DNA from: Chryseobacterium sp. LAM-KRS1 | GTDB taxonomy: Bacteria > Bacteroidota > Bacteroidia > Flavobacteriales > Weeksellaceae | Length of the DNA stretch: 64,000 bases | NCBI RefSeq assembly: GCF_013184525.1 | Contig: NZ_JAAOIZ010000003.1 | Span: 186,001-250,000, forward strand | Direction: 5' to 3' | Part shown: positions 1 through 64,000 of the stretch, piece after piece | Numbering within the stretch: position 1 is the first letter of the stretch | How the letters are laid out: every line of letters begins with the position of its first letter | Position numbers and translations under genes: made by a program | Notes under the pieces: generated by a model | What the model saw: the letters and a program-made list of their open reading frames with translations, nothing else | What the model was told of the DNA's origin: nothing | The model's database searches: none

Positions 1-1155
1 CTTCTTAAATTCATTATGAGCAACAAGGAAAACAATGATATCCGCCTTCTTTACTGCATCTTTGTAATCTGTTAATTTAAAAATCTTGTGTTCTTGTACA
101 TTAGGTTCAACAATAAACAAGTCAGCATCTCCTGAATCTTGTAATACCCTTTCTGCAATATGAATAGCTGGAGATTCTCTCAAGTCATCAATATTGGGTT
201 TAAAAGCAAGTCCCATAATAGCTATAGAAGGTTGACGCCCTTGTTTTAATTCGAATTCTAAACGTGCTGTCTTAATTTTTTCAGCACACCAGAATGATTT
301 ATAATTATTAGTTGCACGGGCTTGCGCGATGATACGAGATTCCATAGGGAAATCAGCAACAATAAAGTACGGATCAACAGCTATACAATGTCCTCCTACT
401 CCGCAACCTGGTTGTAATATGTTTACACGTGGATGTTTGTTCGCCAATTGAATTAGTTCCCATACGTTAATACCTGCTTTATCACAAATCAATGATAATT
501 CATTAGCAAATGCAATCTGAACATCTCGAGAGGAGTTTTCAGTTAACTTACACATTTCTGCAGTTCTAGCATTTGTCGGATGAAGGTCTCCCTTAACAAA
601 TTGACGGTAAAATTCAAGTGCTTTTTCGGTAGATTCTTTATTTACACCTCCAATTACACGATCATTATGAACCAGTTCATACATTACGTTGCCAGGAAGT
701 ACTCTTTCTGGACAATAAGCCAAATAAATTTTATTTTCCAATTCCGGACGCTCTGAAAAAATGTATTCCATCATTTTTTCGGTAGTCCCAATAGGGGATG
801 TAGATTCAATAATATACAAGTCTCCCTCTTTTAATAGAGGGATCAACACCTTTGTGGCTGCTTTTACATATGAAATATCAGGTTCATGATTTCCTTTAAA
901 TGGTGTTGGAACGACAACCAAATAAGTATCAGCAATCACTGGTTTTGTGTCCGCCTTTAAATAGCCATTTTTAACTGCATTTGCCACAGCTTCATCTAAA
1001 TCCGGCTCTACAATATGAATTTTACCAGCATTAATGGTATCCACTACATGTTGAGAAATATCTACTCCATGTACTGGTATGTTATTATTAGCAATTAAAG
1101 CGGATGTTGGCAATCCGATATATCCTAAACCTATCGTTACTACTTTTGGTTGCAT
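1..1155 (-). CDS. wecC: UDP-N-acetyl-D-mannosamine dehydrogenase, 3' end cut by window edge
   Basis: The reading frame is open from an ATG at 1155 to base 1, giving 385 residues without a stop, so the C-terminus lies outside the window. Residues 9-16 read GLGYIGLP, the NAD-binding loop of nucleotide-sugar dehydrogenases. The catalytic cysteine sits in GVGGHCIAVDPYF (about C257), and YCPERVLPG is the conserved mid-domain motif. The family oxidises UDP-ManNAc to UDP-ManNAcA with two NAD+ in the cytoplasm. It begins 10 bp after wecB, which makes its substrate, so the pair supplies a ManNAcA precursor for the adjacent surface-polysaccharide locus. The WecC rather than WbpA assignment is by similarity of motifs and by pairing with wecB. 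Confidence 0.9.
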   Translation of the reverse strand, partial: MQPKVVTIGLGYIGLPTSALIANNNIPVHGVDISQHVVDTINAGKIHIVEPDLDEAVANAVKNGYLKADTKPVIADTYLVVVPTPFKGNHEPDISYVKAATKVLIPLLKEGDLYIIESTSPIGTTEKMMEYIFSERPELENKIYLAYCPERVLPGNVMYELVHNDRVIGGVNKESTEKALEFYRQFVKGDLHPTNARTAEMCKLTENSSRDVQIAFANELSLICDKAGINVWELIQLANKHPRVNILQPGCGVGGHCIAVDPYFIVADFPMESRIIAQARATNNYKSFWCAEKIKTARLEFELKQGRQPSIAIMGLAFKPNIDDLRESPAIHIAERVLQDSGDADLFIVEPNVQEHKIFKLTDYKDAVKKADIIVFLVAHNEFKK

Positions 1156-1164
1156 ACTTTTATT

Positions 1165-2292
1165 TTAAATATTACTATTTTGTTTAATGAATTGGACAAT
1201 ACGTTGACATGCCTTTCCATCACCATAAGGATTATGCAAGGCACTCATCATTTGATACCGTTGGGTATCTGTCAGTAAATTTTGTGCTTCAGAAACAATT
1301 TTGTTTTTATTAGTTCCTACTAGAATTACCGTCCCAGCATCTACAGCTTCAGGACGTTCAGTTGTATCACGCATTACTAATACCGGTTTTCCTAAACTCG
1401 GAGCTTCTTCTTGTACGCCACCAGAATCTGTAATAATCATATATGATTGTGTCATTAACCAAACAAAAGCCGGGTATGCTAAAGGATCAATTAACTTAAT
1501 ATTATCTATTCCTGATAAAATTTCATAAACAGGCCCTTTAACGTTTGGATTTAAATGTACAGGGTAAATAATCTGAACATCAGAATTTACTACCGCTATT
1601 TCCTTTAATGCTTCACAAATATTAATAAAACCTTGTCCGTGATTTTCTCTTCTGTGTCCGGTTACTAATATTAATCTTTTGTTAGTATCTACAATATTTT
1701 TTAGAGATTCAATCTCATCGTTTTCTATTTTCGTAACTCTTTCTGAGCTATCCAATAATGCATCAATTACAGTGTTCCCGGTTACTAGGATATCTTTCTC
1801 AGCTACACTTTCCGAAATCAGATTGCTTTTTGACTGCTCAGTAGGTGCAAAGTGATAATCAGCAATACGTCCTGTAACCTGGCGGTTTATTTCTTCTGGA
1901 AATGGAGATCGTTTGTTATGAGTTCTTAAACCAGCTTCTACGTGACAAACTTTTGCACCGGAATAAAATCCAGCTATACTTGCGGCCATAGTGGTTGTAG
2001 TATCACCGTGAACATAAATAAAGTCAGGTTGAAAATCGTCCAAAACAGATTTCATTTCTGTAATAATATCTGCTGTTAATGAATATAAATTTTGATTAGG
2101 TTTCATCAAATTTAAATCATAGTCAGGTTCGATATCAAAGAATGACAGAACCTGATCAAGCATTTCTCGATGTTGTGCAGTCACACAAACCTTGGTTTCA
2201 AAATCAGCATTGTTTTTAAACTCTTTTACCAACGGAGCCATTTTTATAGCTTCAGGACGTGTCCCAAAAATGATAAGATTTTTAATTTTCAT
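1165..2292 (-). CDS. wecB: UDP-N-acetylglucosamine 2-epimerase (non-hydrolysing)
   Basis: A 375-residue cytoplasmic GT-B-fold enzyme that interconverts UDP-GlcNAc and UDP-ManNAc. It opens with FGTRPEAIKMAP (residues 9-20). It carries the acidic residues of the family: D97 in VHGDTT, E119 in HVEAGLRT, and E133/E134 in PFPEEINRQ. The histidine motif TGHRRENHG lies near residue 214, and the C-terminal UDP-site motif DSGGVQEEAPSLGKP is present. The length is normal for WecB/MnaA. It lies between two UDP-sugar dehydrogenase genes on the same strand and 10 bp before wecC, which points to ManNAc/ManNAcA sugar-nucleotide supply for the polysaccharide made by this locus. The gap of 133 bp to the upstream gene is longer than within the rest of the cluster. 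Confidence 0.95.
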   Translation of the reverse strand: MKIKNLIIFGTRPEAIKMAPLVKEFKNNADFETKVCVTAQHREMLDQVLSFFDIEPDYDLNLMKPNQNLYSLTADIITEMKSVLDDFQPDFIYVHGDTTTTMAASIAGFYSGAKVCHVEAGLRTHNKRSPFPEEINRQVTGRIADYHFAPTEQSKSNLISESVAEKDILVTGNTVIDALLDSSERVTKIENDEIESLKNIVDTNKRLILVTGHRRENHGQGFINICEALKEIAVVNSDVQIIYPVHLNPNVKGPVYEILSGIDNIKLIDPLAYPAFVWLMTQSYMIITDSGGVQEEAPSLGKPVLVMRDTTERPEAVDAGTVILVGTNKNKIVSEAQNLLTDTQRYQMMSALHNPYGDGKACQRIVQFIKQNSNI

Positions 2293-2425
2293 AAGTTAAT
2301 TTCCCATTCTTTTTTTAATAAATCTATGATGAACTCTTAATATTAAAGTTACAATCATCAAAAAACACGTGCGATTTTTAATTTTGCTAATCTACCGCAC
2401 AGTAATATAATTTTATTTTTTAGGG

Positions 2426-3757
2426 TTATAGTCTAGAATCGTAATGACTTAAAAAGCCTTTAACATCATAAATGACTCCCTCTTCCTTTAAAAGTTTTGA
2501 TAAATCAACGTCTAAAAATTCCTTATGAGATACAGTAAGTACTATGGCGTCAAACTTTTGAGAGCTTATTCTACCATTAATTTGTTCAATATCTTTAATG
2601 ATTTCAAATCCATACTCCTCTTTGACCTCCTCATTTTTTGCCCAAGGATCATAAGTTGTGACTTCTACACCATATTCTTCTAATCCCTGAATAACGTCAA
2701 TAACTTTAGAATTACGGATGTCCGGACAATTTTCCTTAAAAGTGATACCCAGGTTTAAAACTCTTGCACCCTTTATTTTAATATCTCTTTTAATCATCAA
2801 CTTAATAACCTGAGAGGCTACAAATGCCCCCATAGAATCATTTAGTCTTCTTGCTGCCAGTATTAATTCTGAATAATATCCTATTTCCTGAGCTTTTTGT
2901 GCTAGATAAAAAGGATCTACCCCTATACAATGCCCCCCAACCAAACCAGGCTTAAAGGGTAAAAAATTCCATTTAGTTCCAGCTGCCTCTAAAACATCAT
3001 TAGTATCAATGTTCATAAGCGAAAAAACCTTAGCTAATTCATTTATAAAAGCAATATTAATATCCCTTTGGGAGTTTTCAATAACTTTAGATGCTTCTGC
3101 AACCTTAATGGATGAAGCCAAATGTGTTCCAGCATTAATGATTGACTTATATAAGTCATCTACAATAATTGCAACTTCTTTTGTAGAACCTGATGTTACT
3201 TTCAAGATATTTTCTACAGTATGATTTTTATCTCCAGGGTTTATACGTTCTGGTGAGTATCCTGCAAAAAAATCTTCATTAAATTTTAAACCAGATACTT
3301 TTTCTAACACTGGAACACACTCTTCTTCTGTGACTCCGGGGTATACTGTGGATTCGTAAATAACAATGTCACCTTTCTTCAGAACTTTTGCTACCGTTTC
3401 TGAGGCTTTATATAATGGTGTTAAATCGGGTCTGTTATGTTTATCAACAGGTGTAGGTACTGTGACAATATAAATGTTTGCTTCTTTAATATCATCTACT
3501 TCTGATGAACAATACAATCCTTTTTGTGAGATGTTAGAGTTTGAAGCCTCTTTAAAAGGGTTTGTTTTAGATAAGACAGATTGTAGTATATTGTTATCTA
3601 CTTCTAATGTATGATCTGTGCCGTGATTTAACTCTTCGATTCTTTTCTGGTTAATATCAAAACCAACAACTGGATATTTCGTAGCAAATAAACGTGCTAA
3701 TGGTAACCCAACATATCCTAAACCAATTATACTAATTCTAATCTGTGTATCCATCAA
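2426..3757 (-). CDS. Nucleotide-sugar dehydrogenase (WbpA/TviB/VipA-like)
   Basis: A 443-residue UDP-glucose/GDP-mannose dehydrogenase family protein. IIGLGYVGLPLAR (about residues 10-22) is the Rossmann NAD loop, TVPTPVD (99-105) and ESTVYPG follow, and C277 in GGHCIGVDPFYLAQ is the expected catalytic cysteine. The family performs a two-step oxidation of a UDP-HexNAc C6 alcohol to a uronic acid. Sequence style (GYSPERINPGD, the FKENCPDIRNSK motif) resembles Vi-antigen TviB/VipA and WbpA, which act on UDP-GlcNAc, but the substrate cannot be fixed from sequence. It is paralogous to wecC in the same cluster, so the polymer probably holds two kinds of uronic acid or the two enzymes serve different branches. 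A second ATG lies one codon after the first. Confidence 0.88.
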   Translation of the reverse strand: MMDTQIRISIIGLGYVGLPLARLFATKYPVVGFDINQKRIEELNHGTDHTLEVDNNILQSVLSKTNPFKEASNSNISQKGLYCSSEVDDIKEANIYIVTVPTPVDKHNRPDLTPLYKASETVAKVLKKGDIVIYESTVYPGVTEEECVPVLEKVSGLKFNEDFFAGYSPERINPGDKNHTVENILKVTSGSTKEVAIIVDDLYKSIINAGTHLASSIKVAEASKVIENSQRDINIAFINELAKVFSLMNIDTNDVLEAAGTKWNFLPFKPGLVGGHCIGVDPFYLAQKAQEIGYYSELILAARRLNDSMGAFVASQVIKLMIKRDIKIKGARVLNLGITFKENCPDIRNSKVIDVIQGLEEYGVEVTTYDPWAKNEEVKEEYGFEIIKDIEQINGRISSQKFDAIVLTVSHKEFLDVDLSKLLKEEGVIYDVKGFLSHYDSRL

Positions 3758-3827
3758 TATTGTACCTTCTAAAAGTCACTCCTAATATTATAATATCTCT
3801 TGTTAATCCCATAGCTTAGTAACAAAA

Positions 3828-6164
3828 TTATTTTTTAAATAATCTTTGCCACCAGCTTTCCTTTTTATCTTTAGTATATCCATATCCATAACCATAATTA
3901 TATCCATAACCTCCAGCACTTTTGGATACATCATTAATAACAAAGGATACATTAGAAAGTTTAGAATCTTTAACTAAATCATTTGTAAAATCTATTAATA
4001 CATTTCTTGACACCCCAGACCTTACCACGTAAAGAGTTGTATCCGCAACATCTGCAATATTAAGAGTATCCGATACTAGTACAAGGGGTGCAGAGTCGAT
4101 AATAATATATGCATATTGTGATTCCATTTGGTGGATAAGTTTTTGGTATCTACCATTAGAAAGAAGTTCCTGAGGATTAGGAGGAATACTTCCAGCATAG
4201 ATTACATCACAATTTGGATTGGTATCTGAAGTATGAATAAGATCTTGGACATTAGTTGATTCATCGTATAGATATTCTGTAAGCCCCTTTCTTTTCACTG
4301 GTTCACTATCATAACGCTGAATCTGCGGATTTCTGATATCAGAACCAATAAGTAGAGCCCGCCCATTTTTATTTCCTAATGTAAGTGCTAAATTAACTGA
4401 TACTAAAGTTTTTCCCTCTCCCTTAACAGATGATGTAACCATAATAATTTTAGCTGATTCCTTAACAGGTAGCACAAATTTAAGATTGGAAACCAATACT
4501 CTGAAAGATTCTGCTAATTCAGAAAAATCATTTTTTTGCACTAAATGATTTTCTTTATCATTTAATGTTGGTATATCTGCTAAAATACCTAAAGAAGAAC
4601 GCTCCTTAATATCGTCACGATTATAGATTTTATCATCCCACATAAAGAACAAATAAAATATGGCAAAGGGAAGCAGTATTCCAAGGAACAGAGCTCCCAG
4701 AAAAACAATACTCTTTTTAGGTGATATGGGAATATCATCGGTAAATGCGGGATTTACAATTTTTGCTTTTGGAACATTTACAGATAAGTTGATTGCATTT
4801 TCTTCTCTCTTCTGTAATAAAAATAAAAATAGTTGCTCCTTAAGATTCTGCTGACGCTCTATTCCACGATACACTTTTGATTGTCCAGGTACCTTCTCAA
4901 TAAGTCCGTTACTTGTTGCAATCTGATTATTAAATTGTGATATAGTTGCCTGCACAGTCTCCTTTTGCTGACGAATATTCTCACGAACAATCTCTTTTAA
5001 TGAAGCTATTTCTTTATTCATTTCCACTACAGCAGGGTTTTCATTAGTCGCCTGCTTTAGTGTTTTATTTCTGGTAATAAGAAGTGTATTATATTGAGAA
5101 ATAGCTTGTTCCAGTGAAAGATTGAGTCCAAGATTGGAAGGCATAAGCTGGTTTCCACCTTTTGCAGCTTCTTGCGCTAAAGAGTTCAAAAGCTCCAGCT
5201 GCGCTTGTTGCTGTAAAAGCGCTTTGGTATTATCGTTTGTATTTTGAAGTGCCAATTGTGCCTGGATTTCAAGATCAACGATACGATTGCGATTCTGGAA
5301 ATCCTCCTTTTGATTTTCTACTCCAGACAGATCACGGGTAATAACCTCTAACCTTTTATCAATAAATTCTTGTGTATTTTTTGCCTGTAAATTTTTATCT
5401 CTCAGACCATCCAAATTATATTGCTTTGTGACTTCATTTAGAATAGCTTCTGATTTTTCCGGAACTCCACCTATCAAACTGATATCCATCAACAATGCTT
5501 TTTGATCCGGTAGATCTACTTTAATCTTTTCCTCTAATTTTTTAACTCTCTCAATCGGATTCCAAAATACTATTATATATTTTGAACGAAATTTAATTGC
5601 AGAATTTTTATGTAGAATAACTGTTCCGAACTTCAAATGTAGAGGTTTGTCAAATTCTCCTTTAAACTCAGCTTTCTTATCATCAATTAATGTAAATTGA
5701 TGATCACCTACTTCACTAACATTATATTCTGCAGATTTAAATTTCTTTTCATTTTTAAATGAAAGTATTTTACCTGTAATCGGTATCTGTGTAAATAATT
5801 CCGAATCCTTAATTTCTCCAGCACTAAAGTATTGAACACTTAGGTTTAAGTTTTTAACAACCTGCATAAGTATTGGACGGGATGTAACTACAGCTACTTC
5901 ACTTTTCATCTCATCAGCATTTCCTAAGCCTATCCCCAAATTATCCAAATCCGCAAGTGCAGAAGTAAGATCTGTTTCCTTTTTATCAAATTTAAGAGTA
6001 GTTTTTGATTGATATTGAGGAATAGAATATCTTAGATAGATGTAGGCTCCAATCATAAACATTAAAATGGATCCAATAAACCAGGGCCATTTTCTTAGAT
6101 ATTGCCCGATAATTTTCTTTATATCTAATACTTCTTCTTTTTCCTGAAATTCTATATGCTGCAT
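3828..6164 (-). CDS. Wzc-like polysaccharide co-polymerase / tyrosine autokinase
   Basis: A 778-residue inner-membrane protein. The N-terminal Wzz domain has a membrane segment near residues 33-50. A long periplasmic coiled-coil section rich in Gln/Asn/Glu follows, and a second membrane segment lies near 490-515 after a Pro-rich stretch. The cytoplasmic BY-kinase domain has Walker A SSVKGEGKT (about 578-586), Walker A' ALLIGSDIRNPQ and Walker B YIIIDSAPL. The tail carries six tyrosines alternating mostly with glycine (Y753, 755, 757, 759, 761, 763), the usual autophosphorylation cluster. Known relatives control polymer length and export together with a Wza pore. The stop is 8 bp before the start of nothing else on this strand, and the upstream wza-like gene ends 8 bp away, so they are co-transcribed. 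No Wzb-type phosphatase gene is visible nearby. Confidence 0.92.
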   Translation of the reverse strand: MQHIEFQEKEEVLDIKKIIGQYLRKWPWFIGSILMFMIGAYIYLRYSIPQYQSKTTLKFDKKETDLTSALADLDNLGIGLGNADEMKSEVAVVTSRPILMQVVKNLNLSVQYFSAGEIKDSELFTQIPITGKILSFKNEKKFKSAEYNVSEVGDHQFTLIDDKKAEFKGEFDKPLHLKFGTVILHKNSAIKFRSKYIIVFWNPIERVKKLEEKIKVDLPDQKALLMDISLIGGVPEKSEAILNEVTKQYNLDGLRDKNLQAKNTQEFIDKRLEVITRDLSGVENQKEDFQNRNRIVDLEIQAQLALQNTNDNTKALLQQQAQLELLNSLAQEAAKGGNQLMPSNLGLNLSLEQAISQYNTLLITRNKTLKQATNENPAVVEMNKEIASLKEIVRENIRQQKETVQATISQFNNQIATSNGLIEKVPGQSKVYRGIERQQNLKEQLFLFLLQKREENAINLSVNVPKAKIVNPAFTDDIPISPKKSIVFLGALFLGILLPFAIFYLFFMWDDKIYNRDDIKERSSLGILADIPTLNDKENHLVQKNDFSELAESFRVLVSNLKFVLPVKESAKIIMVTSSVKGEGKTLVSVNLALTLGNKNGRALLIGSDIRNPQIQRYDSEPVKRKGLTEYLYDESTNVQDLIHTSDTNPNCDVIYAGSIPPNPQELLSNGRYQKLIHQMESQYAYIIIDSAPLVLVSDTLNIADVADTTLYVVRSGVSRNVLIDFTNDLVKDSKLSNVSFVINDVSKSAGGYGYNYGYGYGYTKDKKESWWQRLFKK

Positions 6165-6172
6165 GTTCTAGT

Positions 6173-6961
6173 TTATCGGGTTAAAGAAATAACGAGGGTT
6201 GCTGCTGCCAATGCTGAAGCAATAATTTGAAATGTAAGAGCTCTATTTGGATTAGAGTTTGCCTGTATTTGCTTATTATGATCAGGTTCTACATAAAGAA
6301 CATCATTTTGTTTCATGTAGTAGTAAGGTGAATTTACTATATCCGATCTTGATAAGTCTAAATTAACAACCTGATCCGAACCATCGTCTCCTGAACGAAT
6401 AAGTTTTACGTTTGTACGATTTCCAAAATCTGTCATATCTCCCGCAAGACTTAATGCCTGAAAGATATTAAGCTTTTGTGTAGGACTTTCTTTTTGGCCA
6501 GGAAGCTTAACCTCACCTAAAACACTAACATTGAAATTTTTCAAAGTAATGGTAACTAAAGGATCTGTAAGATATCTTTTTAAACGGGACTCTAATTCCT
6601 GCTTTAACTGTATTTGTGTCATCCCTTTTGCATAAACATTTCCTAACACAGGAAAATTAATATATCCTTCTTCATTTACCATATACTCACTGGGTTGTAC
6701 ATATTGAGTTATACCATTTGGAGACTCACTTCCAACACGATTTGCAGTATTTAGGTTAAATGGTTTTACTGCTATCTCATCAAGCGCAGAAACGAGAATC
6801 AGAAGCACATCACTTTCTTGTATATGTAACCCCTGAAATTTTGCTTTAGCCACTTCCTCCTCCATATTATGCTGTGCCATATATACCATATTTTGTTTAG
6901 GCTTGCAAGATGCCAAAACCGCTGACAAAATTATAAGGTAAGTAATAATAGTTTTATTCAT
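6173..6961 (-). CDS. Polysaccharide export outer-membrane lipoprotein (Wza-like), copy 2
   Basis: A 262-residue lipoprotein. Residues 1-18 form a signal peptide ending in a lipobox with C19 (LSAVLASC). A Poly_export domain (ESDVLLILVSA and EGYINFPVLGNVYAKGMT) is followed by a SLBB-type segment (FNVSVLGEVKLPGQ). The tail has a hydrophobic C-terminal segment (about residues 242-260) that could be the outer-membrane helix of Wza-type pores. The family forms the outer-membrane channel that works with a Wzc partner. It sits immediately upstream of the wzc-like gene. A second, clearly related gene (7095-7919) precedes it, so the locus has two Wza-like proteins in tandem. Confidence 0.9.
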   Translation of the reverse strand: MNKTIITYLIILSAVLASCKPKQNMVYMAQHNMEEEVAKAKFQGLHIQESDVLLILVSALDEIAVKPFNLNTANRVGSESPNGITQYVQPSEYMVNEEGYINFPVLGNVYAKGMTQIQLKQELESRLKRYLTDPLVTITLKNFNVSVLGEVKLPGQKESPTQKLNIFQALSLAGDMTDFGNRTNVKLIRSGDDGSDQVVNLDLSRSDIVNSPYYYMKQNDVLYVEPDHNKQIQANSNPNRALTFQIIASALAAATLVISLTR

Positions 6962-7094
6962 GATATTATTTAATCTACTGTCGCTTGTCTTTAATTTTAT
7001 TTATTGATTACATTCCGAACAAGCTATTTTTTTCTACTAATTTGTGATTTAATGTTTACCTGCTGGTGACAATCTATTCTAAAATTTTATTTTA

Positions 7095-7919
7095 TTAATT
7101 TTTAATCAATGCCAATATCCCTACAGTTATTGAAGCAATTACAGAGGCAACAGAAATGTAAAGCCCTGTATTAGGATCTACCCTTGCTGCTTTTTCCCTG
7201 TTAGCATTTGGTTGAACATATACTACATCATTTTGTTTAAGATAATAGTAAGGAGAATTTATAAAATTAGCACTTGTAAGATCTATTCTTTCTTTACTGA
7301 TCTGTCCATCAACATTTCGAACAATTAAAATATTATTTCTTACTCCATAAGCAGTTAAATCTCCTGCTAAACCGATCGCACTTAGTAAAGTTGTATTTCC
7401 ATCAGGTATTACATAAGTTCCAGGCTTAGCAACTTCCCCAAGAACAGAAACTTTAAAATTGATGAGTTTGATGTCTACAATAGGGTTTTTTACATATTCT
7501 GAAATTAACCCTGTAAGTTTAGTTCTTAATGTTTCAATATTTTCATTTTTAGTACTTATTTTTCCTATCTGAGGAAAAACAATATCACCATTGGTATCTA
7601 TGACATAAGTTGGTCCGGACGCCGGAACCTGCTGAGGAAGATTATTGGAACTAGGCAATGTGTATTGAGCAACTGTACTACCTGAAGAATAATTCTGATT
7701 AAAAGGCTTTACTACATCCATATCCTTTGCGGAAACTGTAATAATCAGTTGATCTCCCGGCTGAAAATCAATCCTGCTATTTTTAATCGAATTTTCTAGT
7801 GTAATACTATCAATGTCTTTCATATAATTGATGTCTTGCCTTGCTGCACAAGAAAACATTGCTAAACTTACAGCACCATAAATAAAATACTTTAAACTCA
7901 TTCCTGATAATTTTTCCAC
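7095..7919 (-). CDS. Polysaccharide export outer-membrane lipoprotein (Wza-like), copy 1
   Basis: A 274-residue lipoprotein with a signal peptide ending at C24 (SLAMFSC). It has the same order of motifs as its downstream neighbour: PGDQLIITVSAKD and a KPFNQN match, DTNGDIVFPQIGKI, then FKVSVLGEVAKPGTYV, YYYLKQNDVVYVQP and a final hydrophobic segment. The shared motifs show duplication followed by considerable divergence. An insertion of about 20 residues rich in Ser/Pro (VAQYTLPSSNNLPQQVP) lies before the Poly_export strand. The role is export of the polymer across the outer membrane. A gap of 133 bp with no clear promoter separates it from copy 2, and 54 bp separate it from the capD-like gene. 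Confidence 0.9.
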   Translation of the reverse strand: MEKLSGMSLKYFIYGAVSLAMFSCAARQDINYMKDIDSITLENSIKNSRIDFQPGDQLIITVSAKDMDVVKPFNQNYSSGSTVAQYTLPSSNNLPQQVPASGPTYVIDTNGDIVFPQIGKISTKNENIETLRTKLTGLISEYVKNPIVDIKLINFKVSVLGEVAKPGTYVIPDGNTTLLSAIGLAGDLTAYGVRNNILIVRNVDGQISKERIDLTSANFINSPYYYLKQNDVVYVQPNANREKAARVDPNTGLYISVASVIASITVGILALIKN

Positions 7920-7973
7920 AAAAATAGGATAATTATTTTTTTACAAACTATTCATTGATTTCATTGCACTCAA

Positions 7974-9923
7974 TTAGTCTTCTACTAATGGTTCTTTATC
8001 CAAAATTTCAAACTCGGAGTTATTGCTTATAAACTCCTGAACAATAGTTTTTAAAATTCTAACTACCTGTAATTTATCTCTTTTAACAGCAGCTAATATA
8101 ATCTGCTTGCATAGCATATCCACCTCATCGAATTCCATTATCGGATCTCTTGAGATCAAAATCTTTTCATGGTGTGTAGGAATGGTAACAGTATTATTAC
8201 TTAAAAGTTCCTCATATAATTTCTCTCCCGGTCTTAAACCAATGAAGGTAATTTTTATATCTACATCTGGCGTATAACCAGATAGTTTTATCATTCTTTT
8301 AGCAAGATCTAAAATCTTAACAGGTTCACCCATATCAAATACATAAATCTCTCCTCCATTACCCATAGTTCCTGCCTGAAGTACAAGTTCACATGCCTCA
8401 GGAATTGTCATAAAGTAACGAATAATGTCCGGGTGAGTAATCGTAACGGGACCTCCCTTTTCTATTTGCTTTCTAAAGTGAGGAATAACCGAACCGTTTG
8501 ATCCCAATACATTCCCAAAACGCGTAGTAATAAACTTAGTAGTATTTCCCGGTGAATTCTGTAAAGACTGAACAAACAATTCTGCTGCTCTTTTTGACGC
8601 CCCCATTACATTGGTAGGGTTAACAGCCTTATCGGTAGAAACCATCACAAAACGGTTTACTTTATACTTTTTCGATAATAAAGAAACGTTCTTTGTCCCT
8701 AAGATATTTACAAAAATAGCTTCATGTGGATTTTCTTCGATTAACGGAACGTGCTTGTATGCAGCCGCGTGATATACCATTGAGAACTGATAGTCTTCAA
8801 ACACTTTTTCTAATCTGTAACTGTTAGAAATATCCGCCAGTACAAATTTAAACCGTTGCTCAGGAAATTTTTCCAGAAGCTCTAATTCCAATTCATACAA
8901 TGGGGACTCTGCCTGATCAAGAACTACAATTAATGCAGGATTGAACTGCGCAACTTGCCTAACAATTTCACTTCCAATAGAACCAGCACCTCCTGTAACT
9001 AAAACATTTTTATCAAAATGTCTCTTTTTTACGTCTTCACTCTCTATTTTTATAGGTTTACGATTCAGTAAATCTTCAATCTGAAGCTGGCTGATTCCTC
9101 CAACAAGATCACTATCTCGCATCTTACTAAGTGTCGGAGCCTTCAGCACTCTTAAACCACTATCCAAAGCTAAGGTCATCCATTCTTCGATTTCCTGCTT
9201 TGTCATAATCTCCTTAATCAACAATACAGCATCAAACTGCTTGATTAATTTTTCGCTTTTAAAAAACTGATTTTTATTATAAATCTTGTAGCCCAATAGT
9301 AAGGCTCTGTTTGAATCTGATCTTCCAGTTAGAAACCCTTGTAATCGATAGGGATAGTTAGGATTATGCATAATGGCGCGAGCCAATGCTACAGAAGCCT
9401 CTCCAACGCCTACCACTGCTATTCTTACTTTAGAAGAAGCACCTTTAATATCAATTAGCATATTAAAGAATTGCTTAGTAACCATCCTAAAAAAGAACAT
9501 GATGGATACCGAAATAAGGAAATACAAAAACAGATTAGGATACAGGAAGAGCGATGTACCCATGGCCATCTGTGAAATGTAATTGATAATCAAAAGACTG
9601 ACCAATGTACTTCCTGATGATAGTATAATCTTGAAAAAATCAAAGAAAGTAGAATGTCTTATAATACCTGCATAGGTTTTGAAGACATACATAAACAGGA
9701 TATTAATCCCAATTACTAAAATCCTTTTCTGAACAACATATTCCGGAAAATTAACTTTTACATCCAGATTCCTTAAGAAAAGACGTGAAAGCAAAATTGA
9801 AAAAAAGATAATTAAAATATCGATAATGATAACCAACCATCTCGGTATATATCTCAATTTCGTGATTTTCACAATGTTATCGCCATTGTAAAGAGCATTA
9901 AAAGCTTCATGCAACTTTTTCAT
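7974..9923 (-). CDS. Membrane-bound nucleoside-diphosphate-sugar 4,6-dehydratase/epimerase (CapD/WbpM/FlaA1-like)
   Basis: A 649-residue polysaccharide biosynthesis protein. Four membrane helices occupy roughly residues 27-140. A CoA-binding-like Rossmann domain follows (VRIAVVGVGEASVALARA), and then the SDR catalytic domain with GGAGSIGSEIVRQ (about 312-324). The active-site region reads VSTDKAVNPTNVMGASKR, with Met where classical SDR enzymes have Tyr. This is the MxxxK pattern known from WbpM-type C6 dehydratases. The family acts on UDP-GlcNAc and makes the 4-keto-6-deoxy intermediate for FucNAc/QuiNAc-type sugars. It is the first gene of the polysaccharide cluster and is preceded by a -7 box at 9952-9959. 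Confidence 0.9.
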   Translation of the reverse strand: MKKLHEAFNALYNGDNIVKITKLRYIPRWLVIIIDILIIFFSILLSRLFLRNLDVKVNFPEYVVQKRILVIGINILFMYVFKTYAGIIRHSTFFDFFKIILSSGSTLVSLLIINYISQMAMGTSLFLYPNLFLYFLISVSIMFFFRMVTKQFFNMLIDIKGASSKVRIAVVGVGEASVALARAIMHNPNYPYRLQGFLTGRSDSNRALLLGYKIYNKNQFFKSEKLIKQFDAVLLIKEIMTKQEIEEWMTLALDSGLRVLKAPTLSKMRDSDLVGGISQLQIEDLLNRKPIKIESEDVKKRHFDKNVLVTGGAGSIGSEIVRQVAQFNPALIVVLDQAESPLYELELELLEKFPEQRFKFVLADISNSYRLEKVFEDYQFSMVYHAAAYKHVPLIEENPHEAIFVNILGTKNVSLLSKKYKVNRFVMVSTDKAVNPTNVMGASKRAAELFVQSLQNSPGNTTKFITTRFGNVLGSNGSVIPHFRKQIEKGGPVTITHPDIIRYFMTIPEACELVLQAGTMGNGGEIYVFDMGEPVKILDLAKRMIKLSGYTPDVDIKITFIGLRPGEKLYEELLSNNTVTIPTHHEKILISRDPIMEFDEVDMLCKQIILAAVKRDKLQVVRILKTIVQEFISNNSEFEILDKEPLVED

Positions 9924-10361
9924 TCAACATTAGGTGATTTTATTAGCGGGGCAAAGGTAATAGATATTATTCATAATTTTAATGCAATTGTTTAATTTCT
10001 TTTTTCTACTTTATCTATTTCCAATAAAAATTATTTCTAACACATATTATTGTCTATAAAAAAATTTATACACAATCTCCATACTTTTTACGCTATTTAT
10101 ATCATATTTTCATTGTTTTTCAGATATAAATTTCAAAATATAAATATTGCAAACCACATGCATTTTTCGTGCCACTTACTTTAATTTCTTTTAAAATTTT
10201 AATTTTTTTTTAATAAAACAATGTAAGATATTACATATAAAAGTCTTATATAAAACTACAGCTCAATTCACAGTATAATTGTTATAATTTATTATCCTTA
10301 AAATTTCAACAAAGCTATTTTTTTTAAACAGAAAATAAACGGAACGTAAATTACATATATA
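9924..10361. other. Long AT-rich intergenic region upstream of the polysaccharide operon
   Basis: There is no supportable gene in 438 bp. Besides the -7 box at 9952-9959, a second match TAGCTTTG lies on the minus strand at 10310-10317 and would give a leader of nearly 400 nt. A short inverted repeat (ATGTAA-N4-TTACAT, 10221-10236) lies in between. No terminator hairpin is evident after recX. The length and the extra -7 match fit a regulated promoter region, but this is inference. Confidence 0.4.
9952..9959 (-). promoter_or_regulatory. Candidate -7 box (TACCTTTG) for the polysaccharide operon
   Basis: On the minus strand the sequence is TACCTTTG, an exact match to the Bacteroidota -7 consensus TAnnTTTG. 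It ends 29 nt before the capD-like start codon. No TTG lies at the ideal 17-20 nt spacing; the nearest is about 25 nt upstream, so the -33 element is uncertain. Confidence 0.55.
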
Positions 10362-10823
10362 TTAATTCTCAAGAACCTGCAGGATTATTTCATATTCGTA
10401 CCCCTTGCCTATTAAATAACTGATTGTTTTCGTTTTTCTCTGGTACTCTTTCAGCCCACTGGATTTGGAATAGTGATCATCAAACATCTTTTTAAGGGTT
10501 TTAAAATAATCGTCCTCATCTATTTCATTAAAGCAGGATTGAATAAGCTTTTCGGAAATTTGCTTTTGCTTTAAATTCATCCGAATCTTATTTCTCCCCC
10601 AGTGCTTTATATAAAACTTTCCCCTGATATAACTTCTTACAAACCTCTCCTCATTCAGATAATTTTCCTGAATCAGATATAAAAGAATCTCCTCTTTAGC
10701 TTCGTTGATCAGCATGAATTCTTTCATCTTTTGTTCAACTTCAGCATGACATCGGTCCTGATAAACACAATAGTTAACCAGCTTTTGTTTGATTTCTTCA
10801 AAAGTATAAGATTTCTTATCCAT
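10362..10823 (-). CDS. recX: Regulatory protein RecX
   Basis: A 153-residue, mostly helical, charged protein. The spacing of tandem three-helix RecX repeats is visible in YCVYQDRCHAEVEQKM, IQENYLNEERFVRSYIRGKF and WGRNKIRMNLKQKQI. The last is the most conserved stretch of the family. RecX binds RecA filaments and modulates RecA ATPase and strand exchange in the cytoplasm. The length is typical. The gene is separate from recA here. It follows glyA on the same strand, but a strong hairpin lies between them, so it probably has its own promoter in the short gap. Confidence 0.85.
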   Translation of the reverse strand: MDKKSYTFEEIKQKLVNYCVYQDRCHAEVEQKMKEFMLINEAKEEILLYLIQENYLNEERFVRSYIRGKFYIKHWGRNKIRMNLKQKQISEKLIQSCFNEIDEDDYFKTLKKMFDDHYSKSSGLKEYQRKTKTISYLIGKGYEYEIILQVLEN

Positions 10824-10831
10824 ATATTATA

Positions 10832-10861
10832 AAAAAAGAATGAGCAAAGTGCCCATTCTTA
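10832..10861 (-). terminator. Intrinsic terminator after glyA
   Basis: Read on the minus strand, a hairpin with arms AAGAATG...CATTCTT, inner GCA/TGC pairs and a short loop is followed by a run of T. It begins about 20 nt after the glyA stop and ends before the recX start. Confidence 0.8.
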
Positions 10862-10882
10862 GTATTTAAATTGAAGTAAAAT

Positions 10883-12148
10883 TTAGTAATTAAACAAAGC
10901 TTTCCCTTCCATTAATTCATTTACTTTCTTTTTTACAGATGCAATAACTTCTTCATTCTTGATATTATCAACAACCTCGGAGATGAGTTCTGAAATAGTT
11001 TCCATATCCTGCTCTTTTAATCCTCTTGTTGTAATTGCTGCAGTTCCTAGTCTGATTCCAGATGTAGTAAATGGTGATTTATCATCAAAAGGAACCATAT
11101 TTTTGTTACATGTAATATCTGCCAGAACTAATGCTTTTTCAGTCTCTTTACCATTAACGCCTTTATTTCTAAGATCGACAAGCATTAAGTGGTTATCTGT
11201 CCCCCCGCTCACAATATCAAACCCTCTACTGATCATTGCCTTTGCTAAAGCTTGAGCATTAGATTTAACTTGTTTTGCATAAGTCTCAAACTGAGTATCC
11301 AAAGCTTCTCCAAAAGCAATTGCTTTACCAGCAATCACATGTTCAAGAGGTCCTCCTTGAATTCCAGGAAATACTGCACCATCTAAAACCTGACTCATCA
11401 TTTTGATCTCTCCTTTAGGTGTCTTATGACCATACGTGTTTTCGAAATCTTTACCCATCATGATCATTCCTCCTCTTGGCCCTCTTAGTGTTTTATGAGT
11501 AGTTGTAGTTACTACGTGGCAATGTTCAAATGGAGAATTCAGCAATCCCTTTGCAACCAAACCTGCCGGGTGCGCAATGTCAGCCCACAGAGTAGCACCT
11601 ACTTCATCTGCCACCTCTCTGAATTTTGCATAATCCAGGTCTCTGGAGTAAGCGGAAAAACCGGCAATAAGCATTTTGGGCCTTTCTCTCAAAGCAACTT
11701 CTCTCATTTGATCGTAATCGATCAAACCTGTTTCCTGTTGTACGCCATAAGAAACAACATTATACTGAATTCCTGAAAAATTAACGGCTGAACCATGAGT
11801 CAGATGTCCTCCCATGGAAAGATCCATTCCCATAATTTTATCTCCGGGTTTCAAAACGGCAAGGTAAATAGCTGCATTAGCCTGAGATCCGGAGTGAGGC
11901 TGAACATTTACATAGTCAACTCCAAAAAGCTCCTTTGCTCTGTTTATTGCTAATGTTTCGACCTCATCTACTATTTCGCATCCACCATAATACCTTTTAC
12001 CAGGGTACCCTTCTGCGTATTTATTTGTTAATACACTCCCCATCGCCTTCATTACATTATCAGAAACAAAATTTTCCGATGCTATAAGCTCCAATCCATG
12101 AGTTTGTCTTTGTTTTTCCTTTTCAATCAGGTCGAAAATAATATCCAT
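10883..12148 (-). CDS. glyA: Serine hydroxymethyltransferase
   Basis: A 421-residue PLP enzyme that converts serine and tetrahydrofolate to glycine and 5,10-methylene-THF in the cytoplasm, feeding one-carbon metabolism. The motif [14 protein letters not shown] places the PLP lysine at K219. Other family motifs are LIASENFVS (21-29), [15 protein letters not shown] (42-56), QPHSGSQAN and [12 protein letters not shown]. The length matches bacterial GlyA. A -7 box lies 30 nt upstream and a strong terminator follows, so it is monocistronic. Confidence 0.97.
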
Positions 12149-12177
12149 TTACTTTTAGTTTTTGAGATTTTTCACCC

Positions 12178-12185
12178 CAAATGTA
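12178..12185 (-). promoter_or_regulatory. Candidate -7 box (TACATTTG) for glyA
   Basis: Minus-strand TACATTTG is an exact TAnnTTTG match, 29 nt before the glyA ATG. No convincing -33 TTG at standard spacing is visible. Confidence 0.55.
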
Positions 12186-12312
12186 CGGAATTTTCAACAA
12201 GATTTTATTCATAAAAATATGATTTTTGGGATAAAATAATATAAAACACAATTTATTTCTCAATCCCTATCTAGCTTAAAATCTCAGTGAAAAAGTGCCC
12301 ATCACTTCTTAT

Positions 12313-12351
12313 AAAAAAATATTCCCTGCTATATTAATACAGCAAGGAATA
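12313..12351 (-). terminator. Intrinsic terminator after the thioredoxin-reductase-like gene
   Basis: On the minus strand a stem of about 15 bp (including two G-U pairs, arms TATTCCTTGC / GCAGGGAATA) with a 2-nt loop is followed by seven T. It lies about 20 nt after the stop at 12373. Confidence 0.85.
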
Positions 12352-12372
12352 CTAAAAACACTTAAAATTTAA

Positions 12373-13278
12373 TTAAAATTCTTCTTCAATAAGCTCCTTA
12401 TTTACCATAGCACCAACGGTATTTCCAGATCCGACAGCATTTGCTACAGATCTCATCATTGAAGAGCTATCACCACAGGCATAAACACCATACACATTGG
12501 TTTTATAAAAAGCATCTGTTTTTATATGGCCTGACTCAGTTATTTCGATGCCTAAATCCTGTGAAACGTTTATATTTTGCTCAAAAGGAACTTTAGCATA
12601 GACAGCTTTTAAAGAAACTTTTGATCCGTCTTTAAAGACGACACTTTCAATGATCCCGTTCCTATGCTTCAATTCCGTAATTTCATTTTCATTGATATTA
12701 ATTTTTTTTTCTTGTAACTTTCTGATCTGATCTTCTGTGAGCTCTGCCTTTCCATTGGTAAACAGAGTAAGGTCTTTCGTCCAATGTGAAATCATTTTTG
12801 AAAACTCATAGGCAAAATCGCCATTACCCATAATTCCTGTTTTCTCATTTTTCACTTCGTACCCATGACAATACGGACAGTGTAAAACAGAAATCCCCCA
12901 ACAATCTTTGAATCCTGGAATAAGTGGCTTTATATCATTAATTCCAGTGGCAATAATCAATTTCTTAGATTTGAATCTTTCTAGTGACTGAGTTTCGACT
13001 TCAAATCCGTTATCTATTTTCAGAAGTTTACTCGCAATACCATCATAAAACTTTACAGAACTATATTTTTTCACCTGAGATTTAGCCTCATCACTAATCT
13101 CCCGGGGAGTCCTTCCATCTTGTGTCAGAAAATTATGAGAATAAGGTGTTTGCTCATTGCAAGGTTTTCCTCCATCAATAATTAATACATTTCTCAAAGA
13201 TCTTCCTAAAGCCATTGCAGCTGAAAGACCAGCATAACTGCCTCCAATTATTATAACATCATAAGGGTTTACTTCCAT
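12373..13278 (-). CDS. NAD(P)/FAD-dependent oxidoreductase, thioredoxin-reductase-like
   Basis: A 301-residue flavoprotein with two dinucleotide folds. The FAD loop is IIGGSYAGLSAAMALGR (10-26). The redox pair C134-P-Y-C137 sits in LHCPYCHGYE, the position of the disulfide in thioredoxin reductases. The second loop MGNGDFAYEFS (150-160) departs from the usual GxGxxA, so NADPH affinity is uncertain. The FAD tail YACGDSSSMMRSVANAVGSGN is conserved. It probably reduces a small thiol protein, but the true TrxB of the genome is likely elsewhere, because TrxB proteins usually have CATC or similar. Its promoter has both boxes (13300-13329) and it ends at a strong terminator. Confidence 0.85.
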   Translation of the reverse strand: MEVNPYDVIIIGGSYAGLSAAMALGRSLRNVLIIDGGKPCNEQTPYSHNFLTQDGRTPREISDEAKSQVKKYSSVKFYDGIASKLLKIDNGFEVETQSLERFKSKKLIIATGINDIKPLIPGFKDCWGISVLHCPYCHGYEVKNEKTGIMGNGDFAYEFSKMISHWTKDLTLFTNGKAELTEDQIRKLQEKKININENEITELKHRNGIIESVVFKDGSKVSLKAVYAKVPFEQNINVSQDLGIEITESGHIKTDAFYKTNVYGVYACGDSSSMMRSVANAVGSGNTVGAMVNKELIEEEF

Positions 13279-13299
13279 GGTCTGAAATAAAATTTAAGA

Positions 13300-13329
13300 C
13301 AAAGATAAAATAATTTTTTAATAATGCAA
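13300..13329 (-). promoter_or_regulatory. Promoter TTG-N19-TATCTTTG for the oxidoreductase
   Basis: On the minus strand TTG (13327-13329) is followed after 19 nt by TATCTTTG (13300-13307), a full match to the Bacteroidota -33/-7 pattern. The start codon is 21 nt further on. Confidence 0.7.
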
Positions 13330-13352
13330 TAAAGTTGCAATAATGAATTATT

Positions 13353-14873
13353 TCAAAATTCCCTTTTATTATCATCGATCTCATTTTTTAATTTCGGTCT
13401 AACATCTATTTTTGCCCGACTGAAACTAAAAATAAGAGTACCTTTTTCTCTGGCAAAAGGATTGGTAATAGAATCAGCTTTTCTTGAAATTTCAAAGTAA
13501 GGACCAGTCTCTTTTAGCTCATCATCATTATCATTATCTTTTATTCTTATCAAGTTAAAATATTTGTCTTTAAGATCAAACCAGTTGATATAATCGGCAT
13601 TAAATGAGACAGCTTTTATTCCCATCTTTGAATAATAGTTAATAGCTCCAGCTTGACCATAATTATCACATAAAACTAAAGTCTTTCCTATCTTTGATAA
13701 TTTATAATATTCTTTATCTACTTTTTGTGCTAATTCTTTCCACCCTTGCATATCTGCAAAATCCTGAGGTAATGAGTGATCCTTTCCATCCTCCCATCTC
13801 AACAATCCAAATTTTTTATAACGCTCCGGATTATTCACAATAAACTCAGGACTCTTATTAGGAAACAAAATACGATACATGGGAATAAATAATAGTATGG
13901 GAAAAAGTATACAGAGTGGTTTAAGAAATCTTTTCCATCCGCTTTCTAAAATGTGATCCAAATAAGCTGACCCAAAGGCAATATAAACAGGATAAAGACC
14001 AATTGCATAATAATCTTTAGCTTTAAAAAAGACAAACAGAGATATTGCAATTACATATCCCCAAAAGAAAAATCTGAACTTTTCAAATGGTTTGTAAAAT
14101 AACAGGGCGTAGAAAGCCAATATGATAACAAACGTAACTCCTATAAAGAATAGTAATTGAGATTTAAAAAAGTCAAATCTATTCACATTGACCAATTGAT
14201 TCTCTGAAAGCTGCTTCATATGATGAATAACAGGGAAGTTATTATTATACTGCCATAAGAGATTAGGAAAAATAATAACTAAAGTTACAAGTGCAGCCCA
14301 ATAGGTGTGCTTGTTTGCAAAGATCTTTCTTTGGCCTGTTAACAAAAGTGCAGGGATAAAACCCAATGCCAGAAAAGCAATATTATATTTATTTAAAATA
14401 CCCAAACCAAAAATTATCCCACCGGAATAAAGCCATTTTATTTTCTCTGTATATATGTATTTAATTAAAATATAAAAGAATAAAGTCCATAAAAACACTT
14501 CCGAAGAGTTAGGCTGAAAAAACATATTTAATCGCAAAAGCACAGAAAATAATAGCCCAAAAGAAGCCAAAATCTGAGCAAACAATCCTCCTTTTAACTC
14601 TTCAATGATCTTCCACACCACAACTATAGTCAGCGCCCCAAATAAAGCCGGAAAAAATCTAACCCAGAATACTGATCTACCTAATATTTTAATTAACCAT
14701 GCCACCCAAGAACTAACTGGTGGAACGGACAAATATCCCCACGCAAGATGATCTCCCTGATCAATATGAAGAAACTCATCCCGGTGTAATTCGTATTCGG
14801 GGTTAATCAATAAATATTGAAGAATAAATTTTGCAATAATAAAAGCGAAAAGAATAAGATAGCTTTTCTTCAT
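13353..14873 (-). CDS. Integral membrane glycosyltransferase, GT39/ArnT-like
   Basis: A 506-residue protein with about ten hydrophobic segments. An N-terminal ELHRDEFLHIDQGDHLAWG segment (about residues 28-46) carries acidic residues in the first periplasmic loop, as in the PMT/ArnT superfamily. A soluble C-terminal region of about 150 residues follows (from ILFPNKSPEF). Such enzymes move a sugar from a polyprenyl-phosphate donor to a lipid or protein on the outside of the inner membrane. Donor and acceptor are unknown. It stands alone between the oxidoreductase and the efflux operon. A few bases of overlap or coupling with neighbours are not seen. Confidence 0.8.
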   Translation of the reverse strand: MKKSYLILFAFIIAKFILQYLLINPEYELHRDEFLHIDQGDHLAWGYLSVPPVSSWVAWLIKILGRSVFWVRFFPALFGALTIVVVWKIIEELKGGLFAQILASFGLLFSVLLRLNMFFQPNSSEVFLWTLFFYILIKYIYTEKIKWLYSGGIIFGLGILNKYNIAFLALGFIPALLLTGQRKIFANKHTYWAALVTLVIIFPNLLWQYNNNFPVIHHMKQLSENQLVNVNRFDFFKSQLLFFIGVTFVIILAFYALLFYKPFEKFRFFFWGYVIAISLFVFFKAKDYYAIGLYPVYIAFGSAYLDHILESGWKRFLKPLCILFPILLFIPMYRILFPNKSPEFIVNNPERYKKFGLLRWEDGKDHSLPQDFADMQGWKELAQKVDKEYYKLSKIGKTLVLCDNYGQAGAINYYSKMGIKAVSFNADYINWFDLKDKYFNLIRIKDNDNDDELKETGPYFEISRKADSITNPFAREKGTLIFSFSRAKIDVRPKLKNEIDDNKREF

Positions 14874-14970
14874 AGGTAAAAGTTTGAAATTAAAATTAAG
14901 ACATTTTAAGATTGCTATTCATTACATTTTCAAACCTTGTTTAACGGAATAGGCAACAACTTTAATGAGC

Positions 14971-14999
14971 AAAAAAATCCCGGAAATAAATTCCCGGGA
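14971..14999 (-). terminator. Intrinsic terminator of the efflux operon
   Basis: On the minus strand the arms TCCCGGGAA / TTTCCGGGA (9 bp, one G-U) with loop TTTA are followed by seven T. It lies about 30 nt after the adaptor gene stop. Confidence 0.9.
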
Positions 15000-15028
15000 C
15001 TGTAGATAAAATGTATCTGATTAGTTTA

Positions 15029-16222
15029 TTATTTTTTCTTTTCTTTAAGTTCCTCTTTGTCCTTATCTGATGGGTTCCACACTTTTACTTCAGAATTTTT
15101 ATCTATTCCTGAAAGAATCTGAACATTGATCCCGTCACTGGCTCCTAATTTCACATATACTTTTTTGAATTTTCCATCAGGTTGCTTTACCTCAACAAAA
15201 GATCTGTCTTTACCGTTGTTTTTCTCATATTGAATAAGAGATTCATCAAGCAATAATGCATTCTTTTGGGAATTCAATACAATCTCTCCATTTGCTGAAA
15301 ATCCAGCTCTGATGTATTCATTATTAGGATTGGTTACATCACCTTCTACAGGAAATTTTATCGTTCCCAGATTGTCTTTTCCCTTAGGAGCAATCATTGT
15401 TAATTTCCCCGGAAAAGTTTTGTTCTGCAAGGCACCAATTACAATATTCATAGGCATACCCTGTTTTAGTTTTCCCGCCTGAGCTTCATCAATCTCTCCC
15501 TGAAAGATCAGTGAATTAAGATCAGCAATAGAGCAAATCGTTGTTCCCGCGTTGAAAGAGTTCGCTTCAATAACCTGGCTTCCTACTTTTACAGGAACAT
15601 CAAGCACAGTTCCTGCAGCTTTTGAACGTATTTGCGTTGTAGCAAAACCCTGAAGTTCAGGAGTTGCTCCGGTTTTCACAATTTGTAATCTCTTCTGAGC
15701 CGTCTGGAATTGCTGGTTTGCGTTTTTAAGAGTCTGTTGCTGAGAATACAATTGTTGTTGAGAGTTTAAATAATCCTGCTTGGAAATAACTCCCTGACTA
15801 TACAATTTCTGTTGCATATCAAATTGTTTCTGCATGTTATCTACATTCAGCTTGGCATTGCTGATCTGAAGCTGCGCATTCTGAACTTCCTGCTGTGCAT
15901 TGTTTACATCTGCGATATTTGGAATAATCCTAACCGTTGCAACCAATTGTCCAGCAACTACTTTATCCCCTTCATCAACTAAAATTTTATCAATAATCCC
16001 TGCAATATTAGGCTTGATCTCGATTTCTTCTTTTGGTATAATTTTCCCTGTCGCCATGACTTTATCATCCATATTCTGGACCGTTGGTTTTCGCGTAAGG
16101 AACGCTTCACTCTCTTTAGAATTGGATTTGATCAGATAACCGATTCCCGAGAATAATGCCACTGCAAATAAAAGCCCCAACAGTATATAAATGGCTTTTT
16201 TCCAAGTGAATTTCTTTTTCAT
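15029..16222 (-). CDS. Efflux periplasmic adaptor subunit (MacA/HlyD-like)
   Basis: A 397-residue membrane-fusion protein. One N-terminal membrane anchor lies at about residues 10-27. A lipoyl half-motif follows (IKPNIAGIIDKILVDEGDKVVAGQLVA). A hairpin of two Gln-rich helices (about 95-180, VQNAQLQISNAK to QQFQTAQKRL) then leads to the second lipoyl half and beta-barrel domains. The family bridges an inner-membrane transporter to a TolC channel. It is the last gene of a four-gene operon with an ABC ATPase and two MacB-like permeases. No TolC-like gene is present in the window. The Lys/Glu-rich tail (DKDKEELKEKKK) is unusual only in charge. Confidence 0.9.
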   Translation of the reverse strand: MKKKFTWKKAIYILLGLLFAVALFSGIGYLIKSNSKESEAFLTRKPTVQNMDDKVMATGKIIPKEEIEIKPNIAGIIDKILVDEGDKVVAGQLVATVRIIPNIADVNNAQQEVQNAQLQISNAKLNVDNMQKQFDMQQKLYSQGVISKQDYLNSQQQLYSQQQTLKNANQQFQTAQKRLQIVKTGATPELQGFATTQIRSKAAGTVLDVPVKVGSQVIEANSFNAGTTICSIADLNSLIFQGEIDEAQAGKLKQGMPMNIVIGALQNKTFPGKLTMIAPKGKDNLGTIKFPVEGDVTNPNNEYIRAGFSANGEIVLNSQKNALLLDESLIQYEKNNGKDRSFVEVKQPDGKFKKVYVKLGASDGINVQILSGIDKNSEVKVWNPSDKDKEELKEKKK

Positions 16223-16253
16223 ATATCTAGTTTATTTTTTATTTAAATGGTTT

Positions 16254-17525
16254 TTATTCAGTTCTTAACGCTTCAATAGGTCTGATTTTAACAGCTCTCT
16301 GAGCTGGAATCATTCCGATAATCAATCCTAAAACTACCATCACCGCCATGGCAGCAAATACATTTCCGTAGTTTACCGTAGGATTATAAAATGGAAAGGC
16401 ATCCTGATTCTGTGTAGCCATATTCAGGACCATTAGGACGAATATTCCCAACATGAATCCTAATAACCCTGAGGATAGTGTAATTACAACACTTTCCAGC
16501 AGAATCTGATTTCTTACTTCTGAAGGTTTGGCTCCTAATGCTCTTCGGATCCCTATTTCTTTTGTTCTCTCTTTTACCGTAATCAGTAAGATATTTGAGA
16601 TCGCAATAACTCCCGCAAGAATCGTAAGTGTTCCTACAATAATTGTTAATAGCTGCATTCCGGTTAAGAATCCGGTTAATTTTCCAAATTCTTTTCCAAG
16701 GTTGAAGCTTCCAAATGCATTTGTATCTTCAGGTGAAACTTTATTTTTAAGCTTTAATACCTGTTTTACTTTTTCTTCCACAATCTTTAAATCGGCATCC
16801 GGCCTGCTGACAATAGCAAACATATCAATATTGTCTCCCGCATTATACATTTTCGTGTATGAAGAAAGAGGGATGAAGACAGTACGGTCATTTTCAAAAC
16901 CGCCTCCTTTTTTCACTCTGAAAACACCGATAATATTAAAGAAAAGCCCTTTTATATTTATTGATTTACCAATAGGATTTTCTTTCTTTTTGGAATTAAA
17001 AAAGTTTTTATATACCTCTTCTCCGATCACGGCAACATTTTTATTGCCTGATAAATCGGCATCGTTTATATAGCGTCCGAAAATAAGTTTCTTTTCAGAA
17101 ATTTTATTTCCCACAGGATAATCCCCTGTAAGAGAATAGGTAGCACTTTTCCCGTTTCTTGACATAGATTCTCCGGGTGTTCCTGTAAAACTTCCCCGAG
17201 CATTCTGTGGTGAAATGTAATCTATTTCAGGAATTTTTCTTTTAAGCATTTCCATATCCGGCAAATGCAGTTTCATCTCTCTCCCTTTTGGAAAACCTTC
17301 GTATGGAATAGAGGTTTTCTGAGCCCATAGAAAAATAGAATTCGTTGCAAAGCCTGAAAATAATTTATCGAAACCATTCTCCATTCCTTTTGCTGCTCCC
17401 AGCAAACTTACGTATAAAAACATACCCCAACCCACCCCGATCATGGTAAGGAATGTCCGAAGTTTATTATTTCTCAGTGAATAATAAATTTCCTGCCAGG
17501 TATCCTTTTTAAATAAGATGTTCAT
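16254..17525 (-). CDS. ABC transporter permease, MacB/FtsX family
   Basis: A 423-residue permease with one N-terminal membrane helix (about 21-44). A periplasmic MacB_PCD domain is next, and three C-terminal helices (about 285-310, 335-365, 380-410) form the FtsX domain. The short motif ITVKERTKEIGIRRALGAKP at the cytoplasmic loop is a hallmark of the family. It ends IKPIEALRTE, the same as the next permease, showing duplication. MacB-like systems drive periplasmic substrates into a TolC-type channel by a mechanical pump. The two paralogous half-permeases probably form a heterodimer with the shared ATPase. Confidence 0.92.
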   Translation of the reverse strand: MNILFKKDTWQEIYYSLRNNKLRTFLTMIGVGWGMFLYVSLLGAAKGMENGFDKLFSGFATNSIFLWAQKTSIPYEGFPKGREMKLHLPDMEMLKRKIPEIDYISPQNARGSFTGTPGESMSRNGKSATYSLTGDYPVGNKISEKKLIFGRYINDADLSGNKNVAVIGEEVYKNFFNSKKKENPIGKSINIKGLFFNIIGVFRVKKGGGFENDRTVFIPLSSYTKMYNAGDNIDMFAIVSRPDADLKIVEEKVKQVLKLKNKVSPEDTNAFGSFNLGKEFGKLTGFLTGMQLLTIIVGTLTILAGVIAISNILLITVKERTKEIGIRRALGAKPSEVRNQILLESVVITLSSGLLGFMLGIFVLMVLNMATQNQDAFPFYNPTVNYGNVFAAMAVMVVLGLIIGMIPAQRAVKIRPIEALRTE

Positions 17526-17584
17526 TGGTGTTAGTTATGAGTTTGATTTATACTTTTTTTATAATTATGTACGAACATCAGCTA

Positions 17585-18814
17585 TTACTCTGTTCGTAAT
17601 GCCTCTATAGGTTTAATTTTCGATGCCCTGTAAGCGGGAACAAAACCGGCAATCAATCCTGAAAAAACCAATGCCAGAAACGCCATAAAGATCTCGGTCC
17701 AGCCGACACTAGGGTTCTTGATAAAAAATTCTTCAAGGCTGTCTCCCATAAGGCTAAGCGCTAAAACTCCCAAACCTACCCCAATTAAACCTGAGATCAC
17801 AGTGATCACAACACTCTCCTGTACAATTAATGCCACAATGCTTTTTGGTTTCGCTCCAATAGCCTTTCTAACACCTATCTCCTTGGTTCTCTCTTTAACG
17901 ATGTAAACCATAATGTTACTGATTCCAATGATTCCCGCGATCAAAGTCCCCATCCCGATAAAACCAACAATACCTGTAAGTACAGCCATAAACATAAATG
18001 TATCATTCATATTTTCTGCATTATTCCATACCCGGACCCCATTTTCATCGTCAGGAGAAACATTCTTCCTGGCTTTTAATCTATCTTTAAGCTCGTTACC
18101 ATATTTTATAGCTTGCTGAGGTGTTAGCTTTTCGTTATAGGCTATATAAACCGTTGTTACAGTATCTGAACCTTTTTTCATCTGTTGCAAAGTAGTAATG
18201 GGTACTGTAATATGTCTTTCGTCCCAGTCTCCACCGTCGTCGGAAAATACTCCAACTACTTTGAACATTGTTCCGTTAATATTCAGTTCTTTTCCTACCG
18301 GACTTCCGTTTTTGATCAAATCTCTCTGTACCATTCGTCCGATCACGGCAACATTTTGTTTTCTTTCAAGATCGGAAGGATTGATATAACGTCCCTCAAG
18401 AATTTTCCTGTTTTCAATGAACTTTTCTTCAGGATCTCCTCCGTTAACCTGATAATTCCCACTTTCTTTTCCGTACTTCACCAGCAAACTGGTTTGATAC
18501 CTTGGAGTTGAATAGCCTACTTTTTCCTTATCTGCTTTAACCAGAAAGTCATAGTCATCATTATTCATGGTTACGTTACGATCCGACTGTAATCCTTTGT
18601 AGGCAATGGTTGTTTTTCCTGTAAAGATGGAAATAAGATTTTGAGCATCCCTTGCAAAACCTTCTGTAAAAGCGTTTTGTAAACCTTTACCGATTCCGAA
18701 AAGAACGATAAAGATAAACAGCCCTAATGCCACCGTAAATCCGGAAAGCACCGTCCGCAATACATTACTGCGAATGGAACTGAATATTTCCTGCCAACGA
18801 TCCAGGTCAAACAT
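17585..18814 (-). CDS. ABC transporter permease, MacB/FtsX family (paralogue)
   Basis: A 409-residue protein with the same architecture as the downstream permease: an N-terminal helix (FDLDRWQEIFSSIRSNVLRT then a hydrophobic stretch), a periplasmic domain, and three C-terminal helices. The loop reads VKERTKEIGVRKAIGAKP and the terminus IKPIEALRTE. It sits between the ATPase and the second permease with gaps of 44 and 59 bp, so all are probably co-transcribed. Export substrate is unknown. A drug, peptide or lipoprotein is possible for this family. Confidence 0.92.
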   Translation of the reverse strand: MFDLDRWQEIFSSIRSNVLRTVLSGFTVALGLFIFIVLFGIGKGLQNAFTEGFARDAQNLISIFTGKTTIAYKGLQSDRNVTMNNDDYDFLVKADKEKVGYSTPRYQTSLLVKYGKESGNYQVNGGDPEEKFIENRKILEGRYINPSDLERKQNVAVIGRMVQRDLIKNGSPVGKELNINGTMFKVVGVFSDDGGDWDERHITVPITTLQQMKKGSDTVTTVYIAYNEKLTPQQAIKYGNELKDRLKARKNVSPDDENGVRVWNNAENMNDTFMFMAVLTGIVGFIGMGTLIAGIIGISNIMVYIVKERTKEIGVRKAIGAKPKSIVALIVQESVVITVISGLIGVGLGVLALSLMGDSLEEFFIKNPSVGWTEIFMAFLALVFSGLIAGFVPAYRASKIKPIEALRTE

Positions 18815-18858
18815 ATTTTTATTTTTTTACTTTTTTAAAGTCAATGTACATTCACTAT

Positions 18859-19548
18859 TTATAGAACAACCTGTTTGATAAATTCATCACTTTCGATAAC
18901 TCCATCCTTTAAAATCACATTTCTTTTTGTTTGTGCTGCAACATCAGGTTCGTGGGTTACTACAATGATCGTTTTTCCTTCATTATTAATATCCTGTAAC
19001 AATTTCATGATATCATGGGTTGTTTTTGAATCCAAGGCACCTGTAGGCTCATCGGCCAATACCACTTTAGGATTTGTGATCAGCGCCCTTGCAATAGCTA
19101 CCCTTTGTTTTTGTCCACCAGAGAGCTCATTGGGAAGATGGGTTGCCCATTGGGCGAGTCCTACTTTCTCCAGATATTCCATGGCGATCTGATTACGTTC
19201 TTTTCGGGGTACGTTCTGATAATATAAAGGGAGAGCAACATTTTCTAAAGCCGTTTTATATCCTATCAGATTAAAAGACTGAAAAATAAATCCTAAAAAT
19301 TTACTTCTGTATTCTGCAGCCTTTACTTCGGATAAATGCTCGATGGGAACACCGTCCAGCTCATAAATCCCGGAATCCTTTTCATCCAGAATGCCTATAA
19401 TATTAAGGAGGGTAGACTTTCCGGAACCCGAACTTCCCATAATAGAAACAAACTCGCCTTCGGAAATATTGAGATTAATTCCTTTGAGAACGTGCAGTTT
19501 ACTTTTCCCTGTATCGTATGATTTGTTTAAATCCTGAATTACTAACAT
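18859..19548 (-). CDS. ABC transporter ATP-binding protein (MacB/LolD type)
   Basis: A 229-residue ATPase. Walker A is GSSGSGKSTLL (about 38-48). The Q-loop is FQSFNLI, the signature LSGGQKQRVAIARAL, Walker B VVLADEPTGALD, and the switch histidine lies in VVTHEPDVA. It energises the two following permeases. As the first gene of the operon it follows a 425-bp region shared with the divergent ribonucleotide reductase operon. I found no clear -7 box directly upstream. Confidence 0.94.
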   Translation of the reverse strand: MLVIQDLNKSYDTGKSKLHVLKGINLNISEGEFVSIMGSSGSGKSTLLNIIGILDEKDSGIYELDGVPIEHLSEVKAAEYRSKFLGFIFQSFNLIGYKTALENVALPLYYQNVPRKERNQIAMEYLEKVGLAQWATHLPNELSGGQKQRVAIARALITNPKVVLADEPTGALDSKTTHDIMKLLQDINNEGKTIIVVTHEPDVAAQTKRNVILKDGVIESDEFIKQVVL

Positions 19549-19973
19549 TAAGTGATCTATGTTTTATAGTCAATAAGTAGAAGATATTTTCAATTTGTTA
19601 CAAGAATCAAAATTTATTGTATTTTTTTAGTGTTTAATAGAATACACCTTTATTTATAGTATTTTATAATTTTATGTTTAACTGTAACTTATCAAAAATA
19701 TTTATTTTATGCTTATTATTGTATGTAAACCAATATCAGTGCTTGTTTCATGTAAATGTGGAAAACTTTTACGATTAAAAGTCAACCAATTAGTGTTTAG
19801 CCCTTTCAAAATCGTTTCTTTTTTTCGAACTTTGTGCTTCGCACTAGCAAATAATAAATACACTTTTCTTGTGAAAAACTTTTAAATATAAGTTCCAACA
19901 AATCAAGCTGTTATTTATTCTTTGATTTTTATCCACAGTGATCTAATTAGTTTAATTTAAAGACATTTTTAAT
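19549..19973. other. Divergent intergenic region between efflux and ribonucleotide reductase operons
   Basis: There is no gene in 425 bp. It holds one perfect DnaA-box match (19929-19937) and two weaker ones on the opposite strand (TGTGGAAAA at 19757-19765, TGTGAAAAA at 19870-19878). No NrdR-type palindromic repeat was recognised, and no confident -7 box for either operon. Confidence 0.4.
19929..19937 (+). promoter_or_regulatory. Perfect DnaA-box sequence (TTATCCACA) upstream of nrdB
   Basis: TTATCCACA ends 36 nt before the nrdB ATG. In Escherichia coli DnaA regulates nrdAB through such boxes. Here a regulatory role is inference from the sequence alone. Confidence 0.4.
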
Positions 19974-20948
19974 ATGGGAATTTTTGATAAGAGAGTAAGT
20001 TACAAGCCATTTGAATACCCTGAGGTTCTTCAATTTGTAGAAGCGATCAACAAATCGTTTTGGGTGCATTCGGAAGTGGATTTTACTGCAGACATTCAGG
20101 ATTTTCATTCGCAGCTGGAACCACACGAAAAAAATTCTGTGAAAAATGCTTTACTGGCTATTGCACAGATTGAGGTGTCTGTAAAGACATTTTGGGGAAA
20201 CCTATACAATCATATGCCAAAACCTGAACTGAACGGTTTAGGAGCTACTTTCGCTGAATGTGAATTCCGTCATTCTGAAGCCTATTCGCGTTTATTGGAA
20301 GTACTGGGATATAATGAAGAATTTACCAACGTTATAGCAGTTCCTGCTGTAAAAAAGAGAATTGACTTCTTATCAAATGTTCTGAAACATGCTAATTCTT
20401 CCACCCCGAAAGAATATGTTTCTTCTCTTTTACTATTCAGTATCCTGATTGAAAATGTATCGCTTTTCTCACAATTTGCGATCATTCTTTCTTTCACAAG
20501 ATTTAAAGGATACATGAAAAACGTTTCCAATATTATCGCGTGGACTTCTGTTGATGAACAAATCCATGCTAACGCAGGAATTTATCTGATAAACAAAATC
20601 CGCGAAGAACAACCTGATTTATTAACTGATTCAGACATTGAAGATATTTATACTTTAGTAGATCAATCTGTAGAATTGGAAGGTGAAATCTTAGACTGGA
20701 TCTTTGAATTGGGAGAATTGAGTGTATTCTCAAAAGAAGACTTACTCAACTTTATGAAATACCGTGTTGACGACAGCTTAAAGAAAATCAATATGGATAC
20801 ACGCTACAACATTTCGCCGGAACAATACCGTCCGATGAAATGGTTTGAGGAAGAGGTTTTTGCTAATTCTATGGATGATTTCTTTGCTAAAAGACCTGTT
20901 GACTATACGAAACACGACAAGAGTATTACAGCCAACGATTTGTTTTAA
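19974..20948 (+). CDS. nrdB: Ribonucleotide reductase beta subunit, subclass Id
   Basis: A 324-residue ferritin-like radical-generating subunit that reduces ribonucleotides together with NrdA. Metal ligands are visible: E97 and H100 in ECEFRH, and later EN and DEQIHA. Y104 lies four residues after H100. K71 follows the first-ligand helix (QIEVSVK, with Glu67 where E. coli has Asp). From memory, Flavobacterium johnsoniae beta, the type member of subclass Id, has Tyr104 unoxidised, uses an oxidised dimanganese centre, and needs a subclass-specific Lys near this position to guide superoxide. The same numbering here supports Id. There is no N-terminal ATP-cone and no nrdI gene nearby. It is followed by a small ABM-like gene and nrdA. 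Confidence 0.93.
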   Translation: MGIFDKRVSYKPFEYPEVLQFVEAINKSFWVHSEVDFTADIQDFHSQLEPHEKNSVKNALLAIAQIEVSVKTFWGNLYNHMPKPELNGLGATFAECEFRHSEAYSRLLEVLGYNEEFTNVIAVPAVKKRIDFLSNVLKHANSSTPKEYVSSLLLFSILIENVSLFSQFAIILSFTRFKGYMKNVSNIIAWTSVDEQIHANAGIYLINKIREEQPDLLTDSDIEDIYTLVDQSVELEGEILDWIFELGELSVFSKEDLLNFMKYRVDDSLKKINMDTRYNISPEQYRPMKWFEEEVFANSMDDFFAKRPVDYTKHDKSITANDLF

Positions 20949-21030
20949 TTAAACAAGCTCTGTATATAGCTCAACAATCTTTCATTAGAAAGTATCCTTT
21001 TCGGATGAAATAAAAACCAAAACACAAAAG

Positions 21031-21318
21031 ATGATTAATGTAATTGTAAGTTATACCGTAAAACCAGAATTTGTTTCAGAAAACAAAGAAAACATTCAAA
21101 ATTTCCTGAATGATTTCAGACAATTGGATCTGTCGGCATTTGAATACAAGGTTTTTCTTAAAGAAGACGGTGTTACATTCTTACATTATTCTAATTACAG
21201 CAATGAAGAGGTACAACATGAGGTTTTGAATACACCATCTTTTAAAGAATTTCAACGATTAAGAGATGAGAGTGGACTTAACGGTTCCCACAAGGTAGAA
21301 TTTTTAGAATCAATTTAA
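21031..21318 (+). CDS. Small ABM-like (antibiotic biosynthesis monooxygenase fold) protein
   Basis: A 95-residue protein with the pattern of a dimeric alpha/beta barrel: strand INVIVSYTV, a helix (ENKENIQNFLNDFRQ), strand EYKVFLKEDGVTFLHYSNY, a helix with the NTPSFKEFQRLRDE pattern typical of ABM/YgiN-like proteins, and a last strand. Members of this fold include quinol oxygenases and haem-degrading enzymes, but catalytic residues are not conserved enough to assign a reaction. It lies between nrdB (82 bp) and nrdA (26 bp) on the same strand, so it is probably co-transcribed with a manganese- and superoxide-dependent reductase. A role in that system is speculative. Confidence 0.7.
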   Translation: MINVIVSYTVKPEFVSENKENIQNFLNDFRQLDLSAFEYKVFLKEDGVTFLHYSNYSNEEVQHEVLNTPSFKEFQRLRDESGLNGSHKVEFLESI

Positions 21319-21344
21319 TAACACAAAATTCCTGGATATACGAC

Positions 21345-23036
21345 ATGGATATCCGGGAATTTGAAAATATAACAACTATGGAGGAACAAAATACTAATAT
21401 ATGGTGGCTCAACGAGGAGTCTGAGCAAATGCTAAACAGAGGATATCTGTTAAAAGGGGAAACTGTAGATGGAGCTATCGACAGGATTACCACTGCTGCA
21501 GCCAAAAAGCTATACAAACCGGAATTACAACCTGCTTTTAAGGAAATGATCACCAAAGGATGGATCAGTTTTTCCTCTCCGGTCTGGGCAAATATGGGAA
21601 CACAGAGAGGTCTTCCTATTTCATGTTTCAATGTACACATTCCGGATAGCATTGAAGGGATTACTCATAAAATGGGTGAGGTGATCATGCAGACAAAAAT
21701 CGGGGGTGGAACTTCAGGATATTTCGGGGAACTTCGTAACAGAGGAACTGCAGTAACAGATAATGGAAAGTCTTCGGGAGCGGTTTCCTTCATGAAATTA
21801 TTTGATACGGCAATGGACGTAGTATCACAGGGAGGAGTGAGAAGAGGAGCTTTTGCAGCTTACCTGGATATCGATCACGGTGATATTGAAGAGTTCTTAT
21901 CAATTAAAGATATCGGAAGTCCTATTCAGAATTTATTTACCGGAATTTGTGTTCCTGATTACTGGATGCAGGATATGATCGATGGTGATATGGAAAAACG
22001 TAAGATCTGGGCAAGAGTTTTGGAAAGCCGTCAGCAAAAAGGTCTTCCTTATATTTTCTTTACGGATAACGTTAACAGAAATAAACCACAGGTTTACAAA
22101 GATTTGGGACTTACTGTAAATGCAAGTAATCTTTGTTCTGAGATCATGCTTCCTTCTACGAGAGAAGAATCATTTATCTGCTGTCTTTCTTCCATGAACC
22201 TGGAATTATATGATGAATGGAAAGATACGGACGCAGTGAAGTTGGCTGTTTATTTCCTTGATGCTGTTTTAACTGAATTTATTGATAAAACAGAAGGCAA
22301 TTATTACCTACAGGGAGCAAGAAACTTTGCAATGCGTCACAGAGCTCTTGGGCTTGGTGTTTTAGGATACCATTCTTACTTACAAAAGAACATGATCCCG
22401 TTTGAAAGTTTTGAAGCAACTCAGTTTAATGCAAGAGCATTCAGACATATTAAAGAGCAATCTGAACAGGCATCAAGAGAACTGGCTAACATCTATGGAG
22501 AACCTGAATTGTTAAAAGGTTATGGGTTAAGAAATACCACCACAATGGCTATTGCTCCTACGACTTCAAGTTCTGCTATTTTGGGACAAACTTCTCCGGG
22601 AATTGAACCTTTCGCATCCAACTACTATAAAGCCGGTTTGGCCAAAGGAAATTTCATGCGTAAGAATAAGTACCTGGCAAAATTATTAGAAGAAAAAGGA
22701 CTTGATAACGAAGAAACATGGAGAACGATTATGTTGAACCATGGTTCCGTTCAGCATTTAACTGAACTAACTGACGAAGAAAAAGCTGTATTTAAGACAT
22801 TCAAGGAAATTTCTCCGATGGAGATCATTTCTCAGGCCGCTCAGAGACAGCAATATATTGATCAGGCACAATCATTGAACTTACAAATTCCATCTACCAT
22901 GCCCGTAAAAGATGTAAACTATCTGTACATCGAAGCATGGAAAAAAGGAGTAAAAACATTATATTATCAAAGAAGCTCATCAGTATCTAAGGAAATGATG
23001 GTGAACTTTGTATCTTGTTCAAGCTGCGAAGCTTAG
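21345..23036 (+). CDS. nrdA: Ribonucleotide reductase alpha subunit (class I, short form)
   Basis: A 563-residue catalytic subunit. Key residues are present: the first active-site cysteine in GLPISCFNV, N-x-C-x-E in SNLCSEIMLPS (radical cysteine and Glu), and a second cysteine in ESFICCLSS. The radical-transfer pair Tyr-Tyr is in TLYYQRSSS, and a C-terminal redox pair in SCSSCEA accepts electrons from thioredoxin or glutaredoxin. It lacks the N-terminal ATP-cone of E. coli NrdA (about 760 residues), so overall-activity control by that domain is absent. A second ATG at 21378 begins MEEQNTN and could be the true start. It ends at a strong terminator. Confidence 0.93.
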   Translation: MDIREFENITTMEEQNTNIWWLNEESEQMLNRGYLLKGETVDGAIDRITTAAAKKLYKPELQPAFKEMITKGWISFSSPVWANMGTQRGLPISCFNVHIPDSIEGITHKMGEVIMQTKIGGGTSGYFGELRNRGTAVTDNGKSSGAVSFMKLFDTAMDVVSQGGVRRGAFAAYLDIDHGDIEEFLSIKDIGSPIQNLFTGICVPDYWMQDMIDGDMEKRKIWARVLESRQQKGLPYIFFTDNVNRNKPQVYKDLGLTVNASNLCSEIMLPSTREESFICCLSSMNLELYDEWKDTDAVKLAVYFLDAVLTEFIDKTEGNYYLQGARNFAMRHRALGLGVLGYHSYLQKNMIPFESFEATQFNARAFRHIKEQSEQASRELANIYGEPELLKGYGLRNTTTMAIAPTTSSSAILGQTSPGIEPFASNYYKAGLAKGNFMRKNKYLAKLLEEKGLDNEETWRTIMLNHGSVQHLTELTDEEKAVFKTFKEISPMEIISQAAQRQQYIDQAQSLNLQIPSTMPVKDVNYLYIEAWKKGVKTLYYQRSSSVSKEMMVNFVSCSSCEA

Positions 23037-23064
23037 ACTACAAATAATAAACAATTATATATTG

Positions 23065-23090
23065 AAGCACGTTTTTTTAAACGTGCTTTT
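23065..23090 (+). terminator. Intrinsic terminator of the ribonucleotide reductase operon
   Basis: A 10-bp perfect stem (AAGCACGTTT / AAACGTGCTT) with a TTTT loop is followed by T-rich sequence. It lies 29 nt after the nrdA stop. Confidence 0.85.
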
Positions 23091-23121
23091 CTTATATCTT
23101 GTTTTGTACAGAATTACAAAA

Positions 23122-23151
23122 TAAAAAAAGCCCAGAAAGAAAATCTGGACT
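23122..23151 (-). terminator. Intrinsic terminator of the TonB-dependent receptor gene
   Basis: On the minus strand an 8-bp stem AGTCCAGA / TCTGGGCT (one G-U) is followed by seven T. It is back to back with the nrdA terminator. Confidence 0.75.
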
Positions 23152-23176
23152 CTTGAAAGAATATATAAAGTAAAAA

Positions 23177-26100
23177 TTAAAAATTATATCGAACTCCCAG
23201 CTGTGCCTGGAATCTTGATGCAAACTGATCAATCGTATAAGGCAACCCCGGAGATTTGAAATTATAGGTTGGATCTCCAGCTCCCGGCTGTCCCGCTGCC
23301 ACATTTCCAACTTTCGTTAATCCAACACTTGCTGTTGAATTAAAAGTATTCGGTACAAAATAGATCTTACCCCAATCCTTGTTCAACAAATTGGTGAAGT
23401 TGATGATACTTAAAGAAATCTGTATATTATTTTTAGACTTCCGGCTCAGTCTGATCTCATCCATAATTCTGATATCTGCCTGAATATTCCAAGGAGTAAA
23501 GTCTCCGTTTCTCTGAGTAAACGTCCCTCTTCTGCTGCTCAGGTATTTATTATTATTAACGAAGCTTTCATAATCAGCCACCTGCTGTTGGGCGGTTACC
23601 AAAACATTCCCTGCAGCATCTTTTATCGGAACAATATATTTAGCAGCTTCAGCAGCATCTTTAAAGATATATGCCAATCCGGCAGCTTGTCCTGTATTAG
23701 CAATAGTACTGTTTACAAAGCCCCATGAGAAAGGATTTCCTGACTGAGCATTAAAATATACGTTGGCCGACAATCTGTTGGACTCTGAAACATTGAAACC
23801 ATATCCGAGATTGGCAACAATTCTATTTTTAATAGCAAAGTTAGAAGTTGTCAACTGAGGATTATTAGGTGTAAGGGATTGATTCATCTGCCAGTTACTT
23901 TCCATTGAGTTTCTGATCCCGTTGGTAATATCTTTAGCATCTCCGTAAGTATATGCTGCAAAGAAGTTAAATCCGAAATTATAAGATTTAGAAATCTGTG
24001 CTGTTATATTATACCTGTAACCTTCTTTCGTATTGGATAACATGTACGCATTAGAAAAATTACTGTTGATATTCGTTGTATAAATAGGCATTTGGTGATT
24101 CACGTCATAACTGTAATACGTTACGTTATCCGTTTTATTCACCTGCTGGAATTTCAGATCATAAAGTACTTTAGTGTAAATACCTTCTAATGTCAACTTA
24201 TATCCTCCAACGGTATAATCTACTCCTAATGAACTTCTCCACACTTTAGGCATTTTGAAGTTATTATCAATAAGGTCTACCTGAACTTTGGAAGAGTTTT
24301 GCCAATTAGCAAAGTTTCCGCTTACCAATGGGTCTCCATTAGCTGCCATTTGAGCTGCCGTTGGACCATTATAATCATAACTTCCGAAACCTACTCCATC
24401 ATTATAATAAGCATAACCTAGCCATGCAAACGGTATTCTTCCTACGAAAATACCAGAACCCCCTCTTAATACAACTGATCTGTTTTCTGTAAGATCCAAA
24501 GTAAATCCTAATCTTGGAGACAACGTGGGTTTATTAAGATATTTGTTTGTAAGCTGATTTAATGGTGTATAGCTGTAGGTATTCCCCATATTAGGATCCG
24601 TAGGAGAATTAGTAACTTTTGAACTCAAAAGGGGTTTGTTTGGTAAATCAGTATAATCTACTCTTACACCAGGAGATAAACGTAGTCTTCCCAAATTAAT
24701 CTCGTCCTGAAGGTATAATGATAGAAGGTTCACTTTATATGATGCATATGGATTATTAAACAGCGTCTCTCTGCTATCTCCATTGAAAGGATAAGTTCCT
24801 CTTATCCTTGCTGGTTTTGAGTTATAAAAATCATCAAGATTTTTATACGAGATTCTTCCGTTCAATGCATTTACAAAACCATAATCGATATTGTATAATT
24901 CATTATGCGTTCCTAATAAGAAAGTATGATTCCCTGTCTTATACGTTAAATTATCGGTGATCTCAAATGTTTTCTGCTTCATATTGAAAACCGTTGCCTC
25001 TCTATCATTTCCTAATAAAATAGTTCCTCCATTATACCCTATTTCCACTTGTGGAAACATAGCGTTCGAAGAAGTAGGATCCCTGTAATCATTAATAGAA
25101 GAATATCCTAATACTAAGTTATTATTCCATTTATCATTAAAACGGCTTTTTAGTTCCAAAGTCGTCGTTGAAGCATTGTTCTTTTGAATATAGTCCATGC
25201 TTGAAAACCTGAAATTGGCACCATCTCTTTCAAGGTTTGAGGCCTGCGAGAATACAGTGTTATTTTTAATGGACAATGTATGTTTATCATTAATCTTCCA
25301 GTCTAATTTGTTGAAAAGTTTTGCACTTTCAGAAAAATTAGTGTACTGATTAAAGCTTCCCACATTAAAGCCATACTTGGTTCGAACAAAATCTGAGATC
25401 TGTTGAGCAACAGCGTTATTAACCAACGCATTAGGATCATCAGCATTATAAAAAACAGGATCTTTTCTTTTTGTATATTCAAGATTGGTGAATAAAAACA
25501 CCTTATCTTTAACGACAGGTAATCCTACTCTCCCTCCATAAATAAAATCCTGAAAAGAGCTTGGCATTTTTGAATTATCTCCTACCCTATTTCTTCCTGT
25601 AATAGCAGCATTACGTCCGTATACATAAAAAGATCCTTCCACATTATTACTACCACTACGTGTAACGGCATTGATACTTCCTCCAAGGAAATTTCCTAAT
25701 TTCACGTCATAAGGAGCAATATAAACCTGTACATCCTGAATCGCATCCAAACTAATTGAGTTGGAACGTGTACTACTTCCCGGCATTCCCGATGTTCCCG
25801 TTTGTCCACCCAAAGACGGACTAAAACCAATCGCGTCGTTATTGATCGACCCGTCAATAGTAACGTTATTATACCTGAAATTGGTTCCGTTGAAAGAGTT
25901 GTTAGCACTTTGAGGGACCAACTTGGTAACATCCTGGATACCCCTGTTAATATTTGGGAGTCCGGAGATCTGAGCCTGGCTAATTGCAACTCCGTTTTTC
26001 ACAGTGGTTCTCTTCGAGGTAAGCTTTACCTCGTCGATCACTTTTTCTCTGTTTTTGATTTCTACTACAGGCAAATCATTACTTCCTAATGAAAGCTGTA

Positions 26101-26362
26101 AGTTGGTATTCGAGTAGATAATTTGCGAACCATCGGAAATCTCTATCGTGTAGGGTCCTCCGGGTTGTAGATTATCCAGACTAAATTGTCCTTTGTTATT
26201 ACTTTTAGTTTCAAAGGTACTGTTGGTGGGAACGTGAACTACTTTTACCGTAACTTCAGAATTTACCCCTTTTAATCTTCCGAAAATTTTAGAGCTGGTT
26301 TCTTGTGAAAACGCTAAGCCAAAAGACAAAACAGCAAAAGCACAGATCAATTTTCTCTTCAT
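23177..26362 (-). CDS. TonB-dependent receptor with carboxypeptidase-like N-terminal domain
   Basis: A 1061-residue outer-membrane protein. Residues 1-19 are a signal peptide (cleavage after AFSQ). A beta-sandwich regulatory domain follows (about 25-110, GRLKGVNSEVTVKV to NLQPGGPYTIEI), then a plug domain (NINRGIQDVTKLVPQ, SIDAIQDVQV-like GSINAVTRSGSN) and a long beta-barrel ending in RYNF with the terminal aromatic typical of barrels. The architecture is that of OmpA-related/OAR-type receptors of Bacteroidota. The substrate is unknown, and no SusD partner gene flanks it. It has a -7 box at 26388-26395 and its own terminator. Confidence 0.93.
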   Translation of the reverse strand: MKRKLICAFAVLSFGLAFSQETSSKIFGRLKGVNSEVTVKVVHVPTNSTFETKSNNKGQFSLDNLQPGGPYTIEISDGSQIIYSNTNLQLSLGSNDLPVVEIKNREKVIDEVKLTSKRTTVKNGVAISQAQISGLPNINRGIQDVTKLVPQSANNSFNGTNFRYNNVTIDGSINNDAIGFSPSLGGQTGTSGMPGSSTRSNSISLDAIQDVQVYIAPYDVKLGNFLGGSINAVTRSGSNNVEGSFYVYGRNAAITGRNRVGDNSKMPSSFQDFIYGGRVGLPVVKDKVFLFTNLEYTKRKDPVFYNADDPNALVNNAVAQQISDFVRTKYGFNVGSFNQYTNFSESAKLFNKLDWKINDKHTLSIKNNTVFSQASNLERDGANFRFSSMDYIQKNNASTTTLELKSRFNDKWNNNLVLGYSSINDYRDPTSSNAMFPQVEIGYNGGTILLGNDREATVFNMKQKTFEITDNLTYKTGNHTFLLGTHNELYNIDYGFVNALNGRISYKNLDDFYNSKPARIRGTYPFNGDSRETLFNNPYASYKVNLLSLYLQDEINLGRLRLSPGVRVDYTDLPNKPLLSSKVTNSPTDPNMGNTYSYTPLNQLTNKYLNKPTLSPRLGFTLDLTENRSVVLRGGSGIFVGRIPFAWLGYAYYNDGVGFGSYDYNGPTAAQMAANGDPLVSGNFANWQNSSKVQVDLIDNNFKMPKVWRSSLGVDYTVGGYKLTLEGIYTKVLYDLKFQQVNKTDNVTYYSYDVNHQMPIYTTNINSNFSNAYMLSNTKEGYRYNITAQISKSYNFGFNFFAAYTYGDAKDITNGIRNSMESNWQMNQSLTPNNPQLTTSNFAIKNRIVANLGYGFNVSESNRLSANVYFNAQSGNPFSWGFVNSTIANTGQAAGLAYIFKDAAEAAKYIVPIKDAAGNVLVTAQQQVADYESFVNNNKYLSSRRGTFTQRNGDFTPWNIQADIRIMDEIRLSRKSKNNIQISLSIINFTNLLNKDWGKIYFVPNTFNSTASVGLTKVGNVAAGQPGAGDPTYNFKSPGLPYTIDQFASRFQAQLGVRYNF

Positions 26363-26387
26363 ATTTTTATACTTCTAAATTTTATGG

Positions 26388-26395
26388 CAAAATTA
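26388..26395 (-). promoter_or_regulatory. Candidate -7 box (TAATTTTG) for the TonB-dependent receptor
   Basis: Minus-strand TAATTTTG is an exact match to TAnnTTTG, 25 nt upstream of the receptor ATG. No TTG is found at 17-20 nt spacing. Confidence 0.55.
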
Positions 26396-26661
26396 GAAGC
26401 AACAATCATGAAGTGTGGTAACATACAGTTAACATTATATAACATAATGTTTAATATTTCCTTAAAAAAAACTTAATTGCTTAAGGTAAACATGTAAGAT
26501 GAGATCTTGGTAACATTTTACAAATAAATCTTTTACCGCATTGAAGCTATTTTAAGATATATGAACACAATATGAACAACATTCATTTTAATAAATCAAA
26601 GCCTTGATAAAAAACGGAAAACATGGTAGAGGTACTCATCAGTATTTGTACGGATAACAAA

Positions 26662-26679
26662 TATAGTATTAATACTATA
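26662..26679. repeat. 18-bp perfect palindrome upstream of the leucine-rich-repeat gene
   Basis: TATAGTATT followed by its exact inverse AATACTATA, ending 14 bp before the -33 box of the rightward promoter. The position fits an activator or repressor site. No regulator gene is adjacent. Confidence 0.5.
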
Positions 26680-26693
26680 GTAGTATTTCTAAG

Positions 26694-26722
26694 TTGCCAG
26701 GTTTAAAAATATAGTACTTTTG
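26694..26722 (+). promoter_or_regulatory. Promoter TTG-N18-TACTTTTG for the leucine-rich-repeat protein gene
   Basis: TTG at 26694-26696 and TACTTTTG at 26715-26722 are spaced by 18 nt, a full match to the Bacteroidota -33/-7 arrangement. Confidence 0.75.
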
Positions 26723-26794
26723 TAAGGTTGAGGTTTATAATTTCCTTCACTGGATATATCCTTATTAAAATTAGCAACCCCTTAAAAACACAAT

Positions 26795-28834
26795 ATGTAC
26801 AAAATGCTATTTATCTTCTGTGTAAGCTTTTCCTGCATGGCTTATTCTCAGAACCTTAATTTTACAGATGCCAAATTTAAGGCCTTACTACTAACTTCAG
26901 GTCCGGGTAGTCAGATTGCAAAAGACATCAATGGCAACAATATTAAAATTGATGCAAATGGAGATGGACAGATTCAGCTTACTGAAGCCCAGCAAGTAAA
27001 AACTTTAAATATAAAGTTCAATGTGCTTCCCACTTACAATAGCCTTCCAAACCAAATCACCGATGCTCTTTTATTCCCCAATATCGAAGAACTTTACATC
27101 AATGACACAAAATCAGCGGTCATTAGTTTTGTTAACAATAATAAAATTAAAAAAGTTCTTTACACCGGAAGTGGTGGATTTGTAAACAATGTAGGAGTTA
27201 GCCACCGTGTTCCCATTGATTTTTCTTTCGACAATTGTGGTGCCGTAGAAAATGTGAATGACTTTGTTGCAGACATCAATTTATCTCCTTACGACCCCTC
27301 CACAATTTTGAGATATAAAAACTGCCTTCTCATCAAGGATGATATTGTCTTAAACAATAAAAACATTAAGGAGCTTCATATCAAAAACTGCCATGTAAAA
27401 ACGCTCACCTTCATATCCTGTAAGCGGTTAGATAAGATCAGTGTTCCAAATTTAAATTCACTGACCAAAATTTCAGTTTCCGGATCTACCGGAACCATAT
27501 TACCATCCGGAAATCAGAATATCCACCTTGTTGCGAAATCTTGTACAAACCTGGAAGAAGTTATAGCAGATACGGATCATTATGAAACCACCGGAGCTTA
27601 TTTTACTTCCGTAGATCTAAACGGCTGTACTTCGTTAAAAAGGATCAAAGGTCTTAATGCATCCTCAATCAATTTTTCCAATGCTGGATTAATCAATTTA
27701 GAAGAGCTTGATGCATCATTCTACAACCGGTATGGTTATTATACTACTTCAGGAGTATATTTTGGAAATGTAACCTCTTTGGATGTATCCGGACTTCCCA
27801 AATTGAAAATACTAAAAGCTTTCAATCAGCCCATAACCAATGCTACTTTTAATAGTGCGGCTGCTTTGGAAGATATGGACATCACAAATTCCTGTGGCTA
27901 CATGGCTGTTTTGAATGTAGACAATCTTACCCATCTCCAAACTCTGAAAGCAGATATTCCCGGTGATCTGAATTTCCTGAATCCACATACTGATCTGCAA
28001 CAGATTTCTGCACAAAACTGTACTTCTTTGGTCAATCTATCGATAAAAGGAAATAAAGACCTGAAAAACTTAGACCTTCAGAATTGTTCGGCTATACAAA
28101 CATTGAACCTTGGACCTAATTTACCAGGCAACTCACCTTTTGATACCTTTACGGAATTAAATAGCCTTAATATCAATCAATGTACCTCCTTAAAGGAATT
28201 AGGTATCGCTAATACAAAAATTTCTACGATAGACCTTTCACAATGTCCACAATTGGAATCTGCTGATCTTGAATATAATTCATTAGTAAACAATATTAAC
28301 TTTTCACAAAACGTTCAACTCAAGTACCTTACCCTGAGAAGCTGTCCGCTCATTACCAATCTGAATTTATCGGATTGCAACGTTTTAGAAGCTATTGCAT
28401 TCTTTAACATGTCCGGATTAATCCAGGTGAATATCAAAAACAATGCATTGGAGGGCTGTGACTTTTCCGGGTACACTAGTAATTTAACCATTTGTGTTGA
28501 TCCTGCTCAACTTACCGATCTTCAAACTATGTATCCGGACATTAATTTCAGTACCAATTGCCCGTCTACTACCAATTCAAAAAATACGAAGCTAGACCAT
28601 ATAATAACCAAAATTGATGTATTTCCTAATCCCGTAAAAAATATCCTTCAGATAAGATCCCCTGAACCCGTCAATACAATAGATATATTCGACAGTATGG
28701 GGAGATCAGTATCACATCAGAGCTGTGGCAAAGGAGATTGCACTATTAATACGTCAGGTTATCCTGCAGGAATTTATCTTATCAAAATAAAGACGAAATC
28801 TACTGAAATTTCAAAAAAAATAATAAAAAACTGA
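26795..28834 (+). CDS. Secreted leucine-rich-repeat protein with type IX secretion signal
   Basis: A 679-residue secreted protein. Residues 1-18 form a signal peptide (ending MAYSQ). Near the N-terminus DANGDGQIQLTE is an EF-hand-type calcium loop, as seen in many flavobacterial repeat proteins. The middle carries irregular leucine-rich repeats of about 21-24 residues (patterns such as LKNLDLQNCSAIQTLNL and TIDLSQCPQLESADL), with Cys and Asn at recurring positions. The last 75 residues are a Por-secretion-type domain (DVFPNPVKNILQI, IDIFDSMGRSV, PAGIYLIKIKT), which directs export by the type IX system. The role is likely surface adhesion or binding. It has a strong promoter and an upstream palindrome. 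Confidence 0.9.
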   Translation: MYKMLFIFCVSFSCMAYSQNLNFTDAKFKALLLTSGPGSQIAKDINGNNIKIDANGDGQIQLTEAQQVKTLNIKFNVLPTYNSLPNQITDALLFPNIEELYINDTKSAVISFVNNNKIKKVLYTGSGGFVNNVGVSHRVPIDFSFDNCGAVENVNDFVADINLSPYDPSTILRYKNCLLIKDDIVLNNKNIKELHIKNCHVKTLTFISCKRLDKISVPNLNSLTKISVSGSTGTILPSGNQNIHLVAKSCTNLEEVIADTDHYETTGAYFTSVDLNGCTSLKRIKGLNASSINFSNAGLINLEELDASFYNRYGYYTTSGVYFGNVTSLDVSGLPKLKILKAFNQPITNATFNSAAALEDMDITNSCGYMAVLNVDNLTHLQTLKADIPGDLNFLNPHTDLQQISAQNCTSLVNLSIKGNKDLKNLDLQNCSAIQTLNLGPNLPGNSPFDTFTELNSLNINQCTSLKELGIANTKISTIDLSQCPQLESADLEYNSLVNNINFSQNVQLKYLTLRSCPLITNLNLSDCNVLEAIAFFNMSGLIQVNIKNNALEGCDFSGYTSNLTICVDPAQLTDLQTMYPDINFSTNCPSTTNSKNTKLDHIITKIDVFPNPVKNILQIRSPEPVNTIDIFDSMGRSVSHQSCGKGDCTINTSGYPAGIYLIKIKTKSTEISKKIIKN

Positions 28835-28893
28835 TTCCCTTTTCCTTGATATCTTTAGCTTAAATTCATAAAATAATTGTCTTATTTTTATTT

Positions 28894-28901
28894 TATATTT
28901 G
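28894..28901 (+). promoter_or_regulatory. Candidate -7 box (TATATTTG) for the DUF72 gene
   Basis: An exact TAnnTTTG match 30 nt upstream of the ATG at 28932. A TTG at 28877-28879 is only 14 nt away, so the -33 element is weak. Confidence 0.5.
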
Positions 28902-28931
28902 TTAGATACTTAATTCTTAAAAACTTCAAAT

Positions 28932-29822
28932 ATGAAATTCGGACAAGTAGAAGATCCTTCAAAAATAGATTTTACATTACCCAAAGATCACAGCAGAACC
29001 AAAGAGATCCTCAAACAAAATAAAAAGGGATTAGAGAATATCTCCATCGGATGTGCCAAATGGAATAAAACCGACCTCAAAGGATTTTATCCCAAAGGAA
29101 CCAAGGACGAATTAACCTATTATGCTACCCAGTTCAATTCTATAGAACTCAATGCGACATTCTACGGAATGCCAACTCCTGATCAGGTATTGACATGGAA
29201 AGAAAAAACACCAGCAGGGTTTAAATTTTTCCCAAAGATTACCAATACGGTTTCCCATTTCAGGAGATTAATTGATGTTACAGAACCTGTAACCCAATTT
29301 GCAACATCGGTTCTTAATTTTGATGAAAAACTGGGTATGGTATTTCTTCAGCTTCATGATAACTTTAAACCAAAAGATTATGACAGATTAGAGAAGTTTG
29401 TCAAAGAATGGCCAAAAGAAGTCCCACTAGCTATAGAGCTCAGAAACACGGAATGGTTTAATGATGAAAACATTTTAAATACAACCTGCGATCTTTTTGA
29501 AGCCCATCATATCACTAATATTATTGTGGATACTGCCGGAAGAAGGGATATGCTTCATATGCGTCTTACCACTCCCAATGCTTTCATCCGTTATGTAGGA
29601 GCAAATGCAGAAAGTGACTACGAAAGATTGGATGATTGGTTAAAGCGAGTTACACAATGGAAAAAAGAAGGCCTCCAAAATTTATACTTTTTCGTCCATC
29701 AGAATATTGAAAAGGCATCCCCTTTATTATCTGCTTATCTCATCAAAAAAATGAATGAGGAATGGAAAACCGACCTCCATGTGCCTCAAATGGCAACAGA
29801 AAGTATCCAAAGTTTGTTTTAG
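28932..29822 (+). CDS. DUF72 domain-containing protein
   Basis: A 296-residue protein of the DUF72 (YecE-like) family. Recognised by IGCAKWNKTDLKGFYPKG (about residues 37-54), YYATQFNSIELNATFYGMPTPDQV, FKFFPKITNTVSH and the C-terminal YFFVHQNIEKASP. The fold is a TIM barrel. The biochemical function of the family is not established. The gene stands alone with its own -7 box. About 190 bp without features separate it from the next gene. Confidence 0.9.
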   Translation: MKFGQVEDPSKIDFTLPKDHSRTKEILKQNKKGLENISIGCAKWNKTDLKGFYPKGTKDELTYYATQFNSIELNATFYGMPTPDQVLTWKEKTPAGFKFFPKITNTVSHFRRLIDVTEPVTQFATSVLNFDEKLGMVFLQLHDNFKPKDYDRLEKFVKEWPKEVPLAIELRNTEWFNDENILNTTCDLFEAHHITNIIVDTAGRRDMLHMRLTTPNAFIRYVGANAESDYERLDDWLKRVTQWKKEGLQNLYFFVHQNIEKASPLLSAYLIKKMNEEWKTDLHVPQMATESIQSLF

Positions 29823-30010
29823 TATAAAAAAAATATTCAGCTATTTAATCATTTAATTTAAGATTTTATAGCTTTTTTTTATGTTTTAACAGTAAATATA
29901 TCACTGTTTGGTGTGAAAAATTTTTTATCAGCAAAAGACACTATTTTTCACCAAGAAATGATATATTGTAAGGTATAAAACCCTTATTACCAACTGTAAA
30001 AATCAAAACT

Positions 30011-30241
30011 ATGGAAAAGGAAATATGTACTATCAGCATTACAAACAATTCTCTTGGTGACAATTACACCTTTTACGAAAATGAGAAGATTAAAAGAATC
30101 TACGACAGTACCAGCCAGCATCAGGATGTAACAGAATGGCTGACCTATGACCAGATCAGCAGTCAAAGCAAGGATAAGCTCATCAAAAACTGCCCGGAAG
30201 AGCTTAAAGAAAAAATCATGATAATTTTAAATTATCCGTGA
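30011..30241 (+). CDS. Small hypothetical protein, 76 residues
   Basis: I do not recognise the family. The protein is acidic to neutral and soluble, with a predicted beta-rich first half (ICTISITNNSLGDNYTFYE) and a helical second half (SKDKLIKNCPEELKEKIMIIL). The coding composition is like its neighbours. A strong bidirectional hairpin ends the transcript 40 nt after the stop, which supports a real gene. No promoter box is obvious in the 188 bp upstream. Confidence 0.6.
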   Translation: MEKEICTISITNNSLGDNYTFYENEKIKRIYDSTSQHQDVTEWLTYDQISSQSKDKLIKNCPEELKEKIMIILNYP

Positions 30242-30281
30242 TGTAACAAGAGACATCGATACTAATATTTAACTAAAAAAG

Positions 30282-30315
30282 AAAGATGATCTGCTGGCTT
30301 CAGCAGATCATCTTT
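30282..30315. terminator. Bidirectional intrinsic terminator
   Basis: A 15-bp perfect stem (282-296 with 301-315, arms AAAGATGATCTGCTG and its inverse) with loop GCTT. Short A/T runs on both sides let it serve both the 76-residue gene and the convergent membrane-protein gene. Confidence 0.9.
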
Positions 30316-30334
30316 TATTTTGAAAGGGTTACAT

Positions 30335-30928
30335 TTATTTTTTAATTCTAAAAAGCAAGACCAAATTAAGAAATAGCAAAAGAAAATCGAGAGATACCCA
30401 GATTCCCAGTTTTACATTTTCATAATTATAGGCTTCCACCTGCTTTTTAGCAATCTCAGATAATTTTACACTTTGATTGATATAGTTGTTCACCTCAACG
30501 ATCTGATCAATATTTTTGTTAGGAACAGAATGCTGTGAAAAATAAACCAGGTTTTTCTTTCCTAAATATCCGATAACCCAATACTCATCAGATTTATCCA
30601 TCTTGAGGTATTCTATTCTGTAATATTCCGGGCGTATCTTTCCAATGTGCTTTGCCTCGTGCATTGCATTTTTATCCGGATTATTGACGTTGATGACATA
30701 AAAATCCAGGGTCTGAGGAAGTTTATTAATAACCTGCAAACCAACGGAATTACTCACCACTCCAACAGCACTTTTCTTGATAAACCAATAAGTGAATACC
30801 GAGATTGAAAAAATAAGCGTTGCGATACGGAACAGTTTTGCCCATTCAGCACCTTTTCCTGATTTTACCTTAGATAAAATAAGAGAGAGGACAGAACAAA
30901 GAAAGATAACAAAGATGATTAATCCCAT
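30335..30928 (-). CDS. Hypothetical membrane protein, 197 residues
   Basis: No family recognised. The first residues form a membrane helix (IIFVIFLCSVLSLIL). A second helix lies at about 33-50 (FRIATLIFSISVFTYWFI), a soluble domain of about 115 residues follows, and a third helix ends the protein (GIWVSLDFLLLFLNLVLLF). The middle domain has a repeat of Tyr/Lys-rich strands. The -7 box at 30933-30940 is only 4 nt from the ATG, so the transcript is probably leaderless. It ends at the shared terminator. Confidence 0.7.
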   Translation of the reverse strand: MGLIIFVIFLCSVLSLILSKVKSGKGAEWAKLFRIATLIFSISVFTYWFIKKSAVGVVSNSVGLQVINKLPQTLDFYVINVNNPDKNAMHEAKHIGKIRPEYYRIEYLKMDKSDEYWVIGYLGKKNLVYFSQHSVPNKNIDQIVEVNNYINQSVKLSEIAKKQVEAYNYENVKLGIWVSLDFLLLFLNLVLLFRIKK

Positions 30929-30932
30929 GCTG

Positions 30933-30940
30933 CAAATATA
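30933..30940 (-). promoter_or_regulatory. -7 box (TATATTTG) abutting the start codon
   Basis: Minus-strand TATATTTG ends 4 nt before the ATG at 30928, so transcription would start at or next to the start codon. Confidence 0.55.
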
Positions 30941-30966
30941 CTGATTAAGAATTTTAAGAAAGAACG

Positions 30967-31611
30967 TTAATCAACATTCCATTCTTTATAAAACTGATCA
31001 AGAAATTGAAGCATCACCTCATGCCTTTCCTGAGCCAGTTCTTTTCCTTTCTCTGTGTTCATTAAATCCTTTAAAAGTAATAATTTCTCGTAGAAATGAT
31101 TGATTGTAGTGCCGTCAGATTTTTTGTATTCCTCTTTCGACATATTCAGCTTTGGCTTAATATCCGGATGGTACATCAGGTTATTTTTAAATCCACCGAA
31201 ATTAAAGGTTCTTGCAATACCTATTGCTCCTATAGCATCCAAACGGTCTGCATCCTGAACAATCTTTAATTCAATAGGTAAATTCTGCGGAGCTTCTCCC
31301 CTGTTTTTAAAAGAAATATTCTTAATAATAAAAAGGACCTGCCCGATAATTTCTTCTGAAACATGCTGTTCTTCCAAAAACTCACGGGACACTTTTAACG
31401 CAATTGTTTCATCACCATCATGAAATTTGGGATCTGCTATATCGTGAAGCAAAGCTCCTAATTCTACAACTTCTTTGTTACAGTTTTCATTTTCAGCAAT
31501 TTTTCTGGAAAGCTTCCAGACTCTTTCGATATGAAACCAATCATGTCCTGCTTCTGCTCCTTTAAGTTTTTCCTTTACAAAATCTATTGTCTTTTCAATT
31601 ACACTACTCAT
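30967..31611 (-). CDS. HD-domain phosphohydrolase
   Basis: A 214-residue metal-dependent hydrolase. The HD motif is seen as HDWFHIERVWKLS (about 19-31) followed by LGALLHDIADPKFHDGDE and the distant QDADRLDAIGAIG (Asp ligand). The family resembles YedJ/YpgQ and hydrolyses phosphate monoesters or nucleotide phosphates. The substrate is unknown. The start codon overlaps the end of the alpha/beta hydrolase gene by 8 bp, so the two are translationally coupled. Confidence 0.87.
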   Translation of the reverse strand: MSSVIEKTIDFVKEKLKGAEAGHDWFHIERVWKLSRKIAENENCNKEVVELGALLHDIADPKFHDGDETIALKVSREFLEEQHVSEEIIGQVLFIIKNISFKNRGEAPQNLPIELKIVQDADRLDAIGAIGIARTFNFGGFKNNLMYHPDIKPKLNMSKEEYKKSDGTTINHFYEKLLLLKDLMNTEKGKELAQERHEVMLQFLDQFYKEWNVD

Positions 31612-32452
31612 TATGTATTAATTCATTTAAAATAATATTCCAAAGCTTCTTGTTATAGCTCCTGAAAAAATTAACATGTCCTATTTCTCCTTTTTCAGAT
31701 TCTGAAGTTTTTACCAGGCGATATGTCGGTTTAAGGTTGGGATACGTGTCGTTTAATAGACTCTTTACTCCTTTATCCGTAAGCCAGACATCATCTTCAG
31801 CCCTGATTACAAAAACTTTTTGAATCAATTTTTTAGAATAATCATCAATTTTCTCCAGTAAACCGTTTGTTGATTTTTTATTCAAAATTAAGGTTCTCCA
31901 ATCATAAGCGCAATTTTTAGGAAGACTTTCTCCAAGTCCAAACCAATGAGCCGGAAAATAACCCAGAAGCTGCGTGGCTAAAGGCTGGACAATCCCAAAT
32001 CCAAGATAAGCTTCTATTTTTGTCCTGAATTTCAGATTCCCAACAAACGCATTTTGTGTTCCCACAAAAAAGAATTCTTTAAACATCTCCGAATCCTTAT
32101 TCATCCCAAGGATCAATGCTCCAACAGAATGTCCCAGGCAATATTTCTCATATCCTGTAAAGCGGATTCTGATGTAGGTTGTTACTGCTTTATAATCCCG
32201 GGAACCCCAGATTCGCATGGAAGCCTCGAAGCCTTTCATCTGCTCCGGTTTTGAAAGCCCGATTCCCCGATAATCATACGTGATCACTGTAAATCCCTGC
32301 TCTGAAAAATATTGTGCAAAGGAAAAGTAAACATGCTGTTTTACGCCTGTAGCAGAATTGATTAGTAATAATTTATTATTGCTCTGTTCCGGCAGGAAAA
32401 GGTGGGCGACAATAGAAATGTGATCTGTGGTTTTTAGAATTAGTTTTTCCAT
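31604..32452 (-). CDS. Alpha/beta hydrolase
   Basis: A 282-residue cytoplasmic protein. The nucleophile elbow is GHSVGALILG (about 103-112). An oxyanion-side motif is LLINSATGVKQHVYFSFAQYFSEQG, and TYDYRGIGLS is typical of the fold. The late Asp/His region is less clear (RAEDDVWLTD and IGHVNFF), the second a good match for the catalytic His. There is no signal peptide. The 3' end overlaps the HD hydrolase gene. Confidence 0.85.
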   Translation of the reverse strand: MEKLILKTTDHISIVAHLFLPEQSNNKLLLINSATGVKQHVYFSFAQYFSEQGFTVITYDYRGIGLSKPEQMKGFEASMRIWGSRDYKAVTTYIRIRFTGYEKYCLGHSVGALILGMNKDSEMFKEFFFVGTQNAFVGNLKFRTKIEAYLGFGIVQPLATQLLGYFPAHWFGLGESLPKNCAYDWRTLILNKKSTNGLLEKIDDYSKKLIQKVFVIRAEDDVWLTDKGVKSLLNDTYPNLKPTYRLVKTSESEKGEIGHVNFFRSYNKKLWNIILNELIHNE

Positions 32453-32463
32453 AGTGTAAAAAG

Positions 32464-32486
32464 AAAAAATCCACTCAAAAGTGGAA
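32464..32486 (-). terminator. Intrinsic terminator after ribokinase
   Basis: On the minus strand the stem TCCACT / AGTGGA with loop TTTG is followed by six T, about 55 nt after the ribokinase stop. Confidence 0.75.
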
Positions 32487-32541
32487 ATTTTTACTGTTTA
32501 TTTTATGTTAATTATATACTTTCGATATGTACCAAATAGCT

Positions 32542-33435
32542 TTAAATAACATAATCGGACATTCTAGGCAATCCGGTTTGCGATCCTTTTCTCGTAGAGA
32601 CTTTTAAAGAAACTTCATTTCCAAACTTTACACACTCCTCAATAGGATTATTATGACACAAGGCTATGGCAAATCCGGATGTAAATGCATCTCCCATTCC
32701 CATTTTATGTACCGTTTTATTATCGTTATGGTTTCTGAAGTATTTCATTTCAGTTCCATCAAAATAAATCGTGGAATTCGTATCATCTCTTACAAAAACT
32801 TTATTAAAATATTTTTCAAGAACCCGCTCTTTTTCCTCCTCACCAAAAACAATATAGAGTTCACTACTTTTTACGATTACAAAATCTACATTTTCCAGTA
32901 CTTCTTCACTAAGTTTCATAGCCGGTGAAGCATAGAGACCAACTTTTTTTCCGTATTTTTTTGCTTTTCTAATGGTATATTCAACAACTTCTATAGAAAC
33001 TTCTAACTGAACCAGGATAAGATCTGCTGTAGGAAAATACCGGTCTGCATCTTCAATATGTTTGGTACTTAAAAGCTTATTTGCAGCCGGTACCACAACA
33101 ATGGCAGCATTACCATCAGAAGTCGTCACATAAGCTGTTCCTGTAGCTTCTTTGTCTGTTTCTGCAACAAATCCCACATTCACATTTTCATTCACCAGAT
33201 TACGCATAATTTGCTGTCCCAGTGGGTCCATTCCCACACATCCAATGAAATAAACACTGGCTCCCAATCTTGCAGTTCCTACAGCCTGATTGGCTCCTTT
33301 TCCACCAAAATAACTATCCGAATTAATGGCTAAAACAGTATCATTAGGAGCCGGAAGTTTTTCAGTTTCCAGAACAAGATCTATGGAAGAGCTGCCAACA
33401 ACTATAATTTTGGGTTGTACTGAGGAAAAGTTCAT
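32542..33435 (-). CDS. rbsK: Ribokinase (PfkB family)
   Basis: A 297-residue sugar kinase that phosphorylates ribose at O5 with ATP. The N-terminal signature GGKGANQAVGTARLGA (about 43-58) and the C-terminal GMGDAFTSGFA (catalytic Asp) identify the PfkB fold. The length is normal for RbsK. No ribose transporter is near. A related sugar specificity is possible. It has a -7 box 20 nt upstream of its ATG and its own terminator. Confidence 0.88.
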   Translation of the reverse strand: MNFSSVQPKIIVVGSSSIDLVLETEKLPAPNDTVLAINSDSYFGGKGANQAVGTARLGASVYFIGCVGMDPLGQQIMRNLVNENVNVGFVAETDKEATGTAYVTTSDGNAAIVVVPAANKLLSTKHIEDADRYFPTADLILVQLEVSIEVVEYTIRKAKKYGKKVGLYASPAMKLSEEVLENVDFVIVKSSELYIVFGEEEKERVLEKYFNKVFVRDDTNSTIYFDGTEMKYFRNHNDNKTVHKMGMGDAFTSGFAIALCHNNPIEECVKFGNEVSLKVSTRKGSQTGLPRMSDYVI

Positions 33436-33455
33436 TGCGGTTAAATTGGTTTATA

Positions 33456-33463
33456 CAAAAATA
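33456..33463 (-). promoter_or_regulatory. Candidate -7 box (TATTTTTG) for rbsK
   Basis: Minus-strand TATTTTTG is an exact TAnnTTTG match, 20 nt before the ATG. A TTG lies 23 nt further upstream, at the long end of the known spacing. Confidence 0.5.
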
Positions 33464-33492
33464 AAAAATTAGGAATACTAATATAACAATAA

Positions 33493-34128
33493 TTAACTTA
33501 TTTCAATAAATTCCGTAACTACCTTTACAGGCTCATTATTTTTATCATACGCGATATAGCTGGCATAGAAACCTTCTCCATATCCTGTCTCGAAAGCAAA
33601 GATAGTTCCCGGATGCTCATCCGCAGGTTTCAAAAAGGCATATTGATCGATCGCTCCGTTTTCATCGAAAAAATATTCGTGGAAAAACTCCTCATAAATT
33701 CCCATAAAGTCGGCACCTTTACTGTGATACAATCTTTTTTCCAGTTCATTAAGTTTTTCCTGGGTATCAACATCCATAAAACAACCCATCCCACTTTCTA
33801 CAGGATAACCAAATATCTCACCCTCTGCAAGGTCTTTTATATCCTGACCTGAAGTAGTTGCCAATTTCCATTCTGCGATTTCTGAGTGACTGAAAATAAT
33901 TTCAGCATAGGCTACGCAGTTACTTTCTCTCTCCTTATGTAATAGAACAGCAAAATCCCCTTTTGGGAAATCTGTAGTAAAAGGCTGCATATCATTTGTG
34001 ATCAAGGGGTCACAAGCTACCAATTTCCCACTGGAAAGGTAAATTTTCCCAACCTCAAAGCTTTCTAACAAAGGACTTTCTACAAAATCTCTTGAAAACA
34101 GCTTTTTTATATTCTCTACGTGCGTCAT
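33493..34128 (-). CDS. DUF4241 domain-containing protein
   Basis: A 211-residue protein. It starts THVENIKKLFS and continues with SGKLVACDPLITND (about 32-45), EIFGYPVESGMGCFMDVDTQ, and the late GTIFAFETGYGEGFYASYIAYD. These match DUF4241 as I remember it. Function is unknown. The family occurs in Bacteroidota and in some polymorphic-toxin immunity settings, but nothing here suggests a toxin. No signal peptide is seen. It is followed 56 bp later by rbsK on the same strand. Confidence 0.75.
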   Translation of the reverse strand: MTHVENIKKLFSRDFVESPLLESFEVGKIYLSSGKLVACDPLITNDMQPFTTDFPKGDFAVLLHKERESNCVAYAEIIFSHSEIAEWKLATTSGQDIKDLAEGEIFGYPVESGMGCFMDVDTQEKLNELEKRLYHSKGADFMGIYEEFFHEYFFDENGAIDQYAFLKPADEHPGTIFAFETGYGEGFYASYIAYDKNNEPVKVVTEFIEIS

Positions 34129-34233
34129 TTTTATTGTCTTTATTTATTGGTGATGAGCTGATCCGCTTACAAGTTATTTTGGCAGCTCATCTGCTCTTCA
34201 GATATTATGTCTGAACTATTGTATTAAATTCAC

Positions 34234-34264
34234 AAAAGAAGACAAGTTAAACTGGTCTTCTTTT
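34234..34264 (-). terminator. Probable intrinsic terminator of valS
   Basis: On the minus strand the arms AAAAGAAGAC / GTCTTCTTTT flank an 11-nt loop and end in T. It lies about 65 nt after the valS stop. Confidence 0.6.
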
Positions 34265-34330
34265 ATGGATATAGTTTCCGGGATTGTCCGGATTGATATT
34301 TGTTTTATTTCAAGATAAGTGCCAAAAGAT

Positions 34331-36946
34331 TTATAAGCTCTTCAGCTTCTCTTCCAAAATAGCAATTTTATCCTGTGCATCTTTCTGTTTCTTACGCTCC
34401 GCTTCTACAACTTCTGCTTTAGCATTGGCAACAAATTTTTCGTTGGAGAGCTTTTTTTCTACAGAAATTAAAAATCCTTTCAAATACTTTATTTCGTCTT
34501 CTGTTTTTGTTTTCTCTTCAGCAAGATCCAGGTTTTCGCTCAATGGAATGGACACTTCGGTAGAACCTACCAGGAATGTAAAACTTGGTTTATTTGTTTT
34601 TTCACCAAAATAAATGCCTGAAATATTCGCCAGTTTTCTGATAACAGCTTCATTGGCAAACTCTGAAGAACCCGTATAAATTTCAGCTGCCTCTTTAGGA
34701 GAAATCCCCTTCGTCTGGCGATAGTTTCTAACTCCTGAAATAAGTTCCTGAGCCATTTCAAAGTTTTTGATAATAGTCTCATTAAATTCTCCTGCTTTTT
34801 TCTGCTGAGAGATAATCAACGCTTCCTCTATACTTCTTTCCGAAATCGTCTGCCATAATTCTTCCGTAAGGAATGGCATAAAAGGATGAAGTAATTTCAT
34901 TAATTCTTCAAAGAAATAAATAGTCTTTTCGTATACTTCTCTCGAAATCCCTTCACCATAATTAGGTTTGATAGCCTCCAGGTACCACGAACAGAAATCA
35001 TCCCAGATTAACTTATAAACCAAATGCAAAGCATCAGAAATTCTGAATTTCTCAAACTGATCATTAATTTCAGCAATCGCTTTGTTCAATTTATTTTCGA
35101 ACCACTCTATTGTCTGGTTTTCCGTTACGTTAGCCGGTTTATCTTCATGATTCCACATATTGATTAATCGGAAAGCACTCCAGATCTTGGTCATGAAATT
35201 TCTCCCCTGAAGCATAAGATCTTCATCAAAAAGGAGATCATTTCCCGCAGCAGCACTTAGTAAGATTCCAACACGCACACCATCAGCACCATATTTATCA
35301 ATTAATTCCAAAGGATCCGGCGAGTTTCCTAAAGATTTCGACATCTTTCTTCTTTGCTTATCTCTAACAATACCGGTAAAATAAACGTTTTTAAAAGGAA
35401 CTGTCTTTTTATATTCTAATCCGGCCATGATCATTCTCGCTACCCAGAAGAAAATAATATCCGGACCTGTTACCAGATCAGAAGTAGGATAATAATACTG
35501 AATATCTTTATTTTCAGGATCAAGAAGCCCGTCAAATACAGACATAGGCCATAACCATGATGAGAACCAGGTATCTAAAGCATCCTGATCTTGTGTAAGG
35601 TTTTCAGCTGTAAGATTTTGGTCCCCTGTTTTTTGTTTTGCTAATTCTAAAGCTTCTTCTTTTGTTTCTGCAACTACAAAATCTTCATCTCCGCTTCCAT
35701 AATAATAAGCAGGGATCTGCTGCCCCCACCAAAGCTGGCGGGAAATATTCCAGTCACGGATGTTTTCCATCCAATGTTTATAGGTATTTTTGAATTTTTC
35801 TGGATAAAACTTAATTTCATCGTCCATTACTACATCCAAAGCAGGCTGAGCAAGCTCAGACATTTTCAGGAACCATTGAACAGAAATTTTAGGCTCGATC
35901 ACTGCTCCTGTTCTTTCAGAAGTACCTACCTTATTTACATAATCCTCAGCTTTTAAAAGGAGATCTTTTTCTTCCAGTTCTTTTGCAATCTGTTTTCTTA
36001 CCTCAAACCTGTTTTTCCCGGCATAATGTAATCCATGCTCATTAAGATTTCCATCATCATCTAAAGCATCAATCATTTTCAACTGATGTTTTTGCCCGAT
36101 CTCGTAGTCATTGGTATCGTGAGCAGGAGTAATTTTCAGTGCACCGGTTCCAAATTCAATATCCACATATTCATCTTCAATGATAGGTACCACACGGTTC
36201 ACGATAGGTACGATCACATTTTTACCTTTCAGGTGAGCATATCTTTCATCATTAGGATTGATACAAACAGCAGTATCCCCAAAGATTGTTTCAGGACGCG
36301 TCGTCGCAACAGAAAGGAATTCTTCGGAACCTTCTATTTTATATTTCAGGAAATATAATTTCCCGTTCTGTTCTTTAAATATTACTTCCTCATCAGATAT
36401 GTTCGTTTTTGCTTCCGGATCCCAGTTAACCATTCTGTAGCCTCTGTAGATCAATCCTTTATTATAAAGATCAACAAAACTTTTAATTACCTGCGCTGAA
36501 AGCTTATCCTCCATCGTAAATCTGGTTCTGTCCCAGTCGCATGAACAACCCAATTTCTTCAGCTGTTCGAGGATGGTTCCCCCATATTTGTCAGTCCATT
36601 CCCATGCATGTTTTAAAAACTCCTCACGGGTAATATCAGATTTATTGACTCCCTCAGATTTCAGTTTAGCAACAACTTTAGCCTCAGTAGCAATTGAAGC
36701 GTGATCTGTTCCCGGAACCCAGCAGGCATTAAAGCCCTGCATTCTTGCACGGCGGACCAGAACATCCTGAATGGTATTGTTCAACATATGTCCCATGTGT
36801 AAGATCCCCGTCACGTTTGGCGGAGGAATTACGATGGTATATGGTGGCTTGTCATTAGGCTCCGAATGGAAAAACTTGTTTTCCAACCAGTAGTTGTACC
36901 ATTTTTGTTCTGTTTCCTGTGGATTATACTTTTCTGAAATCTGCAT
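34331..36946 (-). CDS. valS: Valine--tRNA ligase
   Basis: An 871-residue class I synthetase charging tRNA-Val. The HIGH-type motif PPPNVTGILHMGHMLN lies near residues 41-56. GTDHASIATEAKV and a CP1 editing domain (SVATTRPETIFGDTAV) follow. The KMSKS motif is RRKMSKSLGNSPDPLE, and DALDTWFSSWLWPMSVF is the pre-KMSKS landmark. The C-terminal 60 residues form the ValRS coiled-coil (LAEEKTKTEDEIKYLKGF and on). The length is standard. A -7 box lies 28 nt upstream, and the gene diverges from a DUF1573 gene. Confidence 0.97.
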   Translation of the reverse strand: MQISEKYNPQETEQKWYNYWLENKFFHSEPNDKPPYTIVIPPPNVTGILHMGHMLNNTIQDVLVRRARMQGFNACWVPGTDHASIATEAKVVAKLKSEGVNKSDITREEFLKHAWEWTDKYGGTILEQLKKLGCSCDWDRTRFTMEDKLSAQVIKSFVDLYNKGLIYRGYRMVNWDPEAKTNISDEEVIFKEQNGKLYFLKYKIEGSEEFLSVATTRPETIFGDTAVCINPNDERYAHLKGKNVIVPIVNRVVPIIEDEYVDIEFGTGALKITPAHDTNDYEIGQKHQLKMIDALDDDGNLNEHGLHYAGKNRFEVRKQIAKELEEKDLLLKAEDYVNKVGTSERTGAVIEPKISVQWFLKMSELAQPALDVVMDDEIKFYPEKFKNTYKHWMENIRDWNISRQLWWGQQIPAYYYGSGDEDFVVAETKEEALELAKQKTGDQNLTAENLTQDQDALDTWFSSWLWPMSVFDGLLDPENKDIQYYYPTSDLVTGPDIIFFWVARMIMAGLEYKKTVPFKNVYFTGIVRDKQRRKMSKSLGNSPDPLELIDKYGADGVRVGILLSAAAGNDLLFDEDLMLQGRNFMTKIWSAFRLINMWNHEDKPANVTENQTIEWFENKLNKAIAEINDQFEKFRISDALHLVYKLIWDDFCSWYLEAIKPNYGEGISREVYEKTIYFFEELMKLLHPFMPFLTEELWQTISERSIEEALIISQQKKAGEFNETIIKNFEMAQELISGVRNYRQTKGISPKEAAEIYTGSSEFANEAVIRKLANISGIYFGEKTNKPSFTFLVGSTEVSIPLSENLDLAEEKTKTEDEIKYLKGFLISVEKKLSNEKFVANAKAEVVEAERKKQKDAQDKIAILEEKLKSL

Positions 36947-36974
36947 AAATTCTATTTCTTTAGCTTACAATTTG

Positions 36975-36982
36975 CAAAAATA
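36975..36982 (-). promoter_or_regulatory. Candidate -7 box (TATTTTTG) for valS
   Basis: Minus-strand TATTTTTG matches TAnnTTTG, 28 nt before the valS ATG. No clear -33 TTG at ideal spacing. Confidence 0.55.
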
Positions 36983-37024
36983 GCTTAAAGAAAAAAAATT
37001 TTCAGTATGAATTAAAATAATTTT

Positions 37025-37032
37025 TAACTTTG
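37025..37032 (+). promoter_or_regulatory. Candidate -7 box (TAACTTTG) for the DUF1573 gene
   Basis: TAACTTTG matches TAnnTTTG, 43 nt before the ATG at 37076. A TTC occurs where the -33 TTG is expected. Confidence 0.5.
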
Positions 37033-37075
37033 TTTCTTAAAGTTTATCTAAACAAACATATTAACATTCAAGAAT

Positions 37076-37546
37076 ATGAAAAAATTAATTGCAGGAATTG
37101 CACTATTTGGAACATTTGCTATTGCATCTGCACAAACTATTACTTTTGATAAAACCACTTTCGATTATGGTACTATTAAGCCTAGTGCAGACGGTACAAG
37201 ATTTTTTACAGTAACTAACACAGGTGATAAGCCTTTGGTAATTTCTAACGTAAAACCTTCTTGTGGATGTACAACTCCTGAATTTAGTACAGATCCTGTA
37301 ATGCCAGGAAAATCTGCTAAAATCAAAGTTGGATACAATACGACAATCAACGGACCATTCAACAAAATGATTGAAGTATTTTCTAATGACCCGGCAAACA
37401 GCAGAAGTGTAATTTACATCAAAGGAAATGTAGATGCTAACGCTCCTGAAGTTGCAGCTACTCCTGCAAAGGTTGAAACTGCAGCAGATGCTAAAGCGGC
37501 TAAAAAAGCGGCTAAGGCAGCGAAAAAAGTTGCTGCGGCAAAATAA
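37076..37546 (+). CDS. Exported DUF1573 domain-containing protein
   Basis: A 156-residue protein. Residues 1-19 are a signal peptide ending ASAQ. A DUF1573 Ig-like domain follows, marked by FDYGTIKPSADG, FTVTNTGDKPLVISNVKPSCGCTTPEF and SVIYIKGNV. The pair of cysteines in SCGCT is typical. The last 30 residues are a low-complexity Ala/Lys tail (KAAKKAAKAAKK pattern). The family is abundant in Bacteroidota and has no proven function. The gene is monocistronic, with a strong terminator. Confidence 0.9.
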   Translation: MKKLIAGIALFGTFAIASAQTITFDKTTFDYGTIKPSADGTRFFTVTNTGDKPLVISNVKPSCGCTTPEFSTDPVMPGKSAKIKVGYNTTINGPFNKMIEVFSNDPANSRSVIYIKGNVDANAPEVAATPAKVETAADAKAAKKAAKAAKKVAAAK

Positions 37547-37564
37547 GCTCTACTCAGAAAAAAT

Positions 37565-37597
37565 AAAAAAACCGTCTACATGTAGACGGTTTTTTTA
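37565..37597 (+). terminator. Intrinsic terminator after the DUF1573 gene
   Basis: A perfect 10+10 palindrome (ACCGTCTACA / TGTAGACGGT) flanked by A and T runs, about 20 nt after the stop. Confidence 0.85.
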
Positions 37598-37623
37598 TTA
37601 CATTTATTTCAAATATATAATTT

Positions 37624-38493
37624 ATGGACACCAATTTCTCAGACGATTTTGAAGTAAAAGGAAAATTTTCCATCAAAAAAACCTCAACGGAATACAAGGG
37701 ACCTCTTACTAAACAAGAAGGACAGGCAATGCTGGCTATAGAAAAAGAAAAACTTCGTAACCTTCAGGAGAAGTTGTATGCGGATGGAAGCCAGTCTCTC
37801 CTTATCATCTTACAGGCGATGGATGCCGCAGGAAAAGACAGTCTTATTGAGCATGTGTTTGGTGGAGTAAATCCACAGGGCTGTAATGTAACAAGTTTTA
37901 AAACCCCAAGTTCAAAGGAATACGCCCATGATTTTTTATGGAGACATTATATTGCACTACCTCAAAAAGGAATGATCGGAATCTTTAACCGTTCACATTA
38001 TGAAAGTGTTTTGGTTTGTAAGGTGCACCCGGAATACAACCTCAGTGAAAAAACATGGAAGTCCGTAAAAGATTTTGACGCCAAATTCTGGGAAAACAGA
38101 TATGAGAGTATAAGAAATTTCGAAAAACACCTCTCTCAGAACGGAACTAAAATCATTAAAATATTTTTAAATGTTTCAAAAAAGGAACAAAAGCAAAGGC
38201 TGCTGGACAGAATTAACGAGCAAGAAAAAAACTGGAAGTTCTCGGCTGCTGATCTTCCGGAAAGGGCATTGTTTGATCAATATATGAGCGCTTATGAACA
38301 GGCTATTAATGAGACTTCAAAAGATTATGCTCCGTGGTACGTATTACCTGCAGACAATAAATGGTTTGCAAGAGTAGCCGCTATCCAGATCATTATTGAT
38401 GCATTAGAAAAGATGGACCTTAACTATCCGGCACTTTCTGATAAGGACAAGAAAGGACTTGTTGATGCTAAAAAAGCCCTTGAGAACGAATAG
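37624..38493 (+). CDS. ppk2: Polyphosphate kinase 2 family protein
   Basis: A 289-residue P-loop kinase that transfers phosphate between polyphosphate and a nucleoside phosphate. Walker A is QAMDAAGKDSLIEHV (about residues 63-78). The lid/second motif is FNRSHYESVLVCKVHP. The C-terminus PWYVLPADNKWFARVAA is the usual PPK2 ending. The NRSHYE-type motif recalls the class III enzymes that use both AMP and ADP, but the class cannot be settled without alignment. The start ATG lies 27 nt after a terminator, so a promoter must overlap this short gap. Confidence 0.9.
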   Translation: MDTNFSDDFEVKGKFSIKKTSTEYKGPLTKQEGQAMLAIEKEKLRNLQEKLYADGSQSLLIILQAMDAAGKDSLIEHVFGGVNPQGCNVTSFKTPSSKEYAHDFLWRHYIALPQKGMIGIFNRSHYESVLVCKVHPEYNLSEKTWKSVKDFDAKFWENRYESIRNFEKHLSQNGTKIIKIFLNVSKKEQKQRLLDRINEQEKNWKFSAADLPERALFDQYMSAYEQAINETSKDYAPWYVLPADNKWFARVAAIQIIIDALEKMDLNYPALSDKDKKGLVDAKKALENE

Positions 38494-38571
38494 CATCATA
38501 AACAATGCTTCAACTTGTAAAATTCATATTTTCAAGTCGACATTAATTATCTTAACAGGCTCAGAAATACA

Positions 38572-38595
38572 AAAGCGGGGAATAATCCCCGCTTT
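38572..38595. terminator. Bidirectional intrinsic terminator between ppk2 and rnpB
   Basis: The stem AAAGCGGGG / CCCCGCTTT with a 6-nt loop carries A/T on both sides. It can end ppk2 (plus) and rnpB (minus). Confidence 0.85.
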
Positions 38596-38625
38596 ATTTA
38601 TAGTCATTTCGTTATCTAAAAAAAT

Positions 38626-38949
38626 CACGAGAAAATCTATAAGCCGGATTTTGTACTTCCTGAGAAGTGCCTGTTATTTATCTGCGTCTTACATTGCTGC
38701 AAAACTTTTGCTGATTACCCCTCGGCTTTCAGAGCGAGCAACTCCTATTTTCATTACTGAAAAGAACCGATATACTTATCATTGCACCGCAAAGAGTTTA
38801 CCTGGTTTCACTACAGCCGAACTGTACTTGCTTTCTGTTGCACTTGTCCTACCCTCACGGGTGACGGATGTTATCCGCTTTGCTGCTCTATGGTGTCCGG
38901 ACTTTCCTACCCTTGCCGAAACAAAGATCAACAGGCCGATTTTCTCGTG
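38626..38949 (-). ncRNA. rnpB: RNase P RNA (bacterial class A)
   Basis: Read on the minus strand from 38949, the sequence carries the RNase P hallmarks. GGAAAGTCCGG is at 38896-38907. GTGAAACC and GGTAAACTC are in the middle. ACAAAATCCGGCTTATAG lies near the 3' end (about 38638-38655). The outer ends CACGAGAAAATC and GATTTTCTCGTG are exact inverses and form helix P1. The RNA is about 324 nt long. It is the catalytic subunit that trims tRNA 5' leaders. Long frames on the plus strand in this region are antisense noise. A terminator follows 30 nt after the 3' end. Confidence 0.95.
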
Positions 38950-39161
38950 GGCGCAAAGATACGAATTAAAGGCTTTACATTATATGTTATGACGATTACT
39001 TATAAGCCTGCCGAACAATACGCTTTCTTAATCAAAGACAAACAATCCGATAAAGCTTAAGTATATGGTAAGTGCCGATTACCAAAACTTGCAATTTATA
39101 ATTCATAACCCTTCACTAATTAGCACATTATTATTATCTTCGTGCCGTTATACATCTAATT

Positions 39162-39653
39162 GTGATTTCCAGAGAAAAAGAATTTGCGCAGCTCATAAAA
39201 GATAATCAGGGATTGATTATCAAAGTTTCGCGTCTTTATACCAATTCTCTGGAAGATGAAGAAGATCTCTTTCAGGAAATTGTCCTGCAGCTTTGGAGAA
39301 GCTATGACTCCTTTAAAGGGAACTCAAAGATCTCCACATGGATGTATCGTGTTGCCTTAAATACAGCCATTACCCTTTTCAGAAAAAAAAGCAAGAGCCT
39401 TCCTACAAATGAGCTGGACATCAATCATAAAGACTTCATTGAGGATGATGATGAAAAACAACAGCAGATTTCACTTCTATACACCGTGATCAAGACATTG
39501 CCTAATGTAGAAAGAGCTATTGTAATGATGTATTTAGATGATTTGCCCTATAAGGATATCGCAGAAAACCTCGGGATAACTGAGGTAAATGCCCGTGTGA
39601 AAATGAACAGATTAAAGAAAACCCTTAAAGAACAGATGGAAAAATATGCCTGA
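39162..39653 (+). CDS. ECF-type RNA polymerase sigma factor
   Basis: A 163-residue sigma-70 family member. Region 2 reads LEDEEDLFQEIVLQLWRSYDSFKGNSKISTWMYRVALNTAITLFRK (about residues 27-72), and region 4 reads LPNVERAIVMMYLDDLPYKDIAENLGITEVNARVKMNRLKK. The start is a GTG at 39162. A weak -7 box (TATCTTCG, 39135-39142) lies upstream. The stop overlaps the start of a membrane-protein gene by 8 bp, the normal arrangement of a sigma/anti-sigma pair, though the partner lacks a recognisable zinc anti-sigma motif. Confidence 0.93.
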   Translation: MISREKEFAQLIKDNQGLIIKVSRLYTNSLEDEEDLFQEIVLQLWRSYDSFKGNSKISTWMYRVALNTAITLFRKKSKSLPTNELDINHKDFIEDDDEKQQQISLLYTVIKTLPNVERAIVMMYLDDLPYKDIAENLGITEVNARVKMNRLKKTLKEQMEKYA

Positions 39654-40320
39654 TTTTGATTTAGACAGCTTTAAGAAAACATGGCAGGAACAGCCTGTTC
39701 AGCAAAAATACGACAATAGTGAGATTCTTAATATGCTCAACAGAAAGTCACGTAACTACGTGAAATATATTTTCTGGATCAGTGTTTTTGAATTTTTACT
39801 TTTCTCCGTAATGGGGCTATTTTATTTCTTTCAGGGAGAAGAAACCAATGGATTCCTCAACGTTTTAGAAAAACTGGGTGCTCGAAAAACTCCCGAAGTG
39901 GAAAACAGTTTTGACAAGATATATCTGATCCTTAAGATTCTTAGTTTACTTGTTACCGCCTATTTTGTCTATAAATTTTATCAGAATTATCGAAGAATAA
40001 AAATCGAAGAAAACCTTAAAGGCCTTATTACCCGAATTATTAAGTTCAAGAAGACGGTTAATGCCTTTATTTTAATCAGTATTGTTTTACTCGTTGCTTT
40101 TACTTCTATTTTTACAATCTTTATTTTTTATGCGTTAAACTCTCAAAATGTGGAACCTGCCAACTCGGCCGTTATCATTTTCATCATAGGGACTGTATTG
40201 AGTACCGGACTGTGTGTTTTGCTGATCTGGTTATACTACAGACTCGTTTATGGAATTATCATGAGAAAACTCGATAAGAATCTTGCACAGCTGAGAGACA
40301 TTGATTCCCTGGAAAATTAA
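39646..40320 (+). CDS. Membrane protein coupled to the ECF sigma factor (candidate anti-sigma)
   Basis: A 224-residue protein with a soluble N-terminus of about 40 residues (PDFDLDSFKKTWQEQPVQQKYDNS), then four hydrophobic helices: about 43-63, 105-125, 145-168 and 175-205. The arrangement resembles single-pass anti-sigma proteins only in location, because it has several helices. I recognise no HxxxCxxC zinc motif. The 8-bp overlap with the sigma gene is the main evidence for a regulatory partnership. Confidence 0.7.
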   Translation: MPDFDLDSFKKTWQEQPVQQKYDNSEILNMLNRKSRNYVKYIFWISVFEFLLFSVMGLFYFFQGEETNGFLNVLEKLGARKTPEVENSFDKIYLILKILSLLVTAYFVYKFYQNYRRIKIEENLKGLITRIIKFKKTVNAFILISIVLLVAFTSIFTIFIFYALNSQNVEPANSAVIIFIIGTVLSTGLCVLLIWLYYRLVYGIIMRKLDKNLAQLRDIDSLEN

Positions 40321-40379
40321 CTTTTCCCAGGCGCTATCTTAGGATTTATTTGTTATTTTAGATCAATAAATCTTTTTGT

Positions 40380-42005
40380 ATGGCTTTATCTTATGTATCC
40401 GGAGCTTCAAATATTCCTTTACTTGGAGAAACAATCGGTAAAAACCTTAAAAGAACAGTTGAAAAATACCCTGATCATGAAGCTTTAGTTTCTGTTCAGC
40501 AGAACTATCGAGCAAGCTACAAAGAATTTTATGACCAGACCACAGCCGTTGCTAAAGCTCTTATTCACTTAGGCACAAAATCTGGTGACAGGATAGGAAT
40601 CTGGTCTGCCAACAGGTATGAATGGGTACTGCTTCAATATGCTACTGCAAGAATTGGCAGCATTTTAGTGAATATAAATCCTGCATACAGAACTCACGAA
40701 CTCACATACGTTCTCAATCAGTCAGAAGTTCGTTTTATCTTTTCTTCTTTATCCTTTAAGACCAGTAATTATAAAGAAATGGTTGAATATGCAAAGGAAG
40801 TATGTCCTACATTGGACGGTGCTATTTTCTTTGACGACAGTTGGGAACAGTTTCTGGAAAAAGGAAATTCAGTTTCCGATGAAACCTTACGAAATTTTGA
40901 AGAAAATATCGAATTTGATGATCCCGTTAATATCCAATATACATCCGGTACAACCGGTTTTCCCAAAGGAGTTACCCTTTCCCATCATAATATACTGAAT
41001 AATGGTTACTTTATCGGAATACGGTTGCATTACTCAGAAAAGGATAGAGTTTGTATTCCAGTACCTTTTTATCATTGCTTTGGGATGGTTATAGGAAACA
41101 TTTGTTGCACTGCACATGGCGCCTGTATTGTAATTCCCAATGAGAGCTTTGATCCGGACATTACCCTACAGGTAGTTTCTGATGAAAAATGCACGTCATT
41201 GTACGGAGTTCCTACCATGTTTATCGCTGAATTGGCAGTAAAAGATTTTAATACATTTGATTTCTCTAATTTAAGAACCGGAGTTATGGCCGGGTCTGTA
41301 TGTCCACCAGAAATCATGAAAAAGGTGGAAAGTCTTATGAATATCAAAGAAATGAGTATTTGCTATGGAATGACGGAAACCTCACCGGTTTCAACCCAGA
41401 CATTAATAGGAACATCTTTGGAAAAACAGGTAAGTACCGTGGGTACCGTTCAGGATCACCTTGAAATAAAAATCATAGATGAGAATGGCAGAACGGTGAA
41501 ACGTGGTGAGCATGGCGAACTCTGTACCCGGGGATACTCTGTAATGCTCAAATACTGGAATGATCCGGAAAATACAAGAAAGGTTATTGATGATGCCCGA
41601 TGGATGCATACCGGCGACCTTGCTGTAATGGATTCTGAAGGTTATATTACTATTTCCGGAAGAATAAAAGATCTCATTATCCGTGGCGGTGAAAATATTT
41701 CCCCAAAGGAAATTGAAGATTTTCTATACACCTATCCCAACATCCTGGATGTGCAGATTATAGGTGTTCCAAGCGAAAAGTTCGGAGAAGAAGTAATGGC
41801 ATGGGTGAAGGTGAGGAATGGCTTTGATGTAACCGAAGATGAACTTCTTAACTACTGTACAGGGAAGATTGCCCATTACAAGATTCCTAAATACTGGAAA
41901 TTTGTAGAAGAATTCCCAATGACGATTTCAGGAAAAATAAGAAAGGTTGAAATGCGTGAAATCTCAGTTAAAGAATTAAAACTAGACCACTTAAGGAACA
42001 ATTAA
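40380..42005 (+). CDS. AMP-dependent acyl-CoA synthetase / ligase
   Basis: A 541-residue ANL-superfamily enzyme that activates a carboxylic acid with ATP and joins it to CoA. The P-loop-like motif YTSGTTGFPKGVTLSH (about 187-202), the adenylate motif ICYGMTETSPVS and the hinge HTGDLAVMDSEGYITISGRIKDLIIRGGENI are all present. The C-terminal catalytic lysine lies in TISGKIRKVEM. The sequence resembles medium/long-chain fatty-acyl-CoA ligases, substrate unproven. It is monocistronic, ending at a strong hairpin. Confidence 0.92.
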   Translation: MALSYVSGASNIPLLGETIGKNLKRTVEKYPDHEALVSVQQNYRASYKEFYDQTTAVAKALIHLGTKSGDRIGIWSANRYEWVLLQYATARIGSILVNINPAYRTHELTYVLNQSEVRFIFSSLSFKTSNYKEMVEYAKEVCPTLDGAIFFDDSWEQFLEKGNSVSDETLRNFEENIEFDDPVNIQYTSGTTGFPKGVTLSHHNILNNGYFIGIRLHYSEKDRVCIPVPFYHCFGMVIGNICCTAHGACIVIPNESFDPDITLQVVSDEKCTSLYGVPTMFIAELAVKDFNTFDFSNLRTGVMAGSVCPPEIMKKVESLMNIKEMSICYGMTETSPVSTQTLIGTSLEKQVSTVGTVQDHLEIKIIDENGRTVKRGEHGELCTRGYSVMLKYWNDPENTRKVIDDARWMHTGDLAVMDSEGYITISGRIKDLIIRGGENISPKEIEDFLYTYPNILDVQIIGVPSEKFGEEVMAWVKVRNGFDVTEDELLNYCTGKIAHYKIPKYWKFVEEFPMTISGKIRKVEMREISVKELKLDHLRNN

Positions 42006-42017
42006 TATAACCATAAA

Positions 42018-42041
42018 AAATGCCCGGCTCTCCGGGCATTT
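42018..42041. terminator. Bidirectional intrinsic terminator between acyl-CoA synthetase and rpoN
   Basis: A 10-bp perfect stem (AAATGCCCGG / CCGGGCATTT) with loop CTCT, with A/T-rich flanks on both sides. Confidence 0.9.
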
Positions 42042-42048
42042 ATATTTT

Positions 42049-43512
42049 TTAAAGTTCTTTTCTTAATCTTGCAACTGGAATGTTAAGTTGTTCCCTGTAT
42101 TTTGCAATTGTTCTTCGGGCAATATTATATCCCTGTTCTTTTAAGATAACCACTAAGGCATCATCGGTAAGAGGCTTTCTTTTATTTTCTTTACTGATCA
42201 CTTCCTGAAGATGAGTTTTAATTTCTTTAGTAGAAACTTCTTCTCCATCATCGTTCGTTAAACTGTCAGAAAAGAGGTCTTTAAGATAAATAATCCCGTT
42301 TGGTGTATCAGCATATTTACTTTTTACTACTCTTGAAATCGTAGAAATATCAAAACCTGTGATATCTGCAATATCTTTAAGAATCATCGGTTTTAAAGAT
42401 TTTTCATCTCCGGTAATAAAATATTCCTTCTGAAACTTTACAATAGCCGTAATCGTCTGCAATAAGGTATTCTGACGCTGGTTGATTGCATCAATATACC
42501 ATTTCGCTGCATCCAGCTTTTGTTTGATAAATAATGCAGCTTGTTTATGCTCCGAAGAGTTTTTATCATGAGAATAGGTGGTAAGGATATCTTTATACTC
42601 CTCAGAAACCCTTAATGTAGGTGCATTCTTACTATTAAGCATCGGAATAACCACTCCATCCTTCACCTGAATTACAAAATCCGGGATAATTTCCTGATTG
42701 ATCGTTATCGTTTGCGTATCAAAATTACCTCCGACTTTAGGAGATAGTTTCGAAATTTCTTCCAGAGCATCTTTCAGATCTTCTTCTTCGATATCATACT
42801 TCTGGATGATTTTATTATAATGCTTATTGGTTAAAGCATCAAACTGATGTCTCAAAATATTAGCTGCTAAAGAAACAGCTTTATCCGAACTTACTTTCTT
42901 CTCGATTTGCAGAAGAAGACATTCCTGTAATCCCCTAGCTCCTACTCCCGGCGGGTCCAGTTTCTGTACATAATTTTCCAGAATATCTTCAGCCTTTTCT
43001 ATAGTTGTATAAATACCCTGTGAGAAAGCAAGATCATCTACAATAGACTTGATCTCCCTTCTAAGGTATCCATCGGTATCCAGATTCCCAATGATATACT
43101 CGGCAATTTTTATGTCCTCAGGATTGATGTTGGCCAGGTGGATCTGTTCCAATAGATAATCGTATAGAGACTGCCCCTCGGTTAGAAGGCTTTCATTATC
43201 GAATTCCTCATCGTCCGCAGAATAATTACTCGAAGCAGTTTTATAGCTTGGCTCATCATCATAGATATATTCATTCACATCAAAATCAGTTTCAATGCTT
43301 TCATTTCCTTCATTCTCATAAGAATCCTCAAGAGAAGCATAATCATCCTCTTTAGATTCCTCCTTTGCGATTTCCAGGGCTGGGTTTTCTTCTAACTCTC
43401 TTTCCAGTTCCTCTTCAAATTCCAAAGTATGAAGTTGAATCAGCTTCATTAATTGGATCTGCTGAGGAGCCAACTTTTGTCCTAGTTTGAGTTGTAAGTG
43501 TTGTTTAAGCAT
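42049..43512 (-). CDS. rpoN: RNA polymerase sigma-54 factor
   Basis: A 487-residue sigma-54. Region I (LKQHLQLKLGQKLAPQQIQLMKLIQL) contacts activators. An acidic region II follows, then the core-binding and DNA-binding domains (LDTDGYLRREI, DPPGVGARGLQECLLLQI). The C-terminal RpoN box ARRTIAKYREQL is near-perfect. It recognises -24/-12 promoters and needs an AAA+ activator. None is in the window. The upstream 158 bp lack a typical -7 box. Confidence 0.96.
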   Translation of the reverse strand: MLKQHLQLKLGQKLAPQQIQLMKLIQLHTLEFEEELERELEENPALEIAKEESKEDDYASLEDSYENEGNESIETDFDVNEYIYDDEPSYKTASSNYSADDEEFDNESLLTEGQSLYDYLLEQIHLANINPEDIKIAEYIIGNLDTDGYLRREIKSIVDDLAFSQGIYTTIEKAEDILENYVQKLDPPGVGARGLQECLLLQIEKKVSSDKAVSLAANILRHQFDALTNKHYNKIIQKYDIEEEDLKDALEEISKLSPKVGGNFDTQTITINQEIIPDFVIQVKDGVVIPMLNSKNAPTLRVSEEYKDILTTYSHDKNSSEHKQAALFIKQKLDAAKWYIDAINQRQNTLLQTITAIVKFQKEYFITGDEKSLKPMILKDIADITGFDISTISRVVKSKYADTPNGIIYLKDLFSDSLTNDDGEEVSTKEIKTHLQEVISKENKRKPLTDDALVVILKEQGYNIARRTIAKYREQLNIPVARLRKEL

Positions 43513-43632
43513 ATTACTCTTTGTGTTTTAACATAAGATATTCCACGAATTTAATCAATTTTTTTTAAAAATTTCATATTTAGCATGATTTTTGCATTAT
43601 ATAATTTAACATAATAAGCTATTATTAAAAAT

Positions 43633-43666
43633 AAAAAAGCCTTAAATTGAATTTAAGGCTTTTTTT
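43633..43666 (-). terminator. Intrinsic terminator of asnS
   Basis: On the minus strand a long stem (AGCCTTAAAT with its inverse, extended by A/T pairs, 3-nt loop) is followed by T-run. It begins just after the asnS stop. Confidence 0.85.
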
Positions 43667-43670
43667 GTAT

Positions 43671-45119
43671 CTAGAATTCAGCACTTTTCGGCGTTCTTGG
43701 AAAAGGAATCACGTCTCTGATATTCGTCATCCCTGTTACAAAAAGAACAAGCCTTTCCAAACCTAATCCAAATCCTGAGTGAGGTACCGAACCAAATTTT
43801 CTGGTATCCATATACCACCAAAGTTCTTCTTCCTCAACATGCATTTCCTTCATTTTCTGTCTAAGAACTTCAATTCTTTCCTCTCTTTCAGAACCTCCGA
43901 TGATTTCTCCGATTCCAGGGAAAAGAACATCCATTGCTCCTACTGTTTTGTTATCATCATTCAAACGCATGTAGAATGCTTTGATATCTTTCGGATAATC
44001 AAAAAGAACTACTGGACTTTCAAAATGTTTCTCTACCAGGAATCTTTCATGCTCAGACTGGAGATCGGCCCCCCAGCTTTCGATTGGGAACTGGAATTTT
44101 CCTTTCTTATTCTCTTTAGAATTCAATAATATTTCAATAGCTTCCGTATAGCTTACACGCATAAAACGTTTAGCCACTACATTTTGAAGCTTTTCTATAA
44201 GACCTTCTTTAGCTCTTTCCTTTTCAGGCTTAGCTTTTTGTTCTTCGGCAAATCTTTTATCTAAAAATTCAAGATCATCTTTACAGTTATCCAATACATA
44301 CTGGATCACATATTTCAGGAAATCTTCTGCCAGATCAATGTTATCTTCAAGGTTGTTAAAAGCAACCTCTGGCTCTACCATCCAGAATTCCGCAAGGTGA
44401 CGGGTAGTATTTGAATTTTCAGCACGGAACGTAGGTCCGAAGGTATAAATCCTTCCCAATCCCATTGCAGCAGTTTCGCCTTCCAGCTGTCCGGAAACAG
44501 TAAGATTGGTTTGCTTTCCAAAGAAATCCTGACTATAATCAATAGCTCCATCTTCTGTTCTCGGAATATTATTCAGATCAAAACCAGTCACCCCGAACAT
44601 CTCTCCCGCTCCTTCAGCATCTGCACCTGTAATGATCGGTGTATGAATGTTGAAAAACTGATTTTTGTTAAAGAATGAATGAATAGCAAAAGTTACCGCA
44701 TGACGTACTCTGAATACAGCCCCAAATAAATTGGTTCTGAATCTTAAATGCGCCTGCTCACGAAGTTTTTCCAGACTGTGTTTCTTTGGCTGAAGAATCG
44801 TTGTCTGTAGCTCCTCCGTAAAGTTATCTCCTAAAATAACAATCTTCTTAGCAATAATCTCTACCGTTTGTCCTGCACCCTGGCTTTCAACAACCTCTCC
44901 TACCACTTTTAGGGAAGAAGCTGTACTGATCTTATTAATAAGAGCCTCATCAAAATTTTCAAAATCAACAACTATTTGCAAATTATTAATTGTAGATCCA
45001 TCATTTAATGCTATAAAGCGATTTGAACGGAAAGCTTTTACCCAACCGTATACCGTAATGTCATGATGTAATACCTTTTTGTAATCCTGTAGGATTTCTT
45101 TAATCGTTTGCTTTTTCAT
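43671..45119 (-). CDS. asnS: Asparagine--tRNA ligase
   Basis: A 482-residue class II synthetase. The OB-fold anticodon domain is [18 protein letters not shown] (about 25-42). Class II motif 2 is [21 protein letters not shown], and motif 3 is [36 protein letters not shown] lies between. The His/Asn choice (FWMVEPE) is the AsnRS form rather than AspRS. It charges tRNA-Asn. A -7 box lies upstream and a terminator directly after. Confidence 0.97.
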
Positions 45120-45157
45120 TTGTTGATTATAAATTTTCGTATAAAAATTAATGTCTG

Positions 45158-45165
45158 CAAAGTTA
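45158..45165 (-). promoter_or_regulatory. Candidate -7 box (TAACTTTG) for asnS
   Basis: Minus-strand TAACTTTG is an exact TAnnTTTG match, 38 nt before the asnS ATG. Confidence 0.55.
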
Positions 45166-45463
45166 CAAAAAAACAGCGCAAGTTGATGATTGCGTCGTCT
45201 TTAAAAAATCACCGACCCATTATTTAATATAAAATCTATTATTTACCTGGTTTTAATTAAAAAAACAGTCCTCATTCTTTGTTTTCCATAGCTTATTTTC
45301 CGTGCTGGGGAAAAGCTCAACAACACCATACCGTCACTTTGAAAGTAACTAAGTGATTAGATCAATCAAATCAATTTTCAAATATTTGCCAATGATTTAA
45401 TAGTTTCTAAACAATTGCATTGTAAAATACCATATAAGAGCCGATTAATAATTTAATAGAAAA

Positions 45464-45704
45464 ATGATAATGAACACACTTCGTAAAGGTGAATTTTCGG
45501 GCAAACCAATCAAACTCTTTATTTTGATGGTTTAACCAAAATTAAAAGTAAATAAATCACTTGATTTTCTTCATAGAAATTATGGATCCCCTAACAGATA
45601 TTGCTCTTGAATGCGGTTTTTCTGATCAGAGCCATTTCATCCGTTGCCTCAGGGAAAACATGGGAGTTACCCCGTTAAAATATAGAAATCTTTTAAATAA
45701 GTAA
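45464..45704 (+). pseudogene. Remnant of an AraC-family regulator gene
   Basis: Two pieces of one gene survive. At 45470 an ATG gives NTLRKGEFSG and then, after a one-base frameshift, QTNQTLYFDGLTK, which resembles the N-terminus of a flavobacterial AraC family. At 45582-45704 a 40-codon frame reads TDIALECGFSDQSHFIR then GVTPLKYRNLL, the second half of the AraC DNA-binding domain, ending in a natural stop. The region between, which should encode about 200 residues, is missing. The preceding 344 bp (45120-45463) hold only the asnS -7 box and a short inverted repeat. The HTH part is certain; the N-terminal match is from memory. Confidence 0.75.
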
Positions 45705-45715
45705 TGCAATATATT

Positions 45716-46258
45716 TTACTCGTCCTTCTTAGATGGAACTAGAAAGACATCAATAAGCCCTTCAGGCAATTGCATTTTAATAAACCTTTCTTCTCTGTTT
45801 ACTTCGAGAATCCAGTCTTTAATGATAGGAATAACAACTTCTTTTCCATCCAGGTTGGTTACAAAATACGTTTGAGCCGTCTGATCATTGATTGAACGAA
45901 TAACACCACAGTCATTATCATGTTCATCAAAAATAGTAAAACCAATTACTTCGTGGTAATAAAATTGTTTTCCGGTGAGTTTAGGAAGGGAAGCAAGCGG
46001 TAAGTATACACTTTTCCCCAATGACTGATCCACTAATGCTTCAGAAGAGTTTCTAAATGCGATATTCAGAGCATCAGACTTGCTCCAGGATGATTTTTCA
46101 ATAAAAAAAGGAACCAATAGTCCGTTGATTTCAACGAATATTGATTCCAGTTTATTGTAAAGTTCGGGTTGATCGGTATCCAATTTAAGGATAACGTTTC
46201 CCGCAAGGCCATGTCTGCGTGTGATTTTACCTAAAAAGTAGCAATCTTCTTTACGCAT
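45716..46258 (-). CDS. rimM: Ribosome maturation factor RimM
   Basis: A 180-residue protein needed for 30S assembly near the 16S head. The first domain is KITRRHGLAGNVILKLDTDQPELYNKLESI (about 12-41), with the RimM G-x-G pattern. The PRC-barrel domain has YYHEVIGFTIFD and VVIPIIKDWILEVNREERFIKMQLPEGLID, the latter a strong family signature. It lies 12 bp after rpsP, the classical rpsP-rimM pair. Confidence 0.95.
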   Translation of the reverse strand: MRKEDCYFLGKITRRHGLAGNVILKLDTDQPELYNKLESIFVEINGLLVPFFIEKSSWSKSDALNIAFRNSSEALVDQSLGKSVYLPLASLPKLTGKQFYYHEVIGFTIFDEHDNDCGVIRSINDQTAQTYFVTNLDGKEVVIPIIKDWILEVNREERFIKMQLPEGLIDVFLVPSKKDE

Positions 46259-46270
46259 ACAAGGTGTTTC

Positions 46271-46840
46271 TTAAGCTTCAGTGTTTTCTTCAGTTTCAGC
46301 AGCTGGAGCTTCTCCTTCTGCAGTTTCTTCAGCAACAACTTCTTCAGCAGGTGCGTTAGCAGCTTCCTCAGCAGCTTTAGCATCAGCCTCAGCTTGTGCA
46401 GCAGCAGCTAATCTAGCTTCATTTACTTTAACTTCAGCCTCTAAAGCAGCTTTTTTAGCATCAGCCTGAGCTTTAGATAAGCCTTCTACTTTCCCTTGCA
46501 CTTTTTGTTCTTTAGCATCTACCCAAGCAGCAAATCTTTTTTCAGCCTCAGCCTCATCAAAAGCTCCTTTAGCAACACCACCTTGTAAGTGTTTTTTGTA
46601 AAGTACTCCTTTGTAAGAAAGGATAGCTCTTGCAGTATCAGTTGGTTGAGCACCGTTGTTTAACCACTTTACAGCAGAATCAACGTTCAAATCAATTGTT
46701 GCAGGGTTAGTAATTGGGTTGTAAGTTCCTAGTTTTTCGATGAATCTACCGTCTCTTCTAGCTCTAGCATCTGCAACCACGATGTGGAAAAAAGGTTTTC
46801 CTTTTTTACCGTGTCTTTGTAATCTGATTTTTACTGACAT
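46271..46840 (-). CDS. rpsP: 30S ribosomal protein S16 with long C-terminal extension
   Basis: A 189-residue S16. The first 80 residues are a normal S16 (SVKIRLQRHGKKGKPFFHIVV, GRFIEKLGTYNP, VDSAVKWLNNGAQPTDTARAIL). The remaining 100 residues form a Lys/Ala/Glu-rich extension ending in an acidic run (VVAEETAEGEAPAAETEENTE). Such tails are typical of flavobacterial S16. It probably lies outside the core fold. Repetitive A/E codons generate a spurious opposite frame. A -7 box lies upstream; rimM is co-transcribed. Confidence 0.96.
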   Translation of the reverse strand: MSVKIRLQRHGKKGKPFFHIVVADARARRDGRFIEKLGTYNPITNPATIDLNVDSAVKWLNNGAQPTDTARAILSYKGVLYKKHLQGGVAKGAFDEAEAEKRFAAWVDAKEQKVQGKVEGLSKAQADAKKAALEAEVKVNEARLAAAAQAEADAKAAEEAANAPAEEVVAEETAEGEAPAAETEENTEA

Positions 46841-46888
46841 AATGTTTGAATTTTAAGGGAACTCGTCCCAGTTAAATATTTAAGTGTG

Positions 46889-46896
46889 CAAAGATA
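46889..46896 (-). promoter_or_regulatory. Candidate -7 box (TATCTTTG) for rpsP-rimM
   Basis: Minus-strand TATCTTTG is an exact TAnnTTTG match, 48 nt before the rpsP ATG. Confidence 0.55.
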
Positions 46897-46994
46897 AATA
46901 AAATTTCTAATGTATCAATAAAAATGTAATAATTTATATGCTTAGCAACATAAAATCACATATAATATTGCCATATTCAATGGTAAGCTTTGTA

Positions 46995-47507
46995 CTAATC
47001 AAGCTTTCCCATATAGAAAAGCCCTAAACATCTTTGGTTTTCTTCAATGGTTAAAGAATCTTTCAGGTGATTGACAATTCCAGGAGAACTCCAATAACAC
47101 CCTATTTCATTGGCTGTGCAAGTAAGATACATATTCTGTACAGCCATTGAAACAGCTGCTATTTCCTCCCATTCCGGAACCATTCCACTGAAGTTGACCA
47201 CAATGGAAACAACAACATCTGCTTTATTGATTTTAAAGCCTATATCATCATATTTCTTCTGCAGGAAAGTTTGTTCGGACTGGGTTGCTTTGTAAATATT
47301 CTGCATTTCTAAAGCCAGCTGAGCTTTTTCTTCACCCCGGAAGGTTTTAAAACGCCATGGTTTTGTACGTTTATGATTCGGAGCCAGTGTTGCGGAATGT
47401 AAAATCTCATCAAGGATATCCTGAGAGATTTTTGTTTCGGTATAATCTTTAGGGAAGATACTTCTTCTTTGTTCTATGATCTCTTTTAGAATTTCTGCTT
47501 TGTTCAT
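46995..47507 (-). CDS. Nitroreductase family protein
   Basis: A 170-residue short nitroreductase-fold protein with an FMN site suggested by IEQRRSIFPKDY (about residues 12-23) and TLAPNHKRTKPWRFKTF. WEEIAAVSMAVQNMYLTCTANEIGCYWSSPG is the second FMN-contact region. It is shorter than typical 200-residue members and resembles YdjA-type proteins. It probably reduces nitro compounds or quinones with NAD(P)H. The -7 box sits 5 nt from the ATG, so it is likely leaderless. Confidence 0.85.
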   Translation of the reverse strand: MNKAEILKEIIEQRRSIFPKDYTETKISQDILDEILHSATLAPNHKRTKPWRFKTFRGEEKAQLALEMQNIYKATQSEQTFLQKKYDDIGFKINKADVVVSIVVNFSGMVPEWEEIAAVSMAVQNMYLTCTANEIGCYWSSPGIVNHLKDSLTIEENQRCLGLFYMGKLD

Positions 47508-47512
47508 AGAGA

Positions 47513-47520
47513 CAAAATTA
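47513..47520 (-). promoter_or_regulatory. -7 box (TAATTTTG) abutting the nitroreductase start
   Basis: Minus-strand TAATTTTG ends 5 nt before the ATG at 47507. Confidence 0.5.
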
Positions 47521-47645
47521 CGAAAAAGTTAATGTGAGACGATTGCGAATAAGCATATTATTAATTATGAATATTAATTTTTCTTATTCAGTAATCGCTG
47601 TATTATTGATGTTTAATTGATAATCATGAAATACATGGTACTAAT

Positions 47646-48095
47646 CTAAAGTACTTCAACAATTTTCTGATGAATATTATTCAAAGTAAAAGCATCTCCC
47701 GGTTTCATTCCCATCATCTTTTTAGCCATAGGGCTTTGCGGTGAAATGGCATAGAAACGATCTCCTTCAAAAAAGAATTCACCTAAAGAAACCGAAATGT
47801 AAAACCTTGCTTTATTGGTTATCACCAAAGAACCCAACTGAACTTTTTCCGTGGCATTATTTAGGACTTTCGACATATTCCTTTTCAGGTCATTAAGTGC
47901 CCCAAGCTGCTTTTGCATCTGATAAATCTCTTCCTGCATTTCTTCTCGCATGCTGTCATATTTTGGAGTCTTCTTAATGTCTCGGCTCGCATCCAAAGTG
48001 AATTCTATAAAATTCTTTAGCTTCTCAATCTTTTCGGCGATCACGTTTTTAACATAATTTCTTATGTCACTTTTCTCAAATACGATCTTCTCCAT
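47646..48095 (-). CDS. GreA/GreB-like protein (C-terminal FKBP-like domain)
   Basis: A 149-residue protein. A coiled-coil N-terminus (about 20-75) precedes a GreA/B C-terminal domain: VQLGSLVITNKARFYISVSLGE, then FYAISPQSPMAKKMMGMKPGDAFTL, which follows the Gre pattern IS..SP.a..l.G...GD. Gre factors rescue backtracked RNA polymerase, but the acidic DxxE tip of the coiled coil is not evident here (tip reads RDIKKTPKYDSMREE), so cleavage stimulation may be lost. Similar proteins are often misnamed in databases as an acyl-carrier synthase. The true greA is presumably elsewhere. Confidence 0.8.
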   Translation of the reverse strand: MEKIVFEKSDIRNYVKNVIAEKIEKLKNFIEFTLDASRDIKKTPKYDSMREEMQEEIYQMQKQLGALNDLKRNMSKVLNNATEKVQLGSLVITNKARFYISVSLGEFFFEGDRFYAISPQSPMAKKMMGMKPGDAFTLNNIHQKIVEVL

Positions 48096-48136
48096 AAATC
48101 TAATCTTTACATAAAGATAATATTTTTTTAAATAAA

Positions 48137-48144
48137 TATATTTG
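48137..48144 (+). promoter_or_regulatory. Candidate -7 box (TATATTTG) for the DUF805 gene
   Basis: An exact TAnnTTTG match, 20 nt before the ATG at 48165. Confidence 0.5.
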
Positions 48145-48164
48145 TCTCCGAAAAATTAAAAATC

Positions 48165-48521
48165 ATGTTTAAAAATCCATTTTCATTTCAGGGAAGAATA
48201 AGGCGCACTGAATTCTGCTTGTCATACATTATTTATGCGTGTGTTGTATTTCCGTTAAGCATTGTTCAGGACCTTGTCAAATCTTCAACAGCAACTATTT
48301 TTTCGTTTATTATTCTCATTCCGGTATTTTGGTTTCTGTTGGCACAAGCTACTAAAAGATGTCATGACAGGGGAAATTCCGGATTATATGTATTCATTCC
48401 GTTTTATATATTCTGGATGCTTTTTGCAGACAGCGATCCCGGTCCAAATGAATATGGCCTTAACCCTAAAGGAATTGGAAATTATAACTCCATCAATGAA
48501 ATTGGTACCAAAGAATATTAA
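48165..48521 (+). CDS. DUF805 family membrane protein
   Basis: A 118-residue protein. It starts MFKNPFSFQGRIRRTEF, the DUF805 signature, followed by three to four hydrophobic helices. ATKRCHDRGNSGLYVFIPFY and DSDPGPNEYGLNPKG are also conserved in the family. Inner-membrane location is likely; function is unknown. Its end is marked by a hairpin at 48526-48553. Confidence 0.9.
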   Translation: MFKNPFSFQGRIRRTEFCLSYIIYACVVFPLSIVQDLVKSSTATIFSFIILIPVFWFLLAQATKRCHDRGNSGLYVFIPFYIFWMLFADSDPGPNEYGLNPKGIGNYNSINEIGTKEY

Positions 48522-48525
48522 CAAC

Positions 48526-48553
48526 AAAGCCCTGTCTGCTGACAAGGCTTTTT
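48526..48553. terminator. Bidirectional intrinsic terminator
   Basis: The stem AAAGCC-C-TGTC / GACA-A-GGCTTT (one C-A mismatch), loop TGCT, then T-run. It separates the convergent DUF805 and SRPBCC genes. Confidence 0.7.
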
Positions 48554-48559
48554 CTTATT

Positions 48560-49090
48560 TTACCGCTCTGTTAATTTCTTAAGTTCCCCGAGCCCCTGAT
48601 CAAAAGTCTTTCCCATCTGGCTATCCATCATAGGTTTCATAGGTTTCATCATAGTGCTGAGCTCATCATCCATAGTCCAGGTTACTTTAGTTCCGTTTCC
48701 TTCCGTAGTCAGGATAAAGTTTGCAACTGCTTCACCTTCGAAAGGTCTGATAAAGTGAAGTTTACTGGTTATTTTTTCATTGGGAGTTACTGCAGTAACG
48801 GTTTGTACTCCTTCTCCAACATCGTTATTCCCCTTCCATTTGTAAGAATCTCCTACTTCACCACTCGTACCGGAATAGCTGATTGCAATATTTTTATCCG
48901 GCTTAATGAAAGGATTCCAGGTATTGAAAGCTTTTGTAGACCCAACATGTTCCCATACTTTTTCCTTCGGAGCATTGATAACTACTGATCTTTCGAAATG
49001 ATACTTGTTGCTGAAAGCCACCATAGCAAATACGGCATACAAAATAGCTAAAACAATGAGTATCCCTAAGATTTTCAAAATTGTTTTCAT
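48560..49090 (-). CDS. SRPBCC family protein with N-terminal membrane anchor
   Basis: A 176-residue protein. Residues 6-26 are a membrane helix (LGILIVLAILYAVFAMVAF). A START-like polyketide-cyclase fold follows (FERSVVINAPKEKVWEHVG, NTWNPF, SGEVGDSYKWKGN, VTWTMDDEL). The family binds hydrophobic ligands. The fold without a catalytic motif gives no reaction. It diverges from the M3 peptidase gene, and both have TAnnTTTG -7 boxes. Confidence 0.85.
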   Translation of the reverse strand: MKTILKILGILIVLAILYAVFAMVAFSNKYHFERSVVINAPKEKVWEHVGSTKAFNTWNPFIKPDKNIAISYSGTSGEVGDSYKWKGNNDVGEGVQTVTAVTPNEKITSKLHFIRPFEGEAVANFILTTEGNGTKVTWTMDDELSTMMKPMKPMMDSQMGKTFDQGLGELKKLTER

Positions 49091-49114
49091 AGTTTTTAGA
49101 TTTTAATGTTAAGC

Positions 49115-49122
49115 CAAAATTA
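49115..49122 (-). promoter_or_regulatory. Candidate -7 box (TAATTTTG) for the SRPBCC gene
   Basis: Minus-strand TAATTTTG, exact TAnnTTTG match, 24 nt before the ATG. Confidence 0.5.
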
Positions 49123-49204
49123 CGCATTCCTGTTATAACGCTGCTTTTCTTATGACAAGATTATGTTGATCGCTACTTTTTGTCATAACCGATAATTAAG
49201 GCAT

Positions 49205-49212
49205 TATTTTTG
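49205..49212 (+). promoter_or_regulatory. Candidate -7 box (TATTTTTG) for the M3 peptidase gene
   Basis: TATTTTTG at 49205-49212, with TTG at 49180-49182 (spacing 22). A TTG codon that would open a longer frame at 49210 lies inside this box, so translation should begin at the ATG at 49255. Confidence 0.55.
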
Positions 49213-49254
49213 ACGAATTCAAAAATTAAGTTTACATCAATAAAAAATAGAATA

Positions 49255-51273
49255 ATGAATATTTTAACAGAAAACTTCAAAACACCTTACCATACTGCTC
49301 CTTTTGATCAAATTAGAAATGAAGATTATCTTCCCGCTTTTAAAGAACTAATACAGAGATCTGAGGAAGAAATCAACGCTATTGTTGATAATAATGAAGC
49401 TCCCACATTTGAGAATGTTATTGAAGCACTCGCCTACTCCGGTGAAAAATTAGATATTCTTTCCAATATTTTTTTCAATGTAAATTCTGCGGAAACAAAC
49501 GATGAATTACAACAAATCGCAGAAGAAGTTTCACCTATTTTAAGTGAATATTCTTCAAAAATTTCGCAAAACGAAGCACTCTTCAGCAAAATCAAAAAAG
49601 TGTATGAAGAGAAGGAGAAATATAACCTTAACGAAGAGCAGCAAATGCTTTTGGAGGAAACCTATAAAGGTTTTGTACGAAGCGGTGCACTACTGAATGA
49701 TGAGGACAAAGAGAAGTTAAAGAAGATCAACATGGATTTATCTTTGAAATCCCTGAAATTCGGCCAAAATGTACTGGCATCAACCAACGCCTATTTTAAG
49801 CATATTACCAACAAAGAAGATTTGGCAGGTATTCCTGAAGCCATCATAGAACAATATGCTGAAGAAGCAAAAGAAAGAAACCTAGAAGGCTGGGTCCTTA
49901 CATTGCAATATCCAAGCTATGTACCATTCATTACGTATGCTGAAAACCGTGAACTAAGAAAAGAACTGGCTTTGGCCAATGGTAAAAAATCTTTTGATGG
50001 CGGAGAGTTTGACAATCAAAACCTTATCAAAGAAATTATTAATCTGAAACAGAAAAAAGCAGAATTGCTCGGATATAAAAATTATGCTGACTTTGTGTTA
50101 GAAGAAAGAATGGCCAAATCTCCAGCTAAAGTTTTGGATTTTTTAAATGAATTACTGACGAAAGCAAAACCTTATGCAGGAAAAGAAATTGACGAATTAA
50201 AAGGATTGGCAAAAGAAGATGGTATTGAAGAAATGCAAGGTTATGATCATCCTTTCTACGCTGAAAAACTTCGCAAAGAAAAATTTGACCTTAATGATGA
50301 AGAGCTTAAGCCTTATTTTCCTTTAAATCAGGTTCAGGATGCGGTGTTCGGATTAGCCAACAAGCTATTTGGATTAACTTTTGAAGAAAGAAACGATATT
50401 CCTAAATATCATGACGACGTAAAAACCTATGAAGTAAAAGAAAACGGCGAGTACAAATCATTGCTGTATGTCGACTACTTTCCCAGAAAAGGTAAGAGAG
50501 CAGGTGCCTGGATGACCAGCTATAAAAGTCAGTATAAAAAGAATGGTGAGAACTCACGCCCACATATTTCAATCGTCTGCAATTTCAGCAAACCTACCAA
50601 AGATACTCCAAGCTTATTAACATTTCAGGAAGTAACCACGTTATTCCATGAATTTGGCCATGCTTTACATGGTATGCTTGCCAATACCCAGTATCCGGGA
50701 TTATCCGGCACTTCGGTAAAGTGGGATTTTGTGGAACTGCCATCTCAATTCCTGGAAAATTTCTGTTATGAGCCGGAATTTTTAAAAACTTTTGCCAAGC
50801 ATTATAAAACTGGAGAAGTTCTTCCTGATGATAAGATTCAGAAAATTGAACAATCTAAAAACTTTATGGAGGGATATCAGACGATGAGACAGTTAGGTTT
50901 TGGAATACTGGACATGATGTACCACACCAATGCAGGAGAATTAGAGAGTGAAAGCATAAAGAGCTTTGAAGATAAATACACCAAAGCAACCCAACTCTAT
51001 CCTACCAATCCGGAAACGGCAATGAGTCCGAGTTTCTCTCATATCTTCCAGGGTGGATATTCTGCCGGATATTATTCTTATAAATGGGCGGAAGTTCTGG
51101 ATGCGGACGCATTCCAATATTTCAAAGAAAATGGAATCTTTAATCCGGAAATTGCCGCCAAATATAAAATCCTTTTGTCTTCGGGTGGAACAAAAGATCC
51201 CATGGAATTGTATAAAAACTTCAGAGGAAGTGAACCGAAAGTAGAAAGTTTATTAAAAAGAGCATTTGGATAA
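49255..51273 (+). CDS. M3 family metallopeptidase (peptidyl-dipeptidase Dcp-like)
   Basis: A 672-residue zinc oligopeptidase counted from the ATG at 49255. The zinc motif HEFGHALHG is at residues 465-473, with the third ligand Glu about 25-30 residues later (VELPSQFLENF). The C-terminal SPSFSHIFQGGYSAGYYSYKWAE is the M3 substrate-binding segment. No signal peptide is seen. It probably degrades peptides in the cytoplasm or periplasm-derived pool. A frame opening at a TTG at 49210 is rejected because that codon overlaps the -7 box. Confidence 0.93.
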   Translation: MNILTENFKTPYHTAPFDQIRNEDYLPAFKELIQRSEEEINAIVDNNEAPTFENVIEALAYSGEKLDILSNIFFNVNSAETNDELQQIAEEVSPILSEYSSKISQNEALFSKIKKVYEEKEKYNLNEEQQMLLEETYKGFVRSGALLNDEDKEKLKKINMDLSLKSLKFGQNVLASTNAYFKHITNKEDLAGIPEAIIEQYAEEAKERNLEGWVLTLQYPSYVPFITYAENRELRKELALANGKKSFDGGEFDNQNLIKEIINLKQKKAELLGYKNYADFVLEERMAKSPAKVLDFLNELLTKAKPYAGKEIDELKGLAKEDGIEEMQGYDHPFYAEKLRKEKFDLNDEELKPYFPLNQVQDAVFGLANKLFGLTFEERNDIPKYHDDVKTYEVKENGEYKSLLYVDYFPRKGKRAGAWMTSYKSQYKKNGENSRPHISIVCNFSKPTKDTPSLLTFQEVTTLFHEFGHALHGMLANTQYPGLSGTSVKWDFVELPSQFLENFCYEPEFLKTFAKHYKTGEVLPDDKIQKIEQSKNFMEGYQTMRQLGFGILDMMYHTNAGELESESIKSFEDKYTKATQLYPTNPETAMSPSFSHIFQGGYSAGYYSYKWAEVLDADAFQYFKENGIFNPEIAAKYKILLSSGGTKDPMELYKNFRGSEPKVESLLKRAFG

Positions 51274-51343
51274 TTACCATTTCTAATTATGAAGCATTAA
51301 AACCGCTAATCTATACGACAGATTCACAAGTACATTTTTTATC

Positions 51344-52075
51344 ATGAAAGAAAACAAATACGCTGATCCTTCTTTTTTCAGACAATATGAAAAAATGCTT
51401 CGCTCTCAACTTGGATTGGAGGGAGCCGGAGAATGGTATGTTTTAAAGGATATGTTACCCGATTTCACAGAAAAGAATGTACTTGATCTCGGTTGTGGTT
51501 TTGGTTGGCACTGCCGATATGCTATAGAGCAGGGGGCAAAATCTGTCATTGGAATTGATCTCTCTGAAAAAATGCTTGAAAAAGCCAGAGAGATCAATAA
51601 ACTAAAAGGTATTGAGTACTTTCGGAGTGCTCTTGAAGAGGTAACTTATCCAAATCAAACCTTTGATGTAATTTTAAGTTCTCTTACCTTACATTATGTA
51701 GAATCATTTGATACCATTGCTCAAAATATCTACAAATGGTTAAAACCCGGAGGTCAGTTTGTATTTTCTGTAGAACATCCTGTTTTTACTGCCGAAGGCA
51801 CCCAGGACTGGAGTTATGATACCCATGGAGAAAAACAACATTGGCCGGTGGATAACTATTTTATCGAAGGAAGGAGAAACACTACATTTCTTGGTGAAAA
51901 TGTTGTTAAATACCACAGAACATTAACGACGTACATTAGCTGTTTATTAAACTCAGGATTCAAATTAAAGAAAGTTGTAGAAGCTCAGCCAAGCGAAGAA
52001 ATGCTCAAACAATTTTCAGAAATGAAAGATGAATTGCGAAGACCGATGATGTTACTGATATCTGCAGAGAAATAA
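51344..52075 (+). CDS. Class I SAM-dependent methyltransferase
   Basis: A 243-residue methyltransferase. Motif I is NVLDLGCGFGWHCRYA (about 44-59), motif II GIDLSEKMLEKAREI, and post-I motif FDVILSSLTLHYVESF. The substrate is unknown; close relatives act on small molecules. It is 70 bp downstream of the M3 peptidase on the same strand without an obvious terminator, so it may be co-transcribed. Confidence 0.88.
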   Translation: MKENKYADPSFFRQYEKMLRSQLGLEGAGEWYVLKDMLPDFTEKNVLDLGCGFGWHCRYAIEQGAKSVIGIDLSEKMLEKAREINKLKGIEYFRSALEEVTYPNQTFDVILSSLTLHYVESFDTIAQNIYKWLKPGGQFVFSVEHPVFTAEGTQDWSYDTHGEKQHWPVDNYFIEGRRNTTFLGENVVKYHRTLTTYISCLLNSGFKLKKVVEAQPSEEMLKQFSEMKDELRRPMMLLISAEK

Positions 52076-52167
52076 ACAAGTACACTGTGAGGGATATGAC
52101 CAGGCTTGCACTTGAAAATATCAACATTAATTAAAAGAAAAGTATCACTATTTAAAATCTTACGATC

Positions 52168-52368
52168 ATGTTACTAGCAATTTTATTACCCTTTTTATCT
52201 TTTATCGTTCGTGGAAAAGTCCTCACCGGAATATTATGCCTGATTTTACAGATCACTGTAATCGGCTGGGTCCCTGCTGCAATTTGGGCAGCTCTCTCCC
52301 TGAATAATGAAAGAGCAGATAAGCGAAACCGTGACCTCATCAAAGCAGTAAAAGAAAGCCAGAGATAA
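52168..52368 (+). CDS. YqaE/Pmp3 family membrane protein
   Basis: A 66-residue protein with two membrane helices: LLAILLPFLSFIVRGK (1-16) and LTGILCLILQITVIGWVPAAIWAAL. The pattern VGWIPAIIWAL is the UPF0057 hallmark. A basic tail follows (NNERADKRNRDLIK). Relatives in yeast and plants respond to salt and cold stress. Its role in bacteria is not settled. Confidence 0.85.
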   Translation: MLLAILLPFLSFIVRGKVLTGILCLILQITVIGWVPAAIWAALSLNNERADKRNRDLIKAVKESQR

Positions 52369-52461
52369 TTATTCTAAGCTTATGATGTTTGGAAAGAAGA
52401 TCAATTACTGAAATGAAGGCAACTGAATTGCTATTGATTATTAATAAAAACACACTTTACT

Positions 52462-52614
52462 ATGCTGAGTTTTTATTGTATTTATGATGATCAGCCCACT
52501 CCTGTCTACCCTGAAAAGATTGACCTGGAACTAGCTGGAGATCTTTTTACACCTCTTCAAAATAAAGGAATATTAAGCAGAAAACCAAACAGAGAAAAAG
52601 TCAATGCAGACTAG
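52462..52614 (+). CDS. Small hypothetical protein, 50 residues
   Basis: A short frame, MLSFYCIYDDQPTPVYPEK then a Glu/Leu segment and a basic tail (LSRKPNREKVNAD). I do not recognise it. It sits in the only open space between the YqaE gene and the AraC gene, and its stop overlaps the AraC stop by 4 nt in convergent orientation. The composition is ordinary coding-like, but no promoter was found, so it may be spurious. Confidence 0.35.
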   Translation: MLSFYCIYDDQPTPVYPEKIDLELAGDLFTPLQNKGILSRKPNREKVNAD

Positions 52615-53423
52615 AAAATAATATCCTTTTTGGCTTTCGGTGCTTCCTTCATAATGGAAGCATAAGAAGAGGTAAAAGCAGAAAGACTTTTATATCCTAC
52701 TTTAAAAGCTATTTCGCTTAAGGTATATTGCCGGGTATCGATAAGCTCCACACTCTTTAAAATCCTGATCAATTGTCCGTACTTCTGAAGAGTAATTCCC
52801 GTCTGCTCTTTAAATATTCTCTGTAAACTTCGGACAGACATTTTTGCAAGGTCTGCCATATCGCTCACATTAAAACTTTCCTGATAATGGCTGTTAATAT
52901 AATCACAAACAGGAATTAAGCGATGATCTTCAGGAACAGGAATTTCCAGAAAACGACTTTCATTACAAAAGTTAGGCAAACTATTTAACAACGCTTTTAA
53001 AAAAACGGTTTGCTCCTGATCTTCAGTATCCAGTTGATTCCATTTTGAAGCATATAAAAGCATCTCTTTCAAAACAGGAGGTGCCGCAAAAACATGCACT
53101 TCTTTAAAAAAATCAGATGGTAAAAGCTTTTTAAATAAAATGACCATCAGATTTACTGATCTTGCATCAGAAGTAGTGCGGTGCTTAACTCCGGAAGGGA
53201 TCCAGATCACATGATTTTTAGGAACAAGATATATTTTCTGCTGAATATGCAGATACTGATACCCTTCTTCCACATAAGTGAGTTGGGCCCTTTCATGAAT
53301 ATGCTCATATTCATCATGTTTCCAGTTTTCCTCATACCACACATAGGCATCCTTTGAGATGGTATCATTGTAGAAACCCCGGTTCGTTTCAATCAATCCG
53401 CATTTAAGTTTGGCGTTTTGCAT
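52611..53423 (-). CDS. AraC family transcriptional regulator
   Basis: A 270-residue regulator. The N-terminal 140 residues form a cupin-like sensor (HERAQLTYVEEGYQYLHI, IPSGVKHRT). The C-terminal domain has two HTH units (NVSDMADLAKMSVRSLQRIFKEQTGITLQKY, then TLSEIAFKVGYKSLSAFTSSYASIMKEAP). It diverges from the operon encoding a WrbA-RidA fusion and a DapB-like reductase. The two -7 boxes are only 16 bp apart, so it probably controls that operon and itself. Confidence 0.93.
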   Translation of the reverse strand: MQNAKLKCGLIETNRGFYNDTISKDAYVWYEENWKHDEYEHIHERAQLTYVEEGYQYLHIQQKIYLVPKNHVIWIPSGVKHRTTSDARSVNLMVILFKKLLPSDFFKEVHVFAAPPVLKEMLLYASKWNQLDTEDQEQTVFLKALLNSLPNFCNESRFLEIPVPEDHRLIPVCDYINSHYQESFNVSDMADLAKMSVRSLQRIFKEQTGITLQKYGQLIRILKSVELIDTRQYTLSEIAFKVGYKSLSAFTSSYASIMKEAPKAKKDIIF

Positions 53424-53434
53424 ATTCTTTTTGG

Positions 53435-53442
53435 CAAAGTTA
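53435..53442 (-). promoter_or_regulatory. Candidate -7 box (TAACTTTG) for the AraC gene
   Basis: Minus-strand TAACTTTG, exact match, 11 nt before the AraC ATG. Confidence 0.55.
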
Positions 53443-53458
53443 ATAAAAACGACATTGT

Positions 53459-53466
53459 TAATTTTG
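53459..53466 (+). promoter_or_regulatory. Candidate -7 box (TAATTTTG) for the wrbA-ridA operon
   Basis: TAATTTTG, exact match, 27 nt before the ATG. It lies 16 bp from the opposing AraC -7 box, so the two promoters overlap and compete. Confidence 0.55.
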
Positions 53467-53493
53467 TATCTGAATGTTAGACCTTAAAAAAAT

Positions 53494-54645
53494 ATGAAAA
53501 ATATAAGCAAGATCATCACTGCTTTCTTACTTCTGATAATAACCCAATCTATGATGGCACAAGAACATAAAGCTAGAGTTCTGGTTCTGTTTCATTCGGA
53601 TAATGGAGGAACTTATGAATTAGCAAAAGAAATATCAAAAGGAATTGAAACCAAAGGAAACGTACTGGCTGTAATCAAACAGGTAAAAGCGTCAACCCAT
53701 CCCAAACTGAAAGATATCCCTGTAGCCAGCGTCGAAGAACTCTCTTCCTACGACGGAATTGCATTTGGATCACCCGTTTATTTTGGAAATATCAGTACGG
53801 GAATGAGTGAGTTCTTATCAAAGACTGTTGGATTGTGGAGCTCCCATGCATTAGAAGGAATGCCGGCGACCGTGTTCATGTCTGCCGGAAGTGGTGCAGG
53901 AAAGGAGCTGGCTATTCAGTCTTTTTGGAATAGCCTGGCCGTTCATGGAATGGTACTGGTATCGAATGGTATTCGTGGTGCAGAAAACACAGACAAAAAT
54001 ACCCCACAGGGAAACACCGTTCTTGGAGTAACCAGCCTTGCTTCAGTTAAAAATGTAGAACGTCCCAGCGAAAGTGAACGTTATATTGCCAGATTGCAAG
54101 GAGAAAACTTTGCTAAGATAGCAGCAGCACTAAAAGATACCTTTCCCCATAAGATGACATCGGAAAATGATATCCAAGAAAAAACAGCTAATATCAACAC
54201 TGTCTTAAAACAAAAGCAGATCATTCTTCCACAGGTTCCTAAACCTGCAGGAAATTATCAGCCCTATGTACGTTCAGGAAATCTGGTTTTCATTAACCAG
54301 GTTGCATTAAAAGACGGGAAAATCCTCAATCCAGGAAAGTTAGGCCTTTCACTTACTGAAGAACAGATAAAAGAAGCTACGAAAGTGACCATGCTTAATG
54401 TTCTTTCTGTATTAAATGAGGCCTTGGGTGGTGATTTAAACCGCGTAAAACGTTGTGTACAGCTTACGGGAATATTTAACACAAAAGACGACTACACCAA
54501 ACACGCAGATCTTATGAATATAGCATCCGATCTTACTGTAGAAGTATTTGGAGAAAAAGGAAAGCATGCAAGAGCTACTTTTGGGGCATCATCGATTCCT
54601 GTTAACTCTTCTGTAGAGATTCAGGCCGTATTTGAAGTGGAGTAA
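53494..54645 (+). CDS. Exported fusion of flavodoxin/WrbA-like and RidA/YjgF domains
   Basis: A 383-residue two-domain protein. Residues 1-22 are a Sec signal peptide (ending MMAQ). Residues about 27-215 are a WrbA/flavodoxin-fold domain: the FMN phosphate loop is FHSDNGGTYELA (33-44), and GSPVYFGNISTGMSEFL and AGSGAGKELA follow. Residues about 235-383 are a RidA domain (PYVRSGNLVFINQVAL, NVLSVLNEALGGDL, CVQLTGIF) with the key Arg at 360 (HARATFG) and the Glu of VEIQ. WrbA reduces quinones two electrons at a time; RidA hydrolyses reactive imines. Combining both and exporting them is unusual. It is first of a two-gene operon with a DapB-like gene. Confidence 0.85.
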   Translation: MKNISKIITAFLLLIITQSMMAQEHKARVLVLFHSDNGGTYELAKEISKGIETKGNVLAVIKQVKASTHPKLKDIPVASVEELSSYDGIAFGSPVYFGNISTGMSEFLSKTVGLWSSHALEGMPATVFMSAGSGAGKELAIQSFWNSLAVHGMVLVSNGIRGAENTDKNTPQGNTVLGVTSLASVKNVERPSESERYIARLQGENFAKIAAALKDTFPHKMTSENDIQEKTANINTVLKQKQIILPQVPKPAGNYQPYVRSGNLVFINQVALKDGKILNPGKLGLSLTEEQIKEATKVTMLNVLSVLNEALGGDLNRVKRCVQLTGIFNTKDDYTKHADLMNIASDLTVEVFGEKGKHARATFGASSIPVNSSVEIQAVFEVE

Positions 54646-54675
54646 AAAATATTAATTAACTTAAACAAAAAAATT

Positions 54676-55476
54676 ATGATCAAAATATTCGTTGCAGGGG
54701 CTACCGGATGGGCCGGCTCTGAGCTGAGCAAAGCTATTTTTAAACAAAAGGGAATGCAGCTGGTCGGTGGATTGTCCCGTTCCGGCAGTGGAAAAAACCT
54801 CGCTGAGATCCTTGATTTAGGGAATGAAAAAATTCCGGTATTTGATACCATTGAGAAGGCTTTAGATGCCCTTGACTTCGATGTGTTATTTGACTACACA
54901 AAACCTGATGTTGCCAAAACCAATGTCCTGGCGGCCGTAAAAAGAGGTAAAAAAGTTATTGTGGGAACTTCAGGCCTTACAGGAGAAGATTATGCAGAAA
55001 TAAAAAAAGCTGCCATTGAAAATGATACTTCCGTACTGGCGGTAGGAAACTTTGCGATCACAGTTGTTCTTCTTCAAAAGTTTGCTGAAATTGCTGCAAA
55101 ATATATTCCCAACTATGAAATTATAGATTATGCACATGAGCTAAAAATCGATACCCCAAGCGGAACTGTAAGGGAACTCGCTCACCGATTAGCCCAGGTT
55201 CAAAAACCCGTTGTCCCTATTCCTACGGATCAGATGGTTGGTGAAAAGGCAACGAGGGGAGCAGAAATGGAAGGGGTTCATGTTCATTCCGTAAGGCTTC
55301 CGGGGCATGTTATTGCTGTAGAAACTATTTTTGGGTTAAAAGATGAAAAATTAATCATCAGACACGACTCAGGAACCAGTGCAGAACCTTATGTAAAGGG
55401 TGGGTTACTTGCTATTGAAAAAATAGGCACATTCAAAGGTCTCAGAAGAGGACTGGATACAGTAATGGATTTTTAA
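54676..55476 (+). CDS. DapB-like dihydrodipicolinate reductase family protein
   Basis: A 266-residue NAD(P)H-dependent reductase. The nucleotide loop is VAGATGWAGSELSKA (about 6-20), VGTSGLTGEDY (96-106) and NFAITVVLLQKFAEIA follow, and the substrate loop is DTPSGT (159-164). In E. coli DapB the catalytic pair lies in HHxxK. Here the stretch is YAHELK, so the first His is Ala153, while His154 and Lys157 remain. The true substrate may therefore differ from HTPA. It is 30 bp after the WrbA-RidA gene, away from any lysine genes, and ends at a terminator. Confidence 0.82.
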   Translation: MIKIFVAGATGWAGSELSKAIFKQKGMQLVGGLSRSGSGKNLAEILDLGNEKIPVFDTIEKALDALDFDVLFDYTKPDVAKTNVLAAVKRGKKVIVGTSGLTGEDYAEIKKAAIENDTSVLAVGNFAITVVLLQKFAEIAAKYIPNYEIIDYAHELKIDTPSGTVRELAHRLAQVQKPVVPIPTDQMVGEKATRGAEMEGVHVHSVRLPGHVIAVETIFGLKDEKLIIRHDSGTSAEPYVKGGLLAIEKIGTFKGLRRGLDTVMDF

Positions 55477-55493
55477 ATAAAATTACAAAGGGT

Positions 55494-55528
55494 AAAAAAA
55501 GGAGACTAAATAAGTCTCTTTTTTTTGT
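55494..55528 (+). terminator. Intrinsic terminator of the wrbA-ridA/dapB-like operon
   Basis: Stem AGGAGACT / AGTCTCTT with a short A-rich loop and a following T-run, about 20 nt after the stop. Confidence 0.8.
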
Positions 55529-55602
55529 GATATTTCCTGAAAACAATAACGGAAGTTACTCATAAAACAATATCTTTAATTTTTTAAAATCTCAATTTAT
55601 TT

Positions 55603-56709
55603 ATGAAAAAAATTTCACAGGTCTTACTTTTTTTATCATTCTGTACTATTTATTCCCAAACCAATTTTAAAATGGATATCAGTGCTCCGGTATTTGCTAA
55701 AGATTCCATAACCATTGCTCCTCCGATGGGAATGGGAGAAACCCATAAACTGTACAATTTTACCATTCAACCGGAAAAAGGTGTAAGATTTATGAAGGGT
55801 TTTAATACCGCATTTATCAGGATCGATGACTCAAAGGCAGTGACCGGACAAATAGAATATCCTCAGCCTGTTATCTTTGGATATTTTAATGCTGTAGAAA
55901 AGGGAGGGTATGGTTCTGATATTTTTTTCATTGAAAAAGGGGATTACAAGATCAGTATCGTGGATAAAAATCTGAATTTTACGTCAGGTTCTGAAACGCC
56001 AACCAACGCCGAATACAAAAAACTGAAGAAGTTACTTGAGATAGCAGACAAAAAATTAAAACCTTATGAAGACAATAATCCTGGTGATATTGAAAGTAAA
56101 CAAAAGCTGCTGAGAACCTATATCACTAAAAATCCAAACTCCTATGTGGCGTTCTGGGAAATCGTAAATGATTTCTCAAAATACGGTTTTAACCCAAGCT
56201 ATGTGGAAAATATGCCCTTATTTTCTAAAAAGATAAAAGGGATATTCAGTTATAAAGAATTTGAGAAAATCCTGAAAATAGAAAATGCTACAAGTGTCGG
56301 TGCAAATTTCCCGAACCTGAAACTTAATTCAACCGATCAGATAAATAACTCCAGTTTTTCTGACCACAAACTTACCTTGATAGATTATTGGGCTACAACC
56401 TGCAAACCTTGTATTAAAGATTTGCCCAAGCTGGTCACCTTATATGAAAAATATAAGGATAAAGGTGTGCAATTCATAAGTGTTGCTGACGATATTGTGA
56501 AAGACAGAATGGATCGTGCCAATACAATACTGAACGAAAATAAAGTAAGCTGGAAAAATTATTTCGATGTGAATCAGGCATTCCTCAATAAGCTTCATGC
56601 TACCGGATATCCTCTACAAATTCTGGTAGATCAAAATGGAAAGATCATTGCCAGAAAGTTCGGTGAATTGGATCAGATTGCTGGGGAAATAGAAAAGCAC
56701 ATTCAATAA
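55603..56709 (+). CDS. TlpA/thioredoxin-like protein with N-terminal extension
   Basis: A 368-residue exported protein. Residues 1-19 are a signal peptide. Residues 20-230 form an extension without recognised domain (EIPPMGMGETHKLY region rich in Lys/Tyr). The C-terminal 130 residues are a TlpA-type thioredoxin domain with redox motif C267-K-P-C270 (WATTCKPCIKDLPKL) and the cis-Pro loop ATGYPLQILVD. It probably acts in periplasmic disulfide exchange. Such fusions are common in Bacteroidota. It is monocistronic with a strong terminator. Confidence 0.87.
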   Translation: MKKISQVLLFLSFCTIYSQTNFKMDISAPVFAKDSITIAPPMGMGETHKLYNFTIQPEKGVRFMKGFNTAFIRIDDSKAVTGQIEYPQPVIFGYFNAVEKGGYGSDIFFIEKGDYKISIVDKNLNFTSGSETPTNAEYKKLKKLLEIADKKLKPYEDNNPGDIESKQKLLRTYITKNPNSYVAFWEIVNDFSKYGFNPSYVENMPLFSKKIKGIFSYKEFEKILKIENATSVGANFPNLKLNSTDQINNSSFSDHKLTLIDYWATTCKPCIKDLPKLVTLYEKYKDKGVQFISVADDIVKDRMDRANTILNENKVSWKNYFDVNQAFLNKLHATGYPLQILVDQNGKIIARKFGELDQIAGEIEKHIQ

Positions 56710-56710
56710 T

Positions 56711-56744
56711 AAAAAAATGACAGCCAAACAGCTGTCATTTTTTT
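56711..56744 (+). terminator. Intrinsic terminator after the TlpA-like gene
   Basis: Stem ATGACAGC / GCTGTCAT with loop CAAACA, framed by A and T runs, starting 2 nt after the stop codon. Confidence 0.85.
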
Positions 56745-56902
56745 GGCCATCAGTAAAATCAGAATTGAACTTTATCCGACTTTGAAAAGACAGAAGAAAG
56801 CATTGCATACAAAACCAAAAAATATATTCAACTTATATCACCGCATATTTGTATCTTTAAATACATCTAAAGGTTTTATTGTTAATTTTTTGATACAAAA
56901 TT

Positions 56903-57571
56903 ATGGCAGAAAAAATTTATTTCATAAAAACTAACCCTACTATTGCCAAGATCAATTTGTACAATAAGCTTTGCCGTGAGGAAAATTCAGCACTCAGATA
57001 TCTGGATGATGACAAAAAAACCAGCCTGGAAATTATTAAGGCTAAAGTAAAAGACAGTGTCGAAAATCTTACACCTGATGAACTATGCAGTATTTTTCAC
57101 TGGTTTCAGGGTGAATATCATGATACAAGTGCAGATCCATCAAATTCAAAGGAAGAAGTAATTAATCAGCTTTTTATTAATGGGATTGATCAGTTTTACG
57201 AAATTTCTCCTCCTGACGTTACTCCATTCAACCAGATTATTTCCGATTATCAGAAATATTCTCAAAGCACTTTACCCTATAAGTTCAATACAGAAGAATT
57301 CAGTCCTTTTCTTATCTATGGAATATTTTTTACCGGACTACTCAGCCGGTTCCATAAAAAAGAAAACAGCCATATTCTTTTAATGGACTTTTTAAAGCCG
57401 GATCATAAGGATTTATATTCCTTCGCTGAAGACAAATTCAATGCTGTTCAAACCAATCCTGAAACAGGATCACTCTTTGACAGTGGTGTTCAACTTTCAA
57501 CATACTTCGGTGAACTCTATGACCTAACCCGATTTTACAAAGACCCAATTATCAAACTTCACGACTCTTAA
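56903..57571 (+). CDS. Hypothetical protein, 222 residues
   Basis: No family recognised. The protein is soluble, Asp/Glu/Lys-rich and mostly helical. It starts MAEKIYFIKTNPT, contains a central TPDELCSIFHWFQGEYHD segment, and ends TRFYKDPIIKLHDS. The stretch YGIFFTGLLSRFHKK might be a short hydrophobic helix. There is no signal peptide and no obvious partner. The next gene begins 108 bp later on the same strand. Confidence 0.65.
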   Translation: MAEKIYFIKTNPTIAKINLYNKLCREENSALRYLDDDKKTSLEIIKAKVKDSVENLTPDELCSIFHWFQGEYHDTSADPSNSKEEVINQLFINGIDQFYEISPPDVTPFNQIISDYQKYSQSTLPYKFNTEEFSPFLIYGIFFTGLLSRFHKKENSHILLMDFLKPDHKDLYSFAEDKFNAVQTNPETGSLFDSGVQLSTYFGELYDLTRFYKDPIIKLHDS

Positions 57572-57679
57572 TATATAGATTTATCTATAAGGATACCATA
57601 TTTTTTTATAAAATTCACTATCAAATGAATAATGATGTAACATTATTTTCTTAAATTGCCCCTGTCAGTAAATAATGAT

Positions 57680-60058
57680 ATGGTTCGAAAGATATTTACC
57701 TTCATATTTTTCTTATTTTCTCTTTTCATCTATGCTCAAAGCATTGAAGGAAGTATTATTGACGGACATCACAAGCCTGCGGTAGAAACTGAAGTGGTTA
57801 TAACAAACGATACTGAAAAATTTTCTGCTATTACAGATCAGAACGGAATGTTTAAAATAGTTCTGAATAAAAATGGAATTTATTTATTAGAGGTTATTCA
57901 TGACGGAATAAAAGTAGAAAGCGAAAAAATAACTGTTAGCGGAAATCTTACTAAAGACATCCATATAAAAGAAAATACACCTTTTGAGCAAAAGATAGAA
58001 GGAGTTTCTGTTTCCATAAAGAAAAAGCTATTTGAAAGAAAAGTCGACCGATTGGTTTTTAATGTTGAAAACTCTATTGCATCACAAGGAATAGATGTCG
58101 TGGAAGCATTAGCAAAAACTCCAATGGTACGGGCTACAGATGATGCTATTTCTATTGCTGGAAAAAGCAATGTTGCAGTGATGTTGAATGATCGGATCTT
58201 AAATTTATCCGGTCAGGAATTGATCAATTATCTAAAAACATTACGCTCGGATGATGTCGCTAAAATTGAAGTTATCACTACACCTCCTGCCAAATACGAA
58301 GCAGAGGGGAAAAGCGGGCTGATAAATATTATTCTGAAAAAGAAGGCTGATATGGGATGGAATGGCTCTTTACAGACATCAGGAAGTTACTTTTATGGAA
58401 AACCTACCGTCAGTGCAAGAAGTGGAGCCGGTTTTAATTACCAGGGGAATAAATTATCTCTTACAGCCAATTTATCTGCAGGAGATAATTATTGGGACAG
58501 TTCATCTTACAATTATTTAACAGGGACTACTAACTCAAATTACTGGAACACCGATTCCAAAGAACTGTATAATAACAAATACAAAGGAGCCAATCTGAAA
58601 GGAGAATATAAAATCAGTGATAAACACCTTGTAGGATTCAATTATAATTATTCTTTCGGCAACCCATTCGAAAAGGCTGAAAATTATACATCTATTTTTA
58701 ATGAAGGAGGGAAACTCAATGTATTCTCCGACAGTAAAAATAAAAATCACAGAAACCTTCACAATACCAATGCTTTTTACGATATAAAGCTTGACACAAT
58801 TGGAAGTAAACTTAGCATATCAGGTAATGTATTAATTAATAACGCACACGCCGATAACTTTTACAATACCGTCACCGATACCAAAGTTTCTACTCTTACC
58901 AATCCTGTCAGCAGGTACCGGATCTATTCAGGCCAGGCTGATCTGGAAAAGAATTTTGTCAAAATAAAAACGGAATCAGGCTTGAAATACACCAAAATAA
59001 AAAACGCATCTGATTTTAATTTCTTCAACATTGAGAATGGACAATATATTTTGAATAGAGAAAGGACCAATACATTTATCTATAATGAAGAGAACTTTGC
59101 TGCATACCTGTCTACCAGTTTTAAAATCAATGATAAATGGGATGCAAAAGCGGGCCTTCGTTATGAGTACACTACACTGGAAGGCGTTTCATTAAATGAT
59201 AATTCTTCTGCCAACATCAATTACGGAAAATTTTTCCCTACGGCTTATTTAAGTTATAAACCTAACGAAAACAATACATTTACATTAAATTATTCCAGAA
59301 GAATTTCGCGGCCCTATTTCGGAAACCTTAATCCCTTCAAATATTATACTTCAGAATATGAATATAATACCGGAAACCCATATCTTCTTCCCTCTTTTTC
59401 AGACAATTTTGAGTTGGGTTACGTGCTTAAAAATAATTTAAACATTACACTCTACTACAACTACAATAAGGATAATTGGGATAGAATACAGGTGGTAGAA
59501 GGAAATCTGAAATACAGTATTGTCAAAAATTTCTATAACCAAAATCAGGCGGGTATTAACATCAGCTACAATTATAATAGGCTTACGTGGCTGGAATCTA
59601 ATGCATTCTTAAATGGGTTTTATGCCAAATCCAAATCATATCTTCCTGAAGCGGTGGCAGCACCGGCAGGATATGGAGCCAGTATTAACCTGGATAATAA
59701 CTTCTTCCTTAATAAGGAAAAAACATTGACTTTAATGCTAGGTATATGGGCAAACATTCCCAACAGAATTGGAAATACTTATTTTAATGGAAACGGATCG
59801 GTTTATACGGGAATAAAATTAAACCTGATGGAGAAAAAATTAATGATCAACTTATACCTGAATGATGCTTTAAATACCGACCGTAATAAGGGAACAGAAT
59901 ATTATCCCAATTATAATGTAGAGTATTATTCCAAAGGAACCTCACGAAACATGTTATTTTCAGTAACCTATAAATTCGGTAATAATGATATAAAGGGAGC
60001 AACCAAGCAAACGAAGTTCGAAGAATCGAACAGAGCTGGAGGAAGCAATGGTAATTAA
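57680..60058 (+). CDS. Outer-membrane beta-barrel (TonB-dependent receptor-like) protein
   Basis: A 792-residue protein counted from the ATG at 57680 (a frame opening at a TTG at 57656 is unlikely). The signal peptide is VRKIFTFIFFLFSLFIYAQ. A carboxypeptidase-regulatory-like domain (SIIDGHHKPAVETEVVIT) and a plug (VDVVEALAKTPMVRATDD, GKSGLINIILKKKADM) follow. A C-terminal barrel (about 240-790) has strand pattern ends such as YRFGNNDIKG. It belongs to the OMP_b-brl_3 type. Ligand and partner are unknown. Confidence 0.88.
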   Translation: MVRKIFTFIFFLFSLFIYAQSIEGSIIDGHHKPAVETEVVITNDTEKFSAITDQNGMFKIVLNKNGIYLLEVIHDGIKVESEKITVSGNLTKDIHIKENTPFEQKIEGVSVSIKKKLFERKVDRLVFNVENSIASQGIDVVEALAKTPMVRATDDAISIAGKSNVAVMLNDRILNLSGQELINYLKTLRSDDVAKIEVITTPPAKYEAEGKSGLINIILKKKADMGWNGSLQTSGSYFYGKPTVSARSGAGFNYQGNKLSLTANLSAGDNYWDSSSYNYLTGTTNSNYWNTDSKELYNNKYKGANLKGEYKISDKHLVGFNYNYSFGNPFEKAENYTSIFNEGGKLNVFSDSKNKNHRNLHNTNAFYDIKLDTIGSKLSISGNVLINNAHADNFYNTVTDTKVSTLTNPVSRYRIYSGQADLEKNFVKIKTESGLKYTKIKNASDFNFFNIENGQYILNRERTNTFIYNEENFAAYLSTSFKINDKWDAKAGLRYEYTTLEGVSLNDNSSANINYGKFFPTAYLSYKPNENNTFTLNYSRRISRPYFGNLNPFKYYTSEYEYNTGNPYLLPSFSDNFELGYVLKNNLNITLYYNYNKDNWDRIQVVEGNLKYSIVKNFYNQNQAGINISYNYNRLTWLESNAFLNGFYAKSKSYLPEAVAAPAGYGASINLDNNFFLNKEKTLTLMLGIWANIPNRIGNTYFNGNGSVYTGIKLNLMEKKLMINLYLNDALNTDRNKGTEYYPNYNVEYYSKGTSRNMLFSVTYKFGNNDIKGATKQTKFEESNRAGGSNGN

Positions 60059-60079
60059 AATAAGTAGGATAACAACAGT

Positions 60080-60439
60080 TTAGCCTGGTACTTTTTTATG
60101 CTGAAAAACATAGTATCCAATTCCTCCGATGGAATAAGCCAGTACATCAAAAAAATCTCCAACAAAGTGATCAGAAACCAATGGACAAAACCATTCAAAT
60201 AAAAGAGAGAGATAAATAACCGAGCTTATGATAAACTTTAGATCGGGCTGCCACCGGAAACCCAATATTTTATTCATCCCATATTGTATCAGATAACCGT
60301 ACATGGGAACTGTAATAAGATCTGTAAAATAATCATTGAACCAGGGAATAATAATTCCATTCTTTCGGAAAATGATAATGGCTGACCAGATGAATAAGCC
60401 ACATAAGAATAAGACCGAGATCCTGTATTTTCTAAGCAT
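60080..60439 (-). CDS. Small membrane protein, 119 residues
   Basis: Three to four hydrophobic helices (ISVLFLCGLFIWSAIIIF, LITVPMYGYLIQYGMNKI, FIISSVIYLSLLFEWFCP, VLAYSIGGIGYYVF). An acidic/His-containing loop EWFCPLVSDHFVGDFFDV is noteworthy. I recall relatives annotated as a magnesium-citrate transporter-like protein in Chryseobacterium, but cannot confirm. Its start overlaps the stop of the 43-residue gene by 8 nt, showing translational coupling. A TetR-type palindrome lies upstream of the pair. Confidence 0.6.
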   Translation of the reverse strand: MLRKYRISVLFLCGLFIWSAIIIFRKNGIIIPWFNDYFTDLITVPMYGYLIQYGMNKILGFRWQPDLKFIISSVIYLSLLFEWFCPLVSDHFVGDFFDVLAYSIGGIGYYVFQHKKVPG

Positions 60440-60563
60440 GTAATACCGCCATAATGACTCCTAAAATGACCTGCAGAACCTTGACCATCACTTCCTGCAA
60501 GTCTTTTTCATCTTTTCCTCTCTCTGCCACTTTTTCGTAATTAAATTTTTGTTTCCCTTCCAT
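60432..60563 (-). CDS. Small single-helix membrane peptide, 43 residues, coupled to next gene
   Basis: The frame starts with MEGKQKFNYEKVAERGKDEK and ends in a hydrophobic segment VMVKVLQVILGVIMAVLHA (about residues 25-43). The last 8 bases overlap the start of the 119-residue gene (ATG inside the stop region), a strong sign that both are translated from one mRNA. The -7 box TATATTTG is 20 nt upstream and the TetR palindrome just beyond. No family recognised. Confidence 0.6.
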   Translation of the reverse strand: MEGKQKFNYEKVAERGKDEKDLQEVMVKVLQVILGVIMAVLHA

Positions 60564-60583
60564 TGCATTTTGATTTCTGAGTA

Positions 60584-60591
60584 CAAATATA
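60584..60591 (-). promoter_or_regulatory. -7 box (TATATTTG) of the leftward small-gene operon
   Basis: Minus-strand TATATTTG, 20 nt before the ATG at 60563, directly abutting the palindrome. Confidence 0.6.
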
Positions 60592-60592
60592 C

Positions 60593-60620
60593 AAAAATTA
60601 GAACAAATGTTCTAATTTTT
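60593..60620. promoter_or_regulatory. Near-perfect palindrome, likely TetR operator
   Basis: A 28-bp inverted repeat with 13-bp arms (AAAAATTAGAACA and its inverse) around a 2-bp centre. It lies between the divergent -7 boxes of the TetR gene (60643-60650) and the small-gene operon (60584-60591), covering the -33 region of the latter. Autoregulation and repression of both sides is the simplest reading. Confidence 0.75.
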
Positions 60621-60642
60621 AAAATATTCAAAAAATCTCTCT

Positions 60643-60650
60643 TATATTTG
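60643..60650 (+). promoter_or_regulatory. -7 box (TATATTTG) of the TetR gene
   Basis: TATATTTG ends 4 nt before the ATG at 60655, so the transcript would begin at or next to the start codon. Confidence 0.6.
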
Positions 60651-60654
60651 AGGC

Positions 60655-61287
60655 ATGAAAACCAGGGAAAAGATTATTTCAACAGCAATCCAGCTTTTCA
60701 ACGAAAAAGGATACAATACAATCACGACAAGACATATTGCGGCTGAACTCAATATAAGTCCGGGAAATCTGCATTACCACTTCAAACATTCTGAAGATAT
60801 TATTAAAGTTGTTTTTTCCGAACTCCTACTGGCAATGGATGAAATGATGAATACACTTCAGCAAACTGATCATAAGACCTTACAAAACTTATTTGACTTT
60901 ACTTACCGTACTTACGAAATTTTCTATTCTTATCGTTTTATCTTCCTCAATTTCGTTGATATTCTAAGAAAAATTCCAGAAATAAAAACTCAGTATGAAC
61001 AAATTAATTTGCACAGGAAAACTGAATTTGAATCTATATTTCTTGATTTTCAGAAGAACAGGATCTTCCGGGAAGATATCCCTGATTTTATTATAAATAA
61101 CCTTAGCACCCAAATATTTATTATTGCCGATAATTGGGTTACCCATAATAGCCTAACACTCAATCTACCAAAAGAAGAAGCAATTACGCATTACAGCCTT
61201 ATCCAGATGAATTTGTTTTACCCTTTGTTAAATCCTGAACAGCAGAAATTATATCGATTGAATTTTATTCAAAAACTTAAAAAATAA
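60655..61287 (+). CDS. TetR/AcrR family transcriptional regulator
   Basis: A 210-residue regulator. The HTH is TREKIISTAIQLFNEKGYNTITTRHIAAELNISPGNLHYHFKHSEDI (residues 3-49), a textbook TetR fold. The remaining helical ligand domain has no recognised subfamily. It lies divergent from two coupled small membrane-protein genes, with a palindrome between, and probably represses them and itself. A ligand cannot be predicted. Confidence 0.92.
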   Translation: MKTREKIISTAIQLFNEKGYNTITTRHIAAELNISPGNLHYHFKHSEDIIKVVFSELLLAMDEMMNTLQQTDHKTLQNLFDFTYRTYEIFYSYRFIFLNFVDILRKIPEIKTQYEQINLHRKTEFESIFLDFQKNRIFREDIPDFIINNLSTQIFIIADNWVTHNSLTLNLPKEEAITHYSLIQMNLFYPLLNPEQQKLYRLNFIQKLKK

Positions 61288-61374
61288 ATCTCAATTTGTT
61301 TTAATTTTACCATTCAGTTAAAACGATGTAGTAATGAAAATCCTTTATTTTACATCATAATAAATGGCTTATAA

Positions 61375-62199
61375 ATGTCCGGATCTTCAGCACAATATAA
61401 TGGTTACAAAATCTCAGTTCCGCCGGAATTCGAGAATATATTTTCACATTTCTATTTTGCTGAAAACAATTCCGAATTTCCGGTAACCAAGACATTGCTG
61501 CCTACGTATCAGACGATATTGCTATTTTGCTTTGGGGAAAGTGCATCAATGGTAACTAAGGAAAAAACGATGATAACGGTAGATACGTGTGTCGTTTTTG
61601 GGCCTATCAGGCATTCTTTCGACTATACGTTGCCTTCCGGAACTTCAATTCTTGTAGCTAATTTCAAAGATGATGCTTTTTATCGTTTTTTTGGAAAAGC
61701 GTGCATCTCATATCAGGCCGCGATAAATCCTGACGAGCTTCTTGAAGAAAACTGTTTTACCAATCTATGGCATCAGATTTCAAAAATTAATTCTACTCAG
61801 GAACAGGTAGATTATATTCTTGAGTTTTGTAAACCCTATTTGCAGGAGCGGGATCTCACAGGTCAGCTCTTGAGTGATTTTACAAATAAAAATTTAAACC
61901 CCATTAAAACAATTGCTGAAAAGACCAATCAAAGTGAACGAAGTATTCAGCTAAAACAAAAAGAGCAATTTGGATATTCATCCAAAGAGATCAGCCGGTA
62001 TAGCAGGTTTTCAAAAGCCATCCAGCTTATTGAGAAAGAAATTGCCAATCAAAACAAAGTTGAATGGTTTACCATTGTTGATGAGTGTAATTATTACGAT
62101 CAAAGCCAGCTGATCCATGATTTCAAGCACTTCATACATCTTTCACCTTCACAGTTCCTGAAGTTTCAACAGGACATCTGCAACCCAAAATCGGATTAG
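61375..62199 (+). CDS. AraC family transcriptional regulator
   Basis: A 274-residue protein. The N-terminal region (about 1-170) has a cupin-like sensor pattern (YQTILLFCFGESASMVT, CVVFGPIRHSFDYTL). The C-terminal domain (about 180-270) holds the helix pairs IKTIAEKTNQSERSIQLKQKEQFGYSSKE and IVDECNYYDQSQLIHDFKHFIHLSPSQFLK. The motif pattern is AraC but diverged. A quinone-reductase gene with its own -7 box lies 75 bp downstream, so the pair may form a redox-response unit. Confidence 0.85.
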   Translation: MSGSSAQYNGYKISVPPEFENIFSHFYFAENNSEFPVTKTLLPTYQTILLFCFGESASMVTKEKTMITVDTCVVFGPIRHSFDYTLPSGTSILVANFKDDAFYRFFGKACISYQAAINPDELLEENCFTNLWHQISKINSTQEQVDYILEFCKPYLQERDLTGQLLSDFTNKNLNPIKTIAEKTNQSERSIQLKQKEQFGYSSKEISRYSRFSKAIQLIEKEIANQNKVEWFTIVDECNYYDQSQLIHDFKHFIHLSPSQFLKFQQDICNPKSD

Positions 62200-62239
62200 G
62201 CACTTCGTTTTCTTACAATTTTTGTGTACTCAGCTATTC

Positions 62240-62247
62240 TACCTTTG
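62240..62247 (+). promoter_or_regulatory. Candidate -7 box (TACCTTTG) for the quinone reductase
   Basis: An exact TAnnTTTG match, 27 nt before the ATG at 62275. A GTG that could open a longer frame (62224) lies upstream of this box, so the ATG is the better start. Confidence 0.6.
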
Positions 62248-62274
62248 TCCTGCAACAATAAAAAAGTAGAAAAA

Positions 62275-62925
62275 ATGAGACATCTAATTATTTACGCACA
62301 TTATAACGAAAAGAGTTTAAACCACCATCTGTTAGAAACTGTTGTTGAAAGCCTGACTTCCCAAAATCATGAAGTTATTGTAAGAGATCTTTATGCAATT
62401 AACTTTGATCCTGTGTTTTCTTTAAAAGATATACAGGAACAGAGAATGGGAATTCTTGCCGATGATATCAAATATGAGCAGGAGTTCATCACATGGGCAG
62501 AGCATATTACCTTCATCTATCCTATCTGGTGGACCGGAATGCCGGCTATTATGAAAGGATATATCGACAGGGTTTTCAGCTATGGTTATGCTTACCGTTA
62601 TGACCAGGGCATTCAAAAGAGTTTATTGGCAGGAAAACAAGCCATAATTATCAATACTCATGGTAAATCACATGCAGAATATGAACAAATCGGAATGGAT
62701 AAAGCACTTTCATTAACCTCCGATAAAGGTATATTTACATACTGCGGTTTTGAGATCAACCAACATTTTTTCTTCGATAAAGCAGACAGGGTATCTCCTG
62801 AACAAGTGGAAATATGGAAAGAGCACATTAGAAATACATATTCAGAAATCAATGATCGCTTAACGAATGCTAATGAATCTGAAATATTGAACACTCATCC
62901 ATTGCAAACCCGTCAATCTTCTTAA
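62275..62925 (+). CDS. NAD(P)H:quinone oxidoreductase, flavodoxin-like fold
   Basis: A 217-residue flavoprotein counted from ATG 62275. The nucleotide/FMN loop starts HLIIYAHYNEKSLNHHL (about 3-19). PIWWTGMPAIMKGYIDRVFSYGYAY is the family signature. The length and motifs match the NQO1/KefF/YwrO group that reduces quinones with NAD(P)H. It lies directly after an AraC-type gene, which may sense redox or toxic quinones. Confidence 0.9.
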   Translation: MRHLIIYAHYNEKSLNHHLLETVVESLTSQNHEVIVRDLYAINFDPVFSLKDIQEQRMGILADDIKYEQEFITWAEHITFIYPIWWTGMPAIMKGYIDRVFSYGYAYRYDQGIQKSLLAGKQAIIINTHGKSHAEYEQIGMDKALSLTSDKGIFTYCGFEINQHFFFDKADRVSPEQVEIWKEHIRNTYSEINDRLTNANESEILNTHPLQTRQSS

Positions 62926-62978
62926 AGAAAATAATCAGCCAGTTTCCTGATTGAATTCTTACAATAGAAAAAAGTTTC

Positions 62979-62986
62979 TATCTTTG
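62979..62986 (+). promoter_or_regulatory. Candidate -7 box (TATCTTTG) of the tyrS leader
   Basis: An exact TAnnTTTG match, 8 nt before the leader-peptide ATG at 62995. Transcription would start just before that ATG, so the leader mRNA has a very short or no 5' untranslated region. No clean -33 TTG is found at standard spacing. Confidence 0.6.
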
Positions 62987-62994
62987 CTGTTCAT

Positions 62995-63093
62995 ATGAAA
63001 TATTTAAACAGCATATTACGTCTTCCTTTCTTTAATGAGTATTACTACCCGATGTACTGTTCGGGAAGACTGTCTATGTGTATAATTCAATAA
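62995..63093 (+). CDS. Tyrosine-rich leader peptide of tyrS (32 residues)
   Basis: The frame begins MKYLNSILRLPFFNEYYYPM and continues YCSGRLSMCIIQ to a TAA at 63091-63093. It has five tyrosine codons, three adjacent (Y16-Y18, 63040-63048), one more after two residues (Y21). It is placed between a -7 box and a strong terminator hairpin and lies just upstream of a tyrS fragment. Ribosome stalling at the tyrosine codons when charged tRNA-Tyr is scarce would sense tyrosine supply. No stable product is expected. The leader role is inferred from the arrangement, not from a known family. Confidence 0.75.
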   Translation: MKYLNSILRLPFFNEYYYPMYCSGRLSMCIIQ

Positions 63094-63145
63094 CAAAATA
63101 TTAATTTATTATATAGAGCCCGAACATTATTGTTCGGGCTTTTTT
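63048..63145 (+). promoter_or_regulatory. Transcription attenuator with alternative hairpins
   Basis: Four segments are visible. Segment 1 is CCCGA (63048-63052), segment 2 TGTTCGGG (63058-63065), segment 3 CCCGAACA (63119-63126) and segment 4 TGTTCGGG (63131-63138). Segments 2 and 4 are identical, so segment 3 can pair with either over 8 bases. Pairing 1:2 (5 bp) leaves 3:4 free to form the terminator. Pairing 2:3 is an antiterminator. The last tyrosine codon of the run ends at the first base of segment 1, so a stalled ribosome would mask it and favour 2:3. Confidence 0.8.
63117..63145 (+). terminator. Terminator hairpin of the tyrS attenuator
   Basis: A 10-bp perfect stem (AGCCCGAACA / TGTTCGGGCT), loop TTAT, then five T, ending 20 nt before the tyrS start codon. 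Confidence 0.9.
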
Positions 63146-63165
63146 AATGCAAAATTTTAAAAGAA

Positions 63166-63429
63166 ATGATTCATCTATTACAAGAAAATGTGGAAATTAT
63201 TTTACCACAAAACGGTCTGGAAAACAAATTACAACAGGCTAAAGACGAAAACAGGAAACTAAACATCAAACTGGGATTCGATCCTACTGCTCCGGACCTT
63301 CATCTGGGACACGCTGTTGTTCTAAAAAAACTCAGACAATTTCAGGATCTGGGACACCGGATTATTATTGTTGTCGGAAGTTTTACAGCAAGAATCGGGG
63401 ATCCCAATTGTAAATTAAAAACAGAATAA
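63166..63429 (+). pseudogene. tyrS: Truncated tyrosine--tRNA ligase gene (5' fragment)
   Basis: Residues 1-80 are a normal TyrRS start: [22 protein letters not shown] contains the class I HIGH-type motif (HLGH), then FTARIGDP. Intact enzymes of this type are about 400-430 residues and continue GDPTG. Here the frame reads [10 protein letters not shown] and stops after 87 codons. The next gene starts on the opposite strand 40 bp later, so the tRNA- and KMSKS-bearing parts are gone. It cannot charge tRNA. A complete tyrS must exist elsewhere if the genome is intact. The attenuator in front is still well preserved, suggesting recent loss. Confidence 0.85.
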
Positions 63430-63468
63430 AGATCAAAAAACTCTTAATAAATCATCCACATTAGATCT

Positions 63469-64000
63469 TTAAAATAAATTGATATTAATAAAAGCTCCTA
63501 CATTATAATCGTATTTTTTCATTGGCCCATACCAATCTAAATTTACTCCAGTACCAAATGAAAATTCTTTATACCTAAGCCCTAACCTTAGCATGACATA
63601 GCTTCTGTCATGGAGTCCAGAGTTGATGGTAACTGAATGCATACCCTGAAACCTGGTATATAATCGCAATTTATCGGTTATACTTGGTATATATTCTGTC
63701 ATAAGCATCACTTCTGCGTTTGCATTTTTTGATACATCAACGCTGGGAGCCATTATTACAGTGTAATTAGAATCACTCAACGTATAGATAAGTCCTGTTG
63801 ATGTTCTGAGACCATTTACAGATGTATACATAAATCCTCCCGTAATATCAAGTCCTTTTAAAACCGAATATGTAAACTTTCCCTGGGACATGATGCTATC
63901 TGTTCTAGGTTCCCAATTTGTTATTAAGTTTGAAACACTAAAAAATCCGAATCTGGATAAGGAAGAAATTTTTTTTACAACCAGTAATTGATAAAATAGT
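63469..64000 (-). CDS. Outer-membrane beta-barrel protein, 5' end beyond window
   Basis: The frame is open from the stop at 63469 through base 64000 with no upstream stop, so the ATG at 63891 is internal and the N-terminus lies outside the window. The visible 177 residues show alternating strands with aromatic ends (FTYSVLKGLDITGGFMYTS, LRLYTRFQGMHS, YVMLRLGLRYKEFSFG) and finish with INLF, the terminal phenylalanine used by barrel-assembly machinery. The family cannot be named from this part. Confidence 0.75.
   Translation of the reverse strand, partial: LFYQLLVVKKISSLSRFGFFSVSNLITNWEPRTDSIMSQGKFTYSVLKGLDITGGFMYTSVNGLRTSTGLIYTLSDSNYTVIMAPSVDVSKNANAEVMLMTEYIPSITDKLRLYTRFQGMHSVTINSGLHDRSYVMLRLGLRYKEFSFGTGVNLDWYGPMKKYDYNVGAFININLF

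Follow-up and report, generated by a model that had tools for sequence, protein, structure and literature searches.

A putatively exported protein joining a WrbA-type flavodoxin domain to a Rid1-type domain in Chryseobacterium and relatives

WrbA proteins (TIGR01755, NF002999; NAD(P)H:quinone oxidoreductase type IV; e.g. E. coli WrbA and PnpB) are tetramers that reduce quinones with NAD(P)H. Rid proteins mainly guard cells against 2-aminoacrylate and other imines arising from PLP enzymes and amine oxidases, a chemistry that is usually cytoplasmic. In the accessible text of docking work on the benzoquinone structure of WrbA, His133 ranks among the key catalytic-site residues, and Trp98 is placed at this site in two docking papers, His133 in one (PMC12247152). 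The Rid1 subfamily of Rid/YjgF/UK114 (PF14588) includes PA0814 and ACIAD3089, both with measured imine deaminase activity according to the available part of the source (PMC5619798), and, by similarity, Atu1372. In the accessible portion of a comparative paper on the Rid family, the RidA arginine is described as required for imine hydrolysis, replacement of the tyrosine or the glutamate of Salmonella RidA as having little effect, and Rid proteins as typically trimeric; Rid–Rid fusions are reported there, with no flavodoxin fusion among them (PMC4433059). Our search of the open-licence literature retrieved no report of a WrbA–Rid fusion or of an exported Rid protein. Here, we describe a gene through which these two enzyme parts, usually separate and intracellular, would be exported as a single chain in some Chryseobacterium-type bacteria.

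The gene lies at 53494..54645 on the plus strand of the analyzed stretch of Chryseobacterium sp. LAM-KRS1 DNA (64 kb; hereafter the window), part of a 4.6-Mb genome in 27 contigs, and was delineated by ORF calling, domain profiles and its leader. Its product of 383 aa comprises a predicted Sec-type signal peptide (residues 1–23; 53494..53562, +), a WrbA-type flavodoxin domain (residues 27–214; 53572..54135, +), a variable linker (residues 215–242; 54136..54219, +) and a Rid1-type domain (residues 243–383; 54220..54642, +), an order of elements that the first-pass annotation had read from the sequence and that the leader and the profile matches bear out. The flavodoxin domain matches solved WrbA (phmmer, E 1.6e-33), shares 36–41% identity with enteric WrbA structures in Foldseek alignments, and exceeds the Pfam cut-offs of both FMN_red and Flavodoxin_5, while the protein falls below both curated WrbA equivalog cut-offs (TIGR01755, 110.6 vs. 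132.5 bits; NF002999, 125 vs. 141 bits). PF14588 is matched by residues 243–374 with 68.1 bits (cut-off 35), and the Rid domain aligns to PA0814 (E 1.3e-15) and ACIAD3089 (E 4.5e-10); the cut-off for TIGR00004 (Rid family detoxifying hydrolase) is missed (26.4 vs. 106.25 bits). Both the WrbA and the Rid fold were recovered by Foldseek. An AlphaFold model built from 41 alignment rows reached a pLDDT of 71.5 (below 50 in two of three FMN loops) and is too weak to judge active-site geometry.

A scan of genome contigs revealed relatives at 72 genome loci (going by record titles, 66 in Chryseobacterium, four in Flavobacterium and two in Sphingobacterium). One Sphingobium plasmid, pYGP1, has a match at 60% identity that spans at least 80% of the window protein, the sole such match among 72,556 plasmid records. 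The Sphingobium copy is annotated as 'NAD(P)H:quinone oxidoreductase', a label that conceals both the Rid domain and the predicted export. The nearest named relatives belong to Chryseobacterium (88 and 86% identity). Full-length fusions were present in 17 of 148 sampled family genomes, nine of 20 listed same-genus genomes and six of 395 phylum genomes, figures that mark the gene as a patchy accessory gene. Seventy-eight copies were called, of which 76 are in frame (75 distinct sequences) and serve as the reference for family counts; left out were L051, with a frameshift in the leader, and L065, with one in the gene and its leader visible in another frame. L068 lacked an ORF match longer than 250 residues and stands outside the 78. 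The two frameshifted copies are from Chryseobacterium and may reflect assembly error or decay.

Across the 76 fusions, 119 alignment columns are invariant, 59 for each of the two domains plus Met1 (split by hand), with none in the linker, a distribution indicating that both domains are strongly constrained. In the Rid tree, the 13 fusion Rid domains included (of 76) form a single clade (support 100/100), within which those of Flavobacterium, Sphingobacterium and the Sphingobium plasmid are nested in a branch with Chryseobacterium (96/90), a topology that fits horizontal transfer.

The leader of the window copy, MKNISKIITAFLLLIITQSMMAQ followed by E, is N-terminal and hydrophobic, and ends in MMAQ directly before the predicted cleavage position. 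Leader calls in the fusions were made from composition and conservation. A leader of 26 to 30 residues with a hydrophobic core precedes the first strand in all 76 in-frame copies, and the Sphingobium and distant Flavobacteriaceae fusions likewise carry one. Residues 2–26 contain no invariant column across the 76 copies, as a signal peptide would show. Sec export of the fusion into the periplasm is thereby well supported at the sequence level, and the first-pass view of the N-terminal 22 residues as a signal peptide agrees with the leaders of the 76 in-frame copies.

Within the WrbA-type domain, the FMN phosphate loop (S35-x-x-G-G-T40) is intact, S35, G39 and T40 being invariant in the 76 fusions; the FMN loop singled out in the first-pass annotation is hence retained among homologs rather than lost. 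Invariant, too, is W115, the counterpart of E. coli Trp98 (76/76). At the Arg79 position, however, the fusions have Tyr (73 copies; Y96 in the window) or His (three), and at the His133 position Val (73; V150 in the window) or Ser (three), leaving none of the 76 with the WrbA residue at either site. Of the catalytic-site pair Trp98 and His133, the former is thus kept and the latter replaced, whereas the four standalone WrbA proteins read (L105, L106, L156, L168) retain, by eye, both Arg79 and His133. Taken together, the fold, Trp98 and the FMN phosphate loop link the fusion to WrbA; what sets it apart are its export and attachment to Rid, scores below both curated cut-offs, the changes at Arg79 and His133, and a stretch from the second strand to the second loop that is at least eight residues shorter. 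A flavodoxin fold with an FMN phosphate loop is evident from the sequence and FMN binding is putative; plain WrbA NAD(P)H chemistry seems unlikely.

The Rid domain shows a similar mixture. Y255, R360 and E375, equivalent to RidA Tyr17, Arg105 and Glu120, are present in all 76 fusions, confirming the key arginine that had been noted in the window copy. In contrast, every fusion lacks the Ser/Ala-Gly loop glycine (0/76; between N268 and Q269 in the window copy), with Asn replacing the preceding Ser/Ala, but this glycine is found in all 82 standalone Rid1 proteins compared (39/39 exported, 43/43 cytosolic), a non-random set of top-scoring matches. Likewise, a second acidic residue near the Rid C-terminus, Glu or Asp in 81 of the 82 standalone proteins, is Gln in 76/76 fusions. 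Relative to the Rid1 subfamily, with which it has in common the PF14588 match and the Arg105, Glu120 and Tyr17 equivalents, the fusion therefore stands apart by the lost loop glycine, its export and the attached flavodoxin domain. The missing glycine could abolish imine deamination, so that such an activity of the fusion's Rid domain is possible, but not assured. With the Rid loop glycine lost in 76/76 and WrbA Arg79 and His133 each replaced in 76/76, the retained RidA arginine gives an incomplete picture, and plain quinone reductase and iminopropionate deaminase functions, the parent activities named in the first-pass annotation, should not be assumed.

These replacements argue against a simple sum of the two parent activities and suggest a specialized substrate instead. 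At a little below an even chance, our favored reading is that the fusion represents a regulated periplasmic flavin and Rid enzyme acting on quinone-, quinone-imine- or imine-type compounds. An AraC protein would switch the gene on in the presence of a particular compound, Sec would export the chain, and FMN would be loaded in the periplasm, outside the cytoplasm. The flavin domain would then accept or donate electrons, with cytosolic NAD(P)H excluded as direct donor. The Rid domain would hydrolyze a C=N bond, either in a substrate shared with the flavin domain or in the latter's product, and the two sites would be coupled. Quinone-imines or aminophenol-type molecules and other amine-derived reactive compounds would be the likeliest substrates, since both steps, redox and imine, would then be handled by a single chain. 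The periplasmic quinone or imine role suggested in the first pass stands with respect to export and to the presence of both domains by sequence, but has to be reconciled with two active sites that are remodeled in 76/76 copies.

The same residues bear on a different division of labor, in which the exported chain would serve as a flavodoxin-like carrier of electrons or as a quinone reductase, and its Rid domain as a trimeric scaffold or ligand-binding module devoid of deaminase activity. The loop glycine gone from all fusions yet kept in all standalone Rid1 proteins, the exchange of Ser/Ala for Asn and of the second C-terminal acidic residue for Gln, and the long stem of the fusions in the Rid tree (0.93) would each be in keeping with this idea. 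Against it, the site Arg, Tyr and Glu are unchanged in 76/76 copies, and 59 invariant Rid columns exceed what a bare scaffold would need. We consider this explanation unlikely overall, albeit the most serious competitor of a two-site enzyme.

Regulation of the gene is suggested by its surroundings. A divergent gene for an AraC-family regulator (52611..53423, –; AraC_binding and HTH_18 by Pfam) accompanies 67 of the 78 called copies, or 65 when restricted to plus-strand loci among the 76. This neighbor is lacking at the Sphingobacterium and Sphingobium loci and at three distant ones from Flavobacteriaceae; at L009, L045, L047, L051 and L054, no such gene was called. The two genes of the window are separated by a 70-bp control region (53424..53493) with a conserved block and predicted promoter boxes: TTTTTG and TAATAAAAA recur exactly in 15 of 17 aligned intergenic loci, chosen from 65, the block being missing from L037 and inexact in L004. 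Two elements of this region, TAATTTTG at 53459 (+) and CAAAGTTA at 53435 (TAACTTTG on the minus strand), fit TAnnTTTG, which we take to be the Bacteroidota –7 box. Such boxes thus face both directions in the control region, and 34 occur on the plus strand of the 64 kb.

RidA is reportedly a chlorination-activated chaperone. By extension, the fusion might be a stress-type periplasmic protein whose Rid domain works as such a chaperone, while the flavodoxin domain reduces oxidants, e.g. quinones. Export would put the protein where hypochlorous acid arrives first, and RidA is mentioned in a hypochlorous-acid review (PMC7464077). A surface-charge effect would, however, hardly need a strictly conserved Arg, Tyr and Glu, and the dedicated AraC partner (67/78 loci) points to a specific inducer, leaving this scenario quite improbable.

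Downstream of the fusion gene, after 30 bp and on the same strand, lies a second dapB paralog (54676..55476, +); another dapB, distinct from it, resides on contig C1 of the window genome. That same-strand, 30-bp spacing and the existence of the other dapB could be taken to mean that the paralog is a functional partner in an operon handling a cyclic, dihydropicolinate-like imine. Yet dapB adjoins the fusion in just three of 78 loci, namely the window and its two closest relatives, and the encoded protein starts straight at its domain, with no export signal. We hence exclude DapB from the conserved unit, and a partnership with the fusion is more doubtful still than the stress-type role. By eye, many Chryseobacterium loci harbor a MocR-type regulator on the opposite strand, a cupin and a DapA-like protein downstream of the fusion. 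Among the 78 loci, neither a co-directional neighbor common to all lineages nor a conserved metabolic neighbor besides the AraC regulator was found.

The last alternative, a true start at Met20 or Met21 that would make the protein cytosolic, would place MMAQEHKARVLVL, resembling the usual WrbA start, at the N-terminus and could draw on the frameshifted leader of L051, but is very unlikely, the least probable of all explanations considered: in eight of 76 leaders, Met does not occur beyond residue 6, and six of these also lack any ATG, GTG or TTG there, leader lengths change in whole-codon steps, and most leader variation falls on third codon positions. Between similar pairs, leader differences at codon positions 1, 2 and 3 numbered 1045, 823 and 1635 (464 non-independent pairs), and this third-position excess is the codon pattern of a translated segment.

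The first-pass annotation had called the export of both domains unusual, a view that the comparison with standalone genes upholds for one half only. Four out of four standalone WrbA genes read (L105, L106, L156, L168) look cytosolic, with no leader at the domain start; no exported standalone WrbA was thus seen among these four, the weaker matches L107 and L108 remaining outside the count. Rid export, in contrast, appears not to be rare in Bacteroidota. A Sec or lipoprotein-type start was detected in 36 of the 82 standalone Rid1 genes by a home-made rule (37/83 including the window fusion, L173), or in 39/82 once three assigned by eye (L097, L110, L150) are included. In the remaining 43, the first ATG lies 8–19 residues ahead of the domain, resulting in a two-peaked pattern overall. 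The 82 genes combine the 24 best single-domain loci with 58 of 60 further stretches, the other two (L156 and L168) being WrbA. Going by these sequences, it is the exported WrbA domain, and not the exported Rid domain, that is the odder half of the fusion.

In the Rid tree, 35 of 38 exported standalone rows fall into one clade of 36 rows (100/99), which adjoins the fusion clade (joint node 98/95), with the reservation that bootstrapping had not settled and that a false grouping of the long fusion stem with PDB 3d01 is possible. Exported standalone Rid1 proteins of Bacteroidota thus share with the fusion a leader (of Sec or lipoprotein type) and a Rid1 domain with the site Arg, but are single-domain, keep the loop glycine and, in a few cases, are encoded near Tat-type PLP-enzyme or amine-oxidase genes. 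Five PF01042 matches exist in the window genome, the fusion included. Two Rid-family proteins of this genome that appear exported by eye, L170 (G000:C3:329239-329589; Sec-type) and L171 (G000:C3:250306-250617, just beyond the window end; lipoprotein-type), have no catalytic Arg.

Of the 39 exported Rid1 genes, 36 had their neighborhoods extracted, as did 20 of the 43 cytosolic ones; no Rid ORF was called in three of the 36, leaving 33. Two sets of ten selected neighbors were scanned with Pfam, and exported loci were compared with controls by running four BLAST probes against every ORF. Three of 33 loci with exported Rid1 encode a SelA-like PLP enzyme whose start is of twin-Arg type (one start by eye), and one encodes a Tat-type amine oxidase; neither probe enzyme occurred in the other 29, and the same probes gave no match in the 20 cytosolic control neighborhoods. 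A Tat pattern was present in 5/295 ORFs near exported Rid1 (among them the L178 amine oxidase and the two SelA-like proteins encoded at L199 and L201), vs. 0/203 in controls and 0/39 around fusions. In the window genome, no SelA match was detected, and both amine-oxidase matches resemble cytosolic desaturases by their N-termini, so that no local periplasmic source of imines was found there. Small as these numbers are, they connect some of the exported Rid1 proteins with exported enzymes that produce enamines or imines.

On this basis, Bacteroidota might possess a periplasmic enamine/imine branch in which PLP enzymes or amine oxidases would be exported alongside Rid proteins, with the fusion as its redox-linked form, i.e. 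a flavin-dependent quinone-imine or amine enzyme with a rebuilt Rid site, a generalization that we regard as tentative and rather unlikely. If true, an exported flavin-linked Rid protein, exported standalone Rid1 proteins and a few Tat-type PLP neighbors would extend imine and enamine chemistry to the periplasm, and the fusion would provide one protein with which to test it. In this scenario, the fused chain might also build a large cage-like particle, as Rid proteins are typically trimeric and WrbA is tetrameric.

The clusters of L177, L199 and L201, all from Bacteroidota, consist of an exported Rid1 gene and the SelA-like PLP enzyme with twin-Arg-type start (assigned by eye in L177), and possibly constitute a periplasmic amino-sugar or amino-acid module. 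L177 and L199 each encode a further Rid protein whose start looks twin-Arg-like by eye; L199 contains, in addition, two amidohydrolase-type genes with Sec-type leaders. According to the accessible part of its description, the GlcNAc1A pathway of Pseudoalteromonas is intracytoplasmic and comprises the aminoacylase OngB, the deaminase OngC and the RidA-family protein OngD, whose role is unknown (PMC9537276). Its combination of a RidA-family protein, an amidohydrolase-type enzyme and a deaminase resembles the exported set of L199, but, unlike the fusion, the pathway is cytoplasmic and made of separate proteins, with no flavodoxin. In L178, a lipoprotein-type Rid1 gene is followed after 37 bp by the gene of the Tat-type flavin amine oxidase (L178:2501-3952).
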